In this document: one piece after another, positions 1-64,000 of the stretch
Layout of the letters: each line of letters starts with the position of its first letter
Numbering within the stretch: the stretch's first letter is position 1
Assembly: GCA_028821265.1 (NCBI GenBank)
Contig: JAPPGU010000082.1
Location: 1 to 64,000, forward strand
Length of the DNA: 64,000 bases
Reading direction: 5' to 3'
Source: a bacterium
GTDB taxonomy: Bacteria; Actinomycetota; Acidimicrobiia; Spongiisociales; Spongiisociaceae
Made by a program: the position numbers and the translations under genes
The notes under the pieces: model-generated
Told to the model about the DNA's origin: nothing
Databases searched by the model: none
The model's input: the letters and a program-made list of their open reading frames with translations, nothing else

Positions 1-322
1 CGCGGTTGATCAGGACGCGGATACGCGTGTGCTCGGGAGGCTCCAGCATCAGCAAGGAGTGGCGTTCCGTCTGGTAGTACGGCTCCCATCCTTCCAACCC
101 CAGTTCCCGGATCGGGCGAAGGTCGAGCGGGCGGGCATGACCGTCCTTCACCCGGCCCAACCGGCGGTCGAGTTGGACGGCCCGGACATCCTGGTGCCGG
201 GGGACCAACCAGATGTCGAACCCGTCGTCGTAGTGCAGGGGTCCTCGCTCCCGCAGGGCGTTCAGCGTCGGGTACGGATCAGCGATGAAGTCGGGGTCGG
301 ACGGGTCGAAGAACCGGGCCAT
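1..322 (-). CDS. Cytochrome P450, N-terminal part (cut by window edge)
   Basis: The frame opens at an ATG that shares its A with the TGA of the upstream gene (TGATG overlap) and runs off the left edge, so about 107 residues are visible. They start MARFFDPSDPDFIADPYPTL, continue with a G-P-L-H-Y segment, and later show LMLEPPEHTRIR. That pattern is the usual N-terminus of soluble bacterial P450s; the H-T-R-x-R segment lies in helix C, which contacts a haem propionate. The haem-binding cysteine, the ExxR motif and the oxygen-binding helix lie outside the window, so substrate and completeness cannot be judged. Translational coupling to the zinc-ribbon gene suggests co-expression. The family is fairly sure, the reaction unknown. 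Confidence 0.85.
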   Translation of the reverse strand, partial: MARFFDPSDPDFIADPYPTLNALRERGPLHYDDGFDIWLVPRHQDVRAVQLDRRLGRVKDGHARPLDLRPIRELGLEGWEPYYQTERHSLLMLEPPEHTRIRVLINR

Positions 323-1236
323 CACCCGGCCGAGGCGCCGACCAGCTCCGTGGCACTGGTGTCCTGTACCCGACCCCAGAACTTGATCTCCTGGATGGCC
401 AACTCGTCGAAGGCTTCCCCGCCCAGGGCCTCCGAAGGCCACGTGGACGTGACGCGGATCTCCAGGACGGTGGTGTGGTTGGTGGTCGTTGGGATCCCAT
501 GGGGCCGGTCGTTGGCGTCCGGGATCTCGTCCACGAACGGCACTCCGGGGAAGTCATCGGCGAAGATCTCCACGTCGCGCACCCGGTAGTTGCGCCGGAA
601 CTTCTCGAGGTTGTCGACGTTGATGATCTGGACCTGTTCCAGCGCCACGGGGTTCACGAAGGTCACGGTTATCCGGGCGTCCTCGCCCCTCCGGCTCGCA
701 TCGTTCCAGTAGGTCTCTTCGTTGTCGATCAGGTTCTCGCACGCCAGGCCGGCGTTGTACTCGCTCGAGCAGGTGATGGAGATGGGGGTGATCTCCTCGA
801 GCGGTCCCAGGACCATGGTCGGCTCCGTGGCCTCTGTGGCAGCGGTGGTCTCGCCCGCCGGCGTCTCCTCCTCATCGCCACCCCGGATCGCTTGGAAGAT
901 CAGGGCAAGGATCACGACGAATGCCACCCCGGTGATGATCACCCGGACCGCCCGGTTGCCGGCTGTCACCGACCGTATCGGCATGGGCGCCACCGCGATT
1001 CTCCGCCTGCCCAGGCGTGCGCCGCACTCCTGGCAGTGACGGTTGCTCGGGGACTGCTGGGAGAAGCAGGAGGGGCAGGTAAGGTGCGGCTCGGCTTCCA
1101 TGCTCGGCCGATACTCGGCCTCTTCCCAACTCGATGGCTCCCTGAGCTGGAACTCCTCGAAGCTGATGTTGCCGAGCGGATCGCCCTCGTCAGGCGGAAG
1201 ACCTCGGGATCCGTTCCGATCGCGGTCGCTCAACAC
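322..1236 (-). CDS. Zinc-ribbon membrane protein with discoidin-like C-terminal domain
   Basis: About 304 residues. Residues 1-50 are acidic and probably disordered. A zinc ribbon follows with cysteines near 54, 57, 68 and 71 (CPSC...CQEC), then one membrane helix at about 97-116 and a Thr/Glu-rich linker. Residues about 150-290 resemble the NADase-type glycan-binding (discoidin-like) domain: a bound-residue signature of C-E-N-L-I-D-N-E-x-T-Y-W and a closing I-x-E-I-x-F-W-G strand. The likely topology is zinc ribbon inside, beta-sandwich outside. The start is a GTG at 1236 or the adjacent TTG at 1233; AGAAAGG lies just upstream, and spacing slightly favours the TTG. The gene overlaps the following P450 start. 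Its role is unknown; carbohydrate or envelope binding is inferred. Confidence 0.75.
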   Translation of the reverse strand: MLSDRDRNGSRGLPPDEGDPLGNISFEEFQLREPSSWEEAEYRPSMEAEPHLTCPSCFSQQSPSNRHCQECGARLGRRRIAVAPMPIRSVTAGNRAVRVIITGVAFVVILALIFQAIRGGDEEETPAGETTAATEATEPTMVLGPLEEITPISITCSSEYNAGLACENLIDNEETYWNDASRRGEDARITVTFVNPVALEQVQIINVDNLEKFRRNYRVRDVEIFADDFPGVPFVDEIPDANDRPHGIPTTTNHTTVLEIRVTSTWPSEALGGEAFDELAIQEIKFWGRVQDTSATELVGASAG

Positions 1237-1480
1237 GGACCTTTCTGGTTGGCAACTACACTCCCGCACGATGTTAGTTGCCGCGCGCGGGATCCTGGTC
1301 GAGTTTGCCATCCGCGAGGTCGAGCCATGGACGATCGGCTCGGAACTGGCCGGATCCGTACTGGCGGGTCTGGTTGTGATCGGGCTCTGGAGGATTTTCC
1401 GTACCGGAGATCGCCGGTGATCCCGAGCTTGATTCCATGGCCGTACCGCAGCGCGTCGGATCCCGGTAACCTGCGCGTAG

Positions 1481-2389
1481 ATGGTTTCCATGCTTGACCG
1501 CCGATCCCCCAGAAGGTGGGAGACCGAGGACCAGGAGTTCCTCGATGTGCTGTCGCGGATGGCGCCCGGGACCGGCATCCGCACTGCGGTCGAACGGATC
1601 ATCCAGCAGGGCAACGGCGCGCTCGTGGTGGTCGGATCGGGTCCCCACATCGAGAAGATCGCCGCCGGAGGAATCATTCTCCGGGACGCCGACTTCACGC
1701 CTGCGATGCTCGCCGAGCTCGCCAAGATGGACGGGGCGATCATCGTGGACGCCGACGTGCGGAAGATTCTGCGAGCCAACGTCCACATGCTTCCCGATCC
1801 CGCTATCGCGACCGAAGAGACGGGGGCCCGGTTCCGCACGGCCGAGCGCCTGGCCCGGTCCACCGGGTGCCCCGTGATCGCTATCAGCGAGGAGCGGAGG
1901 CAGGGTTTCGTCTTCTACGGGCACCGGAAGCAGCCGCTCCGTAGCGCCACCGAACTCATGGTGCGTATCAACCAGGAGATCCAGACGTTGGAGCGGTTCA
2001 GGGGCCGCCTGGCCGAGGCGGAGGAGTATCTTGACAGGCTCGAGGCTTCGGGCCGGGTCACACTCGGGGCCGCGCTCACGGTGCTGCAACGGGCGGAGTT
2101 GCTGCGGCGGATCGGTATGAGGGTGGAGAACCTCGCGGTCGGGTTGGGTGATGAACGGCACATGGTGGAGCTGCAGCTTTCCGACATCATGGAAGGGGTT
2201 CAGGAGTTGGGCGCGAAGGTCAGCCGCGATTACTTCTGGGACAGGGGTGATCTGGCCTCCGAAGGGATGGAGGTCCTCCAGAACCGACCCCTGCGGGATC
2301 TCTACGACACCGAGCGCTTGTGCCTCATCCTCGGCGTGGGTTCGGCGGACACGAGGGTCAACCCGGCCGGGCAGCGCCTGGCGGGTTGA
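1481..2389 (+). CDS. disA: DisA-type diadenylate cyclase, short form with altered RHR motif
   Basis: 302 residues. The DAC domain (about 20-165) makes c-di-AMP from two ATP in the family. The DGA motif is intact (residues 84-86, K-M-D-G-A-I-I-V-D). The second catalytic motif, normally G-T/M-R-H-R, reads G-A-R-F-R at 115-119, so the central histidine is phenylalanine. The helical spine of DisA follows (about 165-275), but the protein stops where the C-terminal helix-hairpin-helix DNA-binding domain should begin; family members are usually about 350-360 residues. carD starts at the base after the stop, so no lost tail is visible here. Alternative start: ATG at 1490. Homology to DisA is clear; normal activity and DNA scanning are doubtful. 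Confidence 0.85.
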   Translation: MVSMLDRRSPRRWETEDQEFLDVLSRMAPGTGIRTAVERIIQQGNGALVVVGSGPHIEKIAAGGIILRDADFTPAMLAELAKMDGAIIVDADVRKILRANVHMLPDPAIATEETGARFRTAERLARSTGCPVIAISEERRQGFVFYGHRKQPLRSATELMVRINQEIQTLERFRGRLAEAEEYLDRLEASGRVTLGAALTVLQRAELLRRIGMRVENLAVGLGDERHMVELQLSDIMEGVQELGAKVSRDYFWDRGDLASEGMEVLQNRPLRDLYDTERLCLILGVGSADTRVNPAGQRLAG

Positions 2390-3259
2390 TTGGCGCAGAT
2401 GCCCGAGACCGGATCCGACACTCTGTCCGAGGCCGTCCCCCAAACGGGCGGTACTGCGGAGAATTCTCCGGCTACCGCGGACCGTACCGACCCGTCGCCC
2501 GGCAAGAAGGGGGCCGGCTCGGATAAGACCCCGGCTCGCAAGGAGGCGAAGGCCGGCGAGCAACCGGCGCCCGCTGCCACGGACGTTGACACCTCGGGCG
2601 GTACCGATCCGGGTGTGCCGAAGGTCGAGGCGGAGCCGAAGAAGGCGCCCGCCAAGAAGGCCCCGGCCAAGCCGAGGAGCCGGAGGGTTCCCGCCAAGCG
2701 CGTGCGGGCGCGCAGGCGTGCCGGCGCGGCCAAGTCGTCCGGAGGGAAGAAGAAGCAGACTTCCTTCCGGGTCGGGGACAAGGTGGTCCATCCCCATCAC
2801 GGCGCGGCTGAGATCGTCAAGCGTTCCAAGCTGGACCTGGCAGGCGAACCTCGCTACTACTTCGAGCTCGAGATCGCTACGGAGTCTTCGCTCAAGGTTC
2901 TGATTCCGGTGGACACCATTGACGAGACCATCCGTCCGGTGATCACGAAGACGGCAGCCGCGAAGGTGCTGCTCAAGTTCAAGGAGGATCCCCAGGACTC
3001 CGGCGCCAACTGGAGCCGGTGGTACAAGGTGCTCAACGAGAAGATGACCTCCGGCGACATTTTCCAGGTCGCGGAGGTGGTTCGTGATCTGACCCACGCC
3101 CAGCAGGCCAAGGGCATTTCTCCGGCGCTGAAACGGATGCTCTCCAAGGCCCGTACCACGCTGTCCAGCGAGTTGGCGTTCGCGCTTCGCATCACCCCGG
3201 ATCAGGCCCTCGAACGGATCGACCTGGCCCTTCCCAAGCCGGAGACGCCGGAGGAGTGA
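2390..3259 (+). CDS. carD: CarD-family transcription regulator with long basic N-terminal tail
   Basis: 289 residues from a TTG at 2390, or 286 from the ATG at 2399. Residues about 125-285 form the CarD/CdnL domain: an RNA-polymerase-binding Tudor-like module (F-R-V-G-D-K-V-V-H-P-H-H-G) and a helical DNA-binding part. CarD stabilises open promoter complexes at rRNA and many other promoters. Typical actinobacterial CarD is about 160 residues and starts with this domain. Here about 120 residues precede it: first acidic and Ser/Thr-rich, then repeated A-K-K, P-A-K and R-R units (about 83-122) like histone H1 or mycobacterial HU tails. The gene follows disA with no gap and precedes ispD by about 80 bp, a common neighbourhood. 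Confidence 0.93.
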   Translation: MAQMPETGSDTLSEAVPQTGGTAENSPATADRTDPSPGKKGAGSDKTPARKEAKAGEQPAPAATDVDTSGGTDPGVPKVEAEPKKAPAKKAPAKPRSRRVPAKRVRARRRAGAAKSSGGKKKQTSFRVGDKVVHPHHGAAEIVKRSKLDLAGEPRYYFELEIATESSLKVLIPVDTIDETIRPVITKTAAAKVLLKFKEDPQDSGANWSRWYKVLNEKMTSGDIFQVAEVVRDLTHAQQAKGISPALKRMLSKARTTLSSELAFALRITPDQALERIDLALPKPETPEE

Positions 3260-3339
3260 GCGGACGCAGCCTCGCCGGGGCCTATCGCCGATCCTGGCGC
3301 TCTCCCGGCACCGGTGCCTGAGCCTTGGCCCCGAACCGG

Positions 3340-3984
3340 ATGGAGATCTGGGGCGTAGTGGTCGCGGCGGGGCAAGGTGTTCGTTTCGGGGCCCGCAAGC
3401 ATGCCACGCGACTTGCCGGCAAGCCCCTCTGGCAATGGGCACGGGACGCGCTTCTCGAGAGCGGCGCTCGCGAAGTGGTGGTTGTCGGGGATGTGCCCGG
3501 CGGTGTTACAGGAGGGACGGAGCGCCACCTGTCGGTGGCCCGAGGGATCGCGGAGGTGGACGCGGAGGCCTCTGTGATCGCGGTTCACGATGCTGCCCGC
3601 CCCCTGGCCTCGGCGGCCCTGATGAAGCGGATGTACCGTTTGCTGGCGGAGAGCGGCGCCGACGGGGTGGTGCCGGTGGTTCCCATCGCCGATTCCCTGA
3701 AGCGGGTCGACTCCGGTCGGGTCCGCATCCTGGACTCGATCGACCGCAGGGATGTCGCCTGCGCCCAGACTCCCCAGGTGTTCCGGGCCGAGGTGCTGCG
3801 CCGGGCTCACGCCCACCATGCCTCGGGGGATGCCCCTCACGACGATGCCGGCATGGTGGAGGCGCTGGGAGGTCGGGTACTGGCCGTTACCGGGGAACGA
3901 TCCGCCATGAAGATCACGTATCCCGAGGATCTGGTGCTCGCGGAGGCACTTCTCCGTCATGGGTCGCGTCCCGGAGGGCCATGA
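3340..3984 (+). CDS. ispD: 2-C-methyl-D-erythritol 4-phosphate cytidylyltransferase
   Basis: 214 residues from the ATG at 3340, which matches the usual family start just before the nucleotide-binding strand; a TTG at 3325 is possible. IspD joins CTP and MEP to CDP-ME in the non-mevalonate isoprenoid pathway. Visible motifs are the N-terminal V-V-A-A-G-Q-G-x-R-F-G loop, H-D-A-A-R-P at about 88-93, T-P-Q-V-F, and D-D-A-G-M-V-E near 175. Compared with family consensus G-x-R-M/F-G, the CTP loop is normal. The stop overlaps the ispF start (ATGA), indicating translational coupling of consecutive pathway steps. Confidence 0.95.
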   Translation: MEIWGVVVAAGQGVRFGARKHATRLAGKPLWQWARDALLESGAREVVVVGDVPGGVTGGTERHLSVARGIAEVDAEASVIAVHDAARPLASAALMKRMYRLLAESGADGVVPVVPIADSLKRVDSGRVRILDSIDRRDVACAQTPQVFRAEVLRRAHAHHASGDAPHDDAGMVEALGGRVLAVTGERSAMKITYPEDLVLAEALLRHGSRPGGP

Positions 3985-4490
3985 CCGCCGGCCCGTTCCG
4001 TACCGGTCTCGGCTTCGACGCCCACCGCTTCGGCGGTAGCCCTCCCCTGAGGCTGGCCGGTGTGGTGGTCGACTCCGGTCGCGGGCTCATCGCCACGTCG
4101 GACGGGGATGTGGCTGCGCACGCGGTCATCGACGCCATGCTCGGAGCGGCGGGGAAGGGCGACATCGGTACTCATTTCCCATCCTCGGATCCGCGCTGGC
4201 AGGATGCCGACAGCATGGAGATGCTGCGCTCGGTGGTGCGGTCGGTGGCGTCGGGCGGCCTGGCCGCATCGAACCTGGACATCACGATCGTGGCGGAGAA
4301 GGTGCGGGTCGGTCCCCATCGCGACGAGATGCGAAACCGGCTTGCTGCGGCGCTGAGCCTCGACCGCGAGCGGGTATCCGTGAAGGCGACTACCACTGAC
4401 GGGATGGGCTTCACCGGTCGGGACGAGGGCGTGGCCGCGTGGGCTTCGGTGCTCCTGGTCGAGCCCGCATCTTCCGGTGGATCGACCTGA
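3981..4490 (+). CDS. ispF: 2-C-methyl-D-erythritol 2,4-cyclodiphosphate synthase
   Basis: 169 residues, the normal size. IspF converts CDP-ME 2-phosphate to the cyclodiphosphate MEcPP, releasing CMP, as a trimeric zinc enzyme. Metal ligands are visible in G-L-G-F-D-A-H-R-F near the N-terminus and in the A-H-A-V-I-D-A-M-L segment. The F-P-S-S-D-P-R-W loop (family F-P-P-S-D-x-x-W/Y) and the C-terminal K-A-T-T-T-D-G-M-G-F-T-G-R motif are intact. The start overlaps the ispD stop. The intermediate kinase gene ispE is not in the window. About 120 bp without an evident gene separate it from cysS. Confidence 0.96.
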   Translation: MTAGPFRTGLGFDAHRFGGSPPLRLAGVVVDSGRGLIATSDGDVAAHAVIDAMLGAAGKGDIGTHFPSSDPRWQDADSMEMLRSVVRSVASGGLAASNLDITIVAEKVRVGPHRDEMRNRLAAALSLDRERVSVKATTTDGMGFTGRDEGVAAWASVLLVEPASSGGST

Positions 4491-4611
4491 CCGGGTACGC
4501 TTGCCCGCAGTTCCCGGCCCGGTGGTGACCGGCCTCTCCACGGCTCCTTGGCAGGAGCGTGAAGGTGCCGTACCGGCCGGCAAGCAAGGCGCTCTCGGGT
4601 AGGAGTCTCCG

Positions 4612-6012
4612 GTGATAACGGTCTACAACACCCTCGGCAGGGTGCACCAGAGCTTCGAGCCCCTGGAAGAGGGCCGTGTCCGCATGTACGTGTGCGGCCC
4701 GACGGTGCAGTCGGCGCCCCACATAGGCCACGGACGGTGCGCGGTCGCCTTCGACGTCATCCGCCGCTACCTGGTGTGGAGGGGGTGGGACGTCCTCTTC
4801 GTCCAGAACATCACGGACGTGGACGACAAGATCATCAACCGGGCCGCTGAGCTGCGCGTGACCACCGAGGCACTGGTCGCGGAGATGACGGAGCGGTTCC
4901 TCACCTCATACCGCCGGCTCGGGGTGCTCGATCCGGACATAACCCCGGCCGCCACCCGCCACATCCCGGAAATGATCGAGCTCATAGGCCGGCTCGTGAG
5001 CCGCGGTCTGGCTTACGCGAGCGGGGGCGATGTCTACTTCAGGGTGCGAGCCCTGGAGGGCTACGGAAAGCTGTCAGGCCGCAACGTGGACGAGCTCCGG
5101 ATCGGGGCCCGGGTCGAGCCGGGGGTGGATAAGGAGGACCCGCTGGACTTCGCATTGTGGAAGGGCGCCAAGCCGGGGGAGCCGTCGTGGCCGTCACCGT
5201 GGGGGGACGGAAGGCCCGGATGGCATATCGAGTGCTCGGCCATGTCCGCCAAGTATCTGGGCCTGCCGTTCGACATCCATGCAGGGGGCGCCGACCTGAT
5301 CTTTCCCCACCATGAGAACGAGATCGCCCAGTCCGAGGGTGCCACGGACGGGCCGTTCGCCCGGTACTGGCTCCACAACGGCATGGTGAACCTGGGCGGG
5401 GAGAAGCTCTCCAAGTCAACCGGCCACATCGTCGACCTGGCCGAGGCGATCGAGACCTACGGTGGTCCGGTGGTCCGCCTCTTCCTGCTCCGGGCTGCGT
5501 ACCGGTCGCCCATCGAATACTCCGGAGACTCGCTGGGCGATGCGCGGGCCGGCCTGGATCGGTTGCGCTCGTTCGTCAGGCGGGCGCCGGCTTCGAGCGA
5601 GCCGGACGCGGCCACCCTCGATCGTTTCGTTGCCTCCATGGAGGACGACTTCAACACGCCGGAGGCGCTGGGGGCGCTGTTCGAGACGGTACGCCGGGGC
5701 AACGCCCGATTGGATCGAGGCGACGATGCCGGCTCGCTCATCGGCGCGGTGAGGGAAGTCGCCGGCGTGCTCGGAATCGACCTGGGGGGCGGCGGGTTGG
5801 AGGGGCTGGAGGAACCGCTCACCGAGTTGGCGGCCCGCTACGAGGTGGAGGCCGGGAGCGCCGAGGACATGGTGCGCCGGTTGGTGGCCGCCCGCACGGC
5901 GGCTCGGCAGTCCCGTGATTGGTCCCGCGCCGATGCCATCCGCGACGACATGGCCGGAGCGGGGATCGTGATCGAAGACTCGGCCGATGGCGTCCGCTGG
6001 TATCGGCGGTAG
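4612..6012 (+). CDS. cysS: Cysteinyl-tRNA synthetase
   Basis: 466 residues from a GTG with AGGAG six bases upstream. The class I catalytic core has HIGH at 37-40 (P-H-I-G-H) and a KMSKS-type loop K-L-S-K-S at about 265-269. Zinc-site residues are recognisable: the early cysteine before G-P-T-V, the Cys in W-H-I-E-C-S, and H-H-E-N-E. The C-terminal helical anticodon-binding region is present, including the late A-R-x-x-R-D-W-x-x-A-D-x-I-R-D block. The protein could be confused with the mycothiol ligase MshC, but the full-length C-terminus and the standard position beside ispF and rlmB favour CysS. It overlaps the next gene by 26 bases. Confidence 0.95.
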   Translation: MITVYNTLGRVHQSFEPLEEGRVRMYVCGPTVQSAPHIGHGRCAVAFDVIRRYLVWRGWDVLFVQNITDVDDKIINRAAELRVTTEALVAEMTERFLTSYRRLGVLDPDITPAATRHIPEMIELIGRLVSRGLAYASGGDVYFRVRALEGYGKLSGRNVDELRIGARVEPGVDKEDPLDFALWKGAKPGEPSWPSPWGDGRPGWHIECSAMSAKYLGLPFDIHAGGADLIFPHHENEIAQSEGATDGPFARYWLHNGMVNLGGEKLSKSTGHIVDLAEAIETYGGPVVRLFLLRAAYRSPIEYSGDSLGDARAGLDRLRSFVRRAPASSEPDAATLDRFVASMEDDFNTPEALGALFETVRRGNARLDRGDDAGSLIGAVREVAGVLGIDLGGGGLEGLEEPLTELAARYEVEAGSAEDMVRRLVAARTAARQSRDWSRADAIRDDMAGAGIVIEDSADGVRWYRR

Positions 6013-6733
6013 GGTCGAGGGCCTCCATCCGGTTCGGGCGGCCCTGGCCGCCGGTCGTGTCAGGTCTCTCACCGTCGAGCGTTCCCGCCGCGACCTCGAT
6101 GATCTGGTGGCGGAGGCTCGTGCCGCGGGAGCGTCGGTGGAGCTGGTCCACGATGTCCGCCCCCTGGCGCAGACCGAGTCCCCGCAGGGGGTGGTGGCCA
6201 GGGCTCGTCCCATCCCTCTCGCGCCCTTGGAGGCTCTCTTGGAGCCTCCGGGAGACCTCGTCATTCCTGCGCTGGTGGTGCTGGACCATCTGGAGGATCC
6301 TCGCAACGTGGGCGCCATCGCCCGGTCCGCACTGGCTGCCGGGATGACGGGGATGGTTGTTCCGCGCCGCCGCGCCGCCCCGCTCTCGGCCCTTGCCTTC
6401 AAGGCGGCTGCCGGTGCGTTCGAACACCTGCCCGTGGCCTCCGTGTCCTCGGTAGCCGACTGTGCAGTCCGGGCCGGTCGGGCGGGTGTGTGGTCGGTGG
6501 GCTTGCATGCACACGGTAAGCGGCCGCTCTTCGGGCTGGAGCTCCTGGCCGAGCCGGTGGCCCTGTTCGTGGGTTCCGAGAGATCGGGTCTGTCCCGTCT
6601 GGTCAAGGCCCGCCTGGACATCACGGTGTTCATTCCCATGGACGGCCGGGTTGACAGCCTCAACGCCGCCACGGCATCAGCCTTGGCCTGCTTCGAGACC
6701 AGTCGCCTGCGTGCCTCCGGTGGTAGCCTGTAA
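5987..6733 (+). CDS. rlmB: SpoU/TrmH-family rRNA 2'-O-methyltransferase (RlmB-like)
   Basis: 248 residues. The N-terminal 80 residues form the L30e-like RNA-binding domain (V-E-G-L-H-P-V-R-A-A-L). The SPOUT knot domain carries the three family motifs: D-H-L-E-D-P-R-N-V-G-A-I-A-R-S (motif 1), L-F-V-G-S-E-R-S-G-L-S (motif 2, with R-S in place of the commoner G-x), and I-P-M-D-G-R-V-D-S-L-N-A-A-T (motif 3). The family methylates ribose 2'-OH groups; RlmB acts on G2251 of 23S rRNA, and this gene sits directly after cysS as rlmB/yacO does in many bacteria. The exact target is inferred. The start overlaps the end of cysS. Confidence 0.9.
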   Translation: MASAGIGGRVEGLHPVRAALAAGRVRSLTVERSRRDLDDLVAEARAAGASVELVHDVRPLAQTESPQGVVARARPIPLAPLEALLEPPGDLVIPALVVLDHLEDPRNVGAIARSALAAGMTGMVVPRRRAAPLSALAFKAAAGAFEHLPVASVSSVADCAVRAGRAGVWSVGLHAHGKRPLFGLELLAEPVALFVGSERSGLSRLVKARLDITVFIPMDGRVDSLNAATASALACFETSRLRASGGSL

Positions 6734-6826
6734 GTGATGCCTCGCCAGGTCAGGCGGGGGAGAGGGACGGCCGGTTGCGCCGGCAGGTTCCATGTCATGG
6801 CGATTAACAACGGAGAGGGGGTAAAG

Positions 6827-8071
6827 ATGCGGAGAGCAGGTACCTCGGCGCTCCTCGTAGCAGTAATGATGGTGGCGGCGGCGTGCGGAGAGTCCTTCGA
6901 AGCGGGCGAGTTGGGCGCCGTGGAAGTCGCGGAGGGCGAGGAAATTCAGATACGGTCGATCGGTCCGATCACCGGTGACGTCGCATTCCTCGGCGTTCCC
7001 AACCTGAGGGGGGTCGAGATGGCGGTCGCCGACTACGGGCCCATCGAGGGTTGGAGCGTCAGCATCGGTACGCCGATGGACGGCTTGTGCTCACCGGACG
7101 GTGGCCAGGCGGCCGGACAAGCAATCGTGGCCGACCCGCAAGTGGTCGGGGTGATCGGTACGGCCTGTTCCGGCGAGGCGGTGGCGGCGTCCCCGCTGAT
7201 CTCCGATGCCGGGATGGTGATGATCTCACCGTCCAACACCTCGCCGGCTCTCACTTCGGACATGGCAGGCACCGCGGGCACCGACTACCACGTCGGTTAC
7301 TACCGGACGGCCCACAACGACCTCATCCAGGGCAGGGCGGTGGCCCTGTTCGTTCGCAACGAGCTGGGTCTGGACGTGGCGGCGGCCATCCATGACGGCG
7401 ATCCCTACACCAACGGGCTGGCCACGGCCTTCAAGGACGCCTTCGAGGAGCTCGGGGGCACCGTGCCGGTCTTCACCGCCGTCAACAAGGGCGACACGGA
7501 CATGTCGGCCGTGCTGACCGAGGTGGCGGCCGGCAACCCGCAGGCGATCTTCTTCCCGATCTTCATGCCGGAGGGAGGGTTCGTTGTCCAGCAGATCGGC
7601 GGTATCTCCGGGTTGGAGGACGTAGTCCTGCTCTCGGCCGACGCCCTGCTGGTGGATAATTTCATGGAACTGCCGGAGTCGGAGGGGATATACCTGTCAG
7701 GCCCGGACGTCCGGTACGGGGACAACACGAACTCGATCACGGGCCAGTCGGCCAGCGGCGTCCTGGCGGCCTACAGCGCGAGGTACGGGGAGGAGCCGTC
7801 GGCCGCATTCTGGGCGCACTCGTACGACGCAACCGCCATGTTGCTGCAGGCGATCGCGAACGTGGCCGTCGTGGACGGCGACACGATGTACATCGACCGT
7901 CAAGCCCTCCGCGATGACCTGAACTCCCTCGAGTTCGACGGGCTCATCGGTTCCGTCGGATGCGACCAGTTCGGTGACTGCAGCCCGGGGTTGGTGACGC
8001 TGGTCCACCACACGAACTCCTCGGACATCGAGGCTGGCAAGGGCAACGTGGTATTCAGCTTCGCGCCTTGA
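6827..8071 (+). CDS. ABC transporter substrate-binding lipoprotein, Liv family, copy 1
   Basis: 414 residues from the ATG with GGAGAGGGGG upstream; an earlier in-frame GTG would add an unlikely N-terminus. The signal peptide has a lipobox ending A-A-A-C-G, so the mature protein should be anchored outside the membrane. The rest is a type I periplasmic-binding fold of the Peripla_BP_6 (LivJ/K) family: P-I-T-G-D near the N-terminus, the V-V-G-V-I-G strand, and the S-P-L-I-S-D-A-G-M-V-M-I-S-P block. Two further paralogues follow, and then livH-livM-livG-livF, so this is a binding subunit of one importer. The ligand could be a branched-chain amino acid, urea, an amide or a carboxylate; the sequence does not decide. 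Confidence 0.92.
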   Translation: MRRAGTSALLVAVMMVAAACGESFEAGELGAVEVAEGEEIQIRSIGPITGDVAFLGVPNLRGVEMAVADYGPIEGWSVSIGTPMDGLCSPDGGQAAGQAIVADPQVVGVIGTACSGEAVAASPLISDAGMVMISPSNTSPALTSDMAGTAGTDYHVGYYRTAHNDLIQGRAVALFVRNELGLDVAAAIHDGDPYTNGLATAFKDAFEELGGTVPVFTAVNKGDTDMSAVLTEVAAGNPQAIFFPIFMPEGGFVVQQIGGISGLEDVVLLSADALLVDNFMELPESEGIYLSGPDVRYGDNTNSITGQSASGVLAAYSARYGEEPSAAFWAHSYDATAMLLQAIANVAVVDGDTMYIDRQALRDDLNSLEFDGLIGSVGCDQFGDCSPGLVTLVHHTNSSDIEAGKGNVVFSFAP

Positions 8072-8107
8072 GTGTGAGCACCGCAGACCGCGGTAACGGG
8101 TGACTCG

Positions 8108-9391
8108 ATGACAGGACTCTCGCGGGCGCGATGGCTGCTCGCGGTCTCGGTCATGCTGGTGGCGGCATGTGGCGGGTCCGTCCCGACAGACTCCGATCAG
8201 ACCGATCCGGTCGAGTTCGAGGCGGGTCCGCTGGGCGCCGTGGTGGTCGCGCCCGGTGAGCAGATCCACATCCGGTCACTGAACTCGATCTCGGGCGACA
8301 TCGCCTTCCTCGGTATCCCGAACCAGCGCGGGGTGGAGATGGCGATAGCGGACTACGGTCCGGTGGCCGGGCGGGAAGTCTCGATGGGCACGCCGCTGGA
8401 TGATCTGTGTTCGCCCGAAGGAGGTCAGTCGGCCGCGCAGGCGACGGTGGCCGACCCGAGCGTGGTAGGCGTGATCGGGACCACCTGCTCGTCCGCGGCG
8501 GCGGCCGCGTCGCCGCTGATCTCCGATGCGGGGATGGTGATGATTGCCCCCTCCAACACGTCTCCGGCGTTGACGTCGGATCTGGCCGGAAATCCGAGTG
8601 CTTCTTACCATCCCGGCTACTACCGGACGGCGCACAACGACCTCTTCCAGGGCAAGGCGGTAGCCCTGTTCGTGCGCGACCATCTCGGGTTCGACACCGC
8701 TGCCGCCATCCATGACGGCGACCCGTACACGCAGGGCCTCGCGGAGGCCTTCAAGGATGCGTTCGAGGAACTCGGTGGCGCGGTGACGGCCTTCACGGCG
8801 GTGAACAAGGGCGACACAGACATGATCTCCGTGCTCACCGAGGTAGCGGCCGGCCGCCCCCAGGCTCTGTTCTTCCCGGTCTTCATGCCAGAGGGAGCGT
8901 TCATCGTCCAGCAGGTAGACGGCGTTACCGGTCTCGAGGACGTGACGCTGATCGTGTCGGCGGCGTTGCTGGTGGACAACTTCATGGAGTTGCCCGAGTC
9001 GCAGGGTGTTTACATCTCGGGACCTGATCTACGGTTCGGGGACAACCGCAACAGCATCACCGGACGTTCGGCGGTCGAGCTCCTGGATGCCTACGAAGCC
9101 GCCCACGGGGAGGCGCCGTCGGGCGGGTACCTGGCGCATGCGTACGACGCCACCACCATGCTGCTCCGGGCGATCGATCAGGTGGCCGTGGACGTAGACG
9201 GGACGCTCCATATCGACCGCGCGCAGGTGCGCGACGAACTGACCCGGACGAGTATGGACGGGATAATCGGCCCGATCGATTGCGACCAGTACGGCGACTG
9301 CGGCACCCAGCGGCTGACCGTGCTCTACAACACCGACCCGCGCAACATAGAGGCCGGCAAGAACAACGTCGTGTTCGAGTACGCACCCTAG
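8108..9391 (+). CDS. ABC transporter substrate-binding lipoprotein, Liv family, copy 2
   Basis: 427 residues with a lipobox ending V-A-A-C-G. It is closely similar along its length to the copies at 6827 and 9436: they share the C-S-P-E/D-G-G-Q segment, the T-A-H-N-D-L region after G-Y-Y-R, A-A-I-H-D-G-D-P-Y-T, N-K-G-D-T-D-M, L-L-V-D-N-F-M-E-L-P-E-S, and the C-D-Q-Y-G-D-C ending. The conserved cysteine pairs suggest disulfides in the extracellular domain. Tandem duplication is clear; differing residues around the hinge could mean different ligands. The stop is the first TAG of a heptad repeat array. Confidence 0.92.
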   Translation: MTGLSRARWLLAVSVMLVAACGGSVPTDSDQTDPVEFEAGPLGAVVVAPGEQIHIRSLNSISGDIAFLGIPNQRGVEMAIADYGPVAGREVSMGTPLDDLCSPEGGQSAAQATVADPSVVGVIGTTCSSAAAAASPLISDAGMVMIAPSNTSPALTSDLAGNPSASYHPGYYRTAHNDLFQGKAVALFVRDHLGFDTAAAIHDGDPYTQGLAEAFKDAFEELGGAVTAFTAVNKGDTDMISVLTEVAAGRPQALFFPVFMPEGAFIVQQVDGVTGLEDVTLIVSAALLVDNFMELPESQGVYISGPDLRFGDNRNSITGRSAVELLDAYEAAHGEAPSGGYLAHAYDATTMLLRAIDQVAVDVDGTLHIDRAQVRDELTRTSMDGIIGPIDCDQYGDCGTQRLTVLYNTDPRNIEAGKNNVVFEYAP

Positions 9392-9428
9392 GTTTAATTG
9401 CTAGTTACTAGTTGTTAGTTGCTAGTAG
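9389..9428 (+). repeat. Heptanucleotide CTAGTTG-type repeat at a gene 3' end
   Basis: The array begins with the TAG stop of the second binding-protein gene. Stops recur at 9395 (TAA), 9402, 9409, 9416 and 9423 in an exact 7-base register, with units such as CTAGTTA, CTAGTTG and TTAGTTG. Because 7 leaves remainder 1 on division by 3, all three forward frames are closed. Since CTAG is palindromic, the opposite strand also meets TAG. It is strongly AT-rich against the high-GC flanks and lies between the second and third binding-protein genes. Confidence 0.85.
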
Positions 9429-9435
9429 GTCTTCG

Positions 9436-10773
9436 ATGATTGGCGTGCGTAGGATTGGTCTCGTCTCGTTGTGCCTGTTCCTGGTCACCGTCGGCTGCGG
9501 CCAGGGCCAGTCGCAACCGGGATCGGACGATCCGCCTTCCGCTACCTCGGCGGTGGACTCTGTCGAGACTGACCGGGCCGCGCCGGAAGTCTCCGAGTTC
9601 TTGCCGGGCCCTCTGGGGGCGGTCGAGGTGGCGCCGGGTCAGGAGATTCAGATCCGCTCGCTCAACACGATCACCGGTGTGACGGCCTTCGCCGGCATCC
9701 CGAATCAGCGTGGCGTGGAGTTGGCGATCGCCGATTACGGGCCGATTGCGGGCCGTTCGGTGTCGCTGGGCACGCCGTTCGATGACCTCTGCTCGCCCGA
9801 AGGAGGTCAGTCGGCCGCGCAGACGATCGTGGCCGACCCGACCGTGGTGGGGGTGATCGGGACCACATGTTCCTCCTCGGCGGCGGCGGCGATGCCGTTG
9901 ATCTCGGGCGCGGGGATGGTGATGATCTCGCCGTCGAATGCGTCTCCCTGGCTGACTTCGGATCTGGCGGGAAACGCGGGGAGCGCTTACCTACCGGGCT
10001 ACTTCCGCACTTGCTACAACGGCTTGGTGCAGGGTAGGGCGGTGGCCGCCTTCGTCCGTGACCATCTCGGCTTCGACCGGGCGGCGACCATCCACGATGG
10101 CGATGCGTTCACCCAGGGTCTGGCGCGGTCGTTCGCGGATGCCTTCGAGGGGCTGGGAGGCGTGGTGACTGCGGTGGCGGCGGTGAACAAGGGCGATACG
10201 GACATGATCGGGGTGCTGACCGGCGTGGAGCCGGGATCGCCCCAGGCGGTGTTCTTGCCCATCTTCATGCCGGAGGGCGGTTTCGTCGCACAGCAGATCG
10301 GTGGTGTGTCGGGCCTCGAGAGGGTCACCCTGGTCGGTGCTGCACCACTGCTGGTGGACAACTTCATGGAGTTGCCCGAGTCGGAGGGCGTGTTCCTGTC
10401 CGGTCCGGATCTTCGCTACGGATCCAATCGGAACAGCATCACGGGTGCGTCGGCGGATGACTTCCTGGCGGCGTACGAAGCGGCGTACGGGGAGGCGCCC
10501 TCGACGGGTTTCTGGGCGCACGCCTACGACGCCGCCATCATGTTGCTCCGGGCCATCGATCGGGTGGCGGTCGAGGTCGACGGGACGTTGTACATCGATC
10601 GCCAGACCCTGCGCGAGGAGCTCCACCGGACCAGCTTCGACGGGATCACCGGTTCGATCACGTGCGACGAGTACGGTGACTGCGGGGCGCAGCGGATTGC
10701 GGTCGTGCAGCACACCGACTCGCGGGACGTGGAGGCAGGCAAGAACAACGTCGTCTTCGAATACGCGCCTTGA
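9436..10773 (+). CDS. ABC transporter substrate-binding lipoprotein, Liv family, copy 3
   Basis: 445 residues from the ATG at 9436; an in-frame TTG at 9412 lies inside the repeat array and is less likely. A signal peptide ends near V-T-V-G-C-G, giving a lipoprotein, followed by a longer Ser/Asp/Glu linker than in the two upstream copies. The binding domain is the same Peripla_BP_6 type, with the conserved N-T-I-T-G, C-S-P-E-G-G-Q and C-D-E-Y-G-D-C segments. It differs in the hinge region (Y-F-R-T-C-Y-N-G instead of Y-Y-R-T-A-H-N-D), which may alter ligand choice; that is inference. livH follows within 15 bases. Confidence 0.92.
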   Translation: MIGVRRIGLVSLCLFLVTVGCGQGQSQPGSDDPPSATSAVDSVETDRAAPEVSEFLPGPLGAVEVAPGQEIQIRSLNTITGVTAFAGIPNQRGVELAIADYGPIAGRSVSLGTPFDDLCSPEGGQSAAQTIVADPTVVGVIGTTCSSSAAAAMPLISGAGMVMISPSNASPWLTSDLAGNAGSAYLPGYFRTCYNGLVQGRAVAAFVRDHLGFDRAATIHDGDAFTQGLARSFADAFEGLGGVVTAVAAVNKGDTDMIGVLTGVEPGSPQAVFLPIFMPEGGFVAQQIGGVSGLERVTLVGAAPLLVDNFMELPESEGVFLSGPDLRYGSNRNSITGASADDFLAAYEAAYGEAPSTGFWAHAYDAAIMLLRAIDRVAVEVDGTLYIDRQTLREELHRTSFDGITGSITCDEYGDCGAQRIAVVQHTDSRDVEAGKNNVVFEYAP

Positions 10774-10786
10774 GCCAGAGGAGTGT

Positions 10787-11929
10787 GTGGACGCTGCGAA
10801 GGGTGATGAACGGCTAGAGTCGGAAACCGTGACTTCAGCGGCGTCCACTGCTCCCTCCTCACGAAGAAGGCGGCCGGGATGGGTGGACACCTTCCTCTGG
10901 ATCGTCCGGGTCGGGGCCATCATCCTCCTCATCTGGGGGGTGGCCGGGACCGTGGTCCAGGGCTTGAGCGGACAGGGCCCGACCGGCGAGGCGTGGCGAG
11001 ACCTGGTGGTGGCCGGCATCGCCCAGGGGGCCATGTACGGCCTGATCGCCCTCGGATACTCGATGGTCTACGGCGTGCTGGGATTCATCAACTTCGCCCA
11101 CGGCGAGGTGTTCATGTCGGGGGGCATGGTCGGGTTCTTCGTCGCCAACTACCTGTGGGAAGTACGGCTGTGGGAGACCAACTTCGTCCTGGCGATCCTG
11201 CTGGTGCTCCTGTCGTCCATCCTCACCTCGACCCTCGTGGCGGTGATAGTGGAGCGGATCGCCTACCGGCCGCTGCGCGCCTCGCCCCGCCTGATCCCCC
11301 TGATCACGTCCATCGGCATCTCCTTCTTCCTCCAGTACACGTTCGCAGGCCTGTTCGGCGTGGCCGTCAAGAACTATCCGCCACCCCCCGACTCCCTCCG
11401 GTCCCGGGTCAGCCTGCTCGGCCTCGAGATCGAGGGTTCCAAGCTATTGGTCATCGTGGTGGCGGTCGCCACGATGGTCGGCCTGTACCTGTTCGTGGAG
11501 AAGACCCGGACCGGACGCTCCATCCGGGCGGTGGCCGAGGACAAGGAGATCGCGGCCCTGATGGGAATCGACGTGAACCGCACCATCGTGGCCACGTTCG
11601 CCGTCGGGGGAGCGATGGCGGGGGTGGCGGGGACGCTATGGGCCCTGTTATTCCGCGGGGTGTCATTCATCACCGGGTTCCTCCCGGGTATCAAGGCTTT
11701 CACCGCCGCGGTGCTCGGTGGGATCGGCAACCTTCCGGGGGCGATGGCGGGCGGCGTCTTGCTGGGTCTGTTCGAGGGGGTGGGCCCGCAGCTGGTGCTG
11801 GCCGGTTTCGGCATCCCGGGTGTGTCACAACTCAAGGACGTGGTGGCTTTCACCGCCCTGGTCCTGGTCTTGATCTTCAAGCCGACGGGACTGTTCGGTG
11901 AGCGTCTCTCGGCGGAGGATCGGGCGTGA
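10787..11929 (+). CDS. livH: Branched-chain amino acid type ABC permease LivH
   Basis: 380 residues from a GTG at 10787 with AGAGGAG just upstream; a second GTG at 10829 would give 366. After a basic cytoplasmic start and a first helix come about eight more membrane segments. Family signatures are G-L-I-A-L-G-Y-S-M-V-Y-G with N-F-A-H-G-E, E-R-I-A-Y-R-P-L-R, and the cytoplasmic coupling loop R-A-V-A-E-D-K-E-I-A-A-L-M-G-I-D. G-G-I-G-N-L-P-G-A follows near the C-terminus. It forms the membrane pore together with LivM. The stop overlaps the livM GTG start (GTGA). Confidence 0.94.
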   Translation: MDAAKGDERLESETVTSAASTAPSSRRRRPGWVDTFLWIVRVGAIILLIWGVAGTVVQGLSGQGPTGEAWRDLVVAGIAQGAMYGLIALGYSMVYGVLGFINFAHGEVFMSGGMVGFFVANYLWEVRLWETNFVLAILLVLLSSILTSTLVAVIVERIAYRPLRASPRLIPLITSIGISFFLQYTFAGLFGVAVKNYPPPPDSLRSRVSLLGLEIEGSKLLVIVVAVATMVGLYLFVEKTRTGRSIRAVAEDKEIAALMGIDVNRTIVATFAVGGAMAGVAGTLWALLFRGVSFITGFLPGIKAFTAAVLGGIGNLPGAMAGGVLLGLFEGVGPQLVLAGFGIPGVSQLKDVVAFTALVLVLIFKPTGLFGERLSAEDRA

Positions 11930-13683
11930 CCGGGTTCGACCTGCGCCGGTCGTTGCGGTGGGGTTCGATCGCCGGGGCCGTCATGGTGTTCACCTGTGCA
12001 GTCGGACTGTTCGAGGCATTCGAGGATCGCCTGCTCGTATACCCGTTCCTCAGCCTCGGTCACGTCCTGTTGCTCTGGTTCCTTCCTCTGGCCGGCTACC
12101 AGGCCACCAACGAGCCCGTGCTCGAGGGTATGGAGGCGCCGTCGAAGGGCCTCCACAACGTGGTGGCCGGGCTGGTCGCCGGACTTGCGGGCGGCATCGT
12201 GATGGGGGTGTTCACCGTTGTCGTCGATGCCCTCGACGTGCGCGACGTGTTCGTCCGCCTCTCGGTCCGTCTGGTCGACCTCCTCACCCACGGATGGGGC
12301 GTTCCCGGAGGCTTGGTGTTGATAGTCGCGGTGCCCGCCCTGCTCGGGATGGCCGGGGGGATGTTGCACCTGGTGTCCGCGTCGGCCCGGCGCCGGCTGA
12401 TCCTGGCGCTCGAATGGGCGTTGGTGGTGGCTTTGCTCGAGCAGGTGTTCTCTCAGGTGCTCCGGCAGATCCGGTTGGGTGCGGTGGGGGACATCATCTT
12501 CACCCGCCGCGCTCTCGAATGGTGGGCGGCACTGGCGGTGGCGGCGCTGGTCGCCCTCCTGTCCGAGCGGGCCCGTGGAGGGGTTGGAAGGATCCGGGGG
12601 TACCTGTTCGCGGCCGACGCAGCCCGGCGTACCCGCAATTCGATCTGGTCGGCTCTGGCTGTCCTGGCTTTCCTCATCGTCCTGCCCCAGCTGCTGGGCA
12701 GTCTGCTGTCGGAGCTCCTGGCCAACGTGGGCTTGTTCCTGCTGATGGGCCTCGGTCTGAACATCGTGGTCGGTCTGGCCGGGATGCTGGACCTGGGCTA
12801 CGTGGCCTTCTTCGCGGTGGGCGCCTACACGGTGGGCGTGCTCACCTCGCCCATCTCGCCCCGCTTCGATCTGGAATGGTCCTGGTGGGCGGCCCTGCCG
12901 GTGGCCATCCTCATGTCGGTGGTGGCCGGGGTCCTGGTCGGAACGCCGGTCATCCGCATGCGCGGGGACTATCTCGCCATCGTCACGCTCGGCTTCGGGG
13001 AGATCGTCCGCATCCTGTTCCTCTCGGACTGGCTGGCGCCCACCTTCGGCGGCGCCCAGGGAGTCCGCAACGTGCCCGGTATCCCCGTGGGCGTGGCGGA
13101 GATCCGGGGCAGCCAGCCGGTGGGGGTGCTCTACTTCGCGTTCGGGTTGGTGCTGGTGGCGGCGTGGGTCTCGTGGGCCCTCCAGGAGTCGCGCCTCGGC
13201 CGGGCCTGGACTGCGATACGGGAGGACGAGACCGTTGCCGCGGCGATGGGTATCAACGTGGTGCGGGCCAAGCTGAACGCCTTCATCGTCGGCGCCATCC
13301 TGGCCGGCCTGGGCGGTGCGCTGTTCGCCGCCAAGGTGGGGTCGATTTTCCCGAGTTCGTTCGAGTTGCTGGTCTCGATCATCGTCCTCGTGGTGGTGAT
13401 CGTCGGAGGCATGGGCAACATTCCCGGCGTGGCGGTGGGAGCAGTCCTGCTGATAGGGGTCCTGGGAGGTCCCACCCAGCCCGGATTGCTGGCGGAGTTC
13501 GCCGAGTTCAAGCTCCTCATCTACGGGGCCCTGCTGGTCTTCATGATGCTCCGCAAACCCGAGGGGCTCCTGCCCAGCGTCCGGCGGTCCCGGGAACTCC
13601 GCGGCGAGGAACTGTCCCAGGACGCCTGGCTTGACCGCCCGAGCGGGGACGTTGAGGTCGATGCCCGGCTGGCGGGGGGCTGA
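11926..13683 (+). CDS. livM: Branched-chain amino acid type ABC permease LivM with long N-terminal extension
   Basis: 585 residues. The usual LivM core occupies about residues 240-560: G-L-G-L-N-I-V-V-G-L-A-G, L-D-L-G-Y-V-A-F, the D-Y-L-A-I-V-T-L-G-F-G-E-I segment, the coupling loop R-L-G-R-A-W-T-A-I-R-E-D-E-x-A-A-A-M-G-I, and G-G-M-G-N-I-P-G. Roughly 230 extra residues precede it, with about four or five hydrophobic segments and a basic stretch (A-S-A-R-R-R-L). Many LivM proteins are 300-430 residues, so the extension is notable and its role unknown. It pairs with LivH, and livG starts four bases after the stop. Confidence 0.92.
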   Translation: MTGFDLRRSLRWGSIAGAVMVFTCAVGLFEAFEDRLLVYPFLSLGHVLLLWFLPLAGYQATNEPVLEGMEAPSKGLHNVVAGLVAGLAGGIVMGVFTVVVDALDVRDVFVRLSVRLVDLLTHGWGVPGGLVLIVAVPALLGMAGGMLHLVSASARRRLILALEWALVVALLEQVFSQVLRQIRLGAVGDIIFTRRALEWWAALAVAALVALLSERARGGVGRIRGYLFAADAARRTRNSIWSALAVLAFLIVLPQLLGSLLSELLANVGLFLLMGLGLNIVVGLAGMLDLGYVAFFAVGAYTVGVLTSPISPRFDLEWSWWAALPVAILMSVVAGVLVGTPVIRMRGDYLAIVTLGFGEIVRILFLSDWLAPTFGGAQGVRNVPGIPVGVAEIRGSQPVGVLYFAFGLVLVAAWVSWALQESRLGRAWTAIREDETVAAAMGINVVRAKLNAFIVGAILAGLGGALFAAKVGSIFPSSFELLVSIIVLVVVIVGGMGNIPGVAVGAVLLIGVLGGPTQPGLLAEFAEFKLLIYGALLVFMMLRKPEGLLPSVRRSRELRGEELSQDAWLDRPSGDVEVDARLAGG

Positions 13684-13687
13684 GGCC

Positions 13688-14452
13688 ATGCTGGAGATCG
13701 GGGGCTTGCACAAGTCGTTCGGCGGGGTGCACGCCCTGGCCGGCGTTGATCTGCGGGTTGATGAGGGGGAGATCGTGTCGGTGATCGGGCCGAACGGTGC
13801 GGGCAAGACCTCGTTCTTCAACGTCGTGACCGGTCTCTACCCGCCCGACGGAGGAGACATCATGTTTGAGGGGAGGAGCATCGTCGGCCTCGAGTCGAGC
13901 GAGATCACCGAGGCAGGCATCGCCCGGACCTTCCAGAACGTCCGGCTGTTCCTCAACATGACGGTGCTGGAGAACGTCATGGTGGCCCAGCATTGCCGGA
14001 CCCGGGCGGGCGCCTTCCGCGCGGTGTTGCGCACCCCGTTCCTGCGGAGGGAGGAGGCGGAGATCGAGACCCGCGCCAAGGAGACCCTCGCGTTCTTCGG
14101 GACCAGGTTGGTGGGGTACCGGTTCGACCAGCCCGCCCTGTCGCTGTCCTACGCCAACCGGAGGCGTCTGGAGATAGCGCGCGCGATGGCGACCCGACCC
14201 AAGCTCCTGCTGCTCGACGAGCCGGTGGCCGGCATGAACCCCCGCGAGACCGCCGAGCTGACCGGGTTGATCCGCAAGCTCCGCGAAGAGCGGGGCTTCA
14301 CCGTGGTCGTGATCGAGCACGACATGCGAGTGGTGCGGGATGTGAGCGACCGGGTGATCGTGCTCGACCACGGCGTGAAGATAGCCGAGGGCTCCTACGA
14401 TGACGTGTCGAGCAACGAGGCGGTCATCGAGGCCTATCTCGGAGGGTCCTGA
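13688..14452 (+). CDS. livG: ABC importer ATPase LivG
   Basis: 254 residues from the ATG at 13688, preceded by a G-rich Shine-Dalgarno region. Walker A is G-P-N-G-A-G-K-T-S at about 35-43. The signature motif reads L-S-Y-A-N in place of LSGGQ (LivG proteins usually have L-P/S-Y-G-x-Q), then R-R-L-E-I-A-R-A. Walker B is L-L-L-L-D-E-P-V-A-G-M-N-P, the family hallmark, and the switch histidine is in I-E-H-D-M. It powers import together with LivF. The last codons and the TGA stop lie inside a copy of the roughly 100-bp palindromic repeat (14441-14537), so the gene end has been shaped by that insertion. Confidence 0.94.
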   Translation: MLEIGGLHKSFGGVHALAGVDLRVDEGEIVSVIGPNGAGKTSFFNVVTGLYPPDGGDIMFEGRSIVGLESSEITEAGIARTFQNVRLFLNMTVLENVMVAQHCRTRAGAFRAVLRTPFLRREEAEIETRAKETLAFFGTRLVGYRFDQPALSLSYANRRRLEIARAMATRPKLLLLDEPVAGMNPRETAELTGLIRKLREERGFTVVVIEHDMRVVRDVSDRVIVLDHGVKIAEGSYDDVSSNEAVIEAYLGGS

Positions 14453-14537
14453 AAGATGTCCGGTTGGCCCGACTCACGGCGAGAAACTCCAGGTCAAAGC
14501 ATCGCGGGCCAAGCGATCTCCGTCTTTTCCGGCACCA
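14441..14537 (+). repeat. ~100-bp palindromic repeat, copy overlapping the livG stop
   Basis: The left arm begins GGAGGGTCCTGAAAGA, then GTCCGGTTGGCCCG. The right arm has CGGGCCAAGCGATCTCC and ends TCTTTTCCGGCACC, an imperfect inverted copy of the left. The TGA inside the left arm is the livG stop codon. The same arms recur at 25565, 50778, 51682 and 59205. It fills most of the livG-livF gap, so it is transcribed as a stem-loop within the operon. Confidence 0.7.
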
Positions 14538-14565
14538 GCAGCGGACGCCCGGCGGAGGTCGGCTG

Positions 14566-15288
14566 ATGGCTTCCAGCCGGCCGGTGCTCGAGTTTCGCAA
14601 CGTCCATACCCACTACGGGCCGGTCCACATCCTGAAGGACGTCAGCCTGTCGATTTACGAGGGACAGATCGTCTGCCTGCTGGGAGGCAACGCCTCCGGC
14701 AAGACGACAACGCTCAAGACCGTCCTCGGCATGGTGGTGCCGACGGCGGGAGAGGTCCTGATCGAAGGGGAGGTGGTCAACGGATGGCGCACCGCCCAGA
14801 TCGTGGCGCGGGGGGTGTCGATGGTGCCGGAGAACCGCCGGCTCTTCAAGCGTATGACGGTCAGGGAGAACCTCGAGATCGGCGCCTACCTCCGTAAGGA
14901 CGACACGTCGGCCGACTACGAGCGGATACTCGACATGTTCCCGAGGCTGAAGGAACGCCTGGGTCAGAGAGCCGGCACCCTTTCCGGCGGAGAGCAGCAG
15001 ATGGTGGCCGTGGGCCGGGCGCTGATGGCTCGCCCCAGGGTCCTGCTGATGGACGAGCCGTCGATGGGTCTGGCTCCGGTGCTCGTGGCCCAGAACTTCG
15101 ACATCATCCGCCAGATCAACGAGGCCGGCACGACGGTGTTCGTGGTGGAGCAGAATGCCAACATGGCGCTCTCGATCGCCGACTACGGCTACGTCCTCCA
15201 GACGGGAAAGATCGTCCTGGCCGACACCGCTCCCAACCTGCTGGCCAACCCCGAGATGCGACAGGCCTACCTGGGTGAGGTCGGGTAG
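14566..15288 (+). CDS. livF: ABC importer ATPase LivF
   Basis: 240 residues from the ATG preceded by GGCGGAGGT; an upstream GTG at 14464 lies inside the palindromic repeat and is rejected. Walker A is G-G-N-A-S-G-K-T-T (family G-x-N-G-A-G-K-T/S). The family-specific V-P-E-N-R-R-L-F segment, signature L-S-G-G-E-Q-Q-M, Walker B L-L-M-D-E-P-S-M-G-L-A-P and switch histidine region (V-E-Q-N-A, where LivF has Q-N) are present. It is the last gene of the importer operon; a second palindromic element follows three bases after the stop. Confidence 0.94.
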   Translation: MASSRPVLEFRNVHTHYGPVHILKDVSLSIYEGQIVCLLGGNASGKTTTLKTVLGMVVPTAGEVLIEGEVVNGWRTAQIVARGVSMVPENRRLFKRMTVRENLEIGAYLRKDDTSADYERILDMFPRLKERLGQRAGTLSGGEQQMVAVGRALMARPRVLLMDEPSMGLAPVLVAQNFDIIRQINEAGTTVFVVEQNANMALSIADYGYVLQTGKIVLADTAPNLLANPEMRQAYLGEVG

Positions 15289-15291
15289 GAT

Positions 15292-15459
15292 CTAGTGGTC
15301 TGTCTGCAAACGATCGGGTGGTCTGGCGGTCATCGGTGTCCCGTCGCTGCGTTCCGCTTCCTTGACGTACCGCTGCGGGTACGCCTTCGTCAGCGGGCCT
15401 TGCGAGGAACACCGCTGCCGACGCCATACCACACCGCTGTTACACAGACAGACCACTAG
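15292..15459 (+). mobile_element. 168-bp palindromic MITE-like element
   Basis: Terminal inverted repeats are perfect over 15 bases: CTAGTGGTCTGTCTG on the left and its complement on the right. Further inward the arms remain complementary with mismatches (GGTGGTCTGGCG against the complement of CGCCATACCACACC) to a centre near GTACCGCTGCGGGTAC. No reading frame for a transposase is visible, so it resembles a miniature inverted-repeat element or a large hairpin. It sits between livF and tRNA-Thr, where it could also act as a terminator. A matching solo end lies at 48423-48436. Confidence 0.75.
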
Positions 15460-15470
15460 GGCAGATCTAG

Positions 15471-15543
15471 GCCGGGTTAGCTCAGTCGGTAGAGCACTTC
15501 TCTTGTAAAGAAGATGTCACCGGTTCGATTCCGGTACCCGGCT
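15471..15543 (+). tRNA. tRNA-Thr (anticodon TGT)
   Basis: A complete cloverleaf can be drawn: acceptor GCCGGGT/ACCCGGC, D-stem GCTC/GAGC, anticodon stem CTTCT/AGAAG with loop CTTGTAA, and T-stem ACCGG/CCGGT with loop TTCGATT. The anticodon TGT reads ACA threonine codons. The CCA end is not encoded. It stands alone between the palindromic element and the DUF3263 gene. Confidence 0.97.
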
Positions 15544-15611
15544 CCGCTCCACGGCGGCGGCTGAACGAAATGCACCACTATGTACCGCTTGGCCGATACG
15601 CTGGGCGCGAA

Positions 15612-15854
15612 ATGCTCACGTCCCTCGAGATGAACGTCCTCGATTTCGAGCGTTGCTGGTGGCAACTTCCCGGTCCCAAGGACCGCGACATACGGGTTGC
15701 CTTCGGGTTCGGGCCGGACCGCTACTACCGCTTACTGAGGGACCTGATGGACGATCCGGATGCGCTGGCGTACGACCCGTTGACTGTGCGCCGGCTCCGC
15801 CGCATCCGGGCCCGGGCCATCGACGCAGCCGGATACCGGGTGGGTACGGTGTGA
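15612..15854 (+). CDS. DUF3263 family protein
   Basis: 80 residues from the ATG at 15612; ATGs at 15570 and 15630 are alternatives and none has a strong ribosome site. The sequence L-D-F-E-R-C-W-W, then R-Y-Y-R-L-L-R-D-L-M-D-D-P, and finally D-P-L-T-V-R-R-L-R-R-I-R-A-R matches the actinobacterial DUF3263 family, small helical proteins of unknown function with a helix-turn-helix-like look. In many actinobacteria this gene precedes a LytR_C protein, as here, so a link to the cell envelope is plausible but unproven. Confidence 0.8.
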   Translation: MLTSLEMNVLDFERCWWQLPGPKDRDIRVAFGFGPDRYYRLLRDLMDDPDALAYDPLTVRRLRRIRARAIDAAGYRVGTV

Positions 15855-15917
15855 CCGGTCGTCAGGCCTCCTGGGTACGTGCCCGCGCCGCTCGGCCGGG
15901 ACGGGTAGGACGAATCG

Positions 15918-16496
15918 ATGCCAGGCCGCCACGCTTCCGACGATAGGCGCCGCTTCCAGCGCGACCTGCGCCGTGCGGGCCTGATCGGCCTCGGCGTGCT
16001 GGTCGTCGTGATCGGCATCGGCTTCGTGGCTCGGACGCTGATCGGCGGCTCTCCGGACGGCGATCCTGCGGGGGATGGTTCCGCCGCGGCCACCCAGCCC
16101 GTGGCCACAACCGGAGCCCCTCCCGCCACGGACGCTCCCACGACCACCGTCCCTGCCACCACGACCACCGCGGTTCCGGCCACCACGACCACCGAGGCTC
16201 CTCGCCCGCCCGTCCGGCCACCCTCGCAAGTAGGAGTGCTCGTCCTCAATGCCACCTCGGTAGGCGGACTGGCAGGCCGCCTCACCGAGGAACTTGCCGA
16301 CTTGGGCTACCGGACCGTTCCTCCGGACAACCATCCTGAGAATCTCGACTCCTCCGTGATCTGGTACGTGGAGGGATACGACCGGGAGGCTGCCGCCCTG
16401 TCCGAACAGGTACCGGATGCCGAACTGGTGCTGTTCCCGGGCGATGCGCCCCGGGCGCCGATCACCGTAGTGCTGGGCGCCGGCCACCAAGAGTGA
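15918..16496 (+). CDS. LytR C-terminal domain (LytR_C) membrane-anchored protein
   Basis: 192 residues: a basic cytoplasmic N-terminus, one membrane helix at about 20-42, a Thr/Pro/Ala-rich extracellular linker (about 50-98) and a LytR_C domain (about 103-190). The domain shows V-L-V-L-N-A-T-S-V-G-G-L-A, then L-x-x-L-G-Y-R-T, and the closing I-T-V-V-L-G. LytR_C domains occur alone or on LytR-CpsA-Psr ligases that attach polymers to peptidoglycan; no ligase domain is present. The end overlaps the next gene (GTGA), so the two are coupled. Confidence 0.85.
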   Translation: MPGRHASDDRRRFQRDLRRAGLIGLGVLVVVIGIGFVARTLIGGSPDGDPAGDGSAAATQPVATTGAPPATDAPTTTVPATTTTAVPATTTTEAPRPPVRPPSQVGVLVLNATSVGGLAGRLTEELADLGYRTVPPDNHPENLDSSVIWYVEGYDREAAALSEQVPDAELVLFPGDAPRAPITVVLGAGHQE

Positions 16497-17419
16497 GCGC
16501 CGGCGGGGGAGCGCCGGGCTTCCACCCGTCGATGCGGGGTCCTCACGCTCGAGCCCGGCGGCGGCGGGCACGGGTCGCATGGTTCGTCCTGGCGGGCGCC
16601 GTCGTGCTGCTTGGGGCGGTGGTGGCTGCGGGTGGCTTGCTGAGGCGCTCGGTCATCCTGGACCTGGTCTCGTTCTGGCCGGGCTGGGTCGTCACGGCGG
16701 GGGTGTTCCTCATCCACCGGCGCGTGTCGAGAGTCCGGCAGCGTTTTCCCGGCTACGGCTTGGGTTCTGTGTTGCCGTACTCGCTGACGGGATGGCTGGT
16801 TGTCGTGCTGGTCCTCCACCTGGCCGGCTGGGAGTTGCTGCCGTCGTCAGCAGACCGGCTGGAGGGTCCGGCCATCACCGATCGGATCGGGGCCACCGCC
16901 ATGGATGTACGGCTTGACGGAGCGGTGATCTTGGAGACGGACACCGACCTCCTCTACGAGGTGTCCAGCTTGCCTTCGACAGGCGGAGTGGCGCCTCCCC
17001 GAGGCGAGGAGCTTCTGACCGGGGACGACCTGGAGGTACTGCTCCGGGAGGGGCCGGAGGCAGGATGGTTCGGATCTGCCGGATGGAATCTGGCCCTCAA
17101 CCCCGGCCGCGACTGGGCTGTGGCCGTTTCGGCCGCGGAGGTGGATGCGGATCTCAGGCATCTGTCGCTCAGGTCCCTTCGAGTGGAGGCAGCGGGTGCG
17201 ATCCGGCTCGGACCGGCGCGGGGCGACGTGCCGGCATTGCTGGCCGGCGACCTGGTGGTCGAGATCCCTGCGGAGGTGTCCGTGGAACTCTCCGGGCCGG
17301 CCACGGTCGGGCCGGGGTGGGAGGACGGCGCCGATGGCAGGAGTTTCCAGGGCGGCGGAGCGGGCCGTTACCTGATCGAGGTCGATCCGGATTCGGATGT
17401 GGTGGTGAACCAGGTATGA
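16493..17419 (+). CDS. Membrane protein of unknown function with beta-rich C-terminal domain
   Basis: 308 residues from a GTG overlapping the previous stop. A basic start is followed by about four membrane segments (about 25-46, 55-76, 92-112 and weaker), in an arrangement recalling the LiaF/DUF5668 membrane module. The C-terminal half is predicted beta-rich and repetitive (V-R-L-D-G-A-V, then L-R-S-L-R-V-E-A-A-G-A-I and V-E-I-P-A-E-V-S-V-E-L-S-G), like the toast-rack domains of LiaF or DUF4097 envelope proteins. That comparison is by pattern only. The coupled upstream LytR_C gene suggests a cell-envelope role. Confidence 0.6.
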   Translation: MSAGGGAPGFHPSMRGPHARARRRRARVAWFVLAGAVVLLGAVVAAGGLLRRSVILDLVSFWPGWVVTAGVFLIHRRVSRVRQRFPGYGLGSVLPYSLTGWLVVVLVLHLAGWELLPSSADRLEGPAITDRIGATAMDVRLDGAVILETDTDLLYEVSSLPSTGGVAPPRGEELLTGDDLEVLLREGPEAGWFGSAGWNLALNPGRDWAVAVSAAEVDADLRHLSLRSLRVEAAGAIRLGPARGDVPALLAGDLVVEIPAEVSVELSGPATVGPGWEDGADGRSFQGGGAGRYLIEVDPDSDVVVNQV

Positions 17420-17425
17420 CGAACC

Positions 17426-17446
17426 CGGGACACGGGACACGGGCCG
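17426..17446 (+). repeat. Heptanucleotide CGGGACA-type repeat
   Basis: Two exact CGGGACA units followed by CGGGCCG lie seven bases after the stop of the upstream membrane-protein gene. Unit length equals that of the CTAGTTG arrays elsewhere in the window, but the sequence differs and carries no in-register stop. CACGGGC units at 41147-41160 are a rotated relative. Confidence 0.6.
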
Positions 17447-17477
17447 GTAACCTGACCGGCGAGGGATCGGGCGAGCT

Positions 17478-18764
17478 ATGAACCAGCAGGATCGGGAAAG
17501 GCTTACCAGGCACGACTGGCTGCGCGGCGTAGGCGTTGCGGCCTGGAGCATCGTGGGCATCTTCGCGGTGATCGCGGTCGTGGCCTGGGCTGTTTACCAG
17601 GTGCGGATCATCTGGGCGCCGCTGATATTCGCGGTGCTCCTCGTCTACCTGGTCAAACCGCCGATCGACTTCCTCGAGCGTTACAAGATCCCGCGGGTGG
17701 GCGGGGGCTGCCTCGTCTACCTGGTGCTAGGCGGCATATTGGTGCTGATCGGCACCTTGATCGTTCCGATCATCAGCCGCCAGACCGTCGAGCTGGTCGA
17801 CCAGGTCCCCGACGTGATCGACAGCACCTTCAACCTGGTGGCCGATCTGGCCGCGTCTCTCAACCTCCCGGTCGAGTTGGCGGGCGTCGACTCGATATCC
17901 GACGAGTTGGTGGGCTGGTTCTCGGATCCTTCCAACCGTGAGGTGATCCTGGAGGGACTCACCCGGGCGGGGGAGCTGGCCAGGGGGCTGGTGGAGGGGG
18001 TGGTGGTCGTACTGCTCGCCCCCGTGCTGGCCTTCTACATCGTCGTGGATGCCCACAATCTCCGCAGGGCGGCGGAGCGCCTGGTCCCGGCGACCGATCG
18101 GGCCGAGGTGATCCATCTGGCCCGGCAGGTGGGCAAGGCCCTGGGCGGCTTTGTCCGGGGCCAGCTGGTGGTAGCGGCCATCGTCGGGATCCTGTCCAGC
18201 ACGGTGCTGTGGATCCTCGACCTTCCGTTCTGGTTGATAGTCGGCCTGCTGGCCGGGCTGCTGAACGTCGTGCCTTTCATAGGTCCCTGGGTGGGAGGGG
18301 CGCTCGGGGTGGCGACCGCGCTGATCGTGGGAGATCCGATCCGAGCCATCTGGGTCGTCGTCGCCTTCCTCATCATCCAGCAGTTCGACAACCATCTGGT
18401 GAGCCCCATGGTGCTGCGGGTGGCCGTCCACCTGAGCCCGGTCACCATCATCCTGGCGCTGCTGGCGGGCGGATCCATCGGTGGCCTGCTGGGCGTGCTC
18501 ATCGCCGTGCCGACCACCGCGGTCTTCAAGATCATCATCGGCCATCTGTGGCGCACCCGCGTGCTCGGAGAGTCCTGGGAACAGGCTGCTTCGGCCGTGG
18601 TGGTGGAGTACGAGGTTGAGCCCTTGCGCGAGCGTTTCCGTCGTGGTGGGACGGAGGCGGGCCGGGCGCGTGAGGACGACGAGACAGCACCGGACGCCGT
18701 CGCCGACGCCGCCGACCCGGACCGGACAGGATCGGGCGAAAACGCCTCCTTGACGGATAACTGA
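17478..18764 (+). CDS. AI-2E family transporter
   Basis: 428 residues. The N-terminus is cytoplasmic, with about seven or eight membrane helices in the usual family order and a soluble region near 125-185 between helices 3 and 4. The signature region P-F-I-G-P-W-V-G-G-A and the downstream Q-Q-F-D-N-H-L-V-S-P-M-V-L segment (family Q-x-x-E/D-N-x-x-x-x-P) are clear. The C-terminal 50 residues are charged and probably disordered. Members export varied small molecules or ions; the name does not establish autoinducer-2 transport. The next gene starts four bases after the stop. Confidence 0.92.
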   Translation: MNQQDRERLTRHDWLRGVGVAAWSIVGIFAVIAVVAWAVYQVRIIWAPLIFAVLLVYLVKPPIDFLERYKIPRVGGGCLVYLVLGGILVLIGTLIVPIISRQTVELVDQVPDVIDSTFNLVADLAASLNLPVELAGVDSISDELVGWFSDPSNREVILEGLTRAGELARGLVEGVVVVLLAPVLAFYIVVDAHNLRRAAERLVPATDRAEVIHLARQVGKALGGFVRGQLVVAAIVGILSSTVLWILDLPFWLIVGLLAGLLNVVPFIGPWVGGALGVATALIVGDPIRAIWVVVAFLIIQQFDNHLVSPMVLRVAVHLSPVTIILALLAGGSIGGLLGVLIAVPTTAVFKIIIGHLWRTRVLGESWEQAASAVVVEYEVEPLRERFRRGGTEAGRAREDDETAPDAVADAADPDRTGSGENASLTDN

Positions 18765-18768
18765 CTCC

Positions 18769-19851
18769 ATGCTTGACATCCTGGTGCTGTCCGGCCTGGG
18801 CTTGGCTGTCCTGCGCGGGTACCGGCGGGGAGTGCTGCGCGCGGTCACTGGCCTGGTGGTTCTTGTGGTCGGGATTGTGGTGGCGTACCGGGCCGGGCCC
18901 ATCGGGCAGGGCGTGGTCGAGTCGTGGACCGGTGCCAGCCCCCTCACCTCGCGGTTCATCGCGTCAGCGGTGGTGTTCCTGGTGGTGTTCGTGGGGGCCC
19001 GGCTGCTGATCAGCCGGCTCCTCGCCCTGTCGGGACCGGCGCAGCTGCTGGATCAGATCGGAGGGGCGCTCGTCTCGGCGGCAGCGTTCGCGGTGGTGGC
19101 CGGCCTGCTGATCCTGGCCGTTGCGAGCGCGCCCTACCTCCCGGCTGGGGTCGGGCAGGTGCTCGATCAGTCGAGAGCCGTCGCCCTCGTCACATCGGAG
19201 GGACCGCGCTTCACCCCGGGCATCAGCCGGCTTCTGGGCGACCGCATCCTGGAGTCCTACTTGAATCTCCAGAGGCTGTCGGAGGGAAGTCCGGCGCTTC
19301 GCGACGGCGTTGGCGAAGTCGTTGACGTTGGCGGCGGCGGGGTCGATACATCCCCGGTGGGGGAAGTGGTGGAGGACCTTGCCGTTCCGGTAATCCAGCT
19401 GCTCGACAGGCTGGTGGTGATCGAGGGCGACGAGCGGGTGGAGATCCCCCCGGTTGGCGAGCCGGTGGAGGATCGCCCCGATCTGGCCACCGAGTTGCTG
19501 GACAGGCTCAACCTGATGCGGATCGAGGAGGGCGAGGAGCCACTCGCCTGGTCGGCGGCCTTAGCCGAGATCGCCGCCGGACACGGAGTCGAGATGTATG
19601 CCGAGGGCTACTTCTCCCACGTCTCGCCGGTCACCGGATCGGTTGCGGATCGGCTTGCCGCGCAGGGGATACCGTTCCGGGTCGCCGGCGAGAACCTGGC
19701 CCTCAACCCGACCGTGGACGGCGTCCACGGCGGCCTGGCCGCATCGCCCAGTCATCGCGCCACCATGCTGGAGGCCCGCTTCACCCGCGTGGGGATCTCC
19801 GTATACGACGGTCCGCTCGGGCTGATGGTGGTCCAGGTGTTCACGGGGTGA
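18769..19851 (+). CDS. CvpA-like membrane domain fused to an extracellular CAP/SCP domain
   Basis: 360 residues. Residues 1-125 form a CvpA-type module with about four membrane helices (G-Y-R-R-G-V-L-R after the first helix is typical). A linker of about 110 residues follows. Residues about 240-360 are a CAP (SCP/PR-1) domain: L-L-D-R-L-N-L-M-R, H-G-V-E-M-Y-A-E-G-Y-F-S-H with the family histidines, G-E-N-L-A, then S-H-R-x-x-M-L and F-x-R-V-G-I. CAP domains occur in secreted proteins binding sterols, lipids or cell-wall parts; the anchor would hold it at the cell surface. The end overlaps the next gene (GTGA). Confidence 0.85.
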   Translation: MLDILVLSGLGLAVLRGYRRGVLRAVTGLVVLVVGIVVAYRAGPIGQGVVESWTGASPLTSRFIASAVVFLVVFVGARLLISRLLALSGPAQLLDQIGGALVSAAAFAVVAGLLILAVASAPYLPAGVGQVLDQSRAVALVTSEGPRFTPGISRLLGDRILESYLNLQRLSEGSPALRDGVGEVVDVGGGGVDTSPVGEVVEDLAVPVIQLLDRLVVIEGDERVEIPPVGEPVEDRPDLATELLDRLNLMRIEEGEEPLAWSAALAEIAAGHGVEMYAEGYFSHVSPVTGSVADRLAAQGIPFRVAGENLALNPTVDGVHGGLAASPSHRATMLEARFTRVGISVYDGPLGLMVVQVFTG

Positions 19852-20270
19852 CCAGCGGGTTGACCCCCATCGCCGCCGAACTGGCCTCTGCCCTGGTGGC
19901 CGCCTACGCGCCCTACGTCCGGGACAGGGTCGCCCGCCTCGGCCTGGAGGCCCCGCCGAGTCTGGAAGATGCCATCGAGGAGGGCAGTCGGTGGCTGGAG
20001 ACAGCCCTCCCGGACCTGCTCGGACGACCCTTCGTGAGCCAGGACCGGGGACCCCTGGAGCTGTTCCAGGAAGCCCTCAGGTTCCCGACCGCGGTTCTGG
20101 AGCGGGCCGGGCATCAGCCCGTGCCCCGCGACGAACTGGTGGCCAACGCACTGCCCGGAGACCTGTTCGACCTGGCGCCCGCATCATCCAACGACCTGGG
20201 CGAGGCAGCCTGGAAAGCCCACCTGGTTTGGGGAGCCTCCAAGGCGGCCGCGATGACCAGGCCGGTGTGA
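19848..20270 (+). CDS. Hypothetical protein
   Basis: 140 residues from a GTG overlapping the CvpA-CAP stop, which supports expression in the same operon. I do not recognise the family. It is mostly helical, with no signal peptide, membrane segment or cysteine. Its middle has E-E-G-S-R-W-L-E, then L-L-G-R-P-F and G-P-L-E-L-F-Q-E-A-L-R-F-P-T; the end has A-W-K-A-H-L-V-W-G-A-S-K-A. Codon use matches its neighbours, so it is probably a real core-type gene rather than a shadow. About 160 bases without a clear gene separate it from the HNH gene; they are richer in A and T near 20370-20400. Confidence 0.7.
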   Translation: MTSGLTPIAAELASALVAAYAPYVRDRVARLGLEAPPSLEDAIEEGSRWLETALPDLLGRPFVSQDRGPLELFQEALRFPTAVLERAGHQPVPRDELVANALPGDLFDLAPASSNDLGEAAWKAHLVWGASKAAAMTRPV

Positions 20271-20430
20271 CGCGTCCGATCCCAGGGTCTTCCTGCGAAG
20301 CCCGACGGGCGGACGTGGTCGGGGATTCAACGGTCGAGTTTTCGGGGTCCGCTGGATCAGCCGGTAAGCATTTTGCCGTATTTTTCTATTATGTACATGG
20401 TGCGGCGGTGTTTTGTCACAGGGGCACGTT

Positions 20431-21672
20431 ATGTTGGTTGATGTGTACGAAGCACCGACCTTTCATGACGCGGACTCGATCCTGGTCGCTGAGAACAACC
20501 TCAAGGACGCCCAGCGGGAGATCGACCGGCTCCGGGGCCGCCAACTCGCCTGGTTGAAGATGGTGGTCCGCCATCGGGGGATCGTCAGGGACGGATACCG
20601 CTCCCTGGTCGACTGGACAGCCTCTCGGCTTGACATACCTCATGCGGTCGCCCGTGATCTCGCCTACCTGGCCCTCCGGCTGGACGACGATCGGATCGAT
20701 TTGATACAGCGAGGGCATCTGCCGTACGACCGGACCGTGTCCCAACAACGCCTCCTCCAAGCCGGAGCAACCCCCGCCGATGTCGCCGCGTCAGAGGATC
20801 TGGACCTGGCCGCAGTGACCAAGCTGGCCACCAGGTTCCGCAAGCTCAGCCGGGGCGACGAGCGCAGTGCCTTCGAGAGACAGTACGTGAACCTGAGAGT
20901 GTCCGAAGACGGCGCCGTATGGCACCTCTCAGGCAGGCTCACCGCCACCGACGGACAAGTGGTACGCCAAGCTCTAGACCGCCGCGCCGACCACATACCA
21001 CCCATCACCTCTCAACCGGATACTGAGTTGACACCCGCTCAGAAACAGGCCATAGGCCTGACCACCATGGCCCAAGACGACCTGGACCAACACCTCCAAC
21101 CAGGCGACCCCGCCGGCCGGGAACCCGTCATCATGCTGATCAAAGACCAAACCCTCGCCGACCAGTCCGCCAACACCCAAGGCGTTGAGGTGTTCAACGG
21201 ACCCCGCGTCGGTCCTCAGGCAGTGGAGACGGTCGAGTGCGAAGGACGGGTCGAACCCGTCATCATCCAAGACGACCAAGTGGTGGACACCGGTCCACCC
21301 CAGCGTCAGACTCCCAAACGGCTCCGCCGGGCCGTGCTCGCACGGGACCGCAAATGCGTCATCGACTCATGCCAAAGCGGCTACCGGCTCCAGACCCACC
21401 ACGTCATCCCCAGACGCAACGGCGGTCCCGACACGGCCGACAACCTGGCGACGCTGTGCTGGTACCACCACCACATCGCCATTCACCGAAGGGGACACCG
21501 CATCGACCCCCAAACACCACCACACCGCCGCCGCCTTCTACCACCCCGAACCTGGGTCCACTACCGGCACCCCACCAACGTCGAATACTTCAGCCCCCAC
21601 CAACAGCAACAGCGCGCTTACCAGGCCTTCCTCGATAAGTACCACCCCCAACAACCCCACCCCGGCGGATAG
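20431..21672 (+). CDS. DUF222/HNH endonuclease domain protein
   Basis: 413 residues from the ATG at 20431; an upstream TTG at 20413 is possible. The N-terminal 250 residues match the DUF222 (13E12-repeat) helical domain, with L-A-Y-L-A-L-R-L and G-R-L-T-A-T-D-G-Q. The C-terminus has an HNH nuclease: R-D-R-K-C then C-Q-S-G-Y-R-L-Q-T-H-H-V-I-P-R, the N of D-N-L-A-T-L-C and final H-H-H. All zinc and catalytic positions appear intact. These proteins are many-copied and mobile-looking in actinobacteria; the function is unproven. Base composition is poorer in GC than its neighbours, suggesting transfer. Confidence 0.88.
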   Translation: MLVDVYEAPTFHDADSILVAENNLKDAQREIDRLRGRQLAWLKMVVRHRGIVRDGYRSLVDWTASRLDIPHAVARDLAYLALRLDDDRIDLIQRGHLPYDRTVSQQRLLQAGATPADVAASEDLDLAAVTKLATRFRKLSRGDERSAFERQYVNLRVSEDGAVWHLSGRLTATDGQVVRQALDRRADHIPPITSQPDTELTPAQKQAIGLTTMAQDDLDQHLQPGDPAGREPVIMLIKDQTLADQSANTQGVEVFNGPRVGPQAVETVECEGRVEPVIIQDDQVVDTGPPQRQTPKRLRRAVLARDRKCVIDSCQSGYRLQTHHVIPRRNGGPDTADNLATLCWYHHHIAIHRRGHRIDPQTPPHRRRLLPPRTWVHYRHPTNVEYFSPHQQQQRAYQAFLDKYHPQQPHPGG

Positions 21673-21694
21673 CCATAGGTTTTATCCAGCAGAT

Positions 21695-22468
21695 CTAAGC
21701 CGGTACTTTGCGCGCTTCGACAAGGGCGAACTCCCTGTCGCGATAACTGCGCGTGGTAATGGTGGGCCGCTGGAATCCGGCCTCGACGAAGAGGGAGCGC
21801 AGTCTCGCCGGATTGAGTGCCGTGTTTCTCTCTTGGTTCGCGACAAACGCCGAGATGCGGCGGGCCAGCTCCTCGAACGGCAAGTCGGACATGTCGGGCC
21901 ACCACGTTCGAGCATCGTTGGCTATCTGTATCCAGCGGTCCAGTCTTTCTGTTCGCTCGGGCCTCGAGTCAAGTTTCGTCCCGGGTAGGCGGACCGTGGT
22001 GAGGGTGATTCCCTTCGGCGACAGCGGAGCGCACCATGCGGCCAGGAGCTTCCTCAACTCGTCGGTGGAAAACCGGGGCAAGAACGAATCGCTCACGATG
22101 ATGTCATAGAAGCTCGGCCTCCGGTGGTCGATGGCGTCTCCTACCAGCAACTCCGGTGCTGCCGCCTCAACGCGCTCTGCGTACGCGGCAGTGCCCAATA
22201 GTGGTGTCGGACAGAGGTCGATAACGGTCACCTTGGCGGAATCAGCCAGTTGGCTGTAGACCAACTCATACATCGCGTAGTCAGCAGAGCCACTGATGAG
22301 GACTCGGAGGTCGTCTCGTCCGGCGCCCACTTCGGCTATCGAGCTACGAAAGAAGGGAGCATGCCACGACGGGGTGGAAACGAGGTCAAGCAGCCGGAGG
22401 TGCTTCCAAGTGCCGTGATACCAATCGCACGACGACGCACCCGTCTGGACGCAGGTCCCCATGCCCAT
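21695..22468 (-). CDS. Putative SAM-dependent methyltransferase
   Basis: 257 residues (or 255 from the next ATG at 22462). The Rossmann motif I region is L-R-V-L-I-S-G-S-A-D-Y-A-M-Y, followed by an acidic loop in V-T-V-I-D-L-C-P-T-P, V-G-D-A-I-D for the adenine site, and Y-D-I-I-V-S-D-S-F-L-P before strand 4. These fit a class I methyltransferase, although motif I (G-S-A-D-Y) is atypical. The C-terminal F-x-E-A-G-F-Q-R-P motif is common in such enzymes. The substrate is unknown. It lies 84 bp downstream of the CmoM-like gene on the same strand and converges on the HNH gene. Confidence 0.7.
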   Translation of the reverse strand: MGMGTCVQTGASSCDWYHGTWKHLRLLDLVSTPSWHAPFFRSSIAEVGAGRDDLRVLISGSADYAMYELVYSQLADSAKVTVIDLCPTPLLGTAAYAERVEAAAPELLVGDAIDHRRPSFYDIIVSDSFLPRFSTDELRKLLAAWCAPLSPKGITLTTVRLPGTKLDSRPERTERLDRWIQIANDARTWWPDMSDLPFEELARRISAFVANQERNTALNPARLRSLFVEAGFQRPTITTRSYRDREFALVEARKVPA

Positions 22469-22533
22469 AGCTTCCGTGATCGTAGATCATCTGCCCACTA
22501 AGCAAGGGCAACACCCCAGACCACCGCCAGGCG

Positions 22534-22552
22534 GTCACTCTGTCTGAGTGAC
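22534..22552 (-). terminator. Small hairpin after the CmoM-like gene
   Basis: GTCACTC and GAGTGAC can pair perfectly over seven bases around a five-base loop, directly beside the CmoM-like stop codon. No T tract follows on the minus strand, so it may be a weak terminator or an mRNA-end structure rather than an intrinsic terminator. Confidence 0.4.
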
Positions 22553-23347
22553 TCACGCGTCCCCTGCGGGTGGTCCGACCCACCGGCAGGTCAGGTGGGT
22601 GTGTTGACCGAGTGACGCGAAGGGTTCGGATCGACAAACCGCCTTCTCCAGTTCAATGAGTTGATTGAGCGTCTGCGGTCCACCTAGTTGGTCGACCACA
22701 TGATCGTGGAAGATCCGGATGCCCGCCCTTGCAGTCACTTCCAGATCGTGGTCTTCGAGCCACGAGACCACCACCTCGTTGTCCAGGGCGGTTGCGCCTT
22801 CCCCCCATCCCCGCCTGATCGGGCCGGTCCGATAGTCCTCGAGGGCAGCTTGGAAGTCACCGGCGAGGGTTCGCTTGAGGAGAGAAGCGAAGCGGTTGTA
22901 GAACATCAGGGATACCTGACCGCCTTGCTTCACCAGCCGCGCCAGGTCTCTAACGGCAGACTTCGGATCTTCGAGCCACTCGAGGACTGCGTGACACAGT
23001 ACGAGGTCGAACTTCTCGTCCGCGATGTTCGCGTACTCCTGAATCGACAGATGACGCATTTCGATCGCATCGGCGACTCCGGACTCCGCAGCCCTTATAG
23101 CCGCCTTGGCGAGCATCTCCGCAGAGGCGTCACACAGGACCACTGAATGGCCCAGTCTGGCCAGTCGAACCGCCATGTGTCCAGATCCGCCTCCGGCATC
23201 AAGGATGCGCAACGGCTGATCGGCCAATCCCGGCACATCGTCGTGCAGCACGCTCCAGAGAACGGCGAGTCTGACGGCGCCCTTGGTGGAGCCGTAGATG
23301 TCGGAATCAAACTGGTCTGCGATCCCATCGAAGCTGACGTCACCCAC
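22553..23347 (-). CDS. cmoM: CmoM-like tRNA uridine-34 carboxymethoxy methyltransferase
   Basis: 264 residues. It matches the gammaproteobacterial CmoM (SmtA) pattern along its length: F-D-G-I-A-D-Q-F near the start, I-Y-G-S-T-K-G-A-V-R-L-A-V-L-W, motif I L-D-A-G-G-G-S-G-H, the C-D-A-S-A-E-M-L acidic strand end, C-H-A-V-L-E-W, L-M-F-Y-N, and late G-I-R-I-F-H-D-H with E-P-F-A-S-L-G-Q-H-x-H. CmoM methylates cmo5U34 to mcmo5U34 in certain tRNAs; it needs CmoA and CmoB products, and neither gene is in the window. The gene lies 88 bp downstream of tRNA-Arg on the same strand, in a lower-GC patch, suggesting horizontal origin. The specific function is inferred. Confidence 0.8.
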   Translation of the reverse strand: MGDVSFDGIADQFDSDIYGSTKGAVRLAVLWSVLHDDVPGLADQPLRILDAGGGSGHMAVRLARLGHSVVLCDASAEMLAKAAIRAAESGVADAIEMRHLSIQEYANIADEKFDLVLCHAVLEWLEDPKSAVRDLARLVKQGGQVSLMFYNRFASLLKRTLAGDFQAALEDYRTGPIRRGWGEGATALDNEVVVSWLEDHDLEVTARAGIRIFHDHVVDQLGGPQTLNQLIELEKAVCRSEPFASLGQHTHLTCRWVGPPAGDA

Positions 23348-23435
23348 TGCGGCCCACCTCGTGTTCCCGACTGCTCCCGCTTGATGCGTCCGCCTGCCGC
23401 GCTTCGCCGTATTGTCGTTGTCGTGGCGGCGGCTG

Positions 23436-23508
23436 CGCCCGCGGCAGGATTCGAACCTGCGACCTACCGCTTAGGAGGCGGTTGCTCTATCCCCTGAGCT
23501 ACGCGGGC
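23436..23508 (-). tRNA. tRNA-Arg (anticodon CCT)
   Basis: On the minus strand: acceptor GCCCGCG/CGCGGGC, D-stem GCTC/GAGC, anticodon stem ACCGC/GCGGT with loop CTCCTAA, T-stem GCAGG/CCTGC with loop TTCGAAT. The anticodon CCT reads AGG. The CCA end is not encoded. It borders the accessory patch at 20271-23350; no attachment-site duplicate of its 3' end was seen on the far side. Confidence 0.97.
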
Positions 23509-23642
23509 GGGATCGGTGACGGGCCGGATGGGGACCGCAAATGGTAGCGGCGCGCATGGACCAGATCGGGGAGGGGCGATGCATCGCGTCCGGATCCCGT
23601 ACCGCAGTCCTCGCTTATATGATTCAGTGACACCGTTAGCGG

Positions 23643-24236
23643 ATGGAAGTAACCATGGACCGCGACGCATCCGGGGTCGGGACCGGACTCGATCAGGCCG
23701 ATGTCGCCGACCTGCTCACGCTGGCGCGCCTGTTGAGCGCCCCGATCATGCTCTGGCTGGTGTCGAATCGCAGCATGGACGCCGCGGTTCTGGTGGTTGT
23801 TATTGCCTGGTGGACGGACTTCCTGGACGGCCGCCTGGCCCGCAGAGCTCATCGTGAGACCCGCTTGAAGGACTGGGACCTGCGCGCTGATGCCTGGTTG
23901 GCCAGCGCGGCGGGCCTGGGTCTGGGATTGGCAGGCTACTTCTCGTGGTGGGCGGCCGTGCCCCTCGCCGCAGTGGTTCTGGTCATGTCGGTCCTGGTGT
24001 CCAATCCCGCCGCGGTCATGGTGGGCGTCGCCGCGCAGTACGGGATGTTCATCATGGCGTTGTACCTCTGGGCCGACCTTTGGTGGTTGGTCGTCCTGCA
24101 TGTGATCGTCTTCCTGTTGGCGGGCTGGAGGAGGTTCTGGGATGTGGTGTGGCGGGCTTTCTGGGCGGGCCTCGCCGGCTTGGTGACGGGGCGCCGCCGG
24201 CATCGTCGCTTGGTCCTTGACGACTGGGCGGAGTGA
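23643..24236 (+). CDS. CDP-alcohol phosphatidyltransferase-like membrane protein
   Basis: 197 residues with about four to five membrane helices. The CDP-alcohol phosphotransferase motif D-x2-D-G-x2-A-R-x8-G-x3-D-x3-D is partly present: T-D-F-L-D-G-R-L-A-R at about 60-68 is perfect, but the second half reads R-L-K-D-W-D-L-R-A-D, where the glycine is replaced by lysine and the spacing is one residue short. Family members make phospholipids such as phosphatidylglycerophosphate or phosphatidylinositol phosphate. With the altered motif, activity is uncertain. The C-terminus is rich in Arg/His. bpa follows about 108 bp downstream. Confidence 0.7.
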   Translation: MEVTMDRDASGVGTGLDQADVADLLTLARLLSAPIMLWLVSNRSMDAAVLVVVIAWWTDFLDGRLARRAHRETRLKDWDLRADAWLASAAGLGLGLAGYFSWWAAVPLAAVVLVMSVLVSNPAAVMVGVAAQYGMFIMALYLWADLWWLVVLHVIVFLLAGWRRFWDVVWRAFWAGLAGLVTGRRRHRRLVLDDWAE

Positions 24237-24344
24237 GGATCCCCGGCGAGCGGAGGGAAGGCCGGGAATCGTGATAGTCTCGAATCCGCTCTCCCCAGGA
24301 GCTCCCGCTCCGTGCCATTTACCGACCGATATGGAGGAGACCCC

Positions 24345-24824
24345 ATGACCGACGACCGCAAGGAAACCGACGCTCCGGCATCGGCCGGCGGCCTCATGGT
24401 GGTGGAGACCTCCACCGAAGAGGAAGACATTCCGGACCGGATCGAGGAGCCCGCCAAGCTACTCCGGATCGCGTCCATGACCCGCTCCATGCTGGAGGAG
24501 GTCAGGACCGCCACGCTCGATGAAGAAGGGCGAGCGCGGTTGAAGGCGGTCTTCGACGCCACTCTGGAGCAGCTCCACACGGTGCTGACCGATGATCTAC
24601 GGGAGGAATTGTCCGAGGTGTTCGTCCCTCTCGACGAGGGAGTTCCGACCCAGGCAGAGATCCGGGTGGCCCAGGCCCAGCTGATCGGCTGGTTGGAGGG
24701 CCTGTTCAACGGTATCCAGGCGGCCATCATGACCCAGCAGATGGCCGCTCGCGCCCAACTAAAGCAGATCAGGGGCGGCCCCCCACCCGACGAGGACCAC
24801 GGCGGAGGCGGCCTCTATCTGTAG
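24345..24824 (+). CDS. bpa: Bacterial proteasome activator Bpa (PafE, DUF2587)
   Basis: 159 residues from the ATG behind GGAGGAG. It closely follows the mycobacterial Bpa pattern: E-E-P-A-K-L-L-R-I-A-S-M, L-L/M-E-E-V-R-T-A-x-L-D-E, D-L-R-E-E-L, and the strongly conserved A-E-I-R-V-A-Q-A-Q-L-I-G-W-L-E-G-L-F-N block followed by Q-Q-M-A-A-R-A-Q-L. The C-terminus ends G-L-Y-L, like the G-Q-Y-L tail whose Y-L docks in the 20S proteasome pocket. Bpa rings open the proteasome gate without ATP. This implies a 20S proteasome elsewhere in the genome; prcBA is not in the window. Confidence 0.93.
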   Translation: MTDDRKETDAPASAGGLMVVETSTEEEDIPDRIEEPAKLLRIASMTRSMLEEVRTATLDEEGRARLKAVFDATLEQLHTVLTDDLREELSEVFVPLDEGVPTQAEIRVAQAQLIGWLEGLFNGIQAAIMTQQMAARAQLKQIRGGPPPDEDHGGGGLYL

Positions 24825-24830
24825 CCGTAC

Positions 24831-25565
24831 GTGACCCTGGAGCTGGTCCTACTCCTGGTGGCAGGGTTCGCCACCGGCTTCATCAACGCGGTGGCCGGTG
24901 GGGGATCGGCCCTGACCATCCCGCTGCTCACGCTCATGTCCGACGCCAACATCGCCAACGGCACCAACCGGGTGCCGGTGTTGTTCGCCAACCTGGCCGG
25001 CATCGCCGGTTACCAGAGGGGAGATTCTGTCCCGTGGAACCGGATATCGGTGCTGATACCGCCGGTGCTGGCCGGCGCCGGACTGGGAGCGTGGATCGCC
25101 ACCCTGATCCCGCCGGACGGTATGCAGCGGGTTTTTGCGGTCGTGCTGTTGCTGGTGGCGGTCTCGGCGGTGGTCAACACCAAGCAGTGGCTGGAGGAGG
25201 CACCGTCCCGGCTGGGCCCCGTCGGTCGGTCCGTCGCCTTCTTCTTCATCGGTTTCTACGGAGGGTTCGTCCAGATCGGGGTGGGGATCCTCCTGCTGAC
25301 CGCCCTGGTGCTCGGCTCCGGGTTCAGCATGCTGAGGGGGAACGGCGCCAAGGTGGTGATCATCGCCGCCTACTCGCTGATCACGCTGCCGTTCTACTTC
25401 TGGGCCGGGCACGTGGACCTGCGGCTCGGCGTGATCCTGGCCTTCGGGTTCTCGTCGGGCGCCTACCTGGCCGCGCGGCTGGCAGTACGCAAGGGGTCTG
25501 CCTGGGCGAGGTGGGTGCTGGTGGTCGCGGCGGTGGGGGCGGCTATCAGGATGATGTTCTGGTAG
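24831..25565 (+). CDS. TSUP (TauE/SafE) family membrane transporter
   Basis: 244 residues from a GTG six bases after bpa. About eight membrane helices in two repeats: the first has G-F-A-T-G-F-I-N-A-V-A-G-G-G-S and the second G-F-Y-G-G-F-V-Q-I-G-V-G, the paired glycine-rich signatures of the family. A T-N-R-V-P-V-L-F segment follows the first repeat. Members export sulfite, sulfoacetate or related anions; the substrate here cannot be told. The last base of the TAG stop is the first base of a palindromic repeat. Confidence 0.9.
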   Translation: MTLELVLLLVAGFATGFINAVAGGGSALTIPLLTLMSDANIANGTNRVPVLFANLAGIAGYQRGDSVPWNRISVLIPPVLAGAGLGAWIATLIPPDGMQRVFAVVLLLVAVSAVVNTKQWLEEAPSRLGPVGRSVAFFFIGFYGGFVQIGVGILLLTALVLGSGFSMLRGNGAKVVIIAAYSLITLPFYFWAGHVDLRLGVILAFGFSSGAYLAARLAVRKGSAWARWVLVVAAVGAAIRMMFW

Positions 25566-25665
25566 GAGGGTGCCGAAAGAGGCGGAGATTGGTTGGCCCG
25601 CGATGCTCCTAGCTGGGGTTTCGTATCCAGCTATCGGGCCAGCGGGACGATTCTCAACACCCTCC
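25565..25665 (+). repeat. ~100-bp palindromic repeat, copy after the TSUP gene
   Basis: It begins GGAGGGTGCCGAAAGA at the stop codon of the TSUP gene, contains GGTTGGCCCGCGATG and the central TGGGGTTTCGT, and closes with CGGGCCAGCGGGACG and CAACACCCTCC. The ends are imperfect inverted repeats of each other. The GGTTGGCCCGCGATG and GGGGTTTCGT blocks are shared with the copy at 51682. On transcription it forms a long hairpin between this gene and the convergent infA. Confidence 0.8.
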
Positions 25666-25704
25666 TAGCCGGTGTCTGGTCTGCGGGCCACCGGCGACCG
25701 GCTA

Positions 25705-25926
25705 CTACTTGTATCGCCAGACGATGCGCCCGCGGCTGGGGTCGTAGGCGGACAGCTCTACGTCGACTCGGTCGCCCGGGAGGATACGGATGAACCGTCC
25801 CCGTCTCATCTTGCCCGAGGCTCGGGCGAGCACCTCGAGGCCACCATCGATCTTCACGTTGAACATGGCGTTGGGCAGGGTCTCGACAACGCTGCCTTGA
25901 ACCCGTAGCACGTCATCCTTGGGCAA
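25705..25926 (-). CDS. infA: Translation initiation factor IF-1
   Basis: 73 residues, the normal length. The start is a TTG behind GAGAGGA; the earlier ATG of the open frame would fuse an unrelated N-terminus. The S1-like OB fold is recognisable in [18 protein letters not shown] (family G-K-M-R), I-R-I-L-P-G-D-R-V and the closing [11 protein letters not shown]-1 binds the ribosomal A site. It is apart from the rpmJ-rpsM region where actinobacterial infA usually sits; it lies 100 bp downstream of an MFS gene on the same strand. It may be a second copy; the rest of the genome decides. Confidence 0.92.
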
Positions 25927-26026
25927 GAAGGGTCCTCTCTGTAGCGGGTATGTGGCCGGGCTCCGGGGGTGCTGAGGCCCTGACCGGCCAAGGCTAACGC
26001 ATGGCGCCTGCCGCTGGAGGGCTGGG

Positions 26027-27475
26027 CTAGCCGGATGTCTCGTCAACCGGGTCGGATATCCGGCCGAGGGCCCGGCGCCCCCGCTCGGCCAGCACGGCCC
26101 GCGCCCGGGCGATGTCGTCCGGACACGTTCGGGACGCCATCCAGTAGCACAGGCCCGTCGGGATGAAGAAGACCTGGAAGAGAGCTAGGCCGATGGCGTA
26201 GTTCAACGGCGCCGCGAAGCTGGCAGCGAGCGCCGCGGCCACCGGAACGGTGAGTCCGTTCCCGGCCGCCCGCGACACCCCGTTGGAAAGGTTGGCGATC
26301 CCGAACATGGTCCCCCGATGCTCGGGCAGGTTCACGTCGGAGATCAGGGCGAACCAGTTGGGGGAGTCGGCCGAACTGAGGACGACCGCCACCAGGATCA
26401 GCAGGAAGGCGCTCGCCGCGTACGGGTTGGTGACAACGCTGCGGAGAGTGGCCAGGACGATTGCCATACTTCCCTGGTCCGTGGGGATTTCGAGGCCGCG
26501 CAACGGGATGAAGAAGAACGCCACGAAGAAGGGGATGGCGCCCAGGATGCCGGCTGCTGAGATGGCGGCTCGGGCCCGGGCGGTCCTGCGCTGGAGGCGG
26601 TCGCCCAGATGCCCCGCCAGGATGGAGGCAATCCCACCCAGCTGGAACATGGCGCCGAAGACAGCTCCTACCGCCGTAGCGGTGGCAAGGTCGTACCCGT
26701 CAGCCTCGACCTTGCCCTGGTACAGGAGGGGCACCCAGACCAACGATCCGTACGCCAATTGGGCGGTCAGGCCCTGGAGAACCAGCCACGGGTTGGTGCG
26801 GATCTTCCAGAGCTTCCTCATGTCGGATCGCTCGATGCGGTAGTCGTAGGTTCCTCCGGCGGCCAGCGCCTCGGCCAGCTCCGGCTCCGCCCGGCCCCGG
26901 TGTGCTTCGGCCGTGGTCAGGTACAAAAGGGCCACCGCGGCGCCGACCAGTGCCAAGCCGATAAACGGGCGCCTCCAGTCGGACGCGCCCAGGACGCCGC
27001 CCACCAGGATGCCCAGGAAGCCGCCCGCACCCTGGGAGAGCCCCCAGAAGCTCATCGCCAGACCTCGACGCCGTGGGGGGATGAAGTCGGAGATCACCGA
27101 GAATCCCACGGAGGCTATGGCGCCCAGGCCGGCACCGACCAGGACCGACCACAGCGCCAGTTCGGTGAGGGATCCCGATCTCGCCGCCAGCAGCAGGCCA
27201 CCGCTCCATGCCAGCGTGGCCCAGAAGAGTAGGGGCTTGCGTCGTGACCGATCGCCTATGTATCCCCAGCCCACCGCGCTCAGAGCGGTTACGAGGATGA
27301 TCAAGGCGGTGACCGCCGCCACGCCGGCCTGGCTCTCTCCGAGGTCGGCGGCTATTACGTTCGTGAGTACCGGATAGAGCGCGATTGCAGCGTTGTCCAG
27401 TGACGCCAGGACCACGAAGATCGTTATCGTGTAGACCACACGAGCCTTGTCGTGAGCCTTAAAGAGCCTGGTCAT
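26027..27475 (-). CDS. Major facilitator superfamily transporter
   Basis: 482 residues from the ATG at 27475; a longer form from 27535 would add 20 basic residues. Twelve membrane helices are readily drawn, with a long central loop (about 190-235). The MFS motif A after helix 2 reads [10 protein letters not shown], and a second half-motif [10 protein letters not shown] follows helix 8. The F[13 protein letters not shown] block resembles sphingolipid-exporter-like (Spns) and sugar-phosphate relatives. The substrate is unknown. It is divergently transcribed from the small HTH gene. Confidence 0.88.
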
Positions 27476-27661
27476 TCGTACATTTCCGGTATGGTCGCGC
27501 TCCTTGGCGTGCCTCTTCGAGCCTATTGTTGGCAATAGTCATAGAATTACGCTAAACTATCCTAGTTACCCACGAGAGAGGCGGGCTTTGGCCGAAGGGT
27601 CAGACGCTTCTCCGGGTAGCCACAGGTAACCGTCATGGTATCCGACCAAGGAAGCGGGCTG

Positions 27662-27859
27662 ATGCAAAGCGAAGACAAGATTCTCGGCGCCAACGAGGTG
27701 GCCGACCTTCTGGGCATGGACGTCCAGATGATCCGGAAGTACGCGAGGGAAGGCCGCCTTCCCGCTTATCGCCTTCCGGGAGGTAGGACCTTCAAGTTCT
27801 TCCGTAGCGAGGTGCTGGACTTCGTCCGGGCTCATCCGGCGAGCACCGAAGGCAGCTGA
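27662..27859 (+). CDS. Small MerR/excisionase-type helix-turn-helix protein
   Basis: 65 residues from the ATG behind GGAAGCGGG; a longer start at 27635 is possible. The winged HTH pattern is clear: A-N-E-V-A-D-L-L-G-M-D-V-Q-M-I-R-K-Y, then A-R-E-G-R-L-P-A-Y-R-L-P-G-G-R-T-F-K-F and E-V-L-D-F-V. This is the DNA-binding helix set of BldC and phage excisionases (HTH_17). No phage genes are nearby, so a BldC-like regulator is more likely. It is divergent from the MFS gene, a possible target. Confidence 0.82.
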   Translation: MQSEDKILGANEVADLLGMDVQMIRKYAREGRLPAYRLPGGRTFKFFRSEVLDFVRAHPASTEGS

Positions 27860-27874
27860 TAACGCTCGTTAGTG

Positions 27875-27908
27875 GATAGGCCAGGCAGTGATCGTGTCCT
27901 GGCCTATC
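27875..27908. terminator. Hairpin between convergent HTH and GNAT genes
   Basis: GATAGGCCAGG and CCTGGCCTATC form a perfect 11-base stem around a 12-base loop. It begins 15 bases after the HTH gene stop and includes the TAG stop of the GNAT gene on the other strand. No T tract flanks it, so it may act as a bidirectional mRNA-end structure or a factor-assisted terminator. Confidence 0.65.
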
Positions 27909-28539
27909 GACCATTCTGGTCGCCGGAGTCCGGGTCCTCCATGCGGGGGTCCGTCCGGATCAGGCGCCGGTACTCGTGGTCGAGGAGGCCCCAGACCGAG
28001 TGGTCCATCCAGCGACCGCCCACTTGGATCTCCTCTCGCAGCACTCCTTCGCGCACGAACCCGAGTTTCGTAGCTACTCTCTCGCTCGCCTTGTTGCCCA
28101 CCGCTACGCGGAGCACCATACGGTGCATGGACAGCTCTTCGAACCCGATCCGGAGGGCCGCGCGGGTGGCTTCGGTGGCGATGCCTCGTCCCGTGTCCTC
28201 CGTTCTGATCCAGTAACCGATCTCGCCGGATCGCGAGCTGCGGGAGACATGCCAGATGCTGATGTTGCCTACGTGGCGATCGGGCCTGTCGTGGAGCCGG
28301 ATCGAGAAGTCGTAGGCCTTGCCTTCGCGCCACGAGCGCATGCTTTCCCGGACGAAGCCGGCCGCTCCAGCCCTCGTAAAGGTCCTGGTAGCCCAGGGTA
28401 GGAATTCGGCCAACTCCGTCTGGGAGTCGCGTACTGCGGCGTACAGGGCTTCGATGTCACGCCGCCTGAATGGCCGGAGCATCAAACGCTGCGTGTAGTG
28501 CTCGAGCGGGGGTAACACGTCTCGGGAAGGGATTCGCAT
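27904..28539 (-). CDS. GNAT-family N-acetyltransferase (RimJ/RimL-like)
   Basis: 211 residues from the ATG at 28539. The fold is RimJ/RimL-like: an opening Y-T-Q-R-L-M-L-R-P-F-R-R-R-D, then H-V-G-N-I-S-I, I-G-Y-W-I, the acetyl-CoA loop G-R-G-I-A-T-E-A-T-R-A, and H-R-M-V-L-R-V-A-x-G-N-x-A-S-E-R-V-A-x-K-L-G-F. This group acetylates N-termini of ribosomal proteins or small amines; the target is unknown. The end converges with the HTH gene over a shared hairpin. Confidence 0.9.
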   Translation of the reverse strand: MRIPSRDVLPPLEHYTQRLMLRPFRRRDIEALYAAVRDSQTELAEFLPWATRTFTRAGAAGFVRESMRSWREGKAYDFSIRLHDRPDRHVGNISIWHVSRSSRSGEIGYWIRTEDTGRGIATEATRAALRIGFEELSMHRMVLRVAVGNKASERVATKLGFVREGVLREEIQVGGRWMDHSVWGLLDHEYRRLIRTDPRMEDPDSGDQNGR

Positions 28540-28629
28540 GGCAATCGCGAGCCTATCCGGTATAGGGGGCCCCGGCCACCACTCCAATCCCTTCGCCCGG
28601 GCTTCTGGTCGCCCTTCTAGCATCTCCTG

Positions 28630-29169
28630 ATGGACCATCCCTGGAATCCCGCCCGCCTGCTGCCCGAGCCCCCGACCGGTAACGGAGCCCAGCAGGCGGC
28701 GGTGCTGGCCCCTCTGTACGAGGACGGCGACGATCTCAGACTGGTCCTGATACGTCGTCCGCTCCACATGCCCACGCACGGCGGTGACATTGCCTTCCCG
28801 GGGGGCAAGCCGCAACCGGGGGAGAGGCCGCTCGACACCGCCCTTCGCGAAGCTCGTGAGGAGGTCGGTATCGAGCCCGCCACGGTGGAGGTGCTCGGCT
28901 ACCTGCCCGCCATCCACACCGTGAGCTATCCGCTCCTGGTCGTGCCCGTGGTCGGACGACTCCCCGGAGTGCCCAGCCTGCGACCCGATCCGAACGAGGT
29001 GGATCGGATCCATACTCCGACAGTGGGTTCCCTACTTGACGAGACCCGCTGGCGGAGCAAGTCCTGGAGGGGCCACCAGGTGTACATGTTCGACCTCGAC
29101 GGCGACACCCTGTGGGGAGCGACGGCTCGCATGGTCCGCCGGCTGATCGGCCTGGAGCCGTACTGGTAG
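28630..29169 (+). CDS. Nudix hydrolase, CoA pyrophosphatase type
   Basis: 179 residues. The Nudix box G-x5-E-x7-R-E-x-x-E-E-x-G is complete (G-K-P-Q-P-G-E-R, then R-E-A-R-E-E-V-G-I). The preceding segment R-R-P-L-H-M-P-T-H-G-G-D-I-A-F-P-G-G follows the CoA-specific NuCoA pattern seen in NudL/PCD1, which split CoA and its oxidised forms into phosphopantetheine and 3',5'-ADP. Length is normal. The start at 28630 lacks a strong ribosome site. It converges on the phosphatase gene, with 13 bases between stops. Confidence 0.9.
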   Translation: MDHPWNPARLLPEPPTGNGAQQAAVLAPLYEDGDDLRLVLIRRPLHMPTHGGDIAFPGGKPQPGERPLDTALREAREEVGIEPATVEVLGYLPAIHTVSYPLLVVPVVGRLPGVPSLRPDPNEVDRIHTPTVGSLLDETRWRSKSWRGHQVYMFDLDGDTLWGATARMVRRLIGLEPYW

Positions 29170-29182
29170 AGGTGCTGCTCGG

Positions 29183-29962
29183 TTAGGCGCGACCGGTGAC
29201 GAGGTCGAGGACGGCATCGTGGATGTCTCCGTTGGTCGCCAGGCCGGTTCCGGACCGGAACGATGGTTCTCCGGCCAGGTCTGTGAACCTGCCGCCGGCC
29301 TCCGAGAGGATGACAACCATCGGCGCCACGTCCCATGGGTTGACGATCGGGTCGAGCATGACGTCCACCCGCCCCGAGGCCACCAGGCTGTAACCGTAGG
29401 CGTCGCCCCATCCCCGCAGCATCATCGGCCCGGCCTGGAGGCGTTCGGCCATGTCCTCCGTGAGCAGGTCGAACCCGCTGGTGCACAGTGCGGCGCCCTC
29501 CAGGTCGGACCGGCGGCGCACCGATACAGCGCGTTCGTTCAGATAGCAACCCCGGCCCCGGCCGGCCGCCATGGTCTCGCCGAGGGCGGGGAGGTCTATG
29601 ACTCCCACAGCCACGCCGTGCTCGTCCTCGAGAGCGAGGAGCGTCGCGAACAGCGGGACGCCCCGGATGAAGGACTGGGTGCCGTCGATGGGGTCGATGA
29701 ACCAGGTGCGTCCTGACGACCCGGTGGTGTCGGCGAACTCTTCCCCCACGATCCCGTCGTCGGGGAAGAGCCGGGCGATCTCGGTGCGGAGGAGCCGCTC
29801 TGCCGCCCGGTCCGCCTCCGTAACCGGGCTCCCGTCCCCCTTGACCATCACCTCTGTGGACCCGTCATACCAACGCAGGGTGAGCTTTCCGGCCAGCCGG
29901 GCCAGGTGGACGGCCTGGCTGAACAGCGATTCCTCGACCGGAGGTCCGGCTGACCGGCTCAC
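29183..29962 (-). CDS. hisN: Inositol-monophosphatase-family phosphatase, histidinol-phosphatase-like
   Basis: 259 residues from a GTG overlapping the cimA stop (GTGA); an upstream open frame to 30043 is discarded. The metal-binding motifs of the family are intact: G-E-E-F at about 75, W-F-I-D-P-I-D-G-T-Q-S-F near 90, and N-P-W-D-V-A-P near 215. Length and the P-I-D-G-T-Q-S-F-I-R-G-V-P stretch fit HisN, the actinobacterial histidinol-phosphate phosphatase, but inositol-1-phosphatase or 3'-phosphoadenosine phosphatase cannot be excluded. Coupling to cimA supports an amino acid biosynthesis role. Confidence 0.8.
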   Translation of the reverse strand: MSRSAGPPVEESLFSQAVHLARLAGKLTLRWYDGSTEVMVKGDGSPVTEADRAAERLLRTEIARLFPDDGIVGEEFADTTGSSGRTWFIDPIDGTQSFIRGVPLFATLLALEDEHGVAVGVIDLPALGETMAAGRGRGCYLNERAVSVRRRSDLEGAALCTSGFDLLTEDMAERLQAGPMMLRGWGDAYGYSLVASGRVDVMLDPIVNPWDVAPMVVILSEAGGRFTDLAGEPSFRSGTGLATNGDIHDAVLDLVTGRA

Positions 29963-31560
29963 GGTCGGCTGCTGCTCGCGCCGGCCGGTTCCGCGCCGGC
30001 CCGGAGCAGGCCGATGACGATCCCGTCCGCCATCGCCTCCCACGTGGCTTCGATGACGTTCTCGTGCACCCCGATGGAGCCCCAGGTCGACGGGCCGTCG
30101 CTCATCTCGATGAAGACCCTCACGACAGCGGCCGTCGAGGCGGTGGCGTCCAGGACGCGCACGTTGTAGTTGGTGAGGCGCAGCGTGTCGAGCTGGGGAT
30201 AGTGGTGCTTGAGTGCTTCCCTAACGGCATGGTCGAGGGCGTTGACCGGCCCGTTGCCCTCGCCGGTCCTTATCACCCGCTCGCCCCTGATCACGATCTT
30301 GACCGTAGCCTCCGCCATGACCAGCGCATCGGATCGGTGCTCGGTCGAGACGCGGAACGACTCCAACTCGAAATAGTCATGCGACCATCCGGCGGCCTGC
30401 CTCAGCATCAACTCGAAGGATCCGTCAGCCGCCTCGAAGTGGTATCCCCGGTTCTCCATGTGCTTGATCTCGTCCAGCACCTCGGCGGCCTGGGCGCCGG
30501 TGAGCGCGATGCCCAGGTCCCGGGCCTTGGCGAGTACGGTCGAGCGGCCCGAGAGCTCCGAGACCACGGTGCGTGTCCGGTTGCCTACCTGAGCCGGGTC
30601 CTGGTGCTCGTAGGCGTCGGGACGCCGGGCCAGCGCCGAGGTGTGCAAGCCGGCCTTGTGGGTGAAGGCCGATGCGCCGACGAACGGACTGTGGGGGTCG
30701 AGGCTGACGTTCACGATCTCTGCGATGTGGTGGGAGATGGGCGACAAGATCTTGAGCCGGCCCGGTTCGAGTACCGGGACTCCCATCTTCAGCACCAGGT
30801 CGGGGAGGATGGTGGAGAGGTCGGCGTTGCCGGTGCGCTCTCCGTAGCCGTTGATGCACCCCTGCACCTGGCGGATGCCCATCTCGACGGCGGTCAGCGA
30901 CGAGGCCACCGCACAGCCGGCATCGTTGTGGAAATGCACACCTAGTTCGGCGTCCGGAAGGGCCTGCTGGACCCGGTCGATGGCGCCGGCGATGTCGGGC
31001 AGCAGGCGCCCTCCGTTGGTATCGCACAGGACCAGGCGCTCGGCGCCCTCCTCGAGTGCGGCGCGGAGCACTCGGATTGCGAAGTCGAGGTTCGACCGGT
31101 AGCCGTCGAAGAAATGCTCCGCGTCGAAGAAGACGCGCCGGCCGTGGCGTCTCAGGTACGCCACCGATTCGGCCACCATCGCGACGCCGTCGTCGAGGTC
31201 CGTCAGTAGGGCTTCCCGGACGTGGTAGTCCCACGCCTTCCCGACGATGCAGACCACGTCTGTCTCCGCTTCGAGCAGGTTGAGCATCTGCGGATCGCCC
31301 TCGACAGAGCGGCGGGGCCGGCGGGTGGCGCCGAACGCAGTGAGGGAGGCGGTCCGGAGGTTGAGTTCGGAACGTGCCCGCTTGAAGAACTCGCTGTCCT
31401 TCGGGTTGGCCCCGGGCCAACCACCCTCGATGTAGCCGACGCCGAGGTCGTCCAGCAGGGCGGCGATCCGCAGCTTGTCGGAGACGGTCAGCGAGATGCC
31501 TTCCTGCTGCGCCCCGTCGCGCAGGGTGGTGTCGTAGATTTCGAGTCGGGGATGTGCCAT
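29959..31560 (-). CDS. cimA: (R)-citramalate synthase
   Basis: 533 residues from the ATG behind GGAGG. CimA condenses pyruvate with acetyl-CoA to citramalate, leading to 2-oxobutanoate and isoleucine without threonine. The catalytic TIM barrel has Y-D-T-T-L-R-D-G-A-Q-Q-E-G near the N-terminus, D-x-E-H-F-F-D-G-Y, C-D-T-N-G-G and the metal site V-H-F-H-N-D-A. G-Y-G-E-R-T-G-N-A-D, with R-T-G-N, and H-K-A-G-L-H support the CimA/long LeuA-like branch. A C-terminal LeuA regulatory domain is present (about 400-530), which in relatives binds isoleucine. A leader peptide and attenuator lie upstream. Confidence 0.93.
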   Translation of the reverse strand: MAHPRLEIYDTTLRDGAQQEGISLTVSDKLRIAALLDDLGVGYIEGGWPGANPKDSEFFKRARSELNLRTASLTAFGATRRPRRSVEGDPQMLNLLEAETDVVCIVGKAWDYHVREALLTDLDDGVAMVAESVAYLRRHGRRVFFDAEHFFDGYRSNLDFAIRVLRAALEEGAERLVLCDTNGGRLLPDIAGAIDRVQQALPDAELGVHFHNDAGCAVASSLTAVEMGIRQVQGCINGYGERTGNADLSTILPDLVLKMGVPVLEPGRLKILSPISHHIAEIVNVSLDPHSPFVGASAFTHKAGLHTSALARRPDAYEHQDPAQVGNRTRTVVSELSGRSTVLAKARDLGIALTGAQAAEVLDEIKHMENRGYHFEAADGSFELMLRQAAGWSHDYFELESFRVSTEHRSDALVMAEATVKIVIRGERVIRTGEGNGPVNALDHAVREALKHHYPQLDTLRLTNYNVRVLDATASTAAVVRVFIEMSDGPSTWGSIGVHENVIEATWEAMADGIVIGLLRAGAEPAGASSSRP

Positions 31561-31612
31561 GCAAGCCTCCCTCCCTCTGTGAAGGCCGGCGGACGTTCGT
31601 TGCCAAATAAAG

Positions 31613-31636
31613 AACCCTGCGCCGGGGCGCAGGGTT
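31613..31636 (-). terminator. Attenuator terminator hairpin upstream of cimA
   Basis: On the minus strand AACCCTGCGC pairs perfectly with GCGCAGGGTT around a four-base loop, and CTTTATTTGG follows. This is an intrinsic-terminator layout, 53 bases before the cimA ATG and inside its leader, so it should regulate cimA rather than end an upstream gene. Confidence 0.75.
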
Positions 31637-31638
31637 GC

Positions 31639-31664
31639 GGGCACAGGGTCGTTTCCCTATGCCC
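31639..31664 (-). promoter_or_regulatory. Leader hairpin upstream of the cimA attenuator
   Basis: GGGCATAGGG and CCCTGTGCCC form a 10-base stem with one mismatch-type pair around a six-base loop, starting at the last base of the leader-peptide stop. Its second arm (CCCTGTGC) can also pair with GCGCAGGG of the terminator stem, offering the mutually exclusive foldings an attenuator needs. The exact switching scheme is inference. Confidence 0.6.
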
Positions 31665-31696
31665 TAATCGATAATGATCCCGGTGTGGATACTCAT
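31664..31696 (-). CDS. Isoleucine-rich leader peptide of cimA
   Basis: A ten-codon frame, MSIHTGIIID, ends in TAG directly before the leader hairpin. Four of ten codons are isoleucine, three of them consecutive. This is what ribosome-mediated attenuation needs for a gene of isoleucine synthesis. The ATG lies only a few bases after the predicted transcription start, so translation would be leaderless or nearly so, which actinobacteria allow. A longer frame from an ATG at 31723 would start inside the promoter and is less likely. Confidence 0.65.
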   Translation of the reverse strand: MSIHTGIIID

Positions 31697-31706
31697 CTCC
31701 GGCCCG

Positions 31707-31735
31707 AGTGTCGCTGATCCCATCCGGTATGTCAA
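31707..31735 (-). promoter_or_regulatory. Predicted promoter of cimA
   Basis: TTGACA (31735-31730) is a perfect -35 element, and GACACT (31712-31707) follows after exactly 17 bases as a -10-like element. Transcription should begin near 31700, just before the leader peptide. Confidence 0.6.
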
Positions 31736-31843
31736 CACCCAATCCGGAAGCCGCCGGTGGATCGCCGTACCGCGAACCCCGACCATTTAGCAGTCATCGG
31801 GCGGTCCGCGTAACCTCTGGATGACCTGAGCGGAGGTGATGAG

Positions 31844-32830
31844 GTGACCACGAGAAGGGTCTTTTCGGGGATCCAGCCCAGCGGTGACATCCACATCGGC
31901 AACTACATGGGAGCGCTCCGCAACTGGGTAGCCATGCAGGACGAGTACGCCACGGTCTACTGCGTGGTCGATCTCCATGCCCTGACCCTCCCTCAGGACC
32001 CGGCCGAACTGGCGCGAGCCCGGGTGCGGACCGCCAAGATCCTGCTGGCGGCGGGGATCGATCCCGGCCGCTCCCTGGTCTACTACCAGAGCCAGGTTCC
32101 GCAGCACGCCGAACTGTCCTGGATCATGGGAACCTTCGCCTCGATGGGCCAGCTGGGCCGGATGACCCAGTACAAGGAGAAGGAAGACAAGGGCGGGCAG
32201 AACCTGGGTCTGTTCTCCTATCCGGTGCTGATGGCAGCCGACATCCTGATCCACCGAGTGCATGCCGTGCCGGTCGGCAACGACCAGACCCAGCACCTCG
32301 AGTTCACCCGTGATCTCGTTGACCGGTTCAATTCCCGCTACGGGAACTTCTTCCCCGTGCCCGAACAGATAACCCCGCCCGTGGGAGCACGGGTGATGTC
32401 CCTGAAGGACCCCACCTCCAAGATGTCCAAGTCCGACCCGGATCCGAGCTCGCGGATAATCGTGACCGACGACACCGACACCATCGTCACCAAGGTCCGG
32501 CGGGCAGTCACCGACTCCGGCAAGCTGGTCGCCTACGACGTGGAGCGCAAGCCCGGGATCAGCAACCTGCTGGACATCCTGTCCGCGTTCACCGGCCGTA
32601 GCGTTCACGAACTGGCGGAGGAGTACCGCTCCGCCGGCTACGGACGGTTCAAGCAGACCGTTGCCGAGGCGGTGATCTCGGGGCTGTCGCCCGTGCGCCG
32701 AGCCTATCTCGACCTGGACGACCATGATGTGGAGCGGATCATGTCAGAGGGCGCCGAAGCGGCCCGAACCAGGGCAGAGGAGACCATGGCCGGCGTTCGC
32801 AGCCTGATCGGCCTCAGTCAGGACAACTAG
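31844..32830 (+). CDS. trpS: Tryptophanyl-tRNA synthetase
   Basis: 328 residues from a GTG; GGAGGTGATGAG lies upstream. The class Ic catalytic core has the HIGH-like G-D-I-H-I-G-N-Y near residue 14-21, the D-L-H-A-L-T segment, Q-Y-K-E-K for subunit contact, P-V-L-M-A-A-D-I-L for tryptophan binding, and K-M-S-K-S-D at about 195. It charges tRNA-Trp. The gene is divergent from cimA. Its stop overlaps that of the convergent CPBP gene within one CTAG. Confidence 0.96.
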   Translation: MTTRRVFSGIQPSGDIHIGNYMGALRNWVAMQDEYATVYCVVDLHALTLPQDPAELARARVRTAKILLAAGIDPGRSLVYYQSQVPQHAELSWIMGTFASMGQLGRMTQYKEKEDKGGQNLGLFSYPVLMAADILIHRVHAVPVGNDQTQHLEFTRDLVDRFNSRYGNFFPVPEQITPPVGARVMSLKDPTSKMSKSDPDPSSRIIVTDDTDTIVTKVRRAVTDSGKLVAYDVERKPGISNLLDILSAFTGRSVHELAEEYRSAGYGRFKQTVAEAVISGLSPVRRAYLDLDDHDVERIMSEGAEAARTRAEETMAGVRSLIGLSQDN

Positions 32831-32840
32831 AAACTAGAAA
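32826..32840. repeat. Short CTAG heptad at the trpS/CPBP junction
   Basis: ACTAGAAACTAGAAA places TAG at 32828 and 32835, seven bases apart. The first CTAG contains the trpS stop on the plus strand and the CPBP stop on the minus strand. It is the shortest of the CTAG arrays. Confidence 0.6.
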
Positions 32841-33555
32841 TCGGGTTCGGGAAGAAGAACAGCACAACCAGCGTGGTCAGGTTGAAACCGCTGTGGGCGA
32901 AGATGGGGGGTCCTAGGGTGCCGGTCCGCGCCCGCAACGTCCCCAAGAACAACCCGAACGCGAAGAGGACCAGGAGGGTGACGGCGCCGGCCGCGCTGTA
33001 CAGCGAAGGGTCCACCAGGTGGATGGCGCTGAACAGGACTGAGGTGACGATCACGGCCGTGACCGGCTTGCGGTTGTCTGCCACGAGCATGCGGAAGACC
33101 AGCCCGCGGTGGATCATCTCCTCCACTACCGGGCCCAGCACCGCCACGCCAACCACCACGGCCGCCATCGTGCCGGTTCCCCGGGTCTCGGCAACCGCTT
33201 CCACGATCGCCTGGGGGGTCTCATCATCGACGCCCAGCAGGAAGCGCAGACCGGCCGCGAGCCAGGCGAGCGCTATCGACATGGCCGCGCCCGCCAGTAC
33301 CCAACGGGCGTGGCTCGGCTCGACCTCGAAGGACAGCGCGTTGGCCAGGTCCGGGAACCCTCGAACTCTTCCGATGACGGCCAGCGCGCCGATGTGGCCC
33401 AGGTTCTGGAGAGGAATCAGGACCCAGAAGTAGAAGTGGGGATCGCCGGTGTCCGCGCCGAGCGCGCCGGCGAGCAGTCCTGCGACCACCGCCCCAAGGA
33501 CTCCTGCTCCCAGGACCGTAAGGGCGTCGTACCAACGCCAGCGAGCTTCCAGCAC
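32827..33555 (-). CDS. CPBP-family intramembrane metalloprotease
   Basis: 242 residues and about seven or eight membrane helices. The three catalytic motifs are present: V-V-E-E-M-I-H-R-G near residue 145 (EExxxR with R two residues late: E-E-x-x-x-R), F-S-A-I-H-L near 175, and F-A-H-S-G-F-N-L near 222 (HxxxN). CPBP proteases (Rce1/Abi family) cleave membrane-embedded or prenylated substrates. The substrate is unknown. Its stop overlaps that of trpS. Confidence 0.88.
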   Translation of the reverse strand: MLEARWRWYDALTVLGAGVLGAVVAGLLAGALGADTGDPHFYFWVLIPLQNLGHIGALAVIGRVRGFPDLANALSFEVEPSHARWVLAGAAMSIALAWLAAGLRFLLGVDDETPQAIVEAVAETRGTGTMAAVVVGVAVLGPVVEEMIHRGLVFRMLVADNRKPVTAVIVTSVLFSAIHLVDPSLYSAAGAVTLLVLFAFGLFLGTLRARTGTLGPPIFAHSGFNLTTLVVLFFFPNPISSF

Positions 33556-33644
33556 TGACCCGCCAGGCTAGTGCCGTGCGGCGGACATCGACTCGCTCGC
33601 CGAGATCGTGGAGCTTCGGTTGCGGGAGGGGTAGAGTCCGAGGG

Positions 33645-34694
33645 ATGCACGAGCACCTTGGGCTCCGGCGGACATTCACCGCAGCCGCGGTTCTGGCCGC
33701 AGCGCTGCTCGCCGGGGCCTGTTCGGGCGATTCGGAGTCCGACCCGACTACAACCAGCTCGGCGCCTGCCACCACCACGACCACTACCTCGCCGGCGACG
33801 ACCACGACCACCTCGGCGCCTGCGATCACCACGACTACCGCGGCGCCTGCGACTACCACGACCACCGAGCCCGAAGAGACGGAGCCGGCCGCGCAGCCGT
33901 CCGGCGCCCTGGCGGATTTCTTCGTGGACGCCTCCACCACCTACCAGGACGTGATGGACAGGGTCTCCGAGCACGAGAGGGAGTGCATCAAGGCGGCTCT
34001 CGGGGAGATGGTGTACAACATCTTCTTGACCAGGCCGGTTCTGAGCGAGGACGGAGAGGACGCGGGCCGGGATCCCTCACTTGTCACCAGGCTGTTCTCC
34101 TGCCTCACCCAGGACAACGTGGTGCTGGCCATGATCGTGTTGAGAGACGCTACCGCGGGCAGGATGGACGAGGAGGCTCGCCGGTGCCGCGTGCCCCTCG
34201 CCCTGCAGATCCCGGAGAGCTACCACGAGCAGGCCGGTCTGGAGTGGGAAGGGGAACGCGTTCCCGCCAAGGAACTGGCTGAGATCAACTCCCGGATCTT
34301 GGAGTGCTTCTCCGAAGAAGAGGTGGCGGCGTTGCAGTTCCGCGTCTACCAGCAACTGGTCGAGATGGTCTCCATAGAGTTGGGAGACGTGATCGGGGCC
34401 TTCACGGACGCCGAGCAGGACTGCTTCCGCGAGCGCATCGGCGCCGACGAGTTCGCAGCGATCCTGGACTCCCCGCTCAGAGATGCAGGCGCGATGGCCG
34501 ACCACGAATTGCATGAGGCGTGCTTCACCCGGGACACCCCCGGGCGCCTGTACGCCGCCTATGTGGGGCTCCTGCTCGACTCGGCGGCCCGCGCCGAGTA
34601 CCTGCAAGACGGATACCGGCTTCACTCCTGCCTGAACGATGACGAGTCGGAGCGGTGGAACAACCTCTACTTCGAAGCCTTCCAGCAGAGCTAG
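33645..34694 (+). CDS. Lipoprotein with Thr-rich linker and repeated cysteine-containing helical units
   Basis: 349 residues from the ATG at 33645. The signal peptide ends A-L-L-A-G-A-C-S, a lipobox. Residues about 28-72 are a Thr/Ala linker. The folded part (about 80-349) contains two similar units: E-H-E-R-E-C-I-K-A-A-L-G and D-A-E-Q-D-C-F-R-E-R-I-G. Each is followed by further short units built on a cysteine before an acidic turn (S-C-L-T-Q-D, E-C-F-S-E-E, A-C-F-T-R-D, S-C-L-N-D-D). The cysteines probably form disulfides outside the cell. I do not recognise the family. It is divergent from the CPBP gene. Confidence 0.7.
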   Translation: MHEHLGLRRTFTAAAVLAAALLAGACSGDSESDPTTTSSAPATTTTTTSPATTTTTSAPAITTTTAAPATTTTTEPEETEPAAQPSGALADFFVDASTTYQDVMDRVSEHERECIKAALGEMVYNIFLTRPVLSEDGEDAGRDPSLVTRLFSCLTQDNVVLAMIVLRDATAGRMDEEARRCRVPLALQIPESYHEQAGLEWEGERVPAKELAEINSRILECFSEEEVAALQFRVYQQLVEMVSIELGDVIGAFTDAEQDCFRERIGADEFAAILDSPLRDAGAMADHELHEACFTRDTPGRLYAAYVGLLLDSAARAEYLQDGYRLHSCLNDDESERWNNLYFEAFQQS

Positions 34695-34791
34695 CCACGC
34701 GCCGCGGCCGGGCCGTTCCGAACCGAGGTCTATGGCCGGATGCCGGTGGAGGGTCTGGTATTTTCTTGGAGCGCACTCGGAAGGTTGACAG

Positions 34792-35952
34792 GTGGATATT
34801 TCAATAGGCTTGGGTAAGGCGGGCCGGCGCGGTTTCGGCTTCGACGACATATCCATAGTCCCCAGCCGCCGCACCCGCGATCCTGACGACGTCAACCTCT
34901 CCTGGGAGTTGGACGGCTACCGGTTCGAGCTACCGATGCTCGGGTCGGCGATGGACTCGGCTGTGTCCCCAGCGACCGCGGTCGCCATCGGCCGGCTGGG
35001 AGGCCTCGGCGTGCTCAACCTGGAGGGTTTGTGGGCGCGCTACCAGGATCCCGAACCGGTGTTCGAGGAGGTGGCGACGCTGCCGGCCGACCGCGCCACC
35101 GCCCGCCTTCAGGAGTTGTACCGGGCGCCCATCGAGCCGGATCTCATGCGACAGCGCATCTCCGACATCAAGTCGGCGGGGGTGGTCGCCGCGGCGTCCC
35201 TCACCCCGCAGAGCGTGGAGCGTTACATCGACGGGGTGGTGGAGGCCGGGCTCGACGTCCTGGTGATCCAGGGCACGGTGGTGTCGGCCGAGCACGTCTC
35301 CAGCCGCGACGATCCTCTCGACCTTTCATCCTTCATCGCCGGCCTGGACCTCCCCGTGATCGTGGGTGGGTGCGCTTCCTACGCCGGAGCGATCCACCTG
35401 ATGCGCACCGGCGCCGCCGGAATCCTGGTTGGGGTGGGCCCCGGCGCGGCCTGTACCACCCGCCGGGTGCTGGGGATGGGGGTGCCGCAAGCCACCGCCA
35501 TCGCCGACGCCGCCGGCGCCCGGATCCGGTACCTGGCCGAGGCGGGGCGGTACGTCCACGTCATAGCGGACGGCGGCATGAGCACCGGCGGTGACATCGC
35601 CAAGGCGATCGCATGCGGAGCGGACGCGGTGATGATCGGCTCGCCATTGGCATCGGCGGTCGAGGCGCCCGGGCGCGGCGCCCACTGGGGAATGGCCACC
35701 TTCCATCCGTCGGTTCCCCGGGGCACGCGGGTGATGACGGGCCAACTCGGCACCCTGGAGCAGATTCTGGTGGGCCCGGCTCGCGAGAACGACGGCCGCC
35801 AGAACCTGTTCGGCGCCCTGCGGCTGGCCATGGCAAGCACCGGATACGCCGACCTCAAGGAGTTCCACAAGGCGGAGTTGGTGGTGGCGCCGTCGGTCCG
35901 GACCGAGGGAAAGGCCCTCCAGCGGAGCCAGCGAGTCGGGATGGGTTTTTGA
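34792..35952 (+). CDS. guaB3: GuaB3-family IMP dehydrogenase-related protein
   Basis: 386 residues from a GTG. It is a TIM-barrel IMPDH/GMP-reductase relative without the CBS pair. F-D-D-I-S-I-V-P-S near the start corresponds to the family F-D-D-V-x-L-V-P. The phosphate loop [12 protein letters not shown] has the catalytic-loop cysteine; [11 protein letters not shown] and [11 protein letters not shown] complete the nucleotide site. GuaB3 occurs in actinobacteria and cyanobacteria beside other guanine genes; true IMPDH activity has been shown for some members only. The stop overlaps the guaA start (TTGA). Confidence 0.92.
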
Positions 35953-37511
35953 ATCCTGTTCCGCCTGCCGGCGGGGAGGCCCGCCATCGCCCGGTGCTCG
36001 TGGTCGATCTGGGCGCCCAGTACGCCCAACTGATCGCCCGCCGGATCCGCCAGGCCGGCGTATTCTCCCTGATCGTGTCCCGCGATATCAGCGTGGAGGC
36101 GGTCCGGCGCCACCACCCGCTCGGTCTCGTGCTGTCCGGCGGCCCGCTGTCCGTCTACTCCGATGACGCCTACCTGATCGACCCCGGCCTCCTGGAGATG
36201 GGTGTCCCCGTGCTCGGCATCTGCTACGGCCACCAGCTGCTGGCGCGCCTGCTGGGCGGCACGGTGGAGCGGACCGGCGAGGCCGAGTACGGACGTACCT
36301 CGCTCGACGTGACCGGCGACTCGCTGCTGCTGGCCGGAACCCCGGCGCGCCAGGATGTCTGGATGAGCCACATGGATGCCGTCACGGAACCGCCGCACGG
36401 GTTTGCCGGCGTAGCCACTACGCCGGGCTCGCCGGTGGCGGCCATGGAGAAGCCGGAGCGCGGTTTCTACGGCGTCCAGTTCCACCCCGAGGTGATCCAC
36501 ACAGACCACGGGTTCGACATCATGGAGCGGTTCGTGAGGGACGCGTGCGGGGCAGCGCAAGACTGGACCGGAGGGTCGATCATCACGGAGCAGGTCAGCG
36601 CCATCCGGGCCAGGGTGGGCGATGCGCGCGTTGTCTGCGGCCTCTCCGGAGGGGTCGACTCGGCGGTGGCCGCCGCCCTGGTCCATCGGGCGGTGGGGGA
36701 CCGCCTCACCTGCGTGTTCGTGGATCACGGGCTGCTGCGAGCCGGGGAGGCGGAGCAGGTCGACGAGACGTTCCGCCGGAACTTCGAGGTCGACCTGATA
36801 CGGGTCGATGCCGCCGATCGGTTCCTGGACGCGCTGGCAGGAGTGGCCGATCCCGAGCGTAAGCGCCGGATCATCGGCGAGCTCTTCATCCGCACCTTCG
36901 AGGAGGCCACCACCGGCATCCCTGATGCCCGGTTCCTGGTCCAGGGCACCCTCTATCCGGATGTCATCGAGTCCGGCGGCGCCTCCGCCGCCACCATAAA
37001 GACCCACCACAACGTGGGCGGGCTCCCCGACAACCTCGATTTCGAGCTCATCGAGCCGCTTCGGGATCTGTTCAAGGACGAGGTCCGGGCCGTCGGGGAG
37101 GAGTTAGGACTTCCCGAGGAGATCGTCTGGCGCCAGCCGTTCCCCGGTCCCGGCCTGGCGGTGCGTGTGATCGGAGAGATCACCCGGGAACGGCTGGAAC
37201 TCCTTCGGGCCGCCGACGCCATCGTTACCGCGGAGATCCGGCGCGCCGGGCTCTACCGGGAGATATGGCAATCGTTCGCGGTTCTGCCGGACGTGAGGAC
37301 CGTAGGGGTGCAAGGCGATGGACGGACCTACGCCCACGCCCTAGTGGTGCGAGCGGTGACCTCCGAGGACGCCATGACCGCGGACTTCGCCCGGATCCCG
37401 TATCCGGTCCTCGAGCGGATTTCCAGCCGGGTGATGAACGAGGTTCCGGGAATCAACCGGGTGGCCTACGACATCTCCTCCAAGCCACCCGCCACCATCG
37501 AGTGGGAGTAG
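35949..37511 (+). CDS. guaA: GMP synthase (glutamine-hydrolysing)
   Basis: 520 residues from a TTG overlapping the guaB3 stop; an open frame extends upstream but is out of family. The glutaminase half has G-I-C-Y-G-H-Q-L with the nucleophilic cysteine near residue 90 and F-H-P-E for the catalytic pair. The ATP pyrophosphatase half has the P-loop S-G-G-V-D-S-A. The C-terminal dimerisation domain is complete and ends K-P-P-A-T-I-E-W-E. It aminates XMP to GMP. Length equals the family norm. Translational coupling with guaB3 unites guanine nucleotide synthesis. Confidence 0.96.
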
Positions 37512-37542
37512 CCCGACCCACAGGCAGATCCTTCCCACCCTG

Positions 37543-38745
37543 TCACTGCGGGTTGCGGCGGTTGGTCCAGTAGCGCTTGCGGACATGGTGGATGACGTTG
37601 GCGGGGGTGTCGCGCCAGCACTGGAGGGGGTCCCAGCCGTCATGGGCCAGGCACATGTTGCATGACACGCACTCCACACCGCCCGTACGCCCCGCTTCTA
37701 GCTTCCGTACCAGGTCGGGTTCGCGGATGAAGGGGCGGGCCATGGCCACGAAGTCGGCGTCGCCGGAGGCCAGGACGTCGGTCATGGTTCCGGTGGTGCG
37801 CACGCCTCCCACCAGGATCGTGGGTATGCCGGCAGCCCGGCGGACGTCCCGGGCGAAGGGCCGGTAATAGGCCTCGGGGCCCTCGGGCTTCCAGCATCGC
37901 GGCGCCACCACCTGCCTCCAGGCCTGGCGACGCCCGACCGCCACGTACGGGCGGATGTTCTCGAAGTAGCTACGCATCACACCGAACGTGGTCTCGAGTC
38001 CGTCGATGCCCCGCTCAGCCAGCAACTTGGCACGCTGCAGCGACTCCTCCCGTTGCAGGCCGCCCGGAACCGAGTCCTCCACGCTGAGCCGCGCCGTCAC
38101 CGGGAACCCTGCCCCGACGGCCGCGCGTACGGCCTCGTAGACCTCCATGAAGAATCGGCCGCGGCGCTCCGCGTCACCTCCCCAGCCGTCCTCCCTGGTG
38201 TTGGCGTGGGGCGAGCAGAACTCCGAGATCAGGTAACCGTTGCCGCCGTGGATGTGGACGCCGTCGAAACCCGCTTCGCGGGCCCGCCCGGCCGCGTCGC
38301 CGAAGGCCAGGACCAATGCCTCGATACCGGCCTCGGACAGCTCCTCGGGCTGGTGGGCGTACATGGCGTTCGGCACCGGCGAGGGAGCCACCGGGGTGAT
38401 GGACGACATCATGGTCTGGCTACCGCAGTGGCCGAGCTGGGCGAATATCGTCCCGCCGGCCTCGTGCACGGCGCGGGTGGCGCGCCGGAGGGAAGGGATC
38501 ACGCCATCATGGTGGATCCCGGTCTGGTGGCGGCTGGCCTGCCCGCGCGGGTCGACGTACATGTGGCCGGTGAGGATGAGGCCCGCTCCGCCCCGGGCGA
38601 GGCGCCGGTAGAGGTCCACGTAGGAGTCCAGTACCTCACCGCCGGGTGCGGCCATGGTCTCGGACGTGGCGGCGCGCACGATCCGGTTGGCGGTGGTCAC
38701 GGTCCCGATCCGCCCGGGCCGGAGGTAAAGGGGCGGGTTGCTCAT
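37543..38745 (-). CDS. Old-yellow-enzyme family NADH:flavin oxidoreductase
   Basis: 400 residues from the ATG behind GGAGA. The TIM barrel binds FMN: G-H-M-Y-V near the start, A-Q-L-G-H-C-G for the flavin, the substrate-anion motif H-I-H-G-G-N-G-Y-L (H-x-H family with N), F-C-S-P-H-A-N, and D-x-x-G-G-D-A-E-R-R-G-R-F. A C-terminal cysteine set C-V-S-C-N-M-C with a later Cys is the 4Fe-4S ligand pattern of the 2,4-dienoyl-CoA reductase branch. The C-terminal FAD/NAD domain of that branch is absent, so electrons must come from a partner. The substrate is unknown. Confidence 0.88.
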   Translation of the reverse strand: MSNPPLYLRPGRIGTVTTANRIVRAATSETMAAPGGEVLDSYVDLYRRLARGGAGLILTGHMYVDPRGQASRHQTGIHHDGVIPSLRRATRAVHEAGGTIFAQLGHCGSQTMMSSITPVAPSPVPNAMYAHQPEELSEAGIEALVLAFGDAAGRAREAGFDGVHIHGGNGYLISEFCSPHANTREDGWGGDAERRGRFFMEVYEAVRAAVGAGFPVTARLSVEDSVPGGLQREESLQRAKLLAERGIDGLETTFGVMRSYFENIRPYVAVGRRQAWRQVVAPRCWKPEGPEAYYRPFARDVRRAAGIPTILVGGVRTTGTMTDVLASGDADFVAMARPFIREPDLVRKLEAGRTGGVECVSCNMCLAHDGWDPLQCWRDTPANVIHHVRKRYWTNRRNPQ

Positions 38746-38819
38746 CGCTATCTCCGGATGCGGCCGGCGGGGTCGGATGGGCCATTCTGGCACGGGTCCC
38801 GTGTAGGGCCCACCCGACG

Positions 38820-38853
38820 TGTGACGTAATCACAATGCTGTGATTACGTGACA
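38820..38853. promoter_or_regulatory. 34-bp palindrome, candidate operator between OYE gene and pcrA
   Basis: The left arm TGTGACGTAATCACA and right arm TGTGATTACGTGACA are inverted repeats with one mismatch in 15 and a four-base ATGC centre. It lies in the 120-bp divergent region between the oxidoreductase start (38745) and pcrA. Such symmetry is typical of a dimeric repressor site. It also overlaps a GTG at 38848 that opens the pcrA frame, which argues for a pcrA start further downstream. Confidence 0.6.
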
Positions 38854-38868
38854 TGGGGCCCGGTTAAC

Positions 38869-41091
38869 ATGATCGGGATGGTCCAGGTGATCGCAACCGA
38901 CACTGCTCCGAACGACCCCTCCGACTCCCCGCTGTTCGCCGATCTCAACCCGACCCAGCGGGAGGCGGTGGCCGCCACGGAGGGTCCCGTGCTGGTGGTG
39001 GCCGGCGCCGGCTCGGGCAAGACCAGGGTGCTCACCTACCGGGTCGCCCACCTGATACGCGACCTCGGGGTGGCTCCGTGGGAGGTTCTCGCCATCACCT
39101 TCACCAACAAGGCGGCCGGCGAGATGAAGGAGCGGGTCAGGAGGTTGGTCGGCCCGATGGCCAAGGGGATGTGGGTGTCCACCTTCCACTCCGCCTGCGT
39201 GAGGATCCTCCGCCGGGAGGCGCCCCGGCTGGGCTACTCGTCACAGTTCACCATCTACGACGCCCAGGACTCGCTCCGGGCCATCAACCAGGTGATCCGC
39301 GACCTGCGCCTGGACCCGAAGACCTTCCAGCCCCGGGCGATACGGGCGAAGATCTCGAACGCCAAGAACGAGTTGGTTGACTACGAGAGCTTTCTCGAAC
39401 TGGGAGGGAACTTCCGGCACGAGATCGAGGCCGACATCTACCGGCTCTACCAGGAGCAGCTATTGAAGAACTCGGCGATGGACTTCGACGACCTCCTCAT
39501 GGTCGCCACCGAAGTCTTCGACGCCTTCCCGGACGTGCTCGAGTACTACCGCGAGCGGTTCCGCTACCTGCATGTCGACGAGTTCCAGGACACCAACCGC
39601 GCCCAGTACGTGCTGGTCCGTCAGCTGGCCGGGGAGAGGGCGAATGTCTGCGCGGTCGGCGACTCCGATCAGTCGATCTACGCGTTCCGTGGGGCCGATA
39701 TCCGCAACATCCTCAATTTCGAGCGGGACTATCCCCAGGCTCGGGTGGTGGTGCTCGACCAGAACTATCGCTCCACCCAGACCATCCTGGAAGCCGCCAA
39801 CGCGGTGATCTCCCACAACGGTCGCCGCCAGCCCAAGCGGCTGTGGAGCGACCTCGGCCAGGGTGCTCCAATCGCGCTCTACACCGCAGAGGACGAGGCC
39901 GACGAGGGTGGGTTCGTGGCCGAGGAGATCCGCAAGTTGTCGAGAGAGGGCTTCGACCTGTCGCGAATGGCGGTGTTCTACCGGGTCAACGCCCAGAGCC
40001 GGGCCGTGGAGGAGAGCTTTGCCCGCTTCGGTGTGTCCTACCGCGTGATCGGCACGGTGCGTTTCTACGAGCGGCGCGAGATCAAGGATGTGCTGGCCTA
40101 TCTGCGGGTGCTGGTCAACCCGGCCGACGAAGTGTCGGTGCGCCGGATCATCAACCTGCCCCGGCGGGGCATCGGCGATGTGACGATCGGCTGGCTGGCC
40201 CGGTTCGCCGAGGCGGAGGAGACCACCTTCTTCGAGGCGGCCCGGCGCCACGCGGAGAACGACTCGCTGGCGAAGCGGGCCCACAGTGCCATCGACTCCT
40301 TTCTCTTCGATCTGGAAAAGGTCGCCGGCCATGCCGCGTCCGGTCCGGCGGCAGCCGTCAGGGCGGTGCTGGAGGAGGTCGGCTACCTCGAGGTGGTCGA
40401 GGCCGAGGGCACCGTCGAGGCTCAGGGGAGGGCCGAGAACCTGCGCGAGCTTCTCTCCGGCGCGGAGGAGTTCGAACTGGCCGCCCTGCCGGATGAGGGG
40501 GAAGAACCGGACGGGATGCGCCTGGTGGAGCAGTTCCTCGAGTCGGTCAGCCTGGTGAGCGATACCGACGAGTTGGATGACAAAGGCGGCGCGGTGACCC
40601 TCATGACCCTGCACAACGCCAAGGGCCTCGAGTTCCCGGTGGTGTTCATCGTGGGCATGGAGGACGGGATCTTCCCCTACGCCCGGGCCCTTACCGACCA
40701 CGACGAGCTCGAGGAGGAGCGCCGGCTCTGCTACGTGGGTCTCACCCGGGCGCAGGAGCGCCTCTACCTGTCAGCCTCCCGGTCCCGCCTGCTGTACGGG
40801 ATGTCCACCTACAACCCACCCTCCCGGTTCCTGCGAGAGATACCGGTCGGCCTGGTCAACAAGCTGGGCAGGCGCCTGAGGGACCACCGCCGGGAGTCGA
40901 TCGGCGGGCGCCGCCGGGCGCGGCTCGGTACCGACCTGGCAGTGGACGATCGGGTGCGACATGACGTCTGGGGAATCGGCCGGGTGGTCAGCGTGGAGGG
41001 CACCGGTGGCGGCGCCCAGGTCGAGGTGGACTTCCCGACCAAGGGCACCAAGCGGCTCCTCGTTCACTGGGCCCCGCTGGAGAAGGTCTAG
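38869..41091 (+). CDS. pcrA: ATP-dependent DNA helicase PcrA/UvrD family
   Basis: 740 residues from the ATG at 38869, with a nearby ATG at 38878. The superfamily 1A motifs are in order: Q-motif L-N-P-T-Q-R-E-A-V, Walker A A-G-A-G-S-G-K-T, F-T-N-K-A-A motif Ia, V-D-E-F-Q-D-T-N (motif II), G-D-S-D-Q-S-I-Y (motif III), N-Y-R-S (motif IV), T-L-H-N-A-K-G-L-E-F (motif V) and V-G-L-T-R-A (motif VI). A C-terminal Tudor-like domain follows (D-D-R-V-R-H-D-V-W-G-I-G-R-V-V), used in PcrA to bind RNA polymerase. It unwinds DNA 3'-5' in repair and replication restart. The stop opens a heptad array. Confidence 0.95.
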   Translation: MIGMVQVIATDTAPNDPSDSPLFADLNPTQREAVAATEGPVLVVAGAGSGKTRVLTYRVAHLIRDLGVAPWEVLAITFTNKAAGEMKERVRRLVGPMAKGMWVSTFHSACVRILRREAPRLGYSSQFTIYDAQDSLRAINQVIRDLRLDPKTFQPRAIRAKISNAKNELVDYESFLELGGNFRHEIEADIYRLYQEQLLKNSAMDFDDLLMVATEVFDAFPDVLEYYRERFRYLHVDEFQDTNRAQYVLVRQLAGERANVCAVGDSDQSIYAFRGADIRNILNFERDYPQARVVVLDQNYRSTQTILEAANAVISHNGRRQPKRLWSDLGQGAPIALYTAEDEADEGGFVAEEIRKLSREGFDLSRMAVFYRVNAQSRAVEESFARFGVSYRVIGTVRFYERREIKDVLAYLRVLVNPADEVSVRRIINLPRRGIGDVTIGWLARFAEAEETTFFEAARRHAENDSLAKRAHSAIDSFLFDLEKVAGHAASGPAAAVRAVLEEVGYLEVVEAEGTVEAQGRAENLRELLSGAEEFELAALPDEGEEPDGMRLVEQFLESVSLVSDTDELDDKGGAVTLMTLHNAKGLEFPVVFIVGMEDGIFPYARALTDHDELEEERRLCYVGLTRAQERLYLSASRSRLLYGMSTYNPPSRFLREIPVGLVNKLGRRLRDHRRESIGGRRRARLGTDLAVDDRVRHDVWGIGRVVSVEGTGGGAQVEVDFPTKGTKRLLVHWAPLEKV

Positions 41092-41131
41092 ATCTGGTTG
41101 CTAGTTTATTGTTAGTAGTTGCTAGTTTGTA
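41089..41131 (+). repeat. CTAGTTG-type heptad array at the pcrA 3' end
   Basis: The array starts at the pcrA TAG and carries TAG at 41102, 41113, 41116 and 41123; units read GGTTG, CTAGTTT, TTAGTAG, TTGCTAG with drift from exact period 7. It is AT-rich against its flanks and closes all forward frames. Confidence 0.7.
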
Positions 41132-41146
41132 TTGGAATGGACTGAG

Positions 41147-41181
41147 CACGGGCCACGGGCCTCTGACCACTGACCGCGGCG
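41147..41181 (+). repeat. Heptad array of CACGGGC and CACTGAC units
   Basis: Four consecutive seven-base units stand end to end: CACGGGC, CACGGGC, CTCTGAC, CACTGAC, with a degenerate fifth, CGCGGCG. TGA recurs at 41164 and 41171. The unit length is the same as in the CTAG arrays, with a different core. It lies in the pcrA-transaldolase gap, 45 bases before the GTG of the next gene. Confidence 0.65.
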
Positions 41182-41225
41182 ATCGTATTACCGTTGGGTG
41201 GGCATGGTGAGGGAGTCACCTGGGG

Positions 41226-42389
41226 GTGACCCACACGAGATCGGGGAGGCAGGACGTGTTCGGCGGGAATGACTCGAGGCTGGCAGCCCTCGGGGTGCTG
41301 GGGCAGTCGGTATGGCTCGACTCCATCTCCAGGGAGATGCTGCGGTCCGGCGAGTTGGAGCGGTACGTAGAAGCGGGGATCAGCGGGGTCACCTCCAACC
41401 CCACGATCTTTGCCAAGGCGATCCTGTCCGGCGACTCCTACGACGCCCAGATCGACGAGTTGGTTGCCCACGACGCCGATGTCGACGAGATCTATACGGC
41501 GGTCGTCACCCGCGACATCCGCCGGGCCTGCGACGTGATGGCGCCCACCCATCGCCGGTCCGGTGGTCTGGACGGGTTCGTGTCGGTCGAGGTGTCACCT
41601 GAGTTGGCTCACGAGGCGGAGGCCACGGTCGCGGAGGCTCGCGACTGGGTCAAGAGGGTCGACCGGCCCAACCTACTCATCAAGATTCCCGCGACCCGGG
41701 CAGGCCTTTCGGCCATCGAGGCGGCCATCGCGGAAGGCATATCGGTGAACGTCACCCTGATCTTCTCGCTGGAGCGTTACCTGGCCGTGATCGACGCCTA
41801 CATGAGCGGCCTGGAGCGGTTCCGGGAGGCGGGAGGCAACCCGGCAGCCGTCAACTCGGTGGCCTCGTTCTTCGTCTCCCGCTTCGACACCGAGGTGGAC
41901 AAGCGCCTCGGTGTTATCGGTACTTCTCAGGCGGGCGCGCTGGCTGGCCGGAGCGCGGTGGCCAACGCCCGCGTCGCCTACCTGGAGTTCCTGCGGGCGT
42001 TCTCGTCCGACCGCTGGTTCCGGCTCCGTCGGAAAGGCGCCAACGTGCAGAAGCCGCTCTGGGCGTCAACCTCCACCAAGAACCCGGCCTACTCCGACAC
42101 CCTGTACATCGACACGCTGGTGGCGCCCGAGACGGTCAACACCTTGCCGGAGTCGGCTATCGCGGCCTACCAGGACCATGGGCCCGACACTCCGGAGGTG
42201 CTCGGTATCAACCAGATGGCGGACGGGGTGATGGTGCTGGAGGACCTCGAGGCGGTTGGGGTCGACTACGACGACGTGGCGGCCAAGCTGGAGCGGGACG
42301 GTGTGAGCAGTTTCTCGGCGTCATTCCGCGAGATGGTTGACGACATCGAGCGGAAACGAGCCATGACCCTCACCGGTGCTTCCGGGTAG
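41226..42389 (+). CDS. tal: Transaldolase
   Basis: 387 residues from a GTG, the length of the long actinobacterial/cyanobacterial type. The catalytic Schiff-base lysine lies in L-L-I-K-I-P-A-T near residue 145. Other landmarks are S-V-W-L-D-S-I-S-R at the start, G-V-T-S-N-P-T-I-F, N-V-T-L-I-F-S-L-E-R-Y, and K-P-L-W-A-S-T-S-T-K-N-P-A-Y near 280. It moves a dihydroxyacetone unit between sedoheptulose 7-phosphate and glyceraldehyde 3-phosphate in the pentose phosphate pathway. No transketolase or zwf lies nearby. Confidence 0.95.
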   Translation: MTHTRSGRQDVFGGNDSRLAALGVLGQSVWLDSISREMLRSGELERYVEAGISGVTSNPTIFAKAILSGDSYDAQIDELVAHDADVDEIYTAVVTRDIRRACDVMAPTHRRSGGLDGFVSVEVSPELAHEAEATVAEARDWVKRVDRPNLLIKIPATRAGLSAIEAAIAEGISVNVTLIFSLERYLAVIDAYMSGLERFREAGGNPAAVNSVASFFVSRFDTEVDKRLGVIGTSQAGALAGRSAVANARVAYLEFLRAFSSDRWFRLRRKGANVQKPLWASTSTKNPAYSDTLYIDTLVAPETVNTLPESAIAAYQDHGPDTPEVLGINQMADGVMVLEDLEAVGVDYDDVAAKLERDGVSSFSASFREMVDDIERKRAMTLTGASG

Positions 42390-42410
42390 CGACGGGCGGT
42401 CGCTCTCCGT

Positions 42411-42803
42411 ATGCCCCGACGCATCCTGATCGCCAAGCCCGGCCTGGACGGCCACGACCGGGGCGCCAAGGTGGTGGCCCGGGCCCTCCGGGACGCGGGG
42501 AACGAGGTCATCTATTCGGGCCTCCACCAGACCCCGGCCCAGATCGTGGAGACAGCCATCCAGGAGGATGTGACCGCCATCGGCCTCTCCGCTCTCTCCG
42601 GCGCCCATATGACCCTCTTTCCCGCGGTCGTGGAATTGCTCCGGGAACGGGCTGCGGCCGACGTGGTGGTCTTCGGCGGTGGGATAGTCCCCGAGCGCGA
42701 TGCCGAGGTGCTCAAGGAGCAGGGGATAGCTGCGGTCTTCACGCCCGGAACCCCCCTGGCCGAAGTGACCGGATGGGTGGAGTCGAACGTCGGTTCCCGC
42801 TGA
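42411..42803 (+). CDS. Cobalamin-binding subunit of an acyl-CoA mutase
   Basis: 130 residues consisting only of the B12-binding domain. The base-off signature D-G-H-D-R-G near residue 18 (family D-x-H-x-x-G), S-G-L-H-Q-T, S-A-L-S-G-A-H and the late F-G-G-G-I-V-P match the C-terminal subunit of split methylmalonyl-CoA mutase (small chain, archaeal type); related mutases use the same domain. The large subunit is not in the window. Position just before sucC and sucD suggests a path from methylmalonyl-CoA to succinyl-CoA and succinate. Confidence 0.88.
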   Translation: MPRRILIAKPGLDGHDRGAKVVARALRDAGNEVIYSGLHQTPAQIVETAIQEDVTAIGLSALSGAHMTLFPAVVELLRERAAADVVVFGGGIVPERDAEVLKEQGIAAVFTPGTPLAEVTGWVESNVGSR

Positions 42804-42830
42804 GGACCTACCCTCCTAGAATCACGGCCC

Positions 42831-43976
42831 GTGGATCTCCTCGAGTACCAGGGAAAGCAGTTCTTCAGCCGCTACGCGCTTCCCGTGTCGCAGGGATTCG
42901 TGGCTCACGGGGTTCCCGAGGCGCGTGAGATCGCCGACCGGCTCGGTTATCCGGTCGTTGTGAAGGCCCAGGTTCACATCGGAGGCCGTGGCAAGGCCGG
43001 CGGCATCAGGTTGGCCGGGGACGCGGGGGAAGTGGAGACCGCCGCCGACTCCATCCTCGGCATGGACATCGGGGGCCATACGGTGGGCTGCGTACTCGTC
43101 GAGGAAGCCGCCCGGATCGCCGCCGAGTACTACGCCAGCTTCACTCTGGACCGTTCCGCCGGTCGCTATCTGGGCATGCTGTCCGCCCGGGGCGGGGTGG
43201 ACATCGAGGCCGTCGCAGAATCGGATCCCGGCAGCATCGCGAGGATATGGGTGGATCCCGTCGAGAGTCTCGGGGATGCGGCTGCCCGGACGTGGGTTCG
43301 AGCCGCCCGGCTGGACGAGACGGCCGCCGACGAGCTGGTGGAGGTGCTGCTGCAGCTCTACGAGGCCTTCGTGGATGGTGACGCCGATCTGGTCGAGATC
43401 AATCCTCTGATCCTGACGACCGAGGGAAGGGTACGAGTCCTCGATGCCAAGGTGACCCTGGACGACAACTCGGTGTTCCGTCATCCCGAGTACCGCGCCT
43501 ACGACGCCACCCAGCCCAGGGACGAGCGCGAGGCGTCCGCTCATGCCCTCGGCCTGCAATACGTGGGGCTCGATGGAACGGTGGGGGTGATCGCCAACGG
43601 CGCCGGCCTGGCGATGAGCACTGTGGACGTGGTGGCCCAGGCCGGTGGCGCGGCCGCCAACTTCCTCGATATAGGGGGCGGCGCCGACGTCGAGACCATG
43701 GCAGCCGCACTCCGGGTCATCAACAACGACCCCGCTGTCAAGGCGATCTTCATCAACATCTTCGGCGGGATCGTGCAGGGAGAGGTGGTGGCCCAGGGCA
43801 TCCTCGACGCGCTGGATCGGGTCGAGTTGCGAGCGCCCATTGTTCTGCGGCTGGACGGCACCAACGCCGACCAGGGCCGGGCGATGGTGGCTCCGCGCCT
43901 CTCGGAGATGCTGATGATGGCCGGATCGATGTCCGGCGGCGCCGCCCGGGCAGTGGAGATAGCGGGGAGCGCATGA
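42831..43976 (+). CDS. sucC: Succinyl-CoA ligase beta subunit
   Basis: 381 residues from a GTG. The ATP-grasp domain is evident: L-L-E-Y-Q-G-K-Q-F at the start, V-V-K-A-Q-V-H-I-G-G-R-G-K-A-G-G for nucleotide binding, E-I-N-P-L-I-L near residue 190, and the D-A-K-V-T-L-D-D-N segment. The C-terminal CoA-ligase domain has the G-L-A-M-S-T-V-D, then N-F-L-D-I-G-G-G-A, and N-I-F-G-G-I pattern with the power helix. With SucD it links succinyl-CoA cleavage to nucleotide triphosphate formation. The sucD ATG overlaps its stop (ATGA). Confidence 0.95.
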   Translation: MDLLEYQGKQFFSRYALPVSQGFVAHGVPEAREIADRLGYPVVVKAQVHIGGRGKAGGIRLAGDAGEVETAADSILGMDIGGHTVGCVLVEEAARIAAEYYASFTLDRSAGRYLGMLSARGGVDIEAVAESDPGSIARIWVDPVESLGDAAARTWVRAARLDETAADELVEVLLQLYEAFVDGDADLVEINPLILTTEGRVRVLDAKVTLDDNSVFRHPEYRAYDATQPRDEREASAHALGLQYVGLDGTVGVIANGAGLAMSTVDVVAQAGGAAANFLDIGGGADVETMAAALRVINNDPAVKAIFINIFGGIVQGEVVAQGILDALDRVELRAPIVLRLDGTNADQGRAMVAPRLSEMLMMAGSMSGGAARAVEIAGSA

Positions 43977-44857
43977 GCATCTGGCTGAACGAGCGCAGCC
44001 GGGTGGTCTACCAGGGGCTGACCGGCCGGGCCGGCCGCTTCCATGCCCTCCGGAACCGCGCCTACGGCACCCGGGTGGTGGCCGGCACGAACCCGTCCAA
44101 GGCAGGGACTTCGGTGGAGGGCATCCCGGTGTTCGCCACGGTCGGCGCCGCCGTCGAGGCCACGGGCGCCGATGTTTCCTGCGTGTTCGTTCCCGCCCCG
44201 CATGTGAGGGGCGCCGTGGTGGAGGCAGCCGAGGGAGGGGTGACCCTCGTGGTGGTGATAACCGAGGGTGTGCCCGCCAAGGACGAGGCCTGGCTCTACG
44301 GCAAGCTCCGACGCGACCACCCCGAGGTCCGGATGATCGGTCCCAACTGCCCCGGTCTGATCAGCCCCGGCAAGGCCAACGTCGGAATCACCGCCGGCGA
44401 CATCGCCCTGCCCGGCGGCCCGGTAGGGCTGGTCAGCCGCTCCGGCACCCTCACCTACCAGGCCCTCTACGAGCTGAAGCAGGCCGGGATCGGGGTTACC
44501 ACCTGCGTGGGGATCGGCGGTGATCCGGTACCCGGAACCTCCTTCACCGACTGCCTGGCCGCCTTCGAGGACGATCCCGAGACTGGGGCGGTGATGATGA
44601 TCGGGGAGATCGGCGGCTCGGCGGAGGAGGAGGCGGCCGCCTTCATCGCCGAGCACATGGCCAAGCCGGTGGTTGCCTACATCGCCGGGATCACTGCTCC
44701 TCCCGGCAAGAAGATGGGCCATGCCGGCGCCATCGTCTCGGGCGGGAAGGGGACCGCCGCCGCCAAGATCGAGACCCTGAGCGGAGCCGGTGTGCGGGTG
44801 GGGGAGAGCCCTTCGGAGGCCGGTCGCCTCATGGTGGAAGTGGTCGCCGGTCTCTGA
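43973..44857 (+). CDS. sucD: Succinyl-CoA ligase alpha subunit
   Basis: 294 residues, normal length. The CoA-binding Rossmann domain has G-L-T-G-R-A-G-R-F-H and V-V-A-G-T-N-P-S-K-A-G. The phospho-histidine is in G-K-K-M-G-H-A-G-A-I-V near residue 245. G-P-N-C-P-G-L-I and the C-V-G-I-G-G-D-P-V-P-G-T segment are intact. It is coupled to sucC by an ATGA overlap. The two genes stand apart from the 2-oxoglutarate dehydrogenase genes, which are not in the window. Confidence 0.96.
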   Translation: MSIWLNERSRVVYQGLTGRAGRFHALRNRAYGTRVVAGTNPSKAGTSVEGIPVFATVGAAVEATGADVSCVFVPAPHVRGAVVEAAEGGVTLVVVITEGVPAKDEAWLYGKLRRDHPEVRMIGPNCPGLISPGKANVGITAGDIALPGGPVGLVSRSGTLTYQALYELKQAGIGVTTCVGIGGDPVPGTSFTDCLAAFEDDPETGAVMMIGEIGGSAEEEAAAFIAEHMAKPVVAYIAGITAPPGKKMGHAGAIVSGGKGTAAAKIETLSGAGVRVGESPSEAGRLMVEVVAGL

Positions 44858-44914
44858 TGGTCCGGACGCCGGCTTGCTGAGGCCGATCTCCCGACCACCC
44901 TTCCGGCCCGGCGG

Positions 44915-46453
44915 GTGGCGAGCTTGAAACGCCGAGCGCTCCTGTCGGTGTTCGACAAGTCCGGCCTGGCCGAATTCGCTACCGGCCTGGTCGATGCGGG
45001 ATGGGAGTTGCTGGCGAGCGGCGGCACCGCTGCTGTCCTGGCCGGGGAGGGTCTCGATGTCATCGACCTGGCCGACCACACCGGCTCGCCGGTCATGCTG
45101 GGCCACCGGGTGGTCACGCTCCACCCGAAGGTTCACGGAGGCATCCTGGCCGACCGATCGGACCCGGACCACAGGGCCGATATGGAACGGTACGGGATCG
45201 AGCCGATCGACCTGGTGGTGGTCAACCTCTACCCGTTCGAGTCCAGGCCCGGCACAGAGAACATCGACATCGGCGGTCCGGCCTTGATCAGGGCGGCGGC
45301 CAAGAACCATCGTCATGTCGGCGTGGTATGCGACCCGTCGGATTATCCGGCCGTTCTCGACGAGATCCGCTCCGGAGGACGGCTGTCCGCCACGACGCGC
45401 CGGACCCTGGCCAGGAAGGCATTCGCCCGCACCGCCGCCTACGACGGAGCGGTCGTGAGCTGGCTCGACGAACGAGACGAGGAAGCCCTCCTCCCGCCGA
45501 CCCTCCACCTCTCGTTGGAGCGGGCCGATGTGCTCCGCTACGGGGAGAACCCCGATCAACCGGCCGCGAGATACCGGCGTATCGGGATTCCCGGCTCACC
45601 GGACGATGCCGAGGACTGGTGGAACACCGTGGTCCAGCACAGCGGTGTGGCGTTGAGCTACCTCAACCTGCTCGATGCCGGAGCGGGCTGGGCGCTGGTC
45701 CACGACCTCGGCGATCGGCCGGCAGCGGCGATCATCAAGCACGCCGGGCCGTGCGGCGCCGCCGTCGGGGCGGACCCGGCTAGCGCCTACCGGAGGGCGC
45801 TGGCGTGTGACGAGAGGGCAGCCTTCGGTGGAGTGGTGGCCCTGAACCGGCCGGTGGACCTCGAGACGGCGGGCCTGATGGCCGGGGCGCCGCAAGCGGA
45901 TGTAATCGTCGCGCCCGGATACGGCGAGGGGGTGGTGGATCAGCTCCGCGCCCGGCGGGCCGGAACGCGCATCCTCGAGGCCCCGGCGCCGCGGCGTGCT
46001 GCCCGGACGGTACGCCGGATCGAAGGGGGCTGGCTGGTGCAGGGTGCGTCTCCCGAGTTACCGGACAGGTCGTCGTGGCGGGTGGTGAGCCGGCGCGATC
46101 CGGGCCACCTGGCAGAGGATGCCGCATTCGCGTGGCGGGTGGCCGCCCACGTCGCCTCCAACGCCGCGGTCCTGGCTCGGGACGGCACCGCCTGGGGAAT
46201 CGGGGGTGGGCAGCAGGACCGGGTGGGCGCGGTCGAGATGGCGGTCGGCAGGGCATCCGGGCGCGCCGCGGGCGGGGTGTGCGCCTCGGACGGCTTCTTT
46301 CCGTTCCCCGACGGGATAGAGGCGGCGGCTGCCGGAGGCGTAGAGTTGATCATCCAGCCCGGCGGCTCGGTGAACGACCGGGCGGTGGTGGAGGCGGCCG
46401 ATCGCCTCGGGTTGTCGATGATCTTCACCGGCGAGCGACGATTCCGCCACTGA
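44915..46453 (+). CDS. purH: Bifunctional AICAR transformylase/IMP cyclohydrolase
   Basis: 512 residues from a GTG. The N-terminal IMP cyclohydrolase is an MGS-like domain: L-S-V-F-D-K-S-G-L-A, L-L-A-S-G-G-T-A, L-H-P-K-V-H-G-G-I and Y-P-F. The transformylase half shows L-R-Y-G-E-N-P-D-Q, the catalytic K-H-x-G-P-C-G-A (I-I-K-H-A-G-P-C-G), E-R-A-A-F-G-G and the closing S-D-G-F-F-P-F-P-D-G-I. It performs the last two steps of IMP synthesis, using 10-formyl-THF supplied through FolD, whose gene follows 13 bases later. purN is not adjacent. Confidence 0.95.
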   Translation: MASLKRRALLSVFDKSGLAEFATGLVDAGWELLASGGTAAVLAGEGLDVIDLADHTGSPVMLGHRVVTLHPKVHGGILADRSDPDHRADMERYGIEPIDLVVVNLYPFESRPGTENIDIGGPALIRAAAKNHRHVGVVCDPSDYPAVLDEIRSGGRLSATTRRTLARKAFARTAAYDGAVVSWLDERDEEALLPPTLHLSLERADVLRYGENPDQPAARYRRIGIPGSPDDAEDWWNTVVQHSGVALSYLNLLDAGAGWALVHDLGDRPAAAIIKHAGPCGAAVGADPASAYRRALACDERAAFGGVVALNRPVDLETAGLMAGAPQADVIVAPGYGEGVVDQLRARRAGTRILEAPAPRRAARTVRRIEGGWLVQGASPELPDRSSWRVVSRRDPGHLAEDAAFAWRVAAHVASNAAVLARDGTAWGIGGGQQDRVGAVEMAVGRASGRAAGGVCASDGFFPFPDGIEAAAAGGVELIIQPGGSVNDRAVVEAADRLGLSMIFTGERRFRH

Positions 46454-46466
46454 GAAGGGGAGCGAG

Positions 46467-47327
46467 ATGAGCGCACAGGTCCTTGACGGCAAGGCCGTGG
46501 CCCGGGCGGTCCTGGCCGAGACCGCCGAACGGGTGGCCGCCCTGAGCGACCGGGGCAAGGAGACCACCCTGGCGACCGTACTGGTGGGGGAAGACCCGGC
46601 CTCCGCCGCCTACGTCCGTTCCAAGCGCAGACGGGCGGCGGAAGTGGGCATCCGCTCCGTTCACCATGAGCTGGCCGGTGACGCGTCCCAGGACCGGGTG
46701 GTGGACCTCCTCCGGCGCCTCAACGAGGACCCCTCCGTCGACGGCATCCTGCTCCAGCTCCCGCTACCGGCGGGGCTGAACGACCAGAGCGCCACGATCG
46801 AGATCGATCCGGCCAAGGACGTGGACGGCCTCCATCCCACCAACCTCGGGATGATCGTTCTTGATCGCCCCGTGTTCGCGCCCTGCACCCCGAGCGGCTG
46901 CCTCCGCATCCTCGAGCATTACGACGTTCCGCTCCGGGGAGCGAACGTGGTGGTGGTGGGGCGTTCCTTCCTGGTCGGGCGGCCCCTCGCTCTGCTCCTG
47001 GCGGCGCGCGGCGTCGACGCCACGGTGACGATCGCCCACTCCCGTACGGAGGACCTCCCCGGCGTCACCCGCCGGGCCGACATCCTGGTGGTGGCGGTCG
47101 GCCGACCCGAGATGGTCACCGGCCGCTACGTCCGGGAGGGCGCCGTGGTGATCGACGTAGGTATCAACCGGACTGCGTCGGGGTCGCTGGTGGGGGACGT
47201 CAAGTACGAGGAGGTGGCGGAAGTGGCGGCCGCCATCACCCCGGTACCGGGCGGGGTCGGTCCCATGACCGTGGCCATGCTCATGCACAACACCGCCGTA
47301 GCCTCCGGGATGAGGGCGCGTCCCTAG
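46467..47327 (+). CDS. folD: Methylenetetrahydrofolate dehydrogenase/cyclohydrolase
   Basis: 286 residues from the ATG behind GGGGAGCGAG. The catalytic lysine lies in Y-V-R-S-K-R-R. Q-L-P-L-P and the D-V-D-G-L-H-P-T-N segment, V-V-G-R-S-F-L-V-G-R-P for NADP binding, and the closing T-P-V-P-G-G-V-G-P-M-T are all present. The enzyme interconverts 5,10-methylene-, methenyl- and 10-formyl-THF. Its stop overlaps that of menC in one CTAG. purH and folD form a natural pair through formyl-THF. Confidence 0.96.
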   Translation: MSAQVLDGKAVARAVLAETAERVAALSDRGKETTLATVLVGEDPASAAYVRSKRRRAAEVGIRSVHHELAGDASQDRVVDLLRRLNEDPSVDGILLQLPLPAGLNDQSATIEIDPAKDVDGLHPTNLGMIVLDRPVFAPCTPSGCLRILEHYDVPLRGANVVVVGRSFLVGRPLALLLAARGVDATVTIAHSRTEDLPGVTRRADILVVAVGRPEMVTGRYVREGAVVIDVGINRTASGSLVGDVKYEEVAEVAAAITPVPGGVGPMTVAMLMHNTAVASGMRARP

Positions 47328-48373
47328 AGGTCGAATTCGGCCGTTCGTCTGACGTAACGGGACACGGGCGCCTCGCCGGTTCTCACCTCCAGGCCGCGTT
47401 CGTCGAACGGGTAAAGGAGCCCGTCCATGACCTCCCATGCGTGAGGAGACGGGTCGGCGGCAAGTAGCCACTTCGGGGGGACGATGTCGGTGTAGGAAAC
47501 CGAAGGCCTGGAGGCCAGCGCCAGGGCATGGGCCCGTCCCACCGAAGTCTCCACCAGACCACCGATCTTGACGCCCACGCCGGCCGAAGAGAGCATCTCG
47601 ATCGCGCTCAGCGTCGGCGCCGGGCCCAGGATGCCGGGTTTGAGGCTCACGAGGTCGGCCGCCTCCTGCTGGATGATTCGCTCCACCGCCTCCGCGGTCG
47701 TAGCCGGCTCGTCGAGGCAGATCGGGGTAACGCGGCGGCGGCGCAACCCGGCATGCCCCTCGAGGTCCACGGCCGGCAACGGCTGCTCCAGGTAGGCCAG
47801 ACCCAGGTCGTCGAGCGCCGCCAGCGCCGGGTCGCCCGGCCGGTAACTGCCGTTGGCGTCCGCGGCGACCGTCAAGCCGGGGAACCGCTCGCGAACCGCC
47901 CGCAGGTGATCGACATCCCGCCCGGGTTCGATCTTGATCTTCACCTGCCTGGCGCCGGCCTGGACCATCCGCTCCACCCGGGCCGCCAACCGGTCGGGTG
48001 ACACTTCGAGACCGATAGCCGCGCAGGCCATGGTCGGCCGCCCGGTCCCGCCCAGATAGGACCACAGCGGGATCCCGGCCCGGCGGCCGGCCAGGTCTGT
48101 CCGAGCCTGCTCGAGCGCGGCGGAGGCGGTAGCAGGGATCTCGGAGCGGGAACCCCGCGACACGCCGGCGCCACGGGCGGCCAGCGCTTCCCAGACATCC
48201 TCCACGGTCTCGGGCGTGTATCCGGGATAGGGCGCCGCCTCCCCCCAGCCGGTGATCCCATCCTCGGTGATGCCCGCCAGGACGACCCGGCGTTCCGAGA
48301 TGGCCGTCCGGGAGTTGGAGAACCGGTGGTGGAGGGGGATGCCCAACTCCACCAGATGCAGGAAGCGGGACAT
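47324..48373 (-). CDS. menC: Enolase-superfamily enzyme, o-succinylbenzoate synthase-like
   Basis: 349 residues from the ATG at 48373. The barrel has the K-x-K general base pair (Q-V-K-I-K-I-E), metal ligands in V-A-A-D-A-N-G-S, L-E-Q-P, I-C-L-D-E-P, and the second base in L-V-S-L-K-P-G-I-L. The N-terminal capping domain has G-W-G-E-A-A-P-Y-P-G-Y. This fits the MenC/N-acylamino acid racemase group. MenC dehydrates SHCHC in menaquinone synthesis; no other men genes are nearby, so a racemase role remains possible. It is convergent with folD. Confidence 0.85.
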   Translation of the reverse strand: MSRFLHLVELGIPLHHRFSNSRTAISERRVVLAGITEDGITGWGEAAPYPGYTPETVEDVWEALAARGAGVSRGSRSEIPATASAALEQARTDLAGRRAGIPLWSYLGGTGRPTMACAAIGLEVSPDRLAARVERMVQAGARQVKIKIEPGRDVDHLRAVRERFPGLTVAADANGSYRPGDPALAALDDLGLAYLEQPLPAVDLEGHAGLRRRRVTPICLDEPATTAEAVERIIQQEAADLVSLKPGILGPAPTLSAIEMLSSAGVGVKIGGLVETSVGRAHALALASRPSVSYTDIVPPKWLLAADPSPHAWEVMDGLLYPFDERGLEVRTGEAPVSRYVRRTAEFDL

Positions 48374-48422
48374 AGCGGCAGGATACCGGTGGGGCCCCCT
48401 CACCTCACGCAGTTGTTTCGCC

Positions 48423-48436
48423 GACAGACCACTAGG
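48423..48436 (-). repeat. Solo end of the 15292-type palindromic element
   Basis: GACAGACCACTAGG matches the right terminus of the 168-bp element at 15292-15459 over 14 bases, and adjacent bases remain similar on the inner side. No opposite end is found nearby. It lies 50 bases before the icd start and is probably a relic. Confidence 0.55.
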
Positions 48437-48483
48437 CTCAGCGAGGTTGGGCGCCAGGAACTGAGCACAGGACAGGAGTAGCC

Positions 48484-49755
<1,272 letters not shown>

Positions 49756-49778
49756 GATCCGATGAGGGAGAACCGGAC

Positions 49779-50726
49779 GTGACCCGATCGAAGAAGATCA
49801 CAGTCGTAGGCGCTGGGAAGTACGGCTCCACCACTGCGCAACGGCTGGCGGCCATGGACATCGCCCACGAGGTGGTGATGACCGACATCGTCGAGGGGCT
49901 GCCCCAGGGTCTGGCGCTGGACATGAACCAGTCGCGTCCGGTCGAGGGGTACCGCACCCGGGTGATCGGCTCCAACGGATACGAAGAGACGGCGGGGAGC
50001 GATGTCGGGATCATCACGGCCGGGCTGGCTCGCAAGCCGGGAATGTCCCGCATGGACCTGCTGGCGGTCAACGCCAAGATCGTCCGGCAGGTCACCAGGG
50101 AGCTGGTCGATCGGTCCCCGGATGTGACCATCATCGTCGTGACCAACCCGCTGGACCAGATGACCGTCCTGGCGGCCGAGGTGAGCGGCCTTCCTCGCCA
50201 CCGGGTGATGGGACAGGCGGGCGTTCTGGACTCGTCGCGCTTCGCCCACTTCATCGCCGAGCATCTGGACGTGGACATCCTCTCGGTCGAGGCCCTGACT
50301 CTCGGTAGCCACGGCGCGACCATGGTCCCCGCTCCGTCCCAGTGTTTCGTGGACGGGAAGCCCCTGCCTGAGCTGCTTGCCGAGGACGAGATCGACACGC
50401 TCGTGGAGAGGACCCGGGGCGGCGGGGCGGAGATCGTCGCCTACCTGAAGACCGGCAGCGCTTTCTACGCCCCCTCGTCGGCAGCGGCACTGATGGCGCG
50501 GGCGATCCTCGAGGACGAGGGCAGGGTGACGCCGGTGTGCGCCTGGCTCACAGGGGAATACGGGCTGTCGGACATCTACCTGGGTGTTCCGGCCCGTCTC
50601 GGCGCCGCGGGTGTGGAGGAAGTGGTCGAACTCGACCTCACCGCTACCGAAAGAGCCGGTCTCCACGCCGCGGCTGAGGCGGTACGCGACAAGGTCGAGG
50701 AGATGGAAACCATCCTGAGCGCCTGA
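49779..50726 (+). CDS. mdh: Malate dehydrogenase
   Basis: 315 residues from a GTG with GGGAG upstream; an open frame from 49539 overlapping icd is rejected. It is the LDH-like MDH type: V-V-G-A-G-K-Y-G-S-T-T (nucleotide fold), an aspartate ending strand 2 (V-M-T-D-I) for NAD, G-L-A-R-K-P-G-M-S-R-M-D-L for substrate arginines, V-T-N-P-L-D, and the catalytic histidine in G-S-H-G. Palindromic repeats start 12 bases after the stop. Confidence 0.95.
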   Translation: MTRSKKITVVGAGKYGSTTAQRLAAMDIAHEVVMTDIVEGLPQGLALDMNQSRPVEGYRTRVIGSNGYEETAGSDVGIITAGLARKPGMSRMDLLAVNAKIVRQVTRELVDRSPDVTIIVVTNPLDQMTVLAAEVSGLPRHRVMGQAGVLDSSRFAHFIAEHLDVDILSVEALTLGSHGATMVPAPSQCFVDGKPLPELLAEDEIDTLVERTRGGGAEIVAYLKTGSAFYAPSSAAALMARAILEDEGRVTPVCAWLTGEYGLSDIYLGVPARLGAAGVEEVVELDLTATERAGLHAAAEAVRDKVEEMETILSA

Positions 50727-50737
50727 GGGGGCAACGG

Positions 50738-50881
50738 GTAGTAGGCCAAGTCAACTCCGTCTCTTTCGGCTTGCTCCTAGGAGTGTGCTGAAAGATGTCC
50801 GGTTGGCCCGATGGTCGGTGACCGACCGCAGTCGCCGGGTAGTAGTGCCAACTATCGCAGTCTCTTCTCGGCATGCTCCTA
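50738..50881 (+). repeat. ~100-bp palindromic repeat, full copy plus an extra right arm
   Basis: A full copy runs from 50778 (TAGGAGTGTGCTGAAAGATG, then CCGGTTGGCCCG) to 50881 (GCCAACTATCGCAGTC, ending CATGCTCCTA). Its centre has GGTCGGTGACCGACC. Directly before it, 50738-50780 is another right arm (GGCCAAGTCAACTCCGTC, then TTGCTCCTA), so a partial element abuts or was interrupted by the complete one. The whole lies between mdh and hupB and contains no reading frame of note. Confidence 0.7.
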
Positions 50882-50936
50882 TAGTCACGGTCGGCCTGCG
50901 TGTTCGACCCGTACCGTCCGGCGATGAGGAAGCAAG

Positions 50937-51212
50937 ATGAACAAGCGTGATCTGGCAGATGTGGTTGCCTACGAGACCGGGACCTCCCGGAGCCGGGCTA
51001 TGGCGAGCGTCAACGTGGTGTTCGAGACGATCGCGGGGGCGCTCCGGGAGGGAGCGGACGTCCGGATCACCGGGTTCGGCACGTTCGTGGTGCGGCAACG
51101 CAAGGCTCGGACCGGTCGCAATCCTCGGACGGGCGAAGCGGTCGAGATTCCAGCCACCAGATCGCCGGCCTTCAAGCCTTCGAAGGCCCTCAAGGACCGC
51201 ATCAATAGCTAG
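50937..51212 (+). CDS. hupB: HU-family nucleoid protein
   Basis: 91 residues, the short bacterial HU form without the basic tail of mycobacterial HupB. M-N-K-R-D-L-A-D-V-V at the start, the V-R-I-T-G-F-G-T-F-V core, the R-x-G-R-N-P-R-T-G-E beta-arm that wraps DNA, and F-K-P-S-K-A-L-K at the end are all normal. It compacts and bends DNA. The stop TAG is the first of five TAGs in a perfect heptad array. The unusually basic tail of CarD in this genome may complement the tail-less HU; that is speculation. Confidence 0.95.
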   Translation: MNKRDLADVVAYETGTSRSRAMASVNVVFETIAGALREGADVRITGFGTFVVRQRKARTGRNPRTGEAVEIPATRSPAFKPSKALKDRINS

Positions 51213-51258
51213 TTGCTAGTTGTTAGTTACTAGTTGTTAGTATCAAAACTAGCGACTA
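51206..51258. repeat. CTAGTTG heptad array between hupB and the SCP2 gene
   Basis: TAG recurs at 51210, 51217, 51224, 51231 and 51238, exactly every seven bases; the first is the hupB stop. Units are CTAGTTG, CTAGTTG, TTAGTTA, CTAGTTG. After ATCAAAA, a shorter reversed part AACTAGCGACTAGT contains the TAG stop of the convergent SCP2 gene. Opposite-facing units can pair, giving a weak hairpin. This is the cleanest example in the window. Confidence 0.9.
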
Positions 51259-51645
51259 GTACTCCACCTCAAGGTCGGAAACGGCATCCGCCAAGTGATC
51301 CAGCGCTCGCTGGTTCAGCAGCAGCTTGGCCACGTTGCCGGAGATGGCCAGCTTCCCGCTGAAGAATGCGCTCTGGATCTTCAGCGTCCCTTGGGAGATG
51401 GCCGACGCCGTTGCATAGTCCGTCCTGACGGCTAGGTCCGCCTGCGGGAGGGTTCCGATCGTCAGCACCGCGTCATCACCGGCCACTTCGAGGTAGTAAG
51501 AAGCCGCGGGCCCGTCGGGGATCTGGTCGATCTCGAACTGGACCGAGAACTCGACGCCTTCCACGGCGGTATCGAAGCCGGGATGGTCGCGCACCGCCGC
51601 CGTCACCTGCTCGGCCCATTCGGCGCTCAGGAACCTAGCCGCCAT
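51256..51645 (-). CDS. SCP2 sterol-binding domain protein
   Basis: 129 residues making up one SCP2-like domain: a hydrophobic lipid cavity is suggested by alternating strands F-S-V-Q-F-E-I, Y-Y-L-E-V-A, A-V-L-T-I-G and D-L-A-V-R-T, then the A-x-x-I-S-Q-G-T-L-K, F-x-S-G-K-L-A-I-S-G-N-V block that identifies the family. Such proteins bind lipids or acyl-CoA and often occur with catabolic enzymes. No catalytic residues are known. It converges on hupB across the heptad array and is followed upstream by a palindromic repeat. Confidence 0.88.
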   Translation of the reverse strand: MAARFLSAEWAEQVTAAVRDHPGFDTAVEGVEFSVQFEIDQIPDGPAASYYLEVAGDDAVLTIGTLPQADLAVRTDYATASAISQGTLKIQSAFFSGKLAISGNVAKLLLNQRALDHLADAVSDLEVEY

Positions 51646-51681
51646 GGTTGCTACCTCCGCGATGCCCCATCACCGCCCAAT

Positions 51682-51781
51682 GAGGGTGCTGAAAAAGACG
51701 GGGATGGGTTGGCCCGCGATGTCGCGACCTGGGGTTTCGTTGCCGGTCTCCGGGCCAACTGGACATTTTTCAGTACCCTCC
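51682..51781 (+). repeat. ~100-bp palindromic repeat, copy overlapping the sdhB stop
   Basis: The left end reads GAGGGTGCTGAAAAAGACG, then GGGTTGGCCCGCGATG, a central TGGGGTTTCGT, CGGGCCAACTGGACA and TTTTTCAGTACCCTCC at the right. The termini are good inverted repeats. The right end supplies the last sense codons G-Y (or G-G-Y) and the TGA of sdhB, read on the minus strand. It is the best-preserved copy and the closest to the one at 25565. Confidence 0.85.
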
Positions 51782-52528
51782 CAGCTTCCGGTTGCGTATC
51801 TTGGACAGCAGGTAGTCGCGGTTCATCATGGCGATGTTATCCAGGGAGATCCCCTTCGGACACGCAGGCTCGCACTCGCCGTGGTTGGAGCAGGAGCCGA
51901 AGTACTCCTCCATGGTCTCCACCATGCGCTCGACTCGCATCCAGCGCTCCGGTTGGCCCTGCGGCAACAGGTTGAGGTGGGCGACCTTGGCGGCGGTGAA
52001 GAGTTGGCCCGCTCCGTTGGGACAGGCGGCCACGCAGGCCCCGCATCCGATACAGGCCGCCGCATCCATGGCGGCGTCGGATGTCTCCTTCGGCACCGGC
52101 GTCAGGTTGGCCTCTGGCGCCGATCCGGTCGGGGCGCCGATGTAGCCGCCGGCCTCGATGATCCGGTCGAACGCCTCCCGGTCCACCACCAGGTCGCGCA
52201 CGATCGGGAAGGACGTGGCCCGCCAGGGCTCGATCACGATCGTGTCGCCGTCCGAGAACTCCCGCATGTGGAGCTGGCAGGTGGCGGTGCTTCCCTGGGG
52301 TCCGTGTGCTCGGCCGTCGATCATCAGGCCGCAAGATCCGCAGATGCCCTCCCTGCAGTCGTGGTCGAAGGCGATCGGTTCGCGACCTGCGGTTAGGAGC
52401 CGCTCGTTGACCAGATCGAGCATTTCCAGGAACGACATGTCCTGGTGGATGCCGGCGGCCTCGTATGTCTCGAACCGGCCCTCCGCTTCCGGACCGTCCT
52501 GTCGCCATACCCGCAACGTCAGATGCAT
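51770..52528 (-). CDS. sdhB: Succinate dehydrogenase iron-sulfur subunit
   Basis: 252 residues. The N-terminal 2Fe-2S domain has [10 protein letters not shown] and a later C; the C-terminal domain has [13 protein letters not shown] (4Fe-4S) and [12 protein letters not shown] (3Fe-4S). Sequence style ([13 protein letters not shown]) is that of type-B quinol-linked complexes, as in Bacteroidetes and some actinobacteria. The final codons and stop come from a palindromic repeat, so the C-terminus may be altered compared with relatives. It ends the sdhCAB operon. Confidence 0.95.
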
Positions 52529-52538
52529 CCCGTCTCCC

Positions 52539-54449
<1,911 letters not shown>

Positions 54450-54450
54450 G

Positions 54451-55194
54451 CTAGGAAACTATGTCCAGGGCGACGCCGACCGGCACGGAGAGGAAGCCGG
54501 CCACCACAACCGTGGCGAAAATGTGGGCGAAGGTCCGGCGGAAGCGGTTGAAGTGGGGATTGTTGATGCCCAGGCTCTGGAACAGGCTCCATGCGCCGTG
54601 CCAGATGTGGAAGGCCAGGGCTACCTGAGCCGCTACGTACAGTATCCACACCGGCCAGCGGCTCAGGCTCGAGACCAGGTTGTCGTAGACGGCTCCGCGG
54701 ACGAACTCCGGGTTGACAGCCTCCACGCCGATGGTCAGGTCCGCCAGATGCCAGGCCAGGAAGAGGAGCACGATCACCCCGCTCCAACGCATGGTCCGGC
54801 TGGCGTAGCGAGCGGCCAGGTAATCCCGCGGTGACTGGTATTTGGTTTCCCTGGCGGCCCGGTTGCTACGGGTCAGGGCAAACGCGGCGTGGGCGTGGAT
54901 CAGGAAGGCGATGGTCAGGGGGATCCGTAAGAACGCCCACAGGACCAAGGTGCGGGGGAACAGGGGTTCGCCCAGCTCGCGCAGACCCTCGCCGTACTCG
55001 TCGATGCGGAAGGTCCCCCCATGCGCGCCCTCGAAGACGTGGAGGTTGCCGATCATGTGCCCCAGCACGAACAGCAGCAGGACCACTCCGCTGATCGCCA
55101 TGGCGTACTTCTTGCCGACATCGGTGCGGTAGATGGACACGATCCAGGGTGCCTGCCGGCTCCGATCGCGTCCGGCTCGCCTCAGGTTGAGCAT
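54451..55194 (-). CDS. sdhC: Succinate dehydrogenase cytochrome b subunit, single-chain type
   Basis: 247 residues with five membrane helices, the fused dihaem cytochrome b of type-B complexes rather than separate SdhC and SdhD. Histidines likely to bind the two haems are in [24 protein letters not shown] and A-F-H-I-W-H-G. It anchors SdhAB and handles menaquinone or another quinone. It is the first gene of sdhCAB. The 140-bp region before whiB separates the divergent genes. Confidence 0.9.
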
Positions 55195-55271
55195 GGCGGT
55201 ACCTTACCGGCTCCCCGGTTTTCCAAGGTGCGGTTCGCCCGCTCGCACCGGCGCCAAGAGCCAGGCAGGGC

Positions 55272-55301
55272 TTGACGTCCGCTGCCGACAGCAGCTATAT
55301 T
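55272..55301 (+). promoter_or_regulatory. Predicted promoter of whiB
   Basis: TTGACG (55272-55277) and TATATT (55296-55301) are separated by 18 bases, good matches to housekeeping sigma elements. The transcript would start near 55308, about 30 bases before the whiB start. Confidence 0.65.
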
Positions 55302-55338
55302 ACATTGTCGTAATTGCGCGTGTGTAAGTAGGTGGAGG

Positions 55339-55620
55339 TTGCGGCGCGAACTCATTGACGCTCTAGCCGTCGAGCAGGTTGGATGGAAGGAATACGCCAA
55401 CTGCCTCGGGGCTCATCACGACCTCTTCTTCCCGGACCGTGGCGCATCTACTCGGGCTGCCAAGCAGATCTGCGCCGAGTGTCAGGTTCGGGTCGACTGT
55501 CTCGAGTATGCCGTGACCAGAGGCGAGAAGTTCGGCATCTGGGGTGGTCTGTCGGAGCGGGAGCGGAGAAAGATCCGCAAGCAGCGGGCTGCTGAGGCTC
55601 TACAGCGAGCCGTATCCTGA
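55339..55620 (+). CDS. WhiB-family iron-sulfur regulator
   Basis: 93 residues from a TTG that directly follows GGTGGAGG, a very short spacing. The four 4Fe-4S cysteines are present: A-N-C early, I-C-A-E-C in the middle, and D-C-L-E-Y. The glycine turn G-I-W-G-G and a basic C-terminal helix (R-R-K-I-R-K-Q-R) for DNA binding follow. WhiB proteins bind sigma factor region 4 and sense redox or nitric oxide. Which WhiB subgroup it belongs to is unclear; pattern and length resemble WhiB1/WhiB2. It is divergent from sdhCAB. Confidence 0.9.
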   Translation: MRRELIDALAVEQVGWKEYANCLGAHHDLFFPDRGASTRAAKQICAECQVRVDCLEYAVTRGEKFGIWGGLSERERRKIRKQRAAEALQRAVS

Positions 55621-55660
55621 ATATTTCCCAATTCCACGGGCTCGCAGTTACAGTAGGGGA

Positions 55661-56986
55661 ATGACTCCTTCCCCCAAGACCTCCCTTTCCCGGAACCGCG
55701 TGCCTTGGCTTCTCTGCGCTTTCTTGGTAGCGCTGGTCGCCTGCTCCGATGACCCCGAGGTGGTCCCTCCGGAGACCACGGCGCCCGACACGACGCGGGC
55801 GGTAGAGCTGACCACTACCACCGCCCCGGCAGGGACGCAGGTGGCCACCACCGCTCCGACCACGACCACCAGCATGCCGGACGAGGAGTTTCCCGGCCGT
55901 ACCGTCCTCGCCTATCTCGAAGAGATCCGGGACATCGCCGTCGCCACCGGCCAGATGGCGCAGGACATGCGAGCGGCCAACAACGACTGGGACAATCGGT
56001 CGGTGACCGGCGTCACGTTCGGCGAGACGGAGGCGGCCCTGGTGAGCATCAGGGACCAGGCCCGCCAGTTGCGTGACGCTATCGGCCTGGTGGAGCCGCC
56101 CACAGAGTTCGGCCTTCCGGTGGAGCATCAGACGGCTTGGGTGGCGTCCGGGGAGATGGCGGATGCCGCGGTGGAAGCACTGGCGGGGTTGAGGTCGCCC
56201 GATACCGGAGAGAGGCGCCGGGCGGCCCTCTCGGACTTCATCGTCGCGTTCGAGCGCTTCAGCGGAGCGGTGGGCCGCATCGTCGACATCATCGACGTGG
56301 GTGGCGCCATCGACCTTCCGACCGTCACGGTGGCGACCACGGCGGCCACCACCACGACCACCACGACCGCAGCCGCCGCCACGACGACTCCCGCACCGGC
56401 CACCACGACCACCGCCGGTGCTACCACGACGACCGTTCCGCCCACGACAACGACCACCCTGCCGGCGGTTGTCGACCACGCCATCGTCGATAGCGGCGGA
56501 GATTCCTCAGACCCGGTCCAGATCTGGATGACCGTCTCCGTGGAGGACGGCACGACCAAGGACCAGCTGGCGCGGCTGGCTACGCGGCTGGCCACCGAGT
56601 ACAGGCTCTCCCGCGAGTACCAAGCCCTGGTGATCCACTTCGTCCGCTTCCCCGAGGGCACGGCCACGCTCGGGCGGTGGACCGACGCACCACACGGCGA
56701 CTGGGAGCGGGCCGGCGAGGCGACCAAGGGTGACTACTCCACCCACTCGATCGTCGACGAGACCATCGAGAAGGACTGGTCTTCGCTGCCGACGGATGAG
56801 CAGATGGACGTCTACCGGAAGTACGGGGACTACCGGACCGCGTACGAGTTCGACAACGAGGTGTCCCTGCCCGACGCCGAGCTGATCCCGCTGGCCGCGA
56901 CTGCGCTCGGTCTCGAGGAGGCCGCCATCGAGGGCGCGATCGACGCGTGGAGCGCATGGGTGGCGGACGCGTGGAGGCCTTCGTAG
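55661..56986 (+). CDS. Large lipoprotein with two Thr-rich linkers
   Basis: 441 residues from the ATG at 55661. The signal peptide ends V-A-L-V-A-C-S, a lipobox. A Thr/Pro linker (about 28-72), a helical domain (about 78-215) with regularly placed Glu and Asp, a second Thr-rich linker (about 222-268), and a C-terminal mixed domain follow. The latter begins V-S-V-E-D-G-T-T-K-D-Q-L and has Y-R-K-Y-G-D-Y-R-T. I do not recognise either domain. The two-linker design suggests a cell-surface protein with separate modules. tatA lies 106 bp downstream. Confidence 0.72.
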   Translation: MTPSPKTSLSRNRVPWLLCAFLVALVACSDDPEVVPPETTAPDTTRAVELTTTTAPAGTQVATTAPTTTTSMPDEEFPGRTVLAYLEEIRDIAVATGQMAQDMRAANNDWDNRSVTGVTFGETEAALVSIRDQARQLRDAIGLVEPPTEFGLPVEHQTAWVASGEMADAAVEALAGLRSPDTGERRRAALSDFIVAFERFSGAVGRIVDIIDVGGAIDLPTVTVATTAATTTTTTTAAAATTTPAPATTTTAGATTTTVPPTTTTTLPAVVDHAIVDSGGDSSDPVQIWMTVSVEDGTTKDQLARLATRLATEYRLSREYQALVIHFVRFPEGTATLGRWTDAPHGDWERAGEATKGDYSTHSIVDETIEKDWSSLPTDEQMDVYRKYGDYRTAYEFDNEVSLPDAELIPLAATALGLEEAAIEGAIDAWSAWVADAWRPS

Positions 56987-57092
56987 GAGTCCTGGCCGCC
57001 ACCTCCGGCGCCTGAACACAGACGTCCGGGTTGCTCAACGTGTTGGCGGGGCTGCGCTGTTATCATCGGGTCCAAGGGAAGGGAGACTACGG

Positions 57093-57314
57093 ATGATTCC
57101 CAAGATCCAAGGTGGCGAGATCATCGTTATTCTCGTGGTAATCCTGCTCCTGTTCGGCGCCAGGAAGCTTCCGGAACTGGCGCGTTCGCTCGGCAGCTCG
57201 GCTCGAGAGTTCCGTAAGGGAATCGAAGAGGGCCGCACCGAGGAGCAGGACGAGGCAGCACCCACCACGACGATCTCCGACTCCAGCACCACCACTTCCG
57301 GCACCGAGACTTAG
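57093..57314 (+). CDS. tatA: Sec-independent translocase subunit TatA
   Basis: 73 residues: one N-terminal membrane helix (I-I-V-I-L-V-V-I-L-L-L-F-G), then the F-G-A-R-K-L-P-E-L-A-R-S-L-G amphipathic-helix signature, a charged helix and a Thr/Ser-rich tail. TatA oligomers form the translocation path for folded proteins in the twin-arginine system. tatC is not adjacent, which is common in actinobacteria. Its TAG opens a heptad array. The upstream 106 bp has a possible promoter near 57032-57065 (TTGCTC and TTATCA), weakly supported. Confidence 0.9.
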   Translation: MIPKIQGGEIIVILVVILLLFGARKLPELARSLGSSAREFRKGIEEGRTEEQDEAAPTTTISDSSTTTSGTET

Positions 57315-57400
57315 TTGTTAGTTGCTAGTTGCTGTTGGATTCCACTGACTAGCAGCTGCTGACGCCCGCAGAAGGGGCCGCTGGCCGCTTTCCAGTGGCC
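57312..57400 (+). repeat. Mixed heptad array at the tatA 3' end
   Basis: TAG recurs at 57312, 57319 and 57326 every seven bases, the first being the tatA stop, so three frames close within 17 bases. Further along, CACTGAC, TAGCAGC and TGCTGAC stand end to end (57343-57363), and GGCCGCT is doubled at 57376-57389 followed by TTCCAGT. The gap from tatA to the peroxiredoxin gene thus holds several heptad families and no gene. Confidence 0.7.
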
Positions 57401-57481
57401 AGACGGTCACCGGGGCCAATCAGATTTACTGCAGCCGTTGAGCCTGGTGGGTTTCCCGGGTCATTCCTGAGTTACGACATC

Positions 57482-57495
57482 CACTGACCGCTGAC
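57482..57495 (+). repeat. CACTGAC/CGCTGAC heptad pair before the peroxiredoxin stop
   Basis: Two seven-base units, CACTGAC and CGCTGAC, abut just beyond the 3' end of the peroxiredoxin gene (which reads on the other strand). TGA lies at 57485 and 57492. The same units occur at 41161-41174. Confidence 0.6.
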
Positions 57496-57502
57496 CACCG
57501 GA

Positions 57503-57958
57503 TCAGTTCGAAAGGGCGGTCAGGTAGTCCTCGAATTGGCGGGCGACCAGGATCTCCTCCGATCGGATCACGTCGGTCACGGTCCCGTGAGCGTTCAGCA
57601 CGAAGGTGGAGCGCATGGCAGCGCCCAAGGAGTCGCTGAAGACACCGTAGGCCTTGGAAGTCTCCCCGTGTGGCCAGTAGTCGCTCAGCACCGGGTACTC
57701 GATCCCTTCCTGCTTGGCCCACGCGTCGTTGGCGAACCGGGTGTCGCAGGTGATGGCTACCACATTGGATCCGAGTTCCTCCAGCTGTCCGAGGCTCTCC
57801 TGCAGCTCGCAGAGCTCACCCGTGCACACCGAGGTGAACGGGAACGGGATGAACACCAGCAGGGTCTTGTTGCCGCGCAGGGACTCCAGGGTGATCTGCT
57901 CGTTGTTGGTGTCCGGCAGTGAGAAAGCCGGTGCGGGCTGTCCTATCTCGATGGTCAT
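57503..57958 (-). CDS. AhpE-like peroxiredoxin
   Basis: 151 residues. The peroxidatic site is F-P-F-T-S-V-C-T-G-E-L-C-E near residues 39-51, where T and the first Cys match the P-x-x-x-T/S-x-x-C motif; a second Cys five residues on and another in V-A-I-T-C-D could resolve the sulfenic acid. The conserved late R is in A-A-M-R-S-T-F-V-L. Such enzymes reduce H2O2, peroxynitrite or organic peroxides with mycothiol/mycoredoxin or thioredoxin. Length matches AhpE/BCP types. The start ATG has a weak AGGAGTGAC ribosome site upstream. Confidence 0.9.
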   Translation of the reverse strand: MTIEIGQPAPAFSLPDTNNEQITLESLRGNKTLLVFIPFPFTSVCTGELCELQESLGQLEELGSNVVAITCDTRFANDAWAKQEGIEYPVLSDYWPHGETSKAYGVFSDSLGAAMRSTFVLNAHGTVTDVIRSEEILVARQFEDYLTALSN

Positions 57959-58012
57959 GTCACTCCTCGTTGGGTTGGAATCCGGGCAATACTATCGGCG
58001 GCGCACGAGCCC

Positions 58013-59107
58013 TCAGCCGGTGAAGGGGTCGTCCAGCAGGACCCTTGCGGCCCATCCGGTCACGTCATCGAGTTCCTGCGGAGAGGGCAGGTTGTCAACG
58101 CCTTGCCAGATCCTCCGCACTGCTGCCGGGCCCCAGCGCGTAGCCACCTCGGCACAGAACTCGGCGCCCCTGCCGTGGACCCCTGCTGACGGGGAGGTCC
58201 GGAGGGTTCCGGCGAACTCGGAGCGATCTCCCCGGGTCGCCAGATGTTCTGCCATGGCGGATCGGATGTTCGTGAGGTCCGGGAGCAACCCGGCCGAGGC
58301 TTGTTCGACCAGGTAGGCGCCGTACCCCTCTACCATCGTCATGGCGGTATGAGCCTCCTCCAGCAGCGTCTCGTTCATCCCCCCTCCGAACAGGGCGCTC
58401 ATCCCGCCCGGTTGGCCGAAGGCCTCCTCCAGACGGGCCGGGTCGGTGAGGGCCTCCTGCCAGATGCCGAGCGCGCCGGCGTCGAGCTCCATCGAACTCA
58501 CCACCGATCCGAACAGATCGATCAGATGAGGCCGCACCCACGGTTGGCCGAGTAGGGCCTCGTGGACCGACTCGTGGAATGCCACCCACAACCTGACCTG
58601 GCGGGGATCGAGTCCGTGCTCCGAGGCGAAGCTTTCGGTGTTCGGGATATGGAAGGTGATACCGACCGGCTCGGCTGCCGGCAGCCCGGTATCGAACGAT
58701 CCGAGCGCCTGCGTGCTGAGCATTCCTGCCAGGGCACCCGCGTTCATGCCCAGTAGCGCCGGGCCGAGGGGTTTCATCAGCCCGCCGAGCGGGCCGGATC
58801 CCATCCCGTCCAGGCGGTCCGCCATAGGATCGACCAGGTAGCGGAAGGAGCGGAGGTGAAGGCGGGCCCACTCCTTCCGACCGACCAGGACGGGCTCGAG
58901 GGTCGGATCGGTGGCCAGGCCGGTGGATGCGGGGACCTTCAACTGGACCAGGCGGGCCAGCTCCAGGTATTCGTCTGCAATCCAGGGATCGATGGGCTCG
59001 GGGTCGCCCGAGACATGGCAGGCGAGTTGCTCTGCCAGCGCCCAGTTGACGGGGCCCGGCCGGCTGAGCAGCTTCATGAGCTCGTCGAGGAGGTTGCGAT
59101 CCGTCAT
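58013..59107 (-). CDS. Zincin-type protein of the DUF2342 family
   Basis: 364 residues from the ATG behind GGAGG; the open frame to 59314 extends into a repeat. The zincin motif is W-V-A-F-H-E-S-V-H-E at about residue 180 (HExxH intact), with a downstream E in the V-E-G-Y-G-A-Y-L-V-E segment as possible third ligand. The N-terminal G-P-V-N-W-A-L-A and the late L-L-P-D-L-T-N-I-R-S-A-M-A-E regions fit the actinobacterial zinc-dependent metalloprotease-like family (zincin_2, also called F420-biosynthesis-associated). No signal peptide is seen. Proteolysis is assumed from the motif alone. Confidence 0.82.
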   Translation of the reverse strand: MTDRNLLDELMKLLSRPGPVNWALAEQLACHVSGDPEPIDPWIADEYLELARLVQLKVPASTGLATDPTLEPVLVGRKEWARLHLRSFRYLVDPMADRLDGMGSGPLGGLMKPLGPALLGMNAGALAGMLSTQALGSFDTGLPAAEPVGITFHIPNTESFASEHGLDPRQVRLWVAFHESVHEALLGQPWVRPHLIDLFGSVVSSMELDAGALGIWQEALTDPARLEEAFGQPGGMSALFGGGMNETLLEEAHTAMTMVEGYGAYLVEQASAGLLPDLTNIRSAMAEHLATRGDRSEFAGTLRTSPSAGVHGRGAEFCAEVATRWGPAAVRRIWQGVDNLPSPQELDDVTGWAARVLLDDPFTG

Positions 59108-59204
59108 TTTGCGCGCCTCCTGTACGTTGGCACGGCGCATGCACCACCGTAGTCCGCCGGGAAAATTGACTCGGCGCGGTCTGCGATCGCCCACGGCCGG
59201 TCCG

Positions 59205-59306
59205 TAGTGCCCGTGTGAGGAGACGGGATAGGTTGGCCCGCCAGGCTCTGATCCGGGGTGTATTGCCGGGTATAGCGCCACCGGGAGGTTCTTCAGTACC
59301 TTCCTA
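59205..59306 (+). repeat. ~100-bp palindromic repeat, copy before moaE
   Basis: The left arm is decayed at its tip but keeps GAGGAGACGGGATAGGTTGGCC. The centre has CCGGGGTGTATTGCCGGG, and the right arm ends GGTTCTTCAGTACCTTCCTA. The right tip matches the copy at 51682 (TTCAGTACC). It lies between the divergent zincin and moaE starts, so here it is near 5' ends, unlike most copies. Confidence 0.65.
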
Positions 59307-59317
59307 GACTCCAACGC

Positions 59318-59764
59318 ATGGAATCTCCACAGCAGCGGGAGCGGGCTCGATGCCGGGTCCGGGTCTCCGCCCGGCCCATCGATCCGCGCTCACTGGTCAG
59401 CGAGGTGAGCGGCCCGCCGAGCGGGGCAATCGCTCTCTTCCTGGGCACCGTGCGGGATCATTCCCCCGGCAGGCAGGGGATAACCCACCTGGAATACGAG
59501 GCCTACGAGGCCCACGTGGTGGGCAGGATCGAGGAGATCGTGGAAGAGGCCACGGCTCGCTGGCCCATCAACGCGGTGGTGGTCGAGCACCGCGTCGGAC
59601 GGGTGGAGTTGACCGAGGCCTCGGTGGCGGTGGCCGTCGCCTGCGCACATCGCCCCGAAGCGTTCGAAGCCGCCCGATACCTGATCGACGAGCTCAAGGC
59701 CCGCGCCCCCATCTGGAAGAAGGAAGTCTGGCCGGAGGGAGAAGCCTGGTCCCCGGGCTCGTAG
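59318..59764 (+). CDS. moaE: Molybdopterin synthase large subunit MoaE
   Basis: 148 residues. G-A-I-A-L-F-L-G-T-V-R-D-H near residue 35, L-E-Y-E-A-Y-E, V-E-H-R-V-G-R-V, V-A-V-A-C-A-H-R-P-E-A-F, and the catalytic lysine region A-P-I-W-K-K-E are the usual marks. With MoaD it inserts sulfur into precursor Z to make molybdopterin. moaD and other moa genes are absent from the window. Convergent with bioY over an inverted heptad array. Confidence 0.95.
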   Translation: MESPQQRERARCRVRVSARPIDPRSLVSEVSGPPSGAIALFLGTVRDHSPGRQGITHLEYEAYEAHVVGRIEEIVEEATARWPINAVVVEHRVGRVELTEASVAVAVACAHRPEAFEAARYLIDELKARAPIWKKEVWPEGEAWSPGS

Positions 59765-59854
59765 TCTGGTTGCTCGTCGCCAGTTGCTAGCTGCTAGTTG
59801 AGTTACACTATCTTTACTATGAACTAACAACTACAAACTAGAGACTAGCAACTA
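59762..59854. repeat. Inverted CTAG heptad arrays between moaE and bioY
   Basis: After the moaE TAG, forward units CCAGTTG, CTAGCTG and CTAGTTG give TAG at 59788 and 59795. About 30 bases on, reversed units (CTAACAACTAC, AAACTAG, AGACTAG, CAACTAG) run up to the bioY stop, whose TAG is part of the last unit. The two arms are largely complementary, so the transcript from either side could form a hairpin with a loop around 59805-59822. It combines stop arrays for both genes and a possible bidirectional terminator. Confidence 0.8.
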
Positions 59855-60439
59855 GGTCTTTCCCACCAGTTTCCAGGCGATGGGGGTGGCGCCGGCGGCC
59901 AGCAGGATCTTGATGGTGTCGCCGATGAGGAAAGGGGCCATACCCTTCTCGACGCCGACCACGAGGTCCCAGGAGAACGTGTACATGAGCCAGGCTACGC
60001 CGAGGGCGTAGATGATGAGGTTGCCGGTCAGGAAGGTGCCGACCGAGGTGGCCAAGCGGCGATCGTGGCGGTGCTCGGCGAGGTAACCCGTCACGTAGGC
60101 GGCCACGATGAACCCCACCAGGTACCCGCCGGTCGCCCCGGTGGTCACTTCCCAGCCACCTGTCCCGCCGGCGTAGAAGGGAAGCCCGATCGCCCCGAGA
60201 GCGACGTACAGCAGCTGGCTGGCGGCCCCCTCCCGAGATCCGAGAACCGCACCGCTGAGGAGCACGGCGAACGTCTGGCCCGTGATCGGGACGGGCGTAA
60301 GACCCAACTGGATCCGGATCTGGGCACAGGCCGCGGTCAGCAAGGCAAAGGCCGCAACCCGGACGGCGGTGGCGACGCGCGCGTCCAGATTCCCGAGCGG
60401 GATGATCCGGGCGGATAGCACCTCCGGCTGGTAGCTCAT
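59852..60439 (-). CDS. bioY: Biotin transporter substrate-binding subunit BioY
   Basis: 195 residues from the ATG behind AAGGAGACCACC. Six membrane helices with the family segments P-V-P-I-T-G-Q-T-F-A-V-L-L-S-G-A-L/V-L-G, the Y-V-A-L-G-A-I-G-L-P-F-Y-A-G-G region, and G-Y-L-V-G-F-I mark the BioY S component of an ECF transporter. The energising EcfA and EcfT genes are not nearby, so it must share a module or work alone. No biotin-repressor site was recognised in the 170 bp before it. Confidence 0.93.
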   Translation of the reverse strand: MSYQPEVLSARIIPLGNLDARVATAVRVAAFALLTAACAQIRIQLGLTPVPITGQTFAVLLSGAVLGSREGAASQLLYVALGAIGLPFYAGGTGGWEVTTGATGGYLVGFIVAAYVTGYLAEHRHDRRLATSVGTFLTGNLIIYALGVAWLMYTFSWDLVVGVEKGMAPFLIGDTIKILLAAGATPIAWKLVGKT

Positions 60440-60608
60440 GGTGGTCTCCTTGGTGTTGACTGGGCTTTGGACTCGATCCGGCTCTAACGGGTTTCATGGC
60501 CATCCGACCACGACCGGCGGCCACCTCGGAGGACCGGGGCAGGGTGACAGGCTACCGGGCGCCGATGATCCGGTGTGCACGGGCGGTGGGTAATCTCGAT
60601 CAGGCCTT

Positions 60609-61691
60609 ATGCAAGACCTTCCCGAGGCTTCCCCGAGTCGTGAGCATTCTGCCGGCAGCGAGCACTCCCGGCAGCCCACGGGCCGTGTCTGGCCGCTGGC
60701 GGCAGCGGCCGGGTTGGTCTGTTCGGCGGTGGTGGCCGGGCTCCTGTGGTTCGTCACGGTCCCGTATTACGCCATGTGGCCCGGACCGATCGGTGAGGTG
60801 GTCGACTTCGTGACCGTCGAGGGCGGTCCCTCCGTCCATCCGCTGAACGGCGACCTCTACCTGTTGACGGTCAGCCTCCAGGAGGTGAACACGTTTGCCC
60901 TGGTGGAGGGCTGGCTGGATCCGAGCGTCGACGTGGTACCGCGAGATCTGATCCGCCCGGAGGGTGTCACGCCCGAGGAACATCGGGAGCGGAACCTTCA
61001 GATGATGGACAGATCCGTGGACAGCGCCATTCTGGCGGCGCTCGAGTACCTGGGGGTCCCGGTCACGCGCGCCGAGGACGGGGTCCTGGTCGTCTCGGTG
61101 CTGGAGGACGGGCCGGCGGCCGGGATCCTCGAGCACGGTGATGTCGTGGTGGCGGTGGAACACGCGCCGGTCAAGAGCCTCGAGGAGGCCACGGACGCCA
61201 TCGGCTCGAGAGAGGTGGGCGACATCGTGGTGCTCAGCATCCTGAGGGAGGAGGAGCGTTACGACCTGGAGGTCATCCTGGCCGAGCACCTGGAGAAGCC
61301 CGGCCGGCCGATGGTGGGGGTCGGTCTGGGTGACTACACGCCTCCCGTGGAGCTTCCCTTCGAGATCGACATCGATCGGGCCACTTCCGGGGGTGGTCCG
61401 TCGGCGGGCATGATGTACGCGCTGGGCCTGATCGACCTGCTGACGGAAGAGGATCTGGTGCGGGGGAACATCATCGCCGGTACCGGCACCATCTCGTCCG
61501 ACGGGCACGTGGGGCCGGTGGGAGGCGTTCGCCAGAAGGTCATCGCCGCCCAGAACGCCGGGGCCCGGTACATCCTGGTGCCGCAGGAGAACTACCCGGA
61601 CGCAGTGGCGGCCGGGCGGGACGGCGTAGAGATCATGGCGATTTCCTCGATCGGGGAGGCGGTTGAGGCCGTCAGGGGTCTACCGGCCTGA
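60609..61691 (+). CDS. PDZ-containing Lon-type serine protease (YlbL family)
   Basis: 360 residues: a basic N-terminus, one membrane helix (about 27-47), an extracellular PDZ domain (about 145-215, with V-L-V-V-S-V-L-E-D-G-P-A-A-G) and a C-terminal Lon protease domain. The catalytic serine lies in G-G-G-P-S-A-G-M-M and the lysine in V-G-G-V-R-Q-K-V near residue 305. This is the membrane-anchored YlbL layout without the Lon ATPase. It probably processes envelope proteins. The gene starts about 170 bp from the divergent bioY. Confidence 0.9.
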   Translation: MQDLPEASPSREHSAGSEHSRQPTGRVWPLAAAAGLVCSAVVAGLLWFVTVPYYAMWPGPIGEVVDFVTVEGGPSVHPLNGDLYLLTVSLQEVNTFALVEGWLDPSVDVVPRDLIRPEGVTPEEHRERNLQMMDRSVDSAILAALEYLGVPVTRAEDGVLVVSVLEDGPAAGILEHGDVVVAVEHAPVKSLEEATDAIGSREVGDIVVLSILREEERYDLEVILAEHLEKPGRPMVGVGLGDYTPPVELPFEIDIDRATSGGGPSAGMMYALGLIDLLTEEDLVRGNIIAGTGTISSDGHVGPVGGVRQKVIAAQNAGARYILVPQENYPDAVAAGRDGVEIMAISSIGEAVEAVRGLPA

Positions 61692-61751
61692 CTCCATCTG
61701 TTGCAGGAACTTATCCCCAAGATGCGGATCACGGGGTAGAGTTATCCACAT

Positions 61752-62960
61752 ATGAACAGAGAGACGCCTATCGCGGACGCCGAGGAGCTGGCATTCAGTC
61801 GGACGCTCCTGGGCTATGACCCTCTCGAGGTGCGGGCATTCGTCAAGGATGCCAACCAGCGTATTGCCCGGCTCTCCTCCCAGGGGGCTCGGATTCCCGA
61901 CGAGAGCGGAAGGATGCCCGAGCCGGAGTTGAGCGGGGTGATCGCCTCGGCCGTGCGGGAGATCGACGAGGTACTGGAATCGGCCCGATCGGCGGCCGAG
62001 CGCATCCGCAGCACAGCCGAGGTCGATGTATCGGACAGCGTGGAGTCGGCTCACCAGCAGGCCCGAGAGATCGTGGCCGAGGCGGAGGACGAAGCCTTCA
62101 CCCTGCGACAGGTTGCCTGGGAGGCGGCTACGGACATGCTGGAGGCGGCGAGTTCCGAGGTGGCCGACCTACGGGCTGAGGCGGAGCGTGATGCCCTCCG
62201 GATCATCGATGACGCGGAGCGCCGGGCGATACGGAATCTGGCGGCGGCGCGCCGGGACTCCGAGAACGTCCTGCAGACGGCGAGAGTGGAGTACGACCGT
62301 CTGGTCGAGTTGGCCAGCGTTGCCGGCCCGGACGCAAACGCCGACGGGGGAGCCGGTGAGCAGGTTCCCGATGGCGAGGACGCCGAGTCGGCTACCGCGC
62401 CGACCAAGCGGTTGGTGGTGCAGGTTCCGGCGGAGAACGGGCAGGTCGAGGAGTCGGGCCCGCCGCCTCCACCACAGGTGTATGGCACGATCCGGGTGAT
62501 TCCTGCCGGTTCGACCCCGGCTGAGGCGCCGGTGAAGGACGAATCGGCGGAGCCTGCGAGCAGCGACGATGACGAGGGTGTGGCGGGCGGCGAGCCCGCC
62601 ATCCGTCTCGGCTGGGCCGACGGGACCCGGAGCGTTCGCCTGGTCGGTACCCCCGCTACGCGGGCCCGCGTCGAGGTGGATGCGGTGGAGGTGGCCCGAG
62701 AGGTGGCTCGCCTCCGGTCCGGATCAGAGGGCGGTGTCGAGTCGGAGAACGGAGAATCCGCGGTCGGGGAACGATCGGATCGTTCCGCTGAACCGTCCGC
62801 GCCGTCCTGGGCCGGAACCGGGCCGGGTCCCGGCAGGGCGCCCGGTACCGCCCGCGGCAATGGCGGCGATGCCGGCGGTCTGGCGCCGTCGGATGACGAA
62901 CTGGCGGCACTTTTCGCCCGGTTACGGAGCCGGGTCAGGCGCTCCAACGCCCCTGTCTGA
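61752..62960 (+). CDS. DivIVA-like coiled-coil protein
   Basis: 402 residues. The N-terminus has the DivIVA lipid-binding signature F-S-R-T-L-L-G-Y-D-P-L-E-V-R-A-F-V near residues 15-31. Residues about 70-195 are heptad-rich coiled coil with many Ala, Glu and Arg. The rest (about 200-402) is Pro/Gly/Glu-rich and probably disordered, ending in a basic helix R-L-R-S-R-V-R-R. DivIVA/Wag31 proteins mark poles or septa and guide wall growth. The long disordered tail is unusual in the classical proteins. It is 60 bp after the YlbL gene. Confidence 0.8.
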   Translation: MNRETPIADAEELAFSRTLLGYDPLEVRAFVKDANQRIARLSSQGARIPDESGRMPEPELSGVIASAVREIDEVLESARSAAERIRSTAEVDVSDSVESAHQQAREIVAEAEDEAFTLRQVAWEAATDMLEAASSEVADLRAEAERDALRIIDDAERRAIRNLAAARRDSENVLQTARVEYDRLVELASVAGPDANADGGAGEQVPDGEDAESATAPTKRLVVQVPAENGQVEESGPPPPPQVYGTIRVIPAGSTPAEAPVKDESAEPASSDDDEGVAGGEPAIRLGWADGTRSVRLVGTPATRARVEVDAVEVAREVARLRSGSEGGVESENGESAVGERSDRSAEPSAPSWAGTGPGPGRAPGTARGNGGDAGGLAPSDDELAALFARLRSRVRRSNAPV

Positions 62961-62984
62961 GGTAGCCCGCTACCCTCCTGGATC

Positions 62985-64000
62985 ATGATCAGAATGGAGC
63001 CGGGTTCGTTCCGGCGGCCCCGCCGCCGTTCCAGTCGCTGGCTCGTCCTCGTGGCACTGGCCGCCTTCCTGCTGCTGACGGCGCTGAGCGGGCTGGCCAC
63101 CGCATGGACCGACTATCTCTGGTTCAGTTCGGTGGGCGCCACGTCGGTTTGGGTCACCACCCTGCTGTCCCGCATCCTGTTGGGGCTGGCCGGTTTCGTG
63201 GTGGCCGCCTTCGTCATCTGGATCAACCTGGAGGTGGTCTCCCGCTCCAAGGTCAACCCGATGATGAACGGAGGCCCGGATGACGAGGTGATCCGCCGCT
63301 TCCGGCAATGGATCCGCGCCCGCCGGATCCGCGCCCACCTGGCCGGGGCGACGGTTCTAGGGCTCCTGCTCGGTGTCTCGATATCCGCGTGGTGGCGGGA
63401 TGTGCTGGTCTGGATCAACGAGGTGCCCTTCGGCAGGACCGATCCGATCTTCGGGGTCGATGTGTCCTTCTACGTGTTCCACCTACCCGTCTACCGGAAC
63501 ATCGTGGGCTGGGCGATCCAACTCGTGTTCGCATCCGCACTGGTCTCGCTGGCGTACCACTACCTGAGCGGCGGTATCCAGCGGCTGCCGAACCAGATGC
63601 CCCTCGTCTCGAGAGGGGTCAAAGCCCATCTGTCGGTCCTGCTGGCGGCCCTGGCGCTGCTCAAGGCGGTCGCCTATCGGCTCGACGCCTACGAACTCCT
63701 CTACTCGACCCGGGGCGCCATCTTCGGCGCTTCCTACACGGACGTCACCGCCCACCGCCCGGCCCTCACCTTGCTGATGGCCATCTCGATACTGGGCGCA
63801 GGCTTGCTCCTATGGAACATGCGCCAGGCCGGCTGGCTACTCCCCGCCGTGGCGGGCGGGCTCTGGCTCATCGTCTCGGTAGTCGTCGGCGGCGTCATCC
63901 CGGCGGCCATAGAGCGGTTCCGTGTCCAGCCCAACCAGTTCAATCTGGAACGGCCCTACATCGAGCATCACATCGAGTTCACCCTGGATGCCTACGGCAT
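62985..64000 (+). CDS. UPF0182 family membrane protein, 5' part (cut by window edge)
   Basis: About 338 residues are visible before the right edge; family members are roughly 900-1000. Seven hydrophobic segments are seen. Family features include the A-W-T-D-Y-L-W-F-S-S-V-G segment after the first helix, D-P-I-F-G-V-D-V-S-F-Y-V-F-x-L-P in the third loop, and the R-F-x-V-x-P-N-Q-F-N-L-E-R-P-Y-I pattern at the start of the large extracellular domain. Function is unknown for the whole family. ATG at 62985 or 62994 may start it. Confidence 0.9.
   Translation, partial: MIRMEPGSFRRPRRRSSRWLVLVALAAFLLLTALSGLATAWTDYLWFSSVGATSVWVTTLLSRILLGLAGFVVAAFVIWINLEVVSRSKVNPMMNGGPDDEVIRRFRQWIRARRIRAHLAGATVLGLLLGVSISAWWRDVLVWINEVPFGRTDPIFGVDVSFYVFHLPVYRNIVGWAIQLVFASALVSLAYHYLSGGIQRLPNQMPLVSRGVKAHLSVLLAALALLKAVAYRLDAYELLYSTRGAIFGASYTDVTAHRPALTLLMAISILGAGLLLWNMRQAGWLLPAVAGGLWLIVSVVVGGVIPAAIERFRVQPNQFNLERPYIEHHIEFTLDAYG

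Follow-up and report, generated by a model that had tools for sequence, protein, structure and literature searches.

Attenuators of ilvB, leuS and trp genes are known or predicted in Actinobacteria (PMC1262725, PMC10272879, PMC11857589, PMC13236596). In C. glutamicum, the ilvBNC attenuator (ilvB-II motif) combines branched-chain amino acid genes with a short peptide containing branched-chain amino acid codons, an upstream hairpin and a terminator, and the response is abolished by codon changes (PMC11857589, PMC10272879). Transcription starts there one base from the leader start codon, a measured precedent for a short 5' UTR (PMC11857589, PMC10272879). The ilvB1 leader of M. tuberculosis likewise possesses branched-chain amino acid codons (LVVI) in a short uORF followed by an intrinsic terminator; mutation of the codons abolishes induction (PMC13236596). 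For the citramalate synthase gene cimA of a bacterium of the class Acidimicrobiia (order Spongiisociales; GenBank assembly GCA_028821265.1, contig JAPPGU010000082.1), a first-pass annotation had proposed an isoleucine attenuator and remarked that a cimA-specific Ile leader is little described. No published cimA leader and no Acidimicrobiia leader peptide were found in the literature searched. A scan of the leader against Rfam returned no family at the gathering threshold, ilvB-II and T-box included, and a permissive scan yielded nothing relevant.

The analyzed window is a stretch of 64,000 nucleotides, in which the leader and cimA lie on the minus strand (Table 1). Promoter elements, ten-codon peptide, a hairpin overlapping the stop codon, and a perfect ten-base stem with T-rich tail ahead of cimA had all been described in the first-pass annotation, and each was recovered exactly. 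Four codons of the peptide MSIHTGIIID encode Ile, and three of these are consecutive. Hairpin 1 begins with the last base of the stop codon TAG and is separated from the terminator by two bases; the distance from the start codon to the terminator is about 85 nt, and a conserved unpaired core is absent. The leader folds at -63.2 kcal/mol against a shuffle mean of -47.3 kcal/mol (z -4.2), i.e. better than 200 out of 200 shuffles, and its terminator is the only terminator-like site between positions 31300 and 32000.

Table 1. Features of the cimA leader and the presumed regulated gene in the window.
Feature	Position	Strand	Remarks
-35 element	31735-31730	-	TTGACA; 17-nt spacer to -10
-10 element	31712-31707	-	GACACT; 10 nt before leader ATG
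Whole promoter	31707..31735	-	match to promoter pattern and conservation in relatives
Leader peptide ORF	31696-31664	-	MSIHTGIIID*; ATG AGT ATC CAC ACC GGG ATC ATT ATC GAT TAG
Regulatory Ile codons of leader ORF	31678-31670	-	plus one Ile codon at 31690-31688
Hairpin 1	31664-31639	-	10 bp; arm 1 31664-31655, loop 31654-31649, arm 2 31648-31639
Intrinsic terminator	31636-31613	-	perfect 10-bp stem; arm 3 31636-31627, loop 31626-31623 (4 nt), arm 4 31622-31613
Terminator T-rich tail	31612-31605	-	CTTTATTT; directly after arm 4
Alternative antiterminator (predicted)	31613..31650	-	31650-31640 with 31623-31613; inner stem 31639-31636 with 31631-31628
cimA, citramalate synthase (presumed regulated gene)	29959..31560	-	ATG at 31560; TIGR00977, 657 bits versus cutoff 450

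The divergent neighbor of cimA is trpS, whose start lies 147 nt from the leader ATG (window positions 31697-31844). In one genome of the comparison (G006), the attenuator is located about 100 nt further upstream, because inserted DNA of about that length separates it from cimA. The inserted DNA has inverted ends (GGGTACTGAAAA...TTTTCAGCACCC) and may be a small mobile element.

The first-pass annotation had suggested that relatives be compared for conserved Ile codons and covarying stems. Within the order, 81 genomes, including that of the window, were found to carry cimA, and the upstream DNA could be read for 79 of them; 80 further cimA loci were taken from named genomes, among them one of the same genus as the window (L033). 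All 79 genomes of the order with readable upstream DNA possess the arrangement in the same order: promoter, a peptide of 7 to 15 codons ending in an Ile run, stop-codon hairpin, terminator (0-7 nt past hairpin 1) and cimA. Among 83 distinct cimA leaders, for which ambiguous start, stop or frame choices had been ranked partly by Ile content, codons -2, -3 and -4 (counted back from the stop) encode Ile in 92, 87 and 90%, respectively. ATC and ATT alternate at these positions, so it is the amino acid that is conserved and not the bases. Leaders which keep the stem but have lost the Ile codons were looked for in the same set, and the attenuator interpretation was not contradicted. A promoter-like match of at least 8 out of 12 is present in 79 of the 83 leaders, as opposed to 1.9% of shuffles, and the spacer measures 17 nt in 73 of them. 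In 61 leaders the final base of the stop codon is also the first base of hairpin 1, and in all 83 the hairpin starts no more than three bases away from it.

Both stems show compensatory changes. When an explicit structure is imposed, both-side changes are seen among relatives in nine out of nine pairs of hairpin 1 and in six out of nine pairs of the terminator; the covariation score of 0.373 (0.214 for shuffled alignments) was reached by none of 500 shuffles and exceeds all slid controls. This explicit structure, also used for the covariance model, replaced an RNAalifold consensus (R1), which was dropped because it missed hairpin 1, whose columns MAFFT had split across gaps. Taken together, the sequence conservation indicates that the cimA leader is functional.

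Some cimA leaders deviate from the common pattern. In five leaders of one family (f7: L120, L122, L125, L136 and L161), Ile is kept only at -2 and -4, with peptide ends such as QILIT, SIVIT and SIGIT (INIL is also listed as -2 and -4), which suggests either that two Ile codons are enough or that sensing is weaker in this family. A minimal peptide, MNIIIII*, is present in the AT-rich marine Candidatus Actinomarina (L111, positions ~1910-1990), where it lies directly before hairpin, terminator and cimA.

The distance from the -10 element to the start codon is 6-11 nt in 79 of the 83 leaders. Combined with the known distances from a -10 element to the start site, this spacing predicts that transcription starts 0-4 nt before the leader ATG, i.e. 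that the ORF is probably near-leaderless.

A covariance model of leader and hairpins gave matches in 186 of the 247 genomes of the class, frequently two per genome. A less biased test is a second model restricted to stop codon, hairpins and tail: it starts at the stop codon and is blind to the peptide codons, and the peptides were read in the frame of the stop without selection on codons, i.e. free of the Ile-ranking bias. With the codon-blind model, leaders were also found before ilvB, leuB and leuA. Every match that was fetched and read had a branched-chain amino acid gene downstream of it (representatives identified by NCBIfam, the others by tblastn against representatives). The terminal codons change with the gene. 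They encode Ile before cimA (n=87), Leu in 100% at -2 to -4 before leuA (n=7), Val, Leu and Ile before ilvB (n=35), and Val and Ile before leuB (n=50), where Leu is almost absent; the background of Ile, Val and Leu together at codons -8 to -11 is 11%. Matches reach other classes of the phylum, where they lie before ilvB, leuB and, once, leuS. The latter is a two-hairpin leader, MRWNLLLR*, before the leucyl-tRNA synthetase gene (L317, G287:C87:7679-7742). The genome of the window itself contains a second leader (L194) before ilvB, MTGRSLVLVLM* (G000:C3:17276-17337, minus strand), with a covariance-model E-value of 5e-4, such values being rough. In five inspected Acidimicrobiia loci without their own cimA leader (L063, L062, L073, L081 and L099), cimA is preceded by leuB, and ilvE (identity checked) lies between the two genes in four of the five. 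Elsewhere in Acidimicrobiia, leuB has a Val/Ile leader with the hairpins GCGAACGCC and GACCGTCCACC, and this gene order fits a Val/Ile sensor ahead of leuB.

The same layout with codons matched to the gene makes amino-acid-dependent, ribosome-mediated attenuation very likely. Parts, their conservation and the codon-gene match are what sequence and comparison support, and on these grounds we hold it highly probable that the leader in the window attenuates transcription of cimA in a ribosome-mediated response to isoleucine; conserved layout, Ile codons and matching codons in sister leaders thus speak for the original proposal. Start site, ribosome stalling, readthrough and the RNA structure that carries the switch are what we infer beyond this. 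According to this model, the transcript would begin with the leader ATG or a few bases ahead of it, and its ten-codon peptide would be read by a ribosome. With sufficient charged tRNA-Ile, the ribosome would finish and leave, hairpin 1 and the terminator would fold, and most transcripts would end before cimA. When isoleucine is short, the ribosome would linger on the Ile codons that immediately precede hairpin 1. For the window's genus, the lingering ribosome could force hairpin 1 apart; arm 2 would then pair with arm 4 of the terminator, and transcription would continue into cimA.

The first-pass annotation had proposed that the segment CCCTGTGC pairs with either the first hairpin arm or the terminator arm. 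It can indeed pair with both, and an antiterminator is predicted in the leaders of the window's genus type (8 out of 83, near-identical sequences); in the other 75 leaders it is absent. In the window, the antiterminator is predicted only when arm 1 is masked. Arm 2 then pairs with arm 4 (-24.2 versus -18.1 kcal/mol), and the terminator probability drops from 1.00 to 0.14 or 0.00 when arm 1 is masked as by a ribosome at the last Ile codon or beyond. For the eight leaders of this type, the mean terminator probability is 0.11 with the freed arm and 0.97 with the arm shuffled; the corresponding values for the other 75 are 0.98 and 0.96. Outside the window's family, neither duplex energies nor an all-helix scan revealed conserved pairings 1:3, 2:4, 2:3 or 1:4, and none is conserved between the codon region and arm 3 or 4. 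At the stage when arm 4 has yet to be transcribed, arms 2 and 3 paired no more than in shuffles, and 96 further leaders (of ilvB, leuB, leuA and cimA) contain no conserved alternative pairing. Low terminator probabilities in some leuB leaders are an apparent measuring artefact, in which an outer tail pair was taken as stem; the terminator stem is intact in most printed folds of these leaders. Hairpin-stabilized pausing of the polymerase about 11 nt downstream of hairpin 1 was also considered and dropped, because the YG signal tracks the terminator arm and not hairpin 1.

Because it is absent in 75 of 83 relatives, a classical antiterminator does not appear to be the mechanism that is conserved; the leader in the window is a plausible classical switch by structure prediction, and the family as a whole would not depend on one. 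Even in the window, a ribosome on the first Ile codon of the run is predicted to leave hairpin 1 and terminator intact, and the switch is predicted only with the ribosome at the last Ile codon or beyond. A ribosome waiting at the stop would also favor readthrough, and therefore timing must be assumed in the classical switch.

Outside the window's genus, folding predictions show the terminator in almost every state, as would be expected of a constitutive partial terminator that merely sets the cimA level and to which the peptide is incidental. Such a terminator leaves unexplained, however, the conservation of Ile through synonymous change, the switch of codons to Leu or Val before other genes, and the fixation of hairpin 1 on the stop codon, and we regard it as very improbable. 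Instead of a translated attenuator, the leader could be a T-box, a riboswitch or a protein-bound RNA: actinobacterial ileS genes have T-boxes, and leuA has a LEU element of unknown mechanism (PMC1262725). Yet the conservation tracks codons, the leader is short and without a conserved unpaired core, and the best permissive Rfam score is 16.8 bits against a cutoff of 42, with no match at the gathering score; this explanation hardly deserves credence.

A closer competitor shares the input with the attenuator model, i.e. stalling at Ile codons, but proposes that the stalled ribosome blocks the terminator by proximity and that no antiterminator is needed. Hairpin 1, folded ahead of the stalled ribosome, would keep the terminator from closing by shortening the RNA tether, while a ribosome at the stop or departed would be too distant to act. 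In E. coli, a terminator is repressed when the ribosome is less than about 27 nt away from it, and not when the ribosome is more distant (PMC4824070). In the leaders, the median stop-to-terminator distance is 26-29 nt in all four gene types (cimA, ilvB, leuB and leuA), while a ribosome positioned at the first regulatory Ile codon would be 11-18 nt from the terminator when hairpin 1 is folded (edge and footprint positions borrowed from E. coli). In most leaders, 11 or 14 nt separate the first regulatory codon from hairpin 1, about one ribosome edge. The conservation of these distances suggests that the stalled ribosome may itself be what blocks the terminator, and the lack of conserved alternative pairing points in the same direction. 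On the other hand, the distance that counts across a folded hairpin is assumed, the threshold was obtained with a single E. coli terminator and a ribosome in motion, stop-to-terminator distances are 23-26 nt in 25% of the cimA leaders, and the free-arm-2 structure in the window's genus would oppose the idea. Blocking by proximity could be the conserved core mechanism, with the 2:4 pairing of the window as a local addition; we consider this possible, though it falls well short of our expectation for the isoleucine-responsive attenuator as such.

Building on that attenuator, we tentatively propose a modular family in Acidimicrobiia and some other Actinomycetota that would switch without an antiterminator: a hairpin fixed on the stop codon would bring the stalled ribosome close enough to block the terminator, and exchange of only the three to four codons before the stop would adapt the sensor to Ile, Leu or Val ahead of cimA, leuA, ilvB, leuB or leuS. 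The leader suggests probable control of the citramalate route to isoleucine in a large, mostly uncultured bacterial class. With near-constant geometry, interchangeable sensor codons and, in most cases, no textbook antiterminator, the more than 170 leaders form a natural series in which relief of termination by a stalled ribosome alone is directly testable. The leader could also serve as a compact part for amino-acid-responsive control.

The pyrBI attenuator of E. coli senses UTP via polymerase pausing, not an amino acid via codon stalling. A nearby ribosome prevents its terminator from folding, as considered above for a stalled ribosome (PMC4824070). The C. glutamicum attenuator has its transcription start close to the leader start codon, as predicted for the cimA leader (PMC11857589, PMC10272879); it controls ilvBNC and not cimA, the regulatory codons of its peptide MTIIRLVVVTARRLP lie well before the peptide end, unlike those of the cimA leaders, and it has a mutationally supported antiterminator overlapping the terminator, whereas most leaders described here have none. 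The M. tuberculosis ilvB1 leader is set apart, by description, by its length (+1 to +168), a proposed exclusive antiterminator and a different gene. Leaderless poly-Cys sORFs of mycobacteria, as far as they are described in PMC13236596 (after Canestrari 2020), share the codon run near the end of a short ORF and a biosynthetic gene downstream; they concern cysteine, and no conserved terminator hairpin is reported for them (PMC1262725), unlike the cimA leaders. As in trp-, ilv- and leu-type attenuators, a short ORF rich in end-product codons is present (83 leaders, with codons that switch with the gene), and an intrinsic terminator that covaries in relatives lies between leader ORF and structural gene. 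Membership of the strict classical type is tentative, because its antiterminator is predicted only in the window's genus; in its action, the cimA leader would resemble a ribosome-mediated attenuator.

Follow-up and report, generated by a model that had tools for sequence, protein, structure and literature searches.

Stop-anchored TAGTTGC heptad arrays across an acidimicrobial genome and their likeness to mobile repeats

The genome studied here carries a real, genome-wide family of 7-bp tandem repeats, with units such as TAGTTGC, that is anchored at stop codons. In its behaviour, the family resembles a repeat that is mobile or prone to slippage and does no harm when it lands on stops, rather than a device that catches read-through. 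The window (the whole stretch of 64,000 nucleotides that was analysed) comprises the initial 64 kb of a contig 165 kb long, in a draft genome of 2.6 Mb that is 85% complete, has 87 contigs and a GC content of 67%, and in which some contigs break off within arrays. Gene-level statistics were taken from stretches totalling 1.08 Mb (41% of the genome), in which 987 genes were called from codon usage; these end in TGA (576), TAG (347), or TAA (48). PcrA is 89-96% identical in Acidimicrobiia MAGs, for example SB0664_bin_25 and CO36404bin_8, and these and similar MAGs are presumably sponge-derived.

Arrays were defined as (TAGTTNN)x3, with the reversed sequence as a control. By this definition, 71 arrays are present in the 1.08 Mb, relative to 2 in the reversed sequence. 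Similarly, a three-unit pattern with up to 2 mismatches has 181 matches in the whole genome (102 + 79), relative to 4 (3 + 1) in the reversed control, and intergenic TAG-TAG spacings peak at 7, 14, 21, and 28 nt (252, 175, 118, and 63 occurrences, versus ~28 at other spacings). Among the 69 arrays that lie away from contig ends, 39 have a gene stop as unit 1, 2, or 3, and a further 11 begin 1-10 nt past a stop. An initial annotation of the window had proposed that such arrays are tied to stop codons in an actinobacterium, and both the enrichment and the setting (Acidimicrobiia) were borne out by this genome-wide scan.

The arrays are distributed unevenly among gaps between genes. None of the 318 operon-internal gaps shorter than 30 nt contains an array, and only 4 of 169 gaps of 30-100 nt do, whereas arrays occur in 22 of 199 codirectional gaps of at least 100 nt and in 21 of 89 convergent gaps of 40-150 nt. 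Additionally, a heptad array starts 3 nt past the 3' end of a tRNA-Leu(CAA) gene (locus L048, 10216-10337; C23:30216-30337, minus strand). The same anchoring is present in related species: the stop is unit 1-2 in 10 of 15 arrays of G006, where 3 more lie just past a stop, and 7 of 13 arrays are likewise anchored in G010, a member of a neighbouring genus. Operon-internal gaps are again array-free in both genomes. Exact arrays were detected in 12 of the 138 genomes of the window's order, mostly in the same genus.

Within the window, the relevant gene ends and repeats are as follows.

50937..51212, + strand: hupB (HU family; Pfam PF00216, 5.9e-32), whose TAG stop at 51210-51212 is array unit 1
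51210..51242, + strand: sense heptad arm of five units (TAGTTGC/TAGTTGT/TAGTTAC), read from the sequence
51249..51258, - strand: opposite arm, beginning on the TAG stop of a convergent SCP2-like gene (51256-51645, minus)
57312..57330, + strand: heptad arm on the TAG stop of a tatA-like gene (57093-57314), exactly in phase with the stop
57329..57353, + strand: core TGTTGGATTCCACTGAC, which has copies elsewhere, then the opposite arm; hairpin fold
59762..59799, + strand: degenerate heptad arm from the moaE stop (59762-59764)
59815..59854, - strand: heptad arm from the stop of convergent bioY (59852-59854)
41089..41134, + strand: pcrA/uvrD stop and imperfect heptad arm, then core TTGTATTGGAATGGACTGA
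41161..41178, + strand: right arm of a second heptad type, (CTGACCA)n
9389..9427, + strand: stop of a Peripla_BP_6 gene (9389-9391) and an out-of-register array from 9395
32827..32838, no strand assigned: minimal site CTAG-AAA-CTAG (CTAGAAACTAG) at the overlapping convergent stops of a tyrosyl/tryptophanyl-tRNA synthetase gene and an Rce1-like gene
47324..47327, no strand assigned: bare CTAG at overlapping convergent stops

After hupB, the TAG triplets at 51210, 51217, 51224, 51231, and 51238 described in the initial annotation are exact. Of the six gene ends at which it had a TAG stop opening an array, those at 51210 and 57312 are in register, and the other four need correction. At 9389 and 41089 the stop and the array are out of register (the next array TAG is 13 nt off, with the arrays at +6), the 32826 site has only two CTAGs where convergent stops overlap, and at 59762 the sense arm is degenerate, the clean array being that on the other strand from the bioY stop. 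The array at 9389 lies between the second and third of three tandem paralogous periplasmic-binding-protein genes (6797-10773) that are 66-72% identical. Elsewhere in the window, an HNH endonuclease gene (20431-21672) has an 86% identical paralogue at C31:5086-6321, and a search of the window with Rfam found tRNAs and no other family.

In many cases, an array forms one arm of an inverted repeat. In codirectional gaps with an array, an opposite arm is present downstream in 12 of 22 cases, in comparison to 3 of 177 gene ends without an array, and the second arm is thus not explained by the stop of an opposite gene. Like MITEs, the heptad elements therefore have terminal inverted repeats. Several have a core near TTATRTTGGATTANAC that lies between a TAGTTGC arm and a second arm built of CTGACCA units (on the other strand, TAGTGGTCAGTGGTCAG), and this core, flanked by these two kinds of arm, recurs at several loci and in several species. 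The shared core also provides the dispersed homologous copies that are typical of MITEs, although few copies are found at high stringency.

The sites at which the arrays are found have a common sequence context. CTAG occurs 251 times in 951 kb of coding sequence, 470 times in 125 kb of intergenic sequence, and 134 times at stops, and a C or T directly precedes the TAG of an array in 41 of 50 cases, compared with about half at other TAG stops. Two further repeat families, here termed MITE-1 and MITE-2, are present in the window.

15293-15458: MITE-1, ~167 bp, with ends TAGTGGTCTGTCTG and flanks C|TAG...CTA|G
25564-25666, 50779-50880, 51680-51782, and about 59213-59301: MITE-2, ~103 bp, with ends AGGAGGGTGCTGAAAA

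There are ~20 convincing copies of MITE-1 per 1.08 Mb, nine of which are exactly on stop codons. Copies of MITE-2 are missing at the same places in at least one sister species; for instance, the copy at 25564..25666 sits precisely within the TAG stop of the gene at 24831-25565, and the site is empty in G003 and G006. For this insertion, at 25566, the target duplication with an empty site in a relative is clear. Both families use a CTAG/TA target, as do the heptad arrays, and all three are found on stop codons. Within coding sequence, CTAG is hardly found other than at stops, where insertion regenerates the TAG; the anchoring is therefore mostly explained by target choice and purifying selection. 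Arrays are on stops in 57% of cases, relative to 37% expected from the CTAG sites outside genes and promoters (p = 9e-4), an excess that is not firm because convergent sites count twice.

We lean towards the explanation, with modest confidence, that the arrays are the arms of short mobile inverted-repeat elements that occupy CTAG/TTAG sites, are filtered by selection, and are then altered by slippage. Such elements would be non-coding and ~40-110 bp long, each arm being a run of 7-bp units of TAGTTGC or its relative CAGTGGT, so that the element reads TAG...CTA. They would occupy CTAG/TTAG sites outside gene bodies, sites that are nearly purged from coding sequence in this 67% GC genome and concentrated at TAG stops and in intergenic DNA. 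The end of the element would resupply the TAG, such that a stop, or the CTAG of two overlapping convergent stops, is preserved and both proteins remain intact. Insertions in coding sequence, operon-internal gaps, and promoters would be lost to selection, and the number of units would later rise and fall through slippage. We infer both the transposition of heptad elements and the selective filtering of the survivors from these patterns.

Some observations count against this explanation: the stop excess given above (57% versus 37%), the lack of a clean target duplication, and the lack of a transposase partner. Among the sister species, the comparison yielded no TAGTTGC element with a clean empty site in one genome, a filled site in another, and a duplicated target. 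The nearest is at 47324, where the overlapping stops are a bare CTAG in G000 and G006 and CTAG-39 bp-CTAG with a heptad-like segment in G003, with extra changes beside it. IS630 (PF13358) and PF13546 transposases were rejected as partners, as these domains are absent from the genomes searched (which are incomplete drafts). PF01609 has few hits in these incomplete drafts and their ends do not match; in G006, what looked like a MITE-1 end at a DDE_Tnp_1 gene was discarded as a chance 11-base match within the gene. As these drafts yielded no transposase whose ends match, we do not class the heptad family as a proven MITE. A unit composed of a 4-bp target and a 3-bp excision footprint was also rejected, since TGGTCAG arrays keep the period without CTAG. 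Additionally, TAGT is conserved above TGC within units, which pure slippage does not predict and which also counts against this explanation.

Comparison with sister species bears both on this explanation and on a more tentative one, in which the arrays are minisatellites that grew in place. CTAG stop contexts, such as overlapping convergent stops, would seed slippage with no transposition, and selection would halt growth at the coding boundary. Consistent with in-place growth, minimal sites exist beside long ones: the site at 32827 has grown to 80 nt in G006, and the moaE end of G001 is a minimal site (TAGTCTAGTTTCTAGAG) where sisters have long ones. Unit numbers also change, the arm at 57312 having 3 units here, 3 in G001, 4 in G006, and 5 in G007, while four other species have the same TAG and no TAGTTG array. 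Homogenised runs, (TGGACAG)n and TAG(TGGTCAG)n, are likewise as expected from slippage. However, in-place growth does not readily account for the dispersed shared core, the inverted second arm in codirectional gaps, or independent MITE families with the same anchoring. Nor does it fit the reversed element at the hupB end of G007, which again begins with TAG on the stop. At this gene end, the stop is TAG in every species compared and is followed by TAGTTG arrays, the reversed element, a bare TGGTCAG array, MITE-1, or another repeat. In-place growth is thus possible but not what we would expect.

Orthologues that lack the array found on a TAG stop in G000 end in TAG in 19 of 25 cases and in TGA in 6 of 25, although these sites are few and not independent. 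A native stop was apparently replaced at contig position 69258, where G002 and G008 have TGA. Of the three roles initially suggested for the arrays, a spreading neutral repeat therefore fits best, with the amendment that its TAG mostly pre-exists and replaces a native stop only sometimes. In G008, a further dispersed repeat, with stretches such as GCGATAGCAAACGAACGC and GCGACTACTAACAAACGC, lies at the same gene ends, namely at hupB (L207) and at the moaE site (L219-L221). In the 41091 region, comparison of the pcrA end with L119, L120, and G003 indicates that its final codons vary together with the downstream repeat, and the C-terminus thus differs by a few residues among close species.

A third reading, which we find doubtful, is that the arrays or their hairpins are transcript 3'-end elements that terminate or trim RNA at unit ends, acting bidirectionally between convergent genes. 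The confinement of arrays to unit ends, the array past tRNA-Leu(CAA), and the conserved TAGT are all in keeping with such a role. Array regions also fold better than dinucleotide shuffles (mean z -2.2 for convergent and -1.5 for codirectional sites), in comparison to a mean z of ~-0.2 for codirectional ends without arrays. However, an intrinsic terminator is a GC-rich hairpin followed by a U-tract, and here the stems are AU-rich and no U-tract lies 3' of the hairpins. Furthermore, an arm-swap test of low power gave the two arms of one site no pairing advantage over arms exchanged between sites (12 sites, mean z 0.03, p = 0.91); maintenance of the hairpins by arm co-evolution was rejected on this test, which covers only 12 sites. 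Most unit ends are array-free, and one and the same gene end has an array, a MITE, or neither across sisters. Together these points are weak evidence against a putative terminator role. Isolation of convergent genes, as initially suggested, is a possible role: arrays are enriched between such genes, but their own arms pair no better than swapped ones and many arrays lie between codirectional genes.

Whether the TAGs are themselves selected was assessed from within-unit conservation, counted with even conditioning across positions. The TAG part of a unit is changed less often than the TTGC part (p = 6e-7). When TAG does change, it becomes TAA in 3 of 156 cases, TGG in 7 of 152, and CAG in 4 of 156, and the sixth-position G changes to A in 10 of 105 (p = 0.008 relative to TAG to TAA). 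TAG is therefore conserved beyond TTGC and yet TAA is not preferred, which suggests that something other than frame closing favours TAG; candidates are CTAG pairing between arms, a binding site, or homogenisation. One quite improbable version of a binding site is that TAGT heptads form a binding array for a putative RNA/DNA 3'-end factor of the genus, as U-tract-free unit-end marks on both strands that are spread by mobile elements. If true, this would represent lineage-specific, U-tract-free transcript-end formation. By far the least credible reading, and a role first proposed from the window, is that tandem TAGs catch ribosomes that read through the native stop: all three frames are indeed closed by three units, and arrays do begin at stops, but selection for frame closing was rejected because changes to non-stops are at least as common as those to TAA. 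In addition, sister arrays of the form TAG(TGGTCAG)n lack any stop beyond their initial TAG, one array follows a tRNA gene, and operon-internal stops have none.

The nearest published case found is that of the TAACTGA heptamers, direct repeats that form many small intergenic sets in Beggiatoaceae, some Cyanobacteria, and Bacteroidetes (MacGregor 2015, PMC4679880). These sets provide three-frame stops in one orientation. Most are located immediately 5' of start codons and some overlap the upstream gene's stop, with a single indirect repeat reported in the main genome; horizontal spread is suspected, by a mechanism that is unknown (PMC4679880). More generally, in most genomes that are rich in repeats of 5-11 nt, no class of these is commoner than the heptanucleotides (PMC4679880). 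The arrays described here share with TAACTGA their intergenic heptads, three-frame stops, and occasional overlap with an upstream stop. They differ in that they begin at stops, extend in the downstream direction, and commonly form pairs of inverted arms.

Other known repeats are similar in part. The STRR of heterocystous cyanobacteria are heptanucleotide repeats that include hairpin-forming heptads in a tRNA-Leu intron. Like STRR, the present arrays are intergenic and made of 7-bp units repeated in tandem a variable number of times, with slippage and possible hairpins, but they have another unit and are from another phylum, and STRR, as they are generally described, are not tied to stop codons. 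Bacterial MITEs with TA or CTAG/YTAR targets include Correia elements and IS5- or IS630-derived MITEs. MITE-1 and MITE-2 fit this class directly, and the heptad elements resemble it as short, non-coding, intergenic inverted repeats with a TA-centred target; their terminal repeats, however, are arrays of changing length. REP/BIME palindromes, which are mobilised by RAYT (TnpA-REP), are also extragenic hairpins that are often found between convergent genes and near transcript ends. Unlike these, the heptad elements have a tandem structure and their genus has no Y1 transposase; REP/RAYT membership was rejected, as IS200-type Y1 (PF01797) was found in 0 of 15 genomes.

In the literature searched, no description of intergenic tandem repeats turned up for Acidimicrobiia, and the stop-anchored TAGTTGC family of this class has, as far as we could find, not been described previously. 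Its distribution offers a simple, testable explanation for repeats that resemble deliberate gene-end punctuation, and advises caution towards reading them as a translation-safety device. An element that begins with TAG repairs the stop in which it lands, and three repeat families in one genome do so. In a high-GC genome, stop codons may thus be the sites at which mobile DNA can insert most safely.
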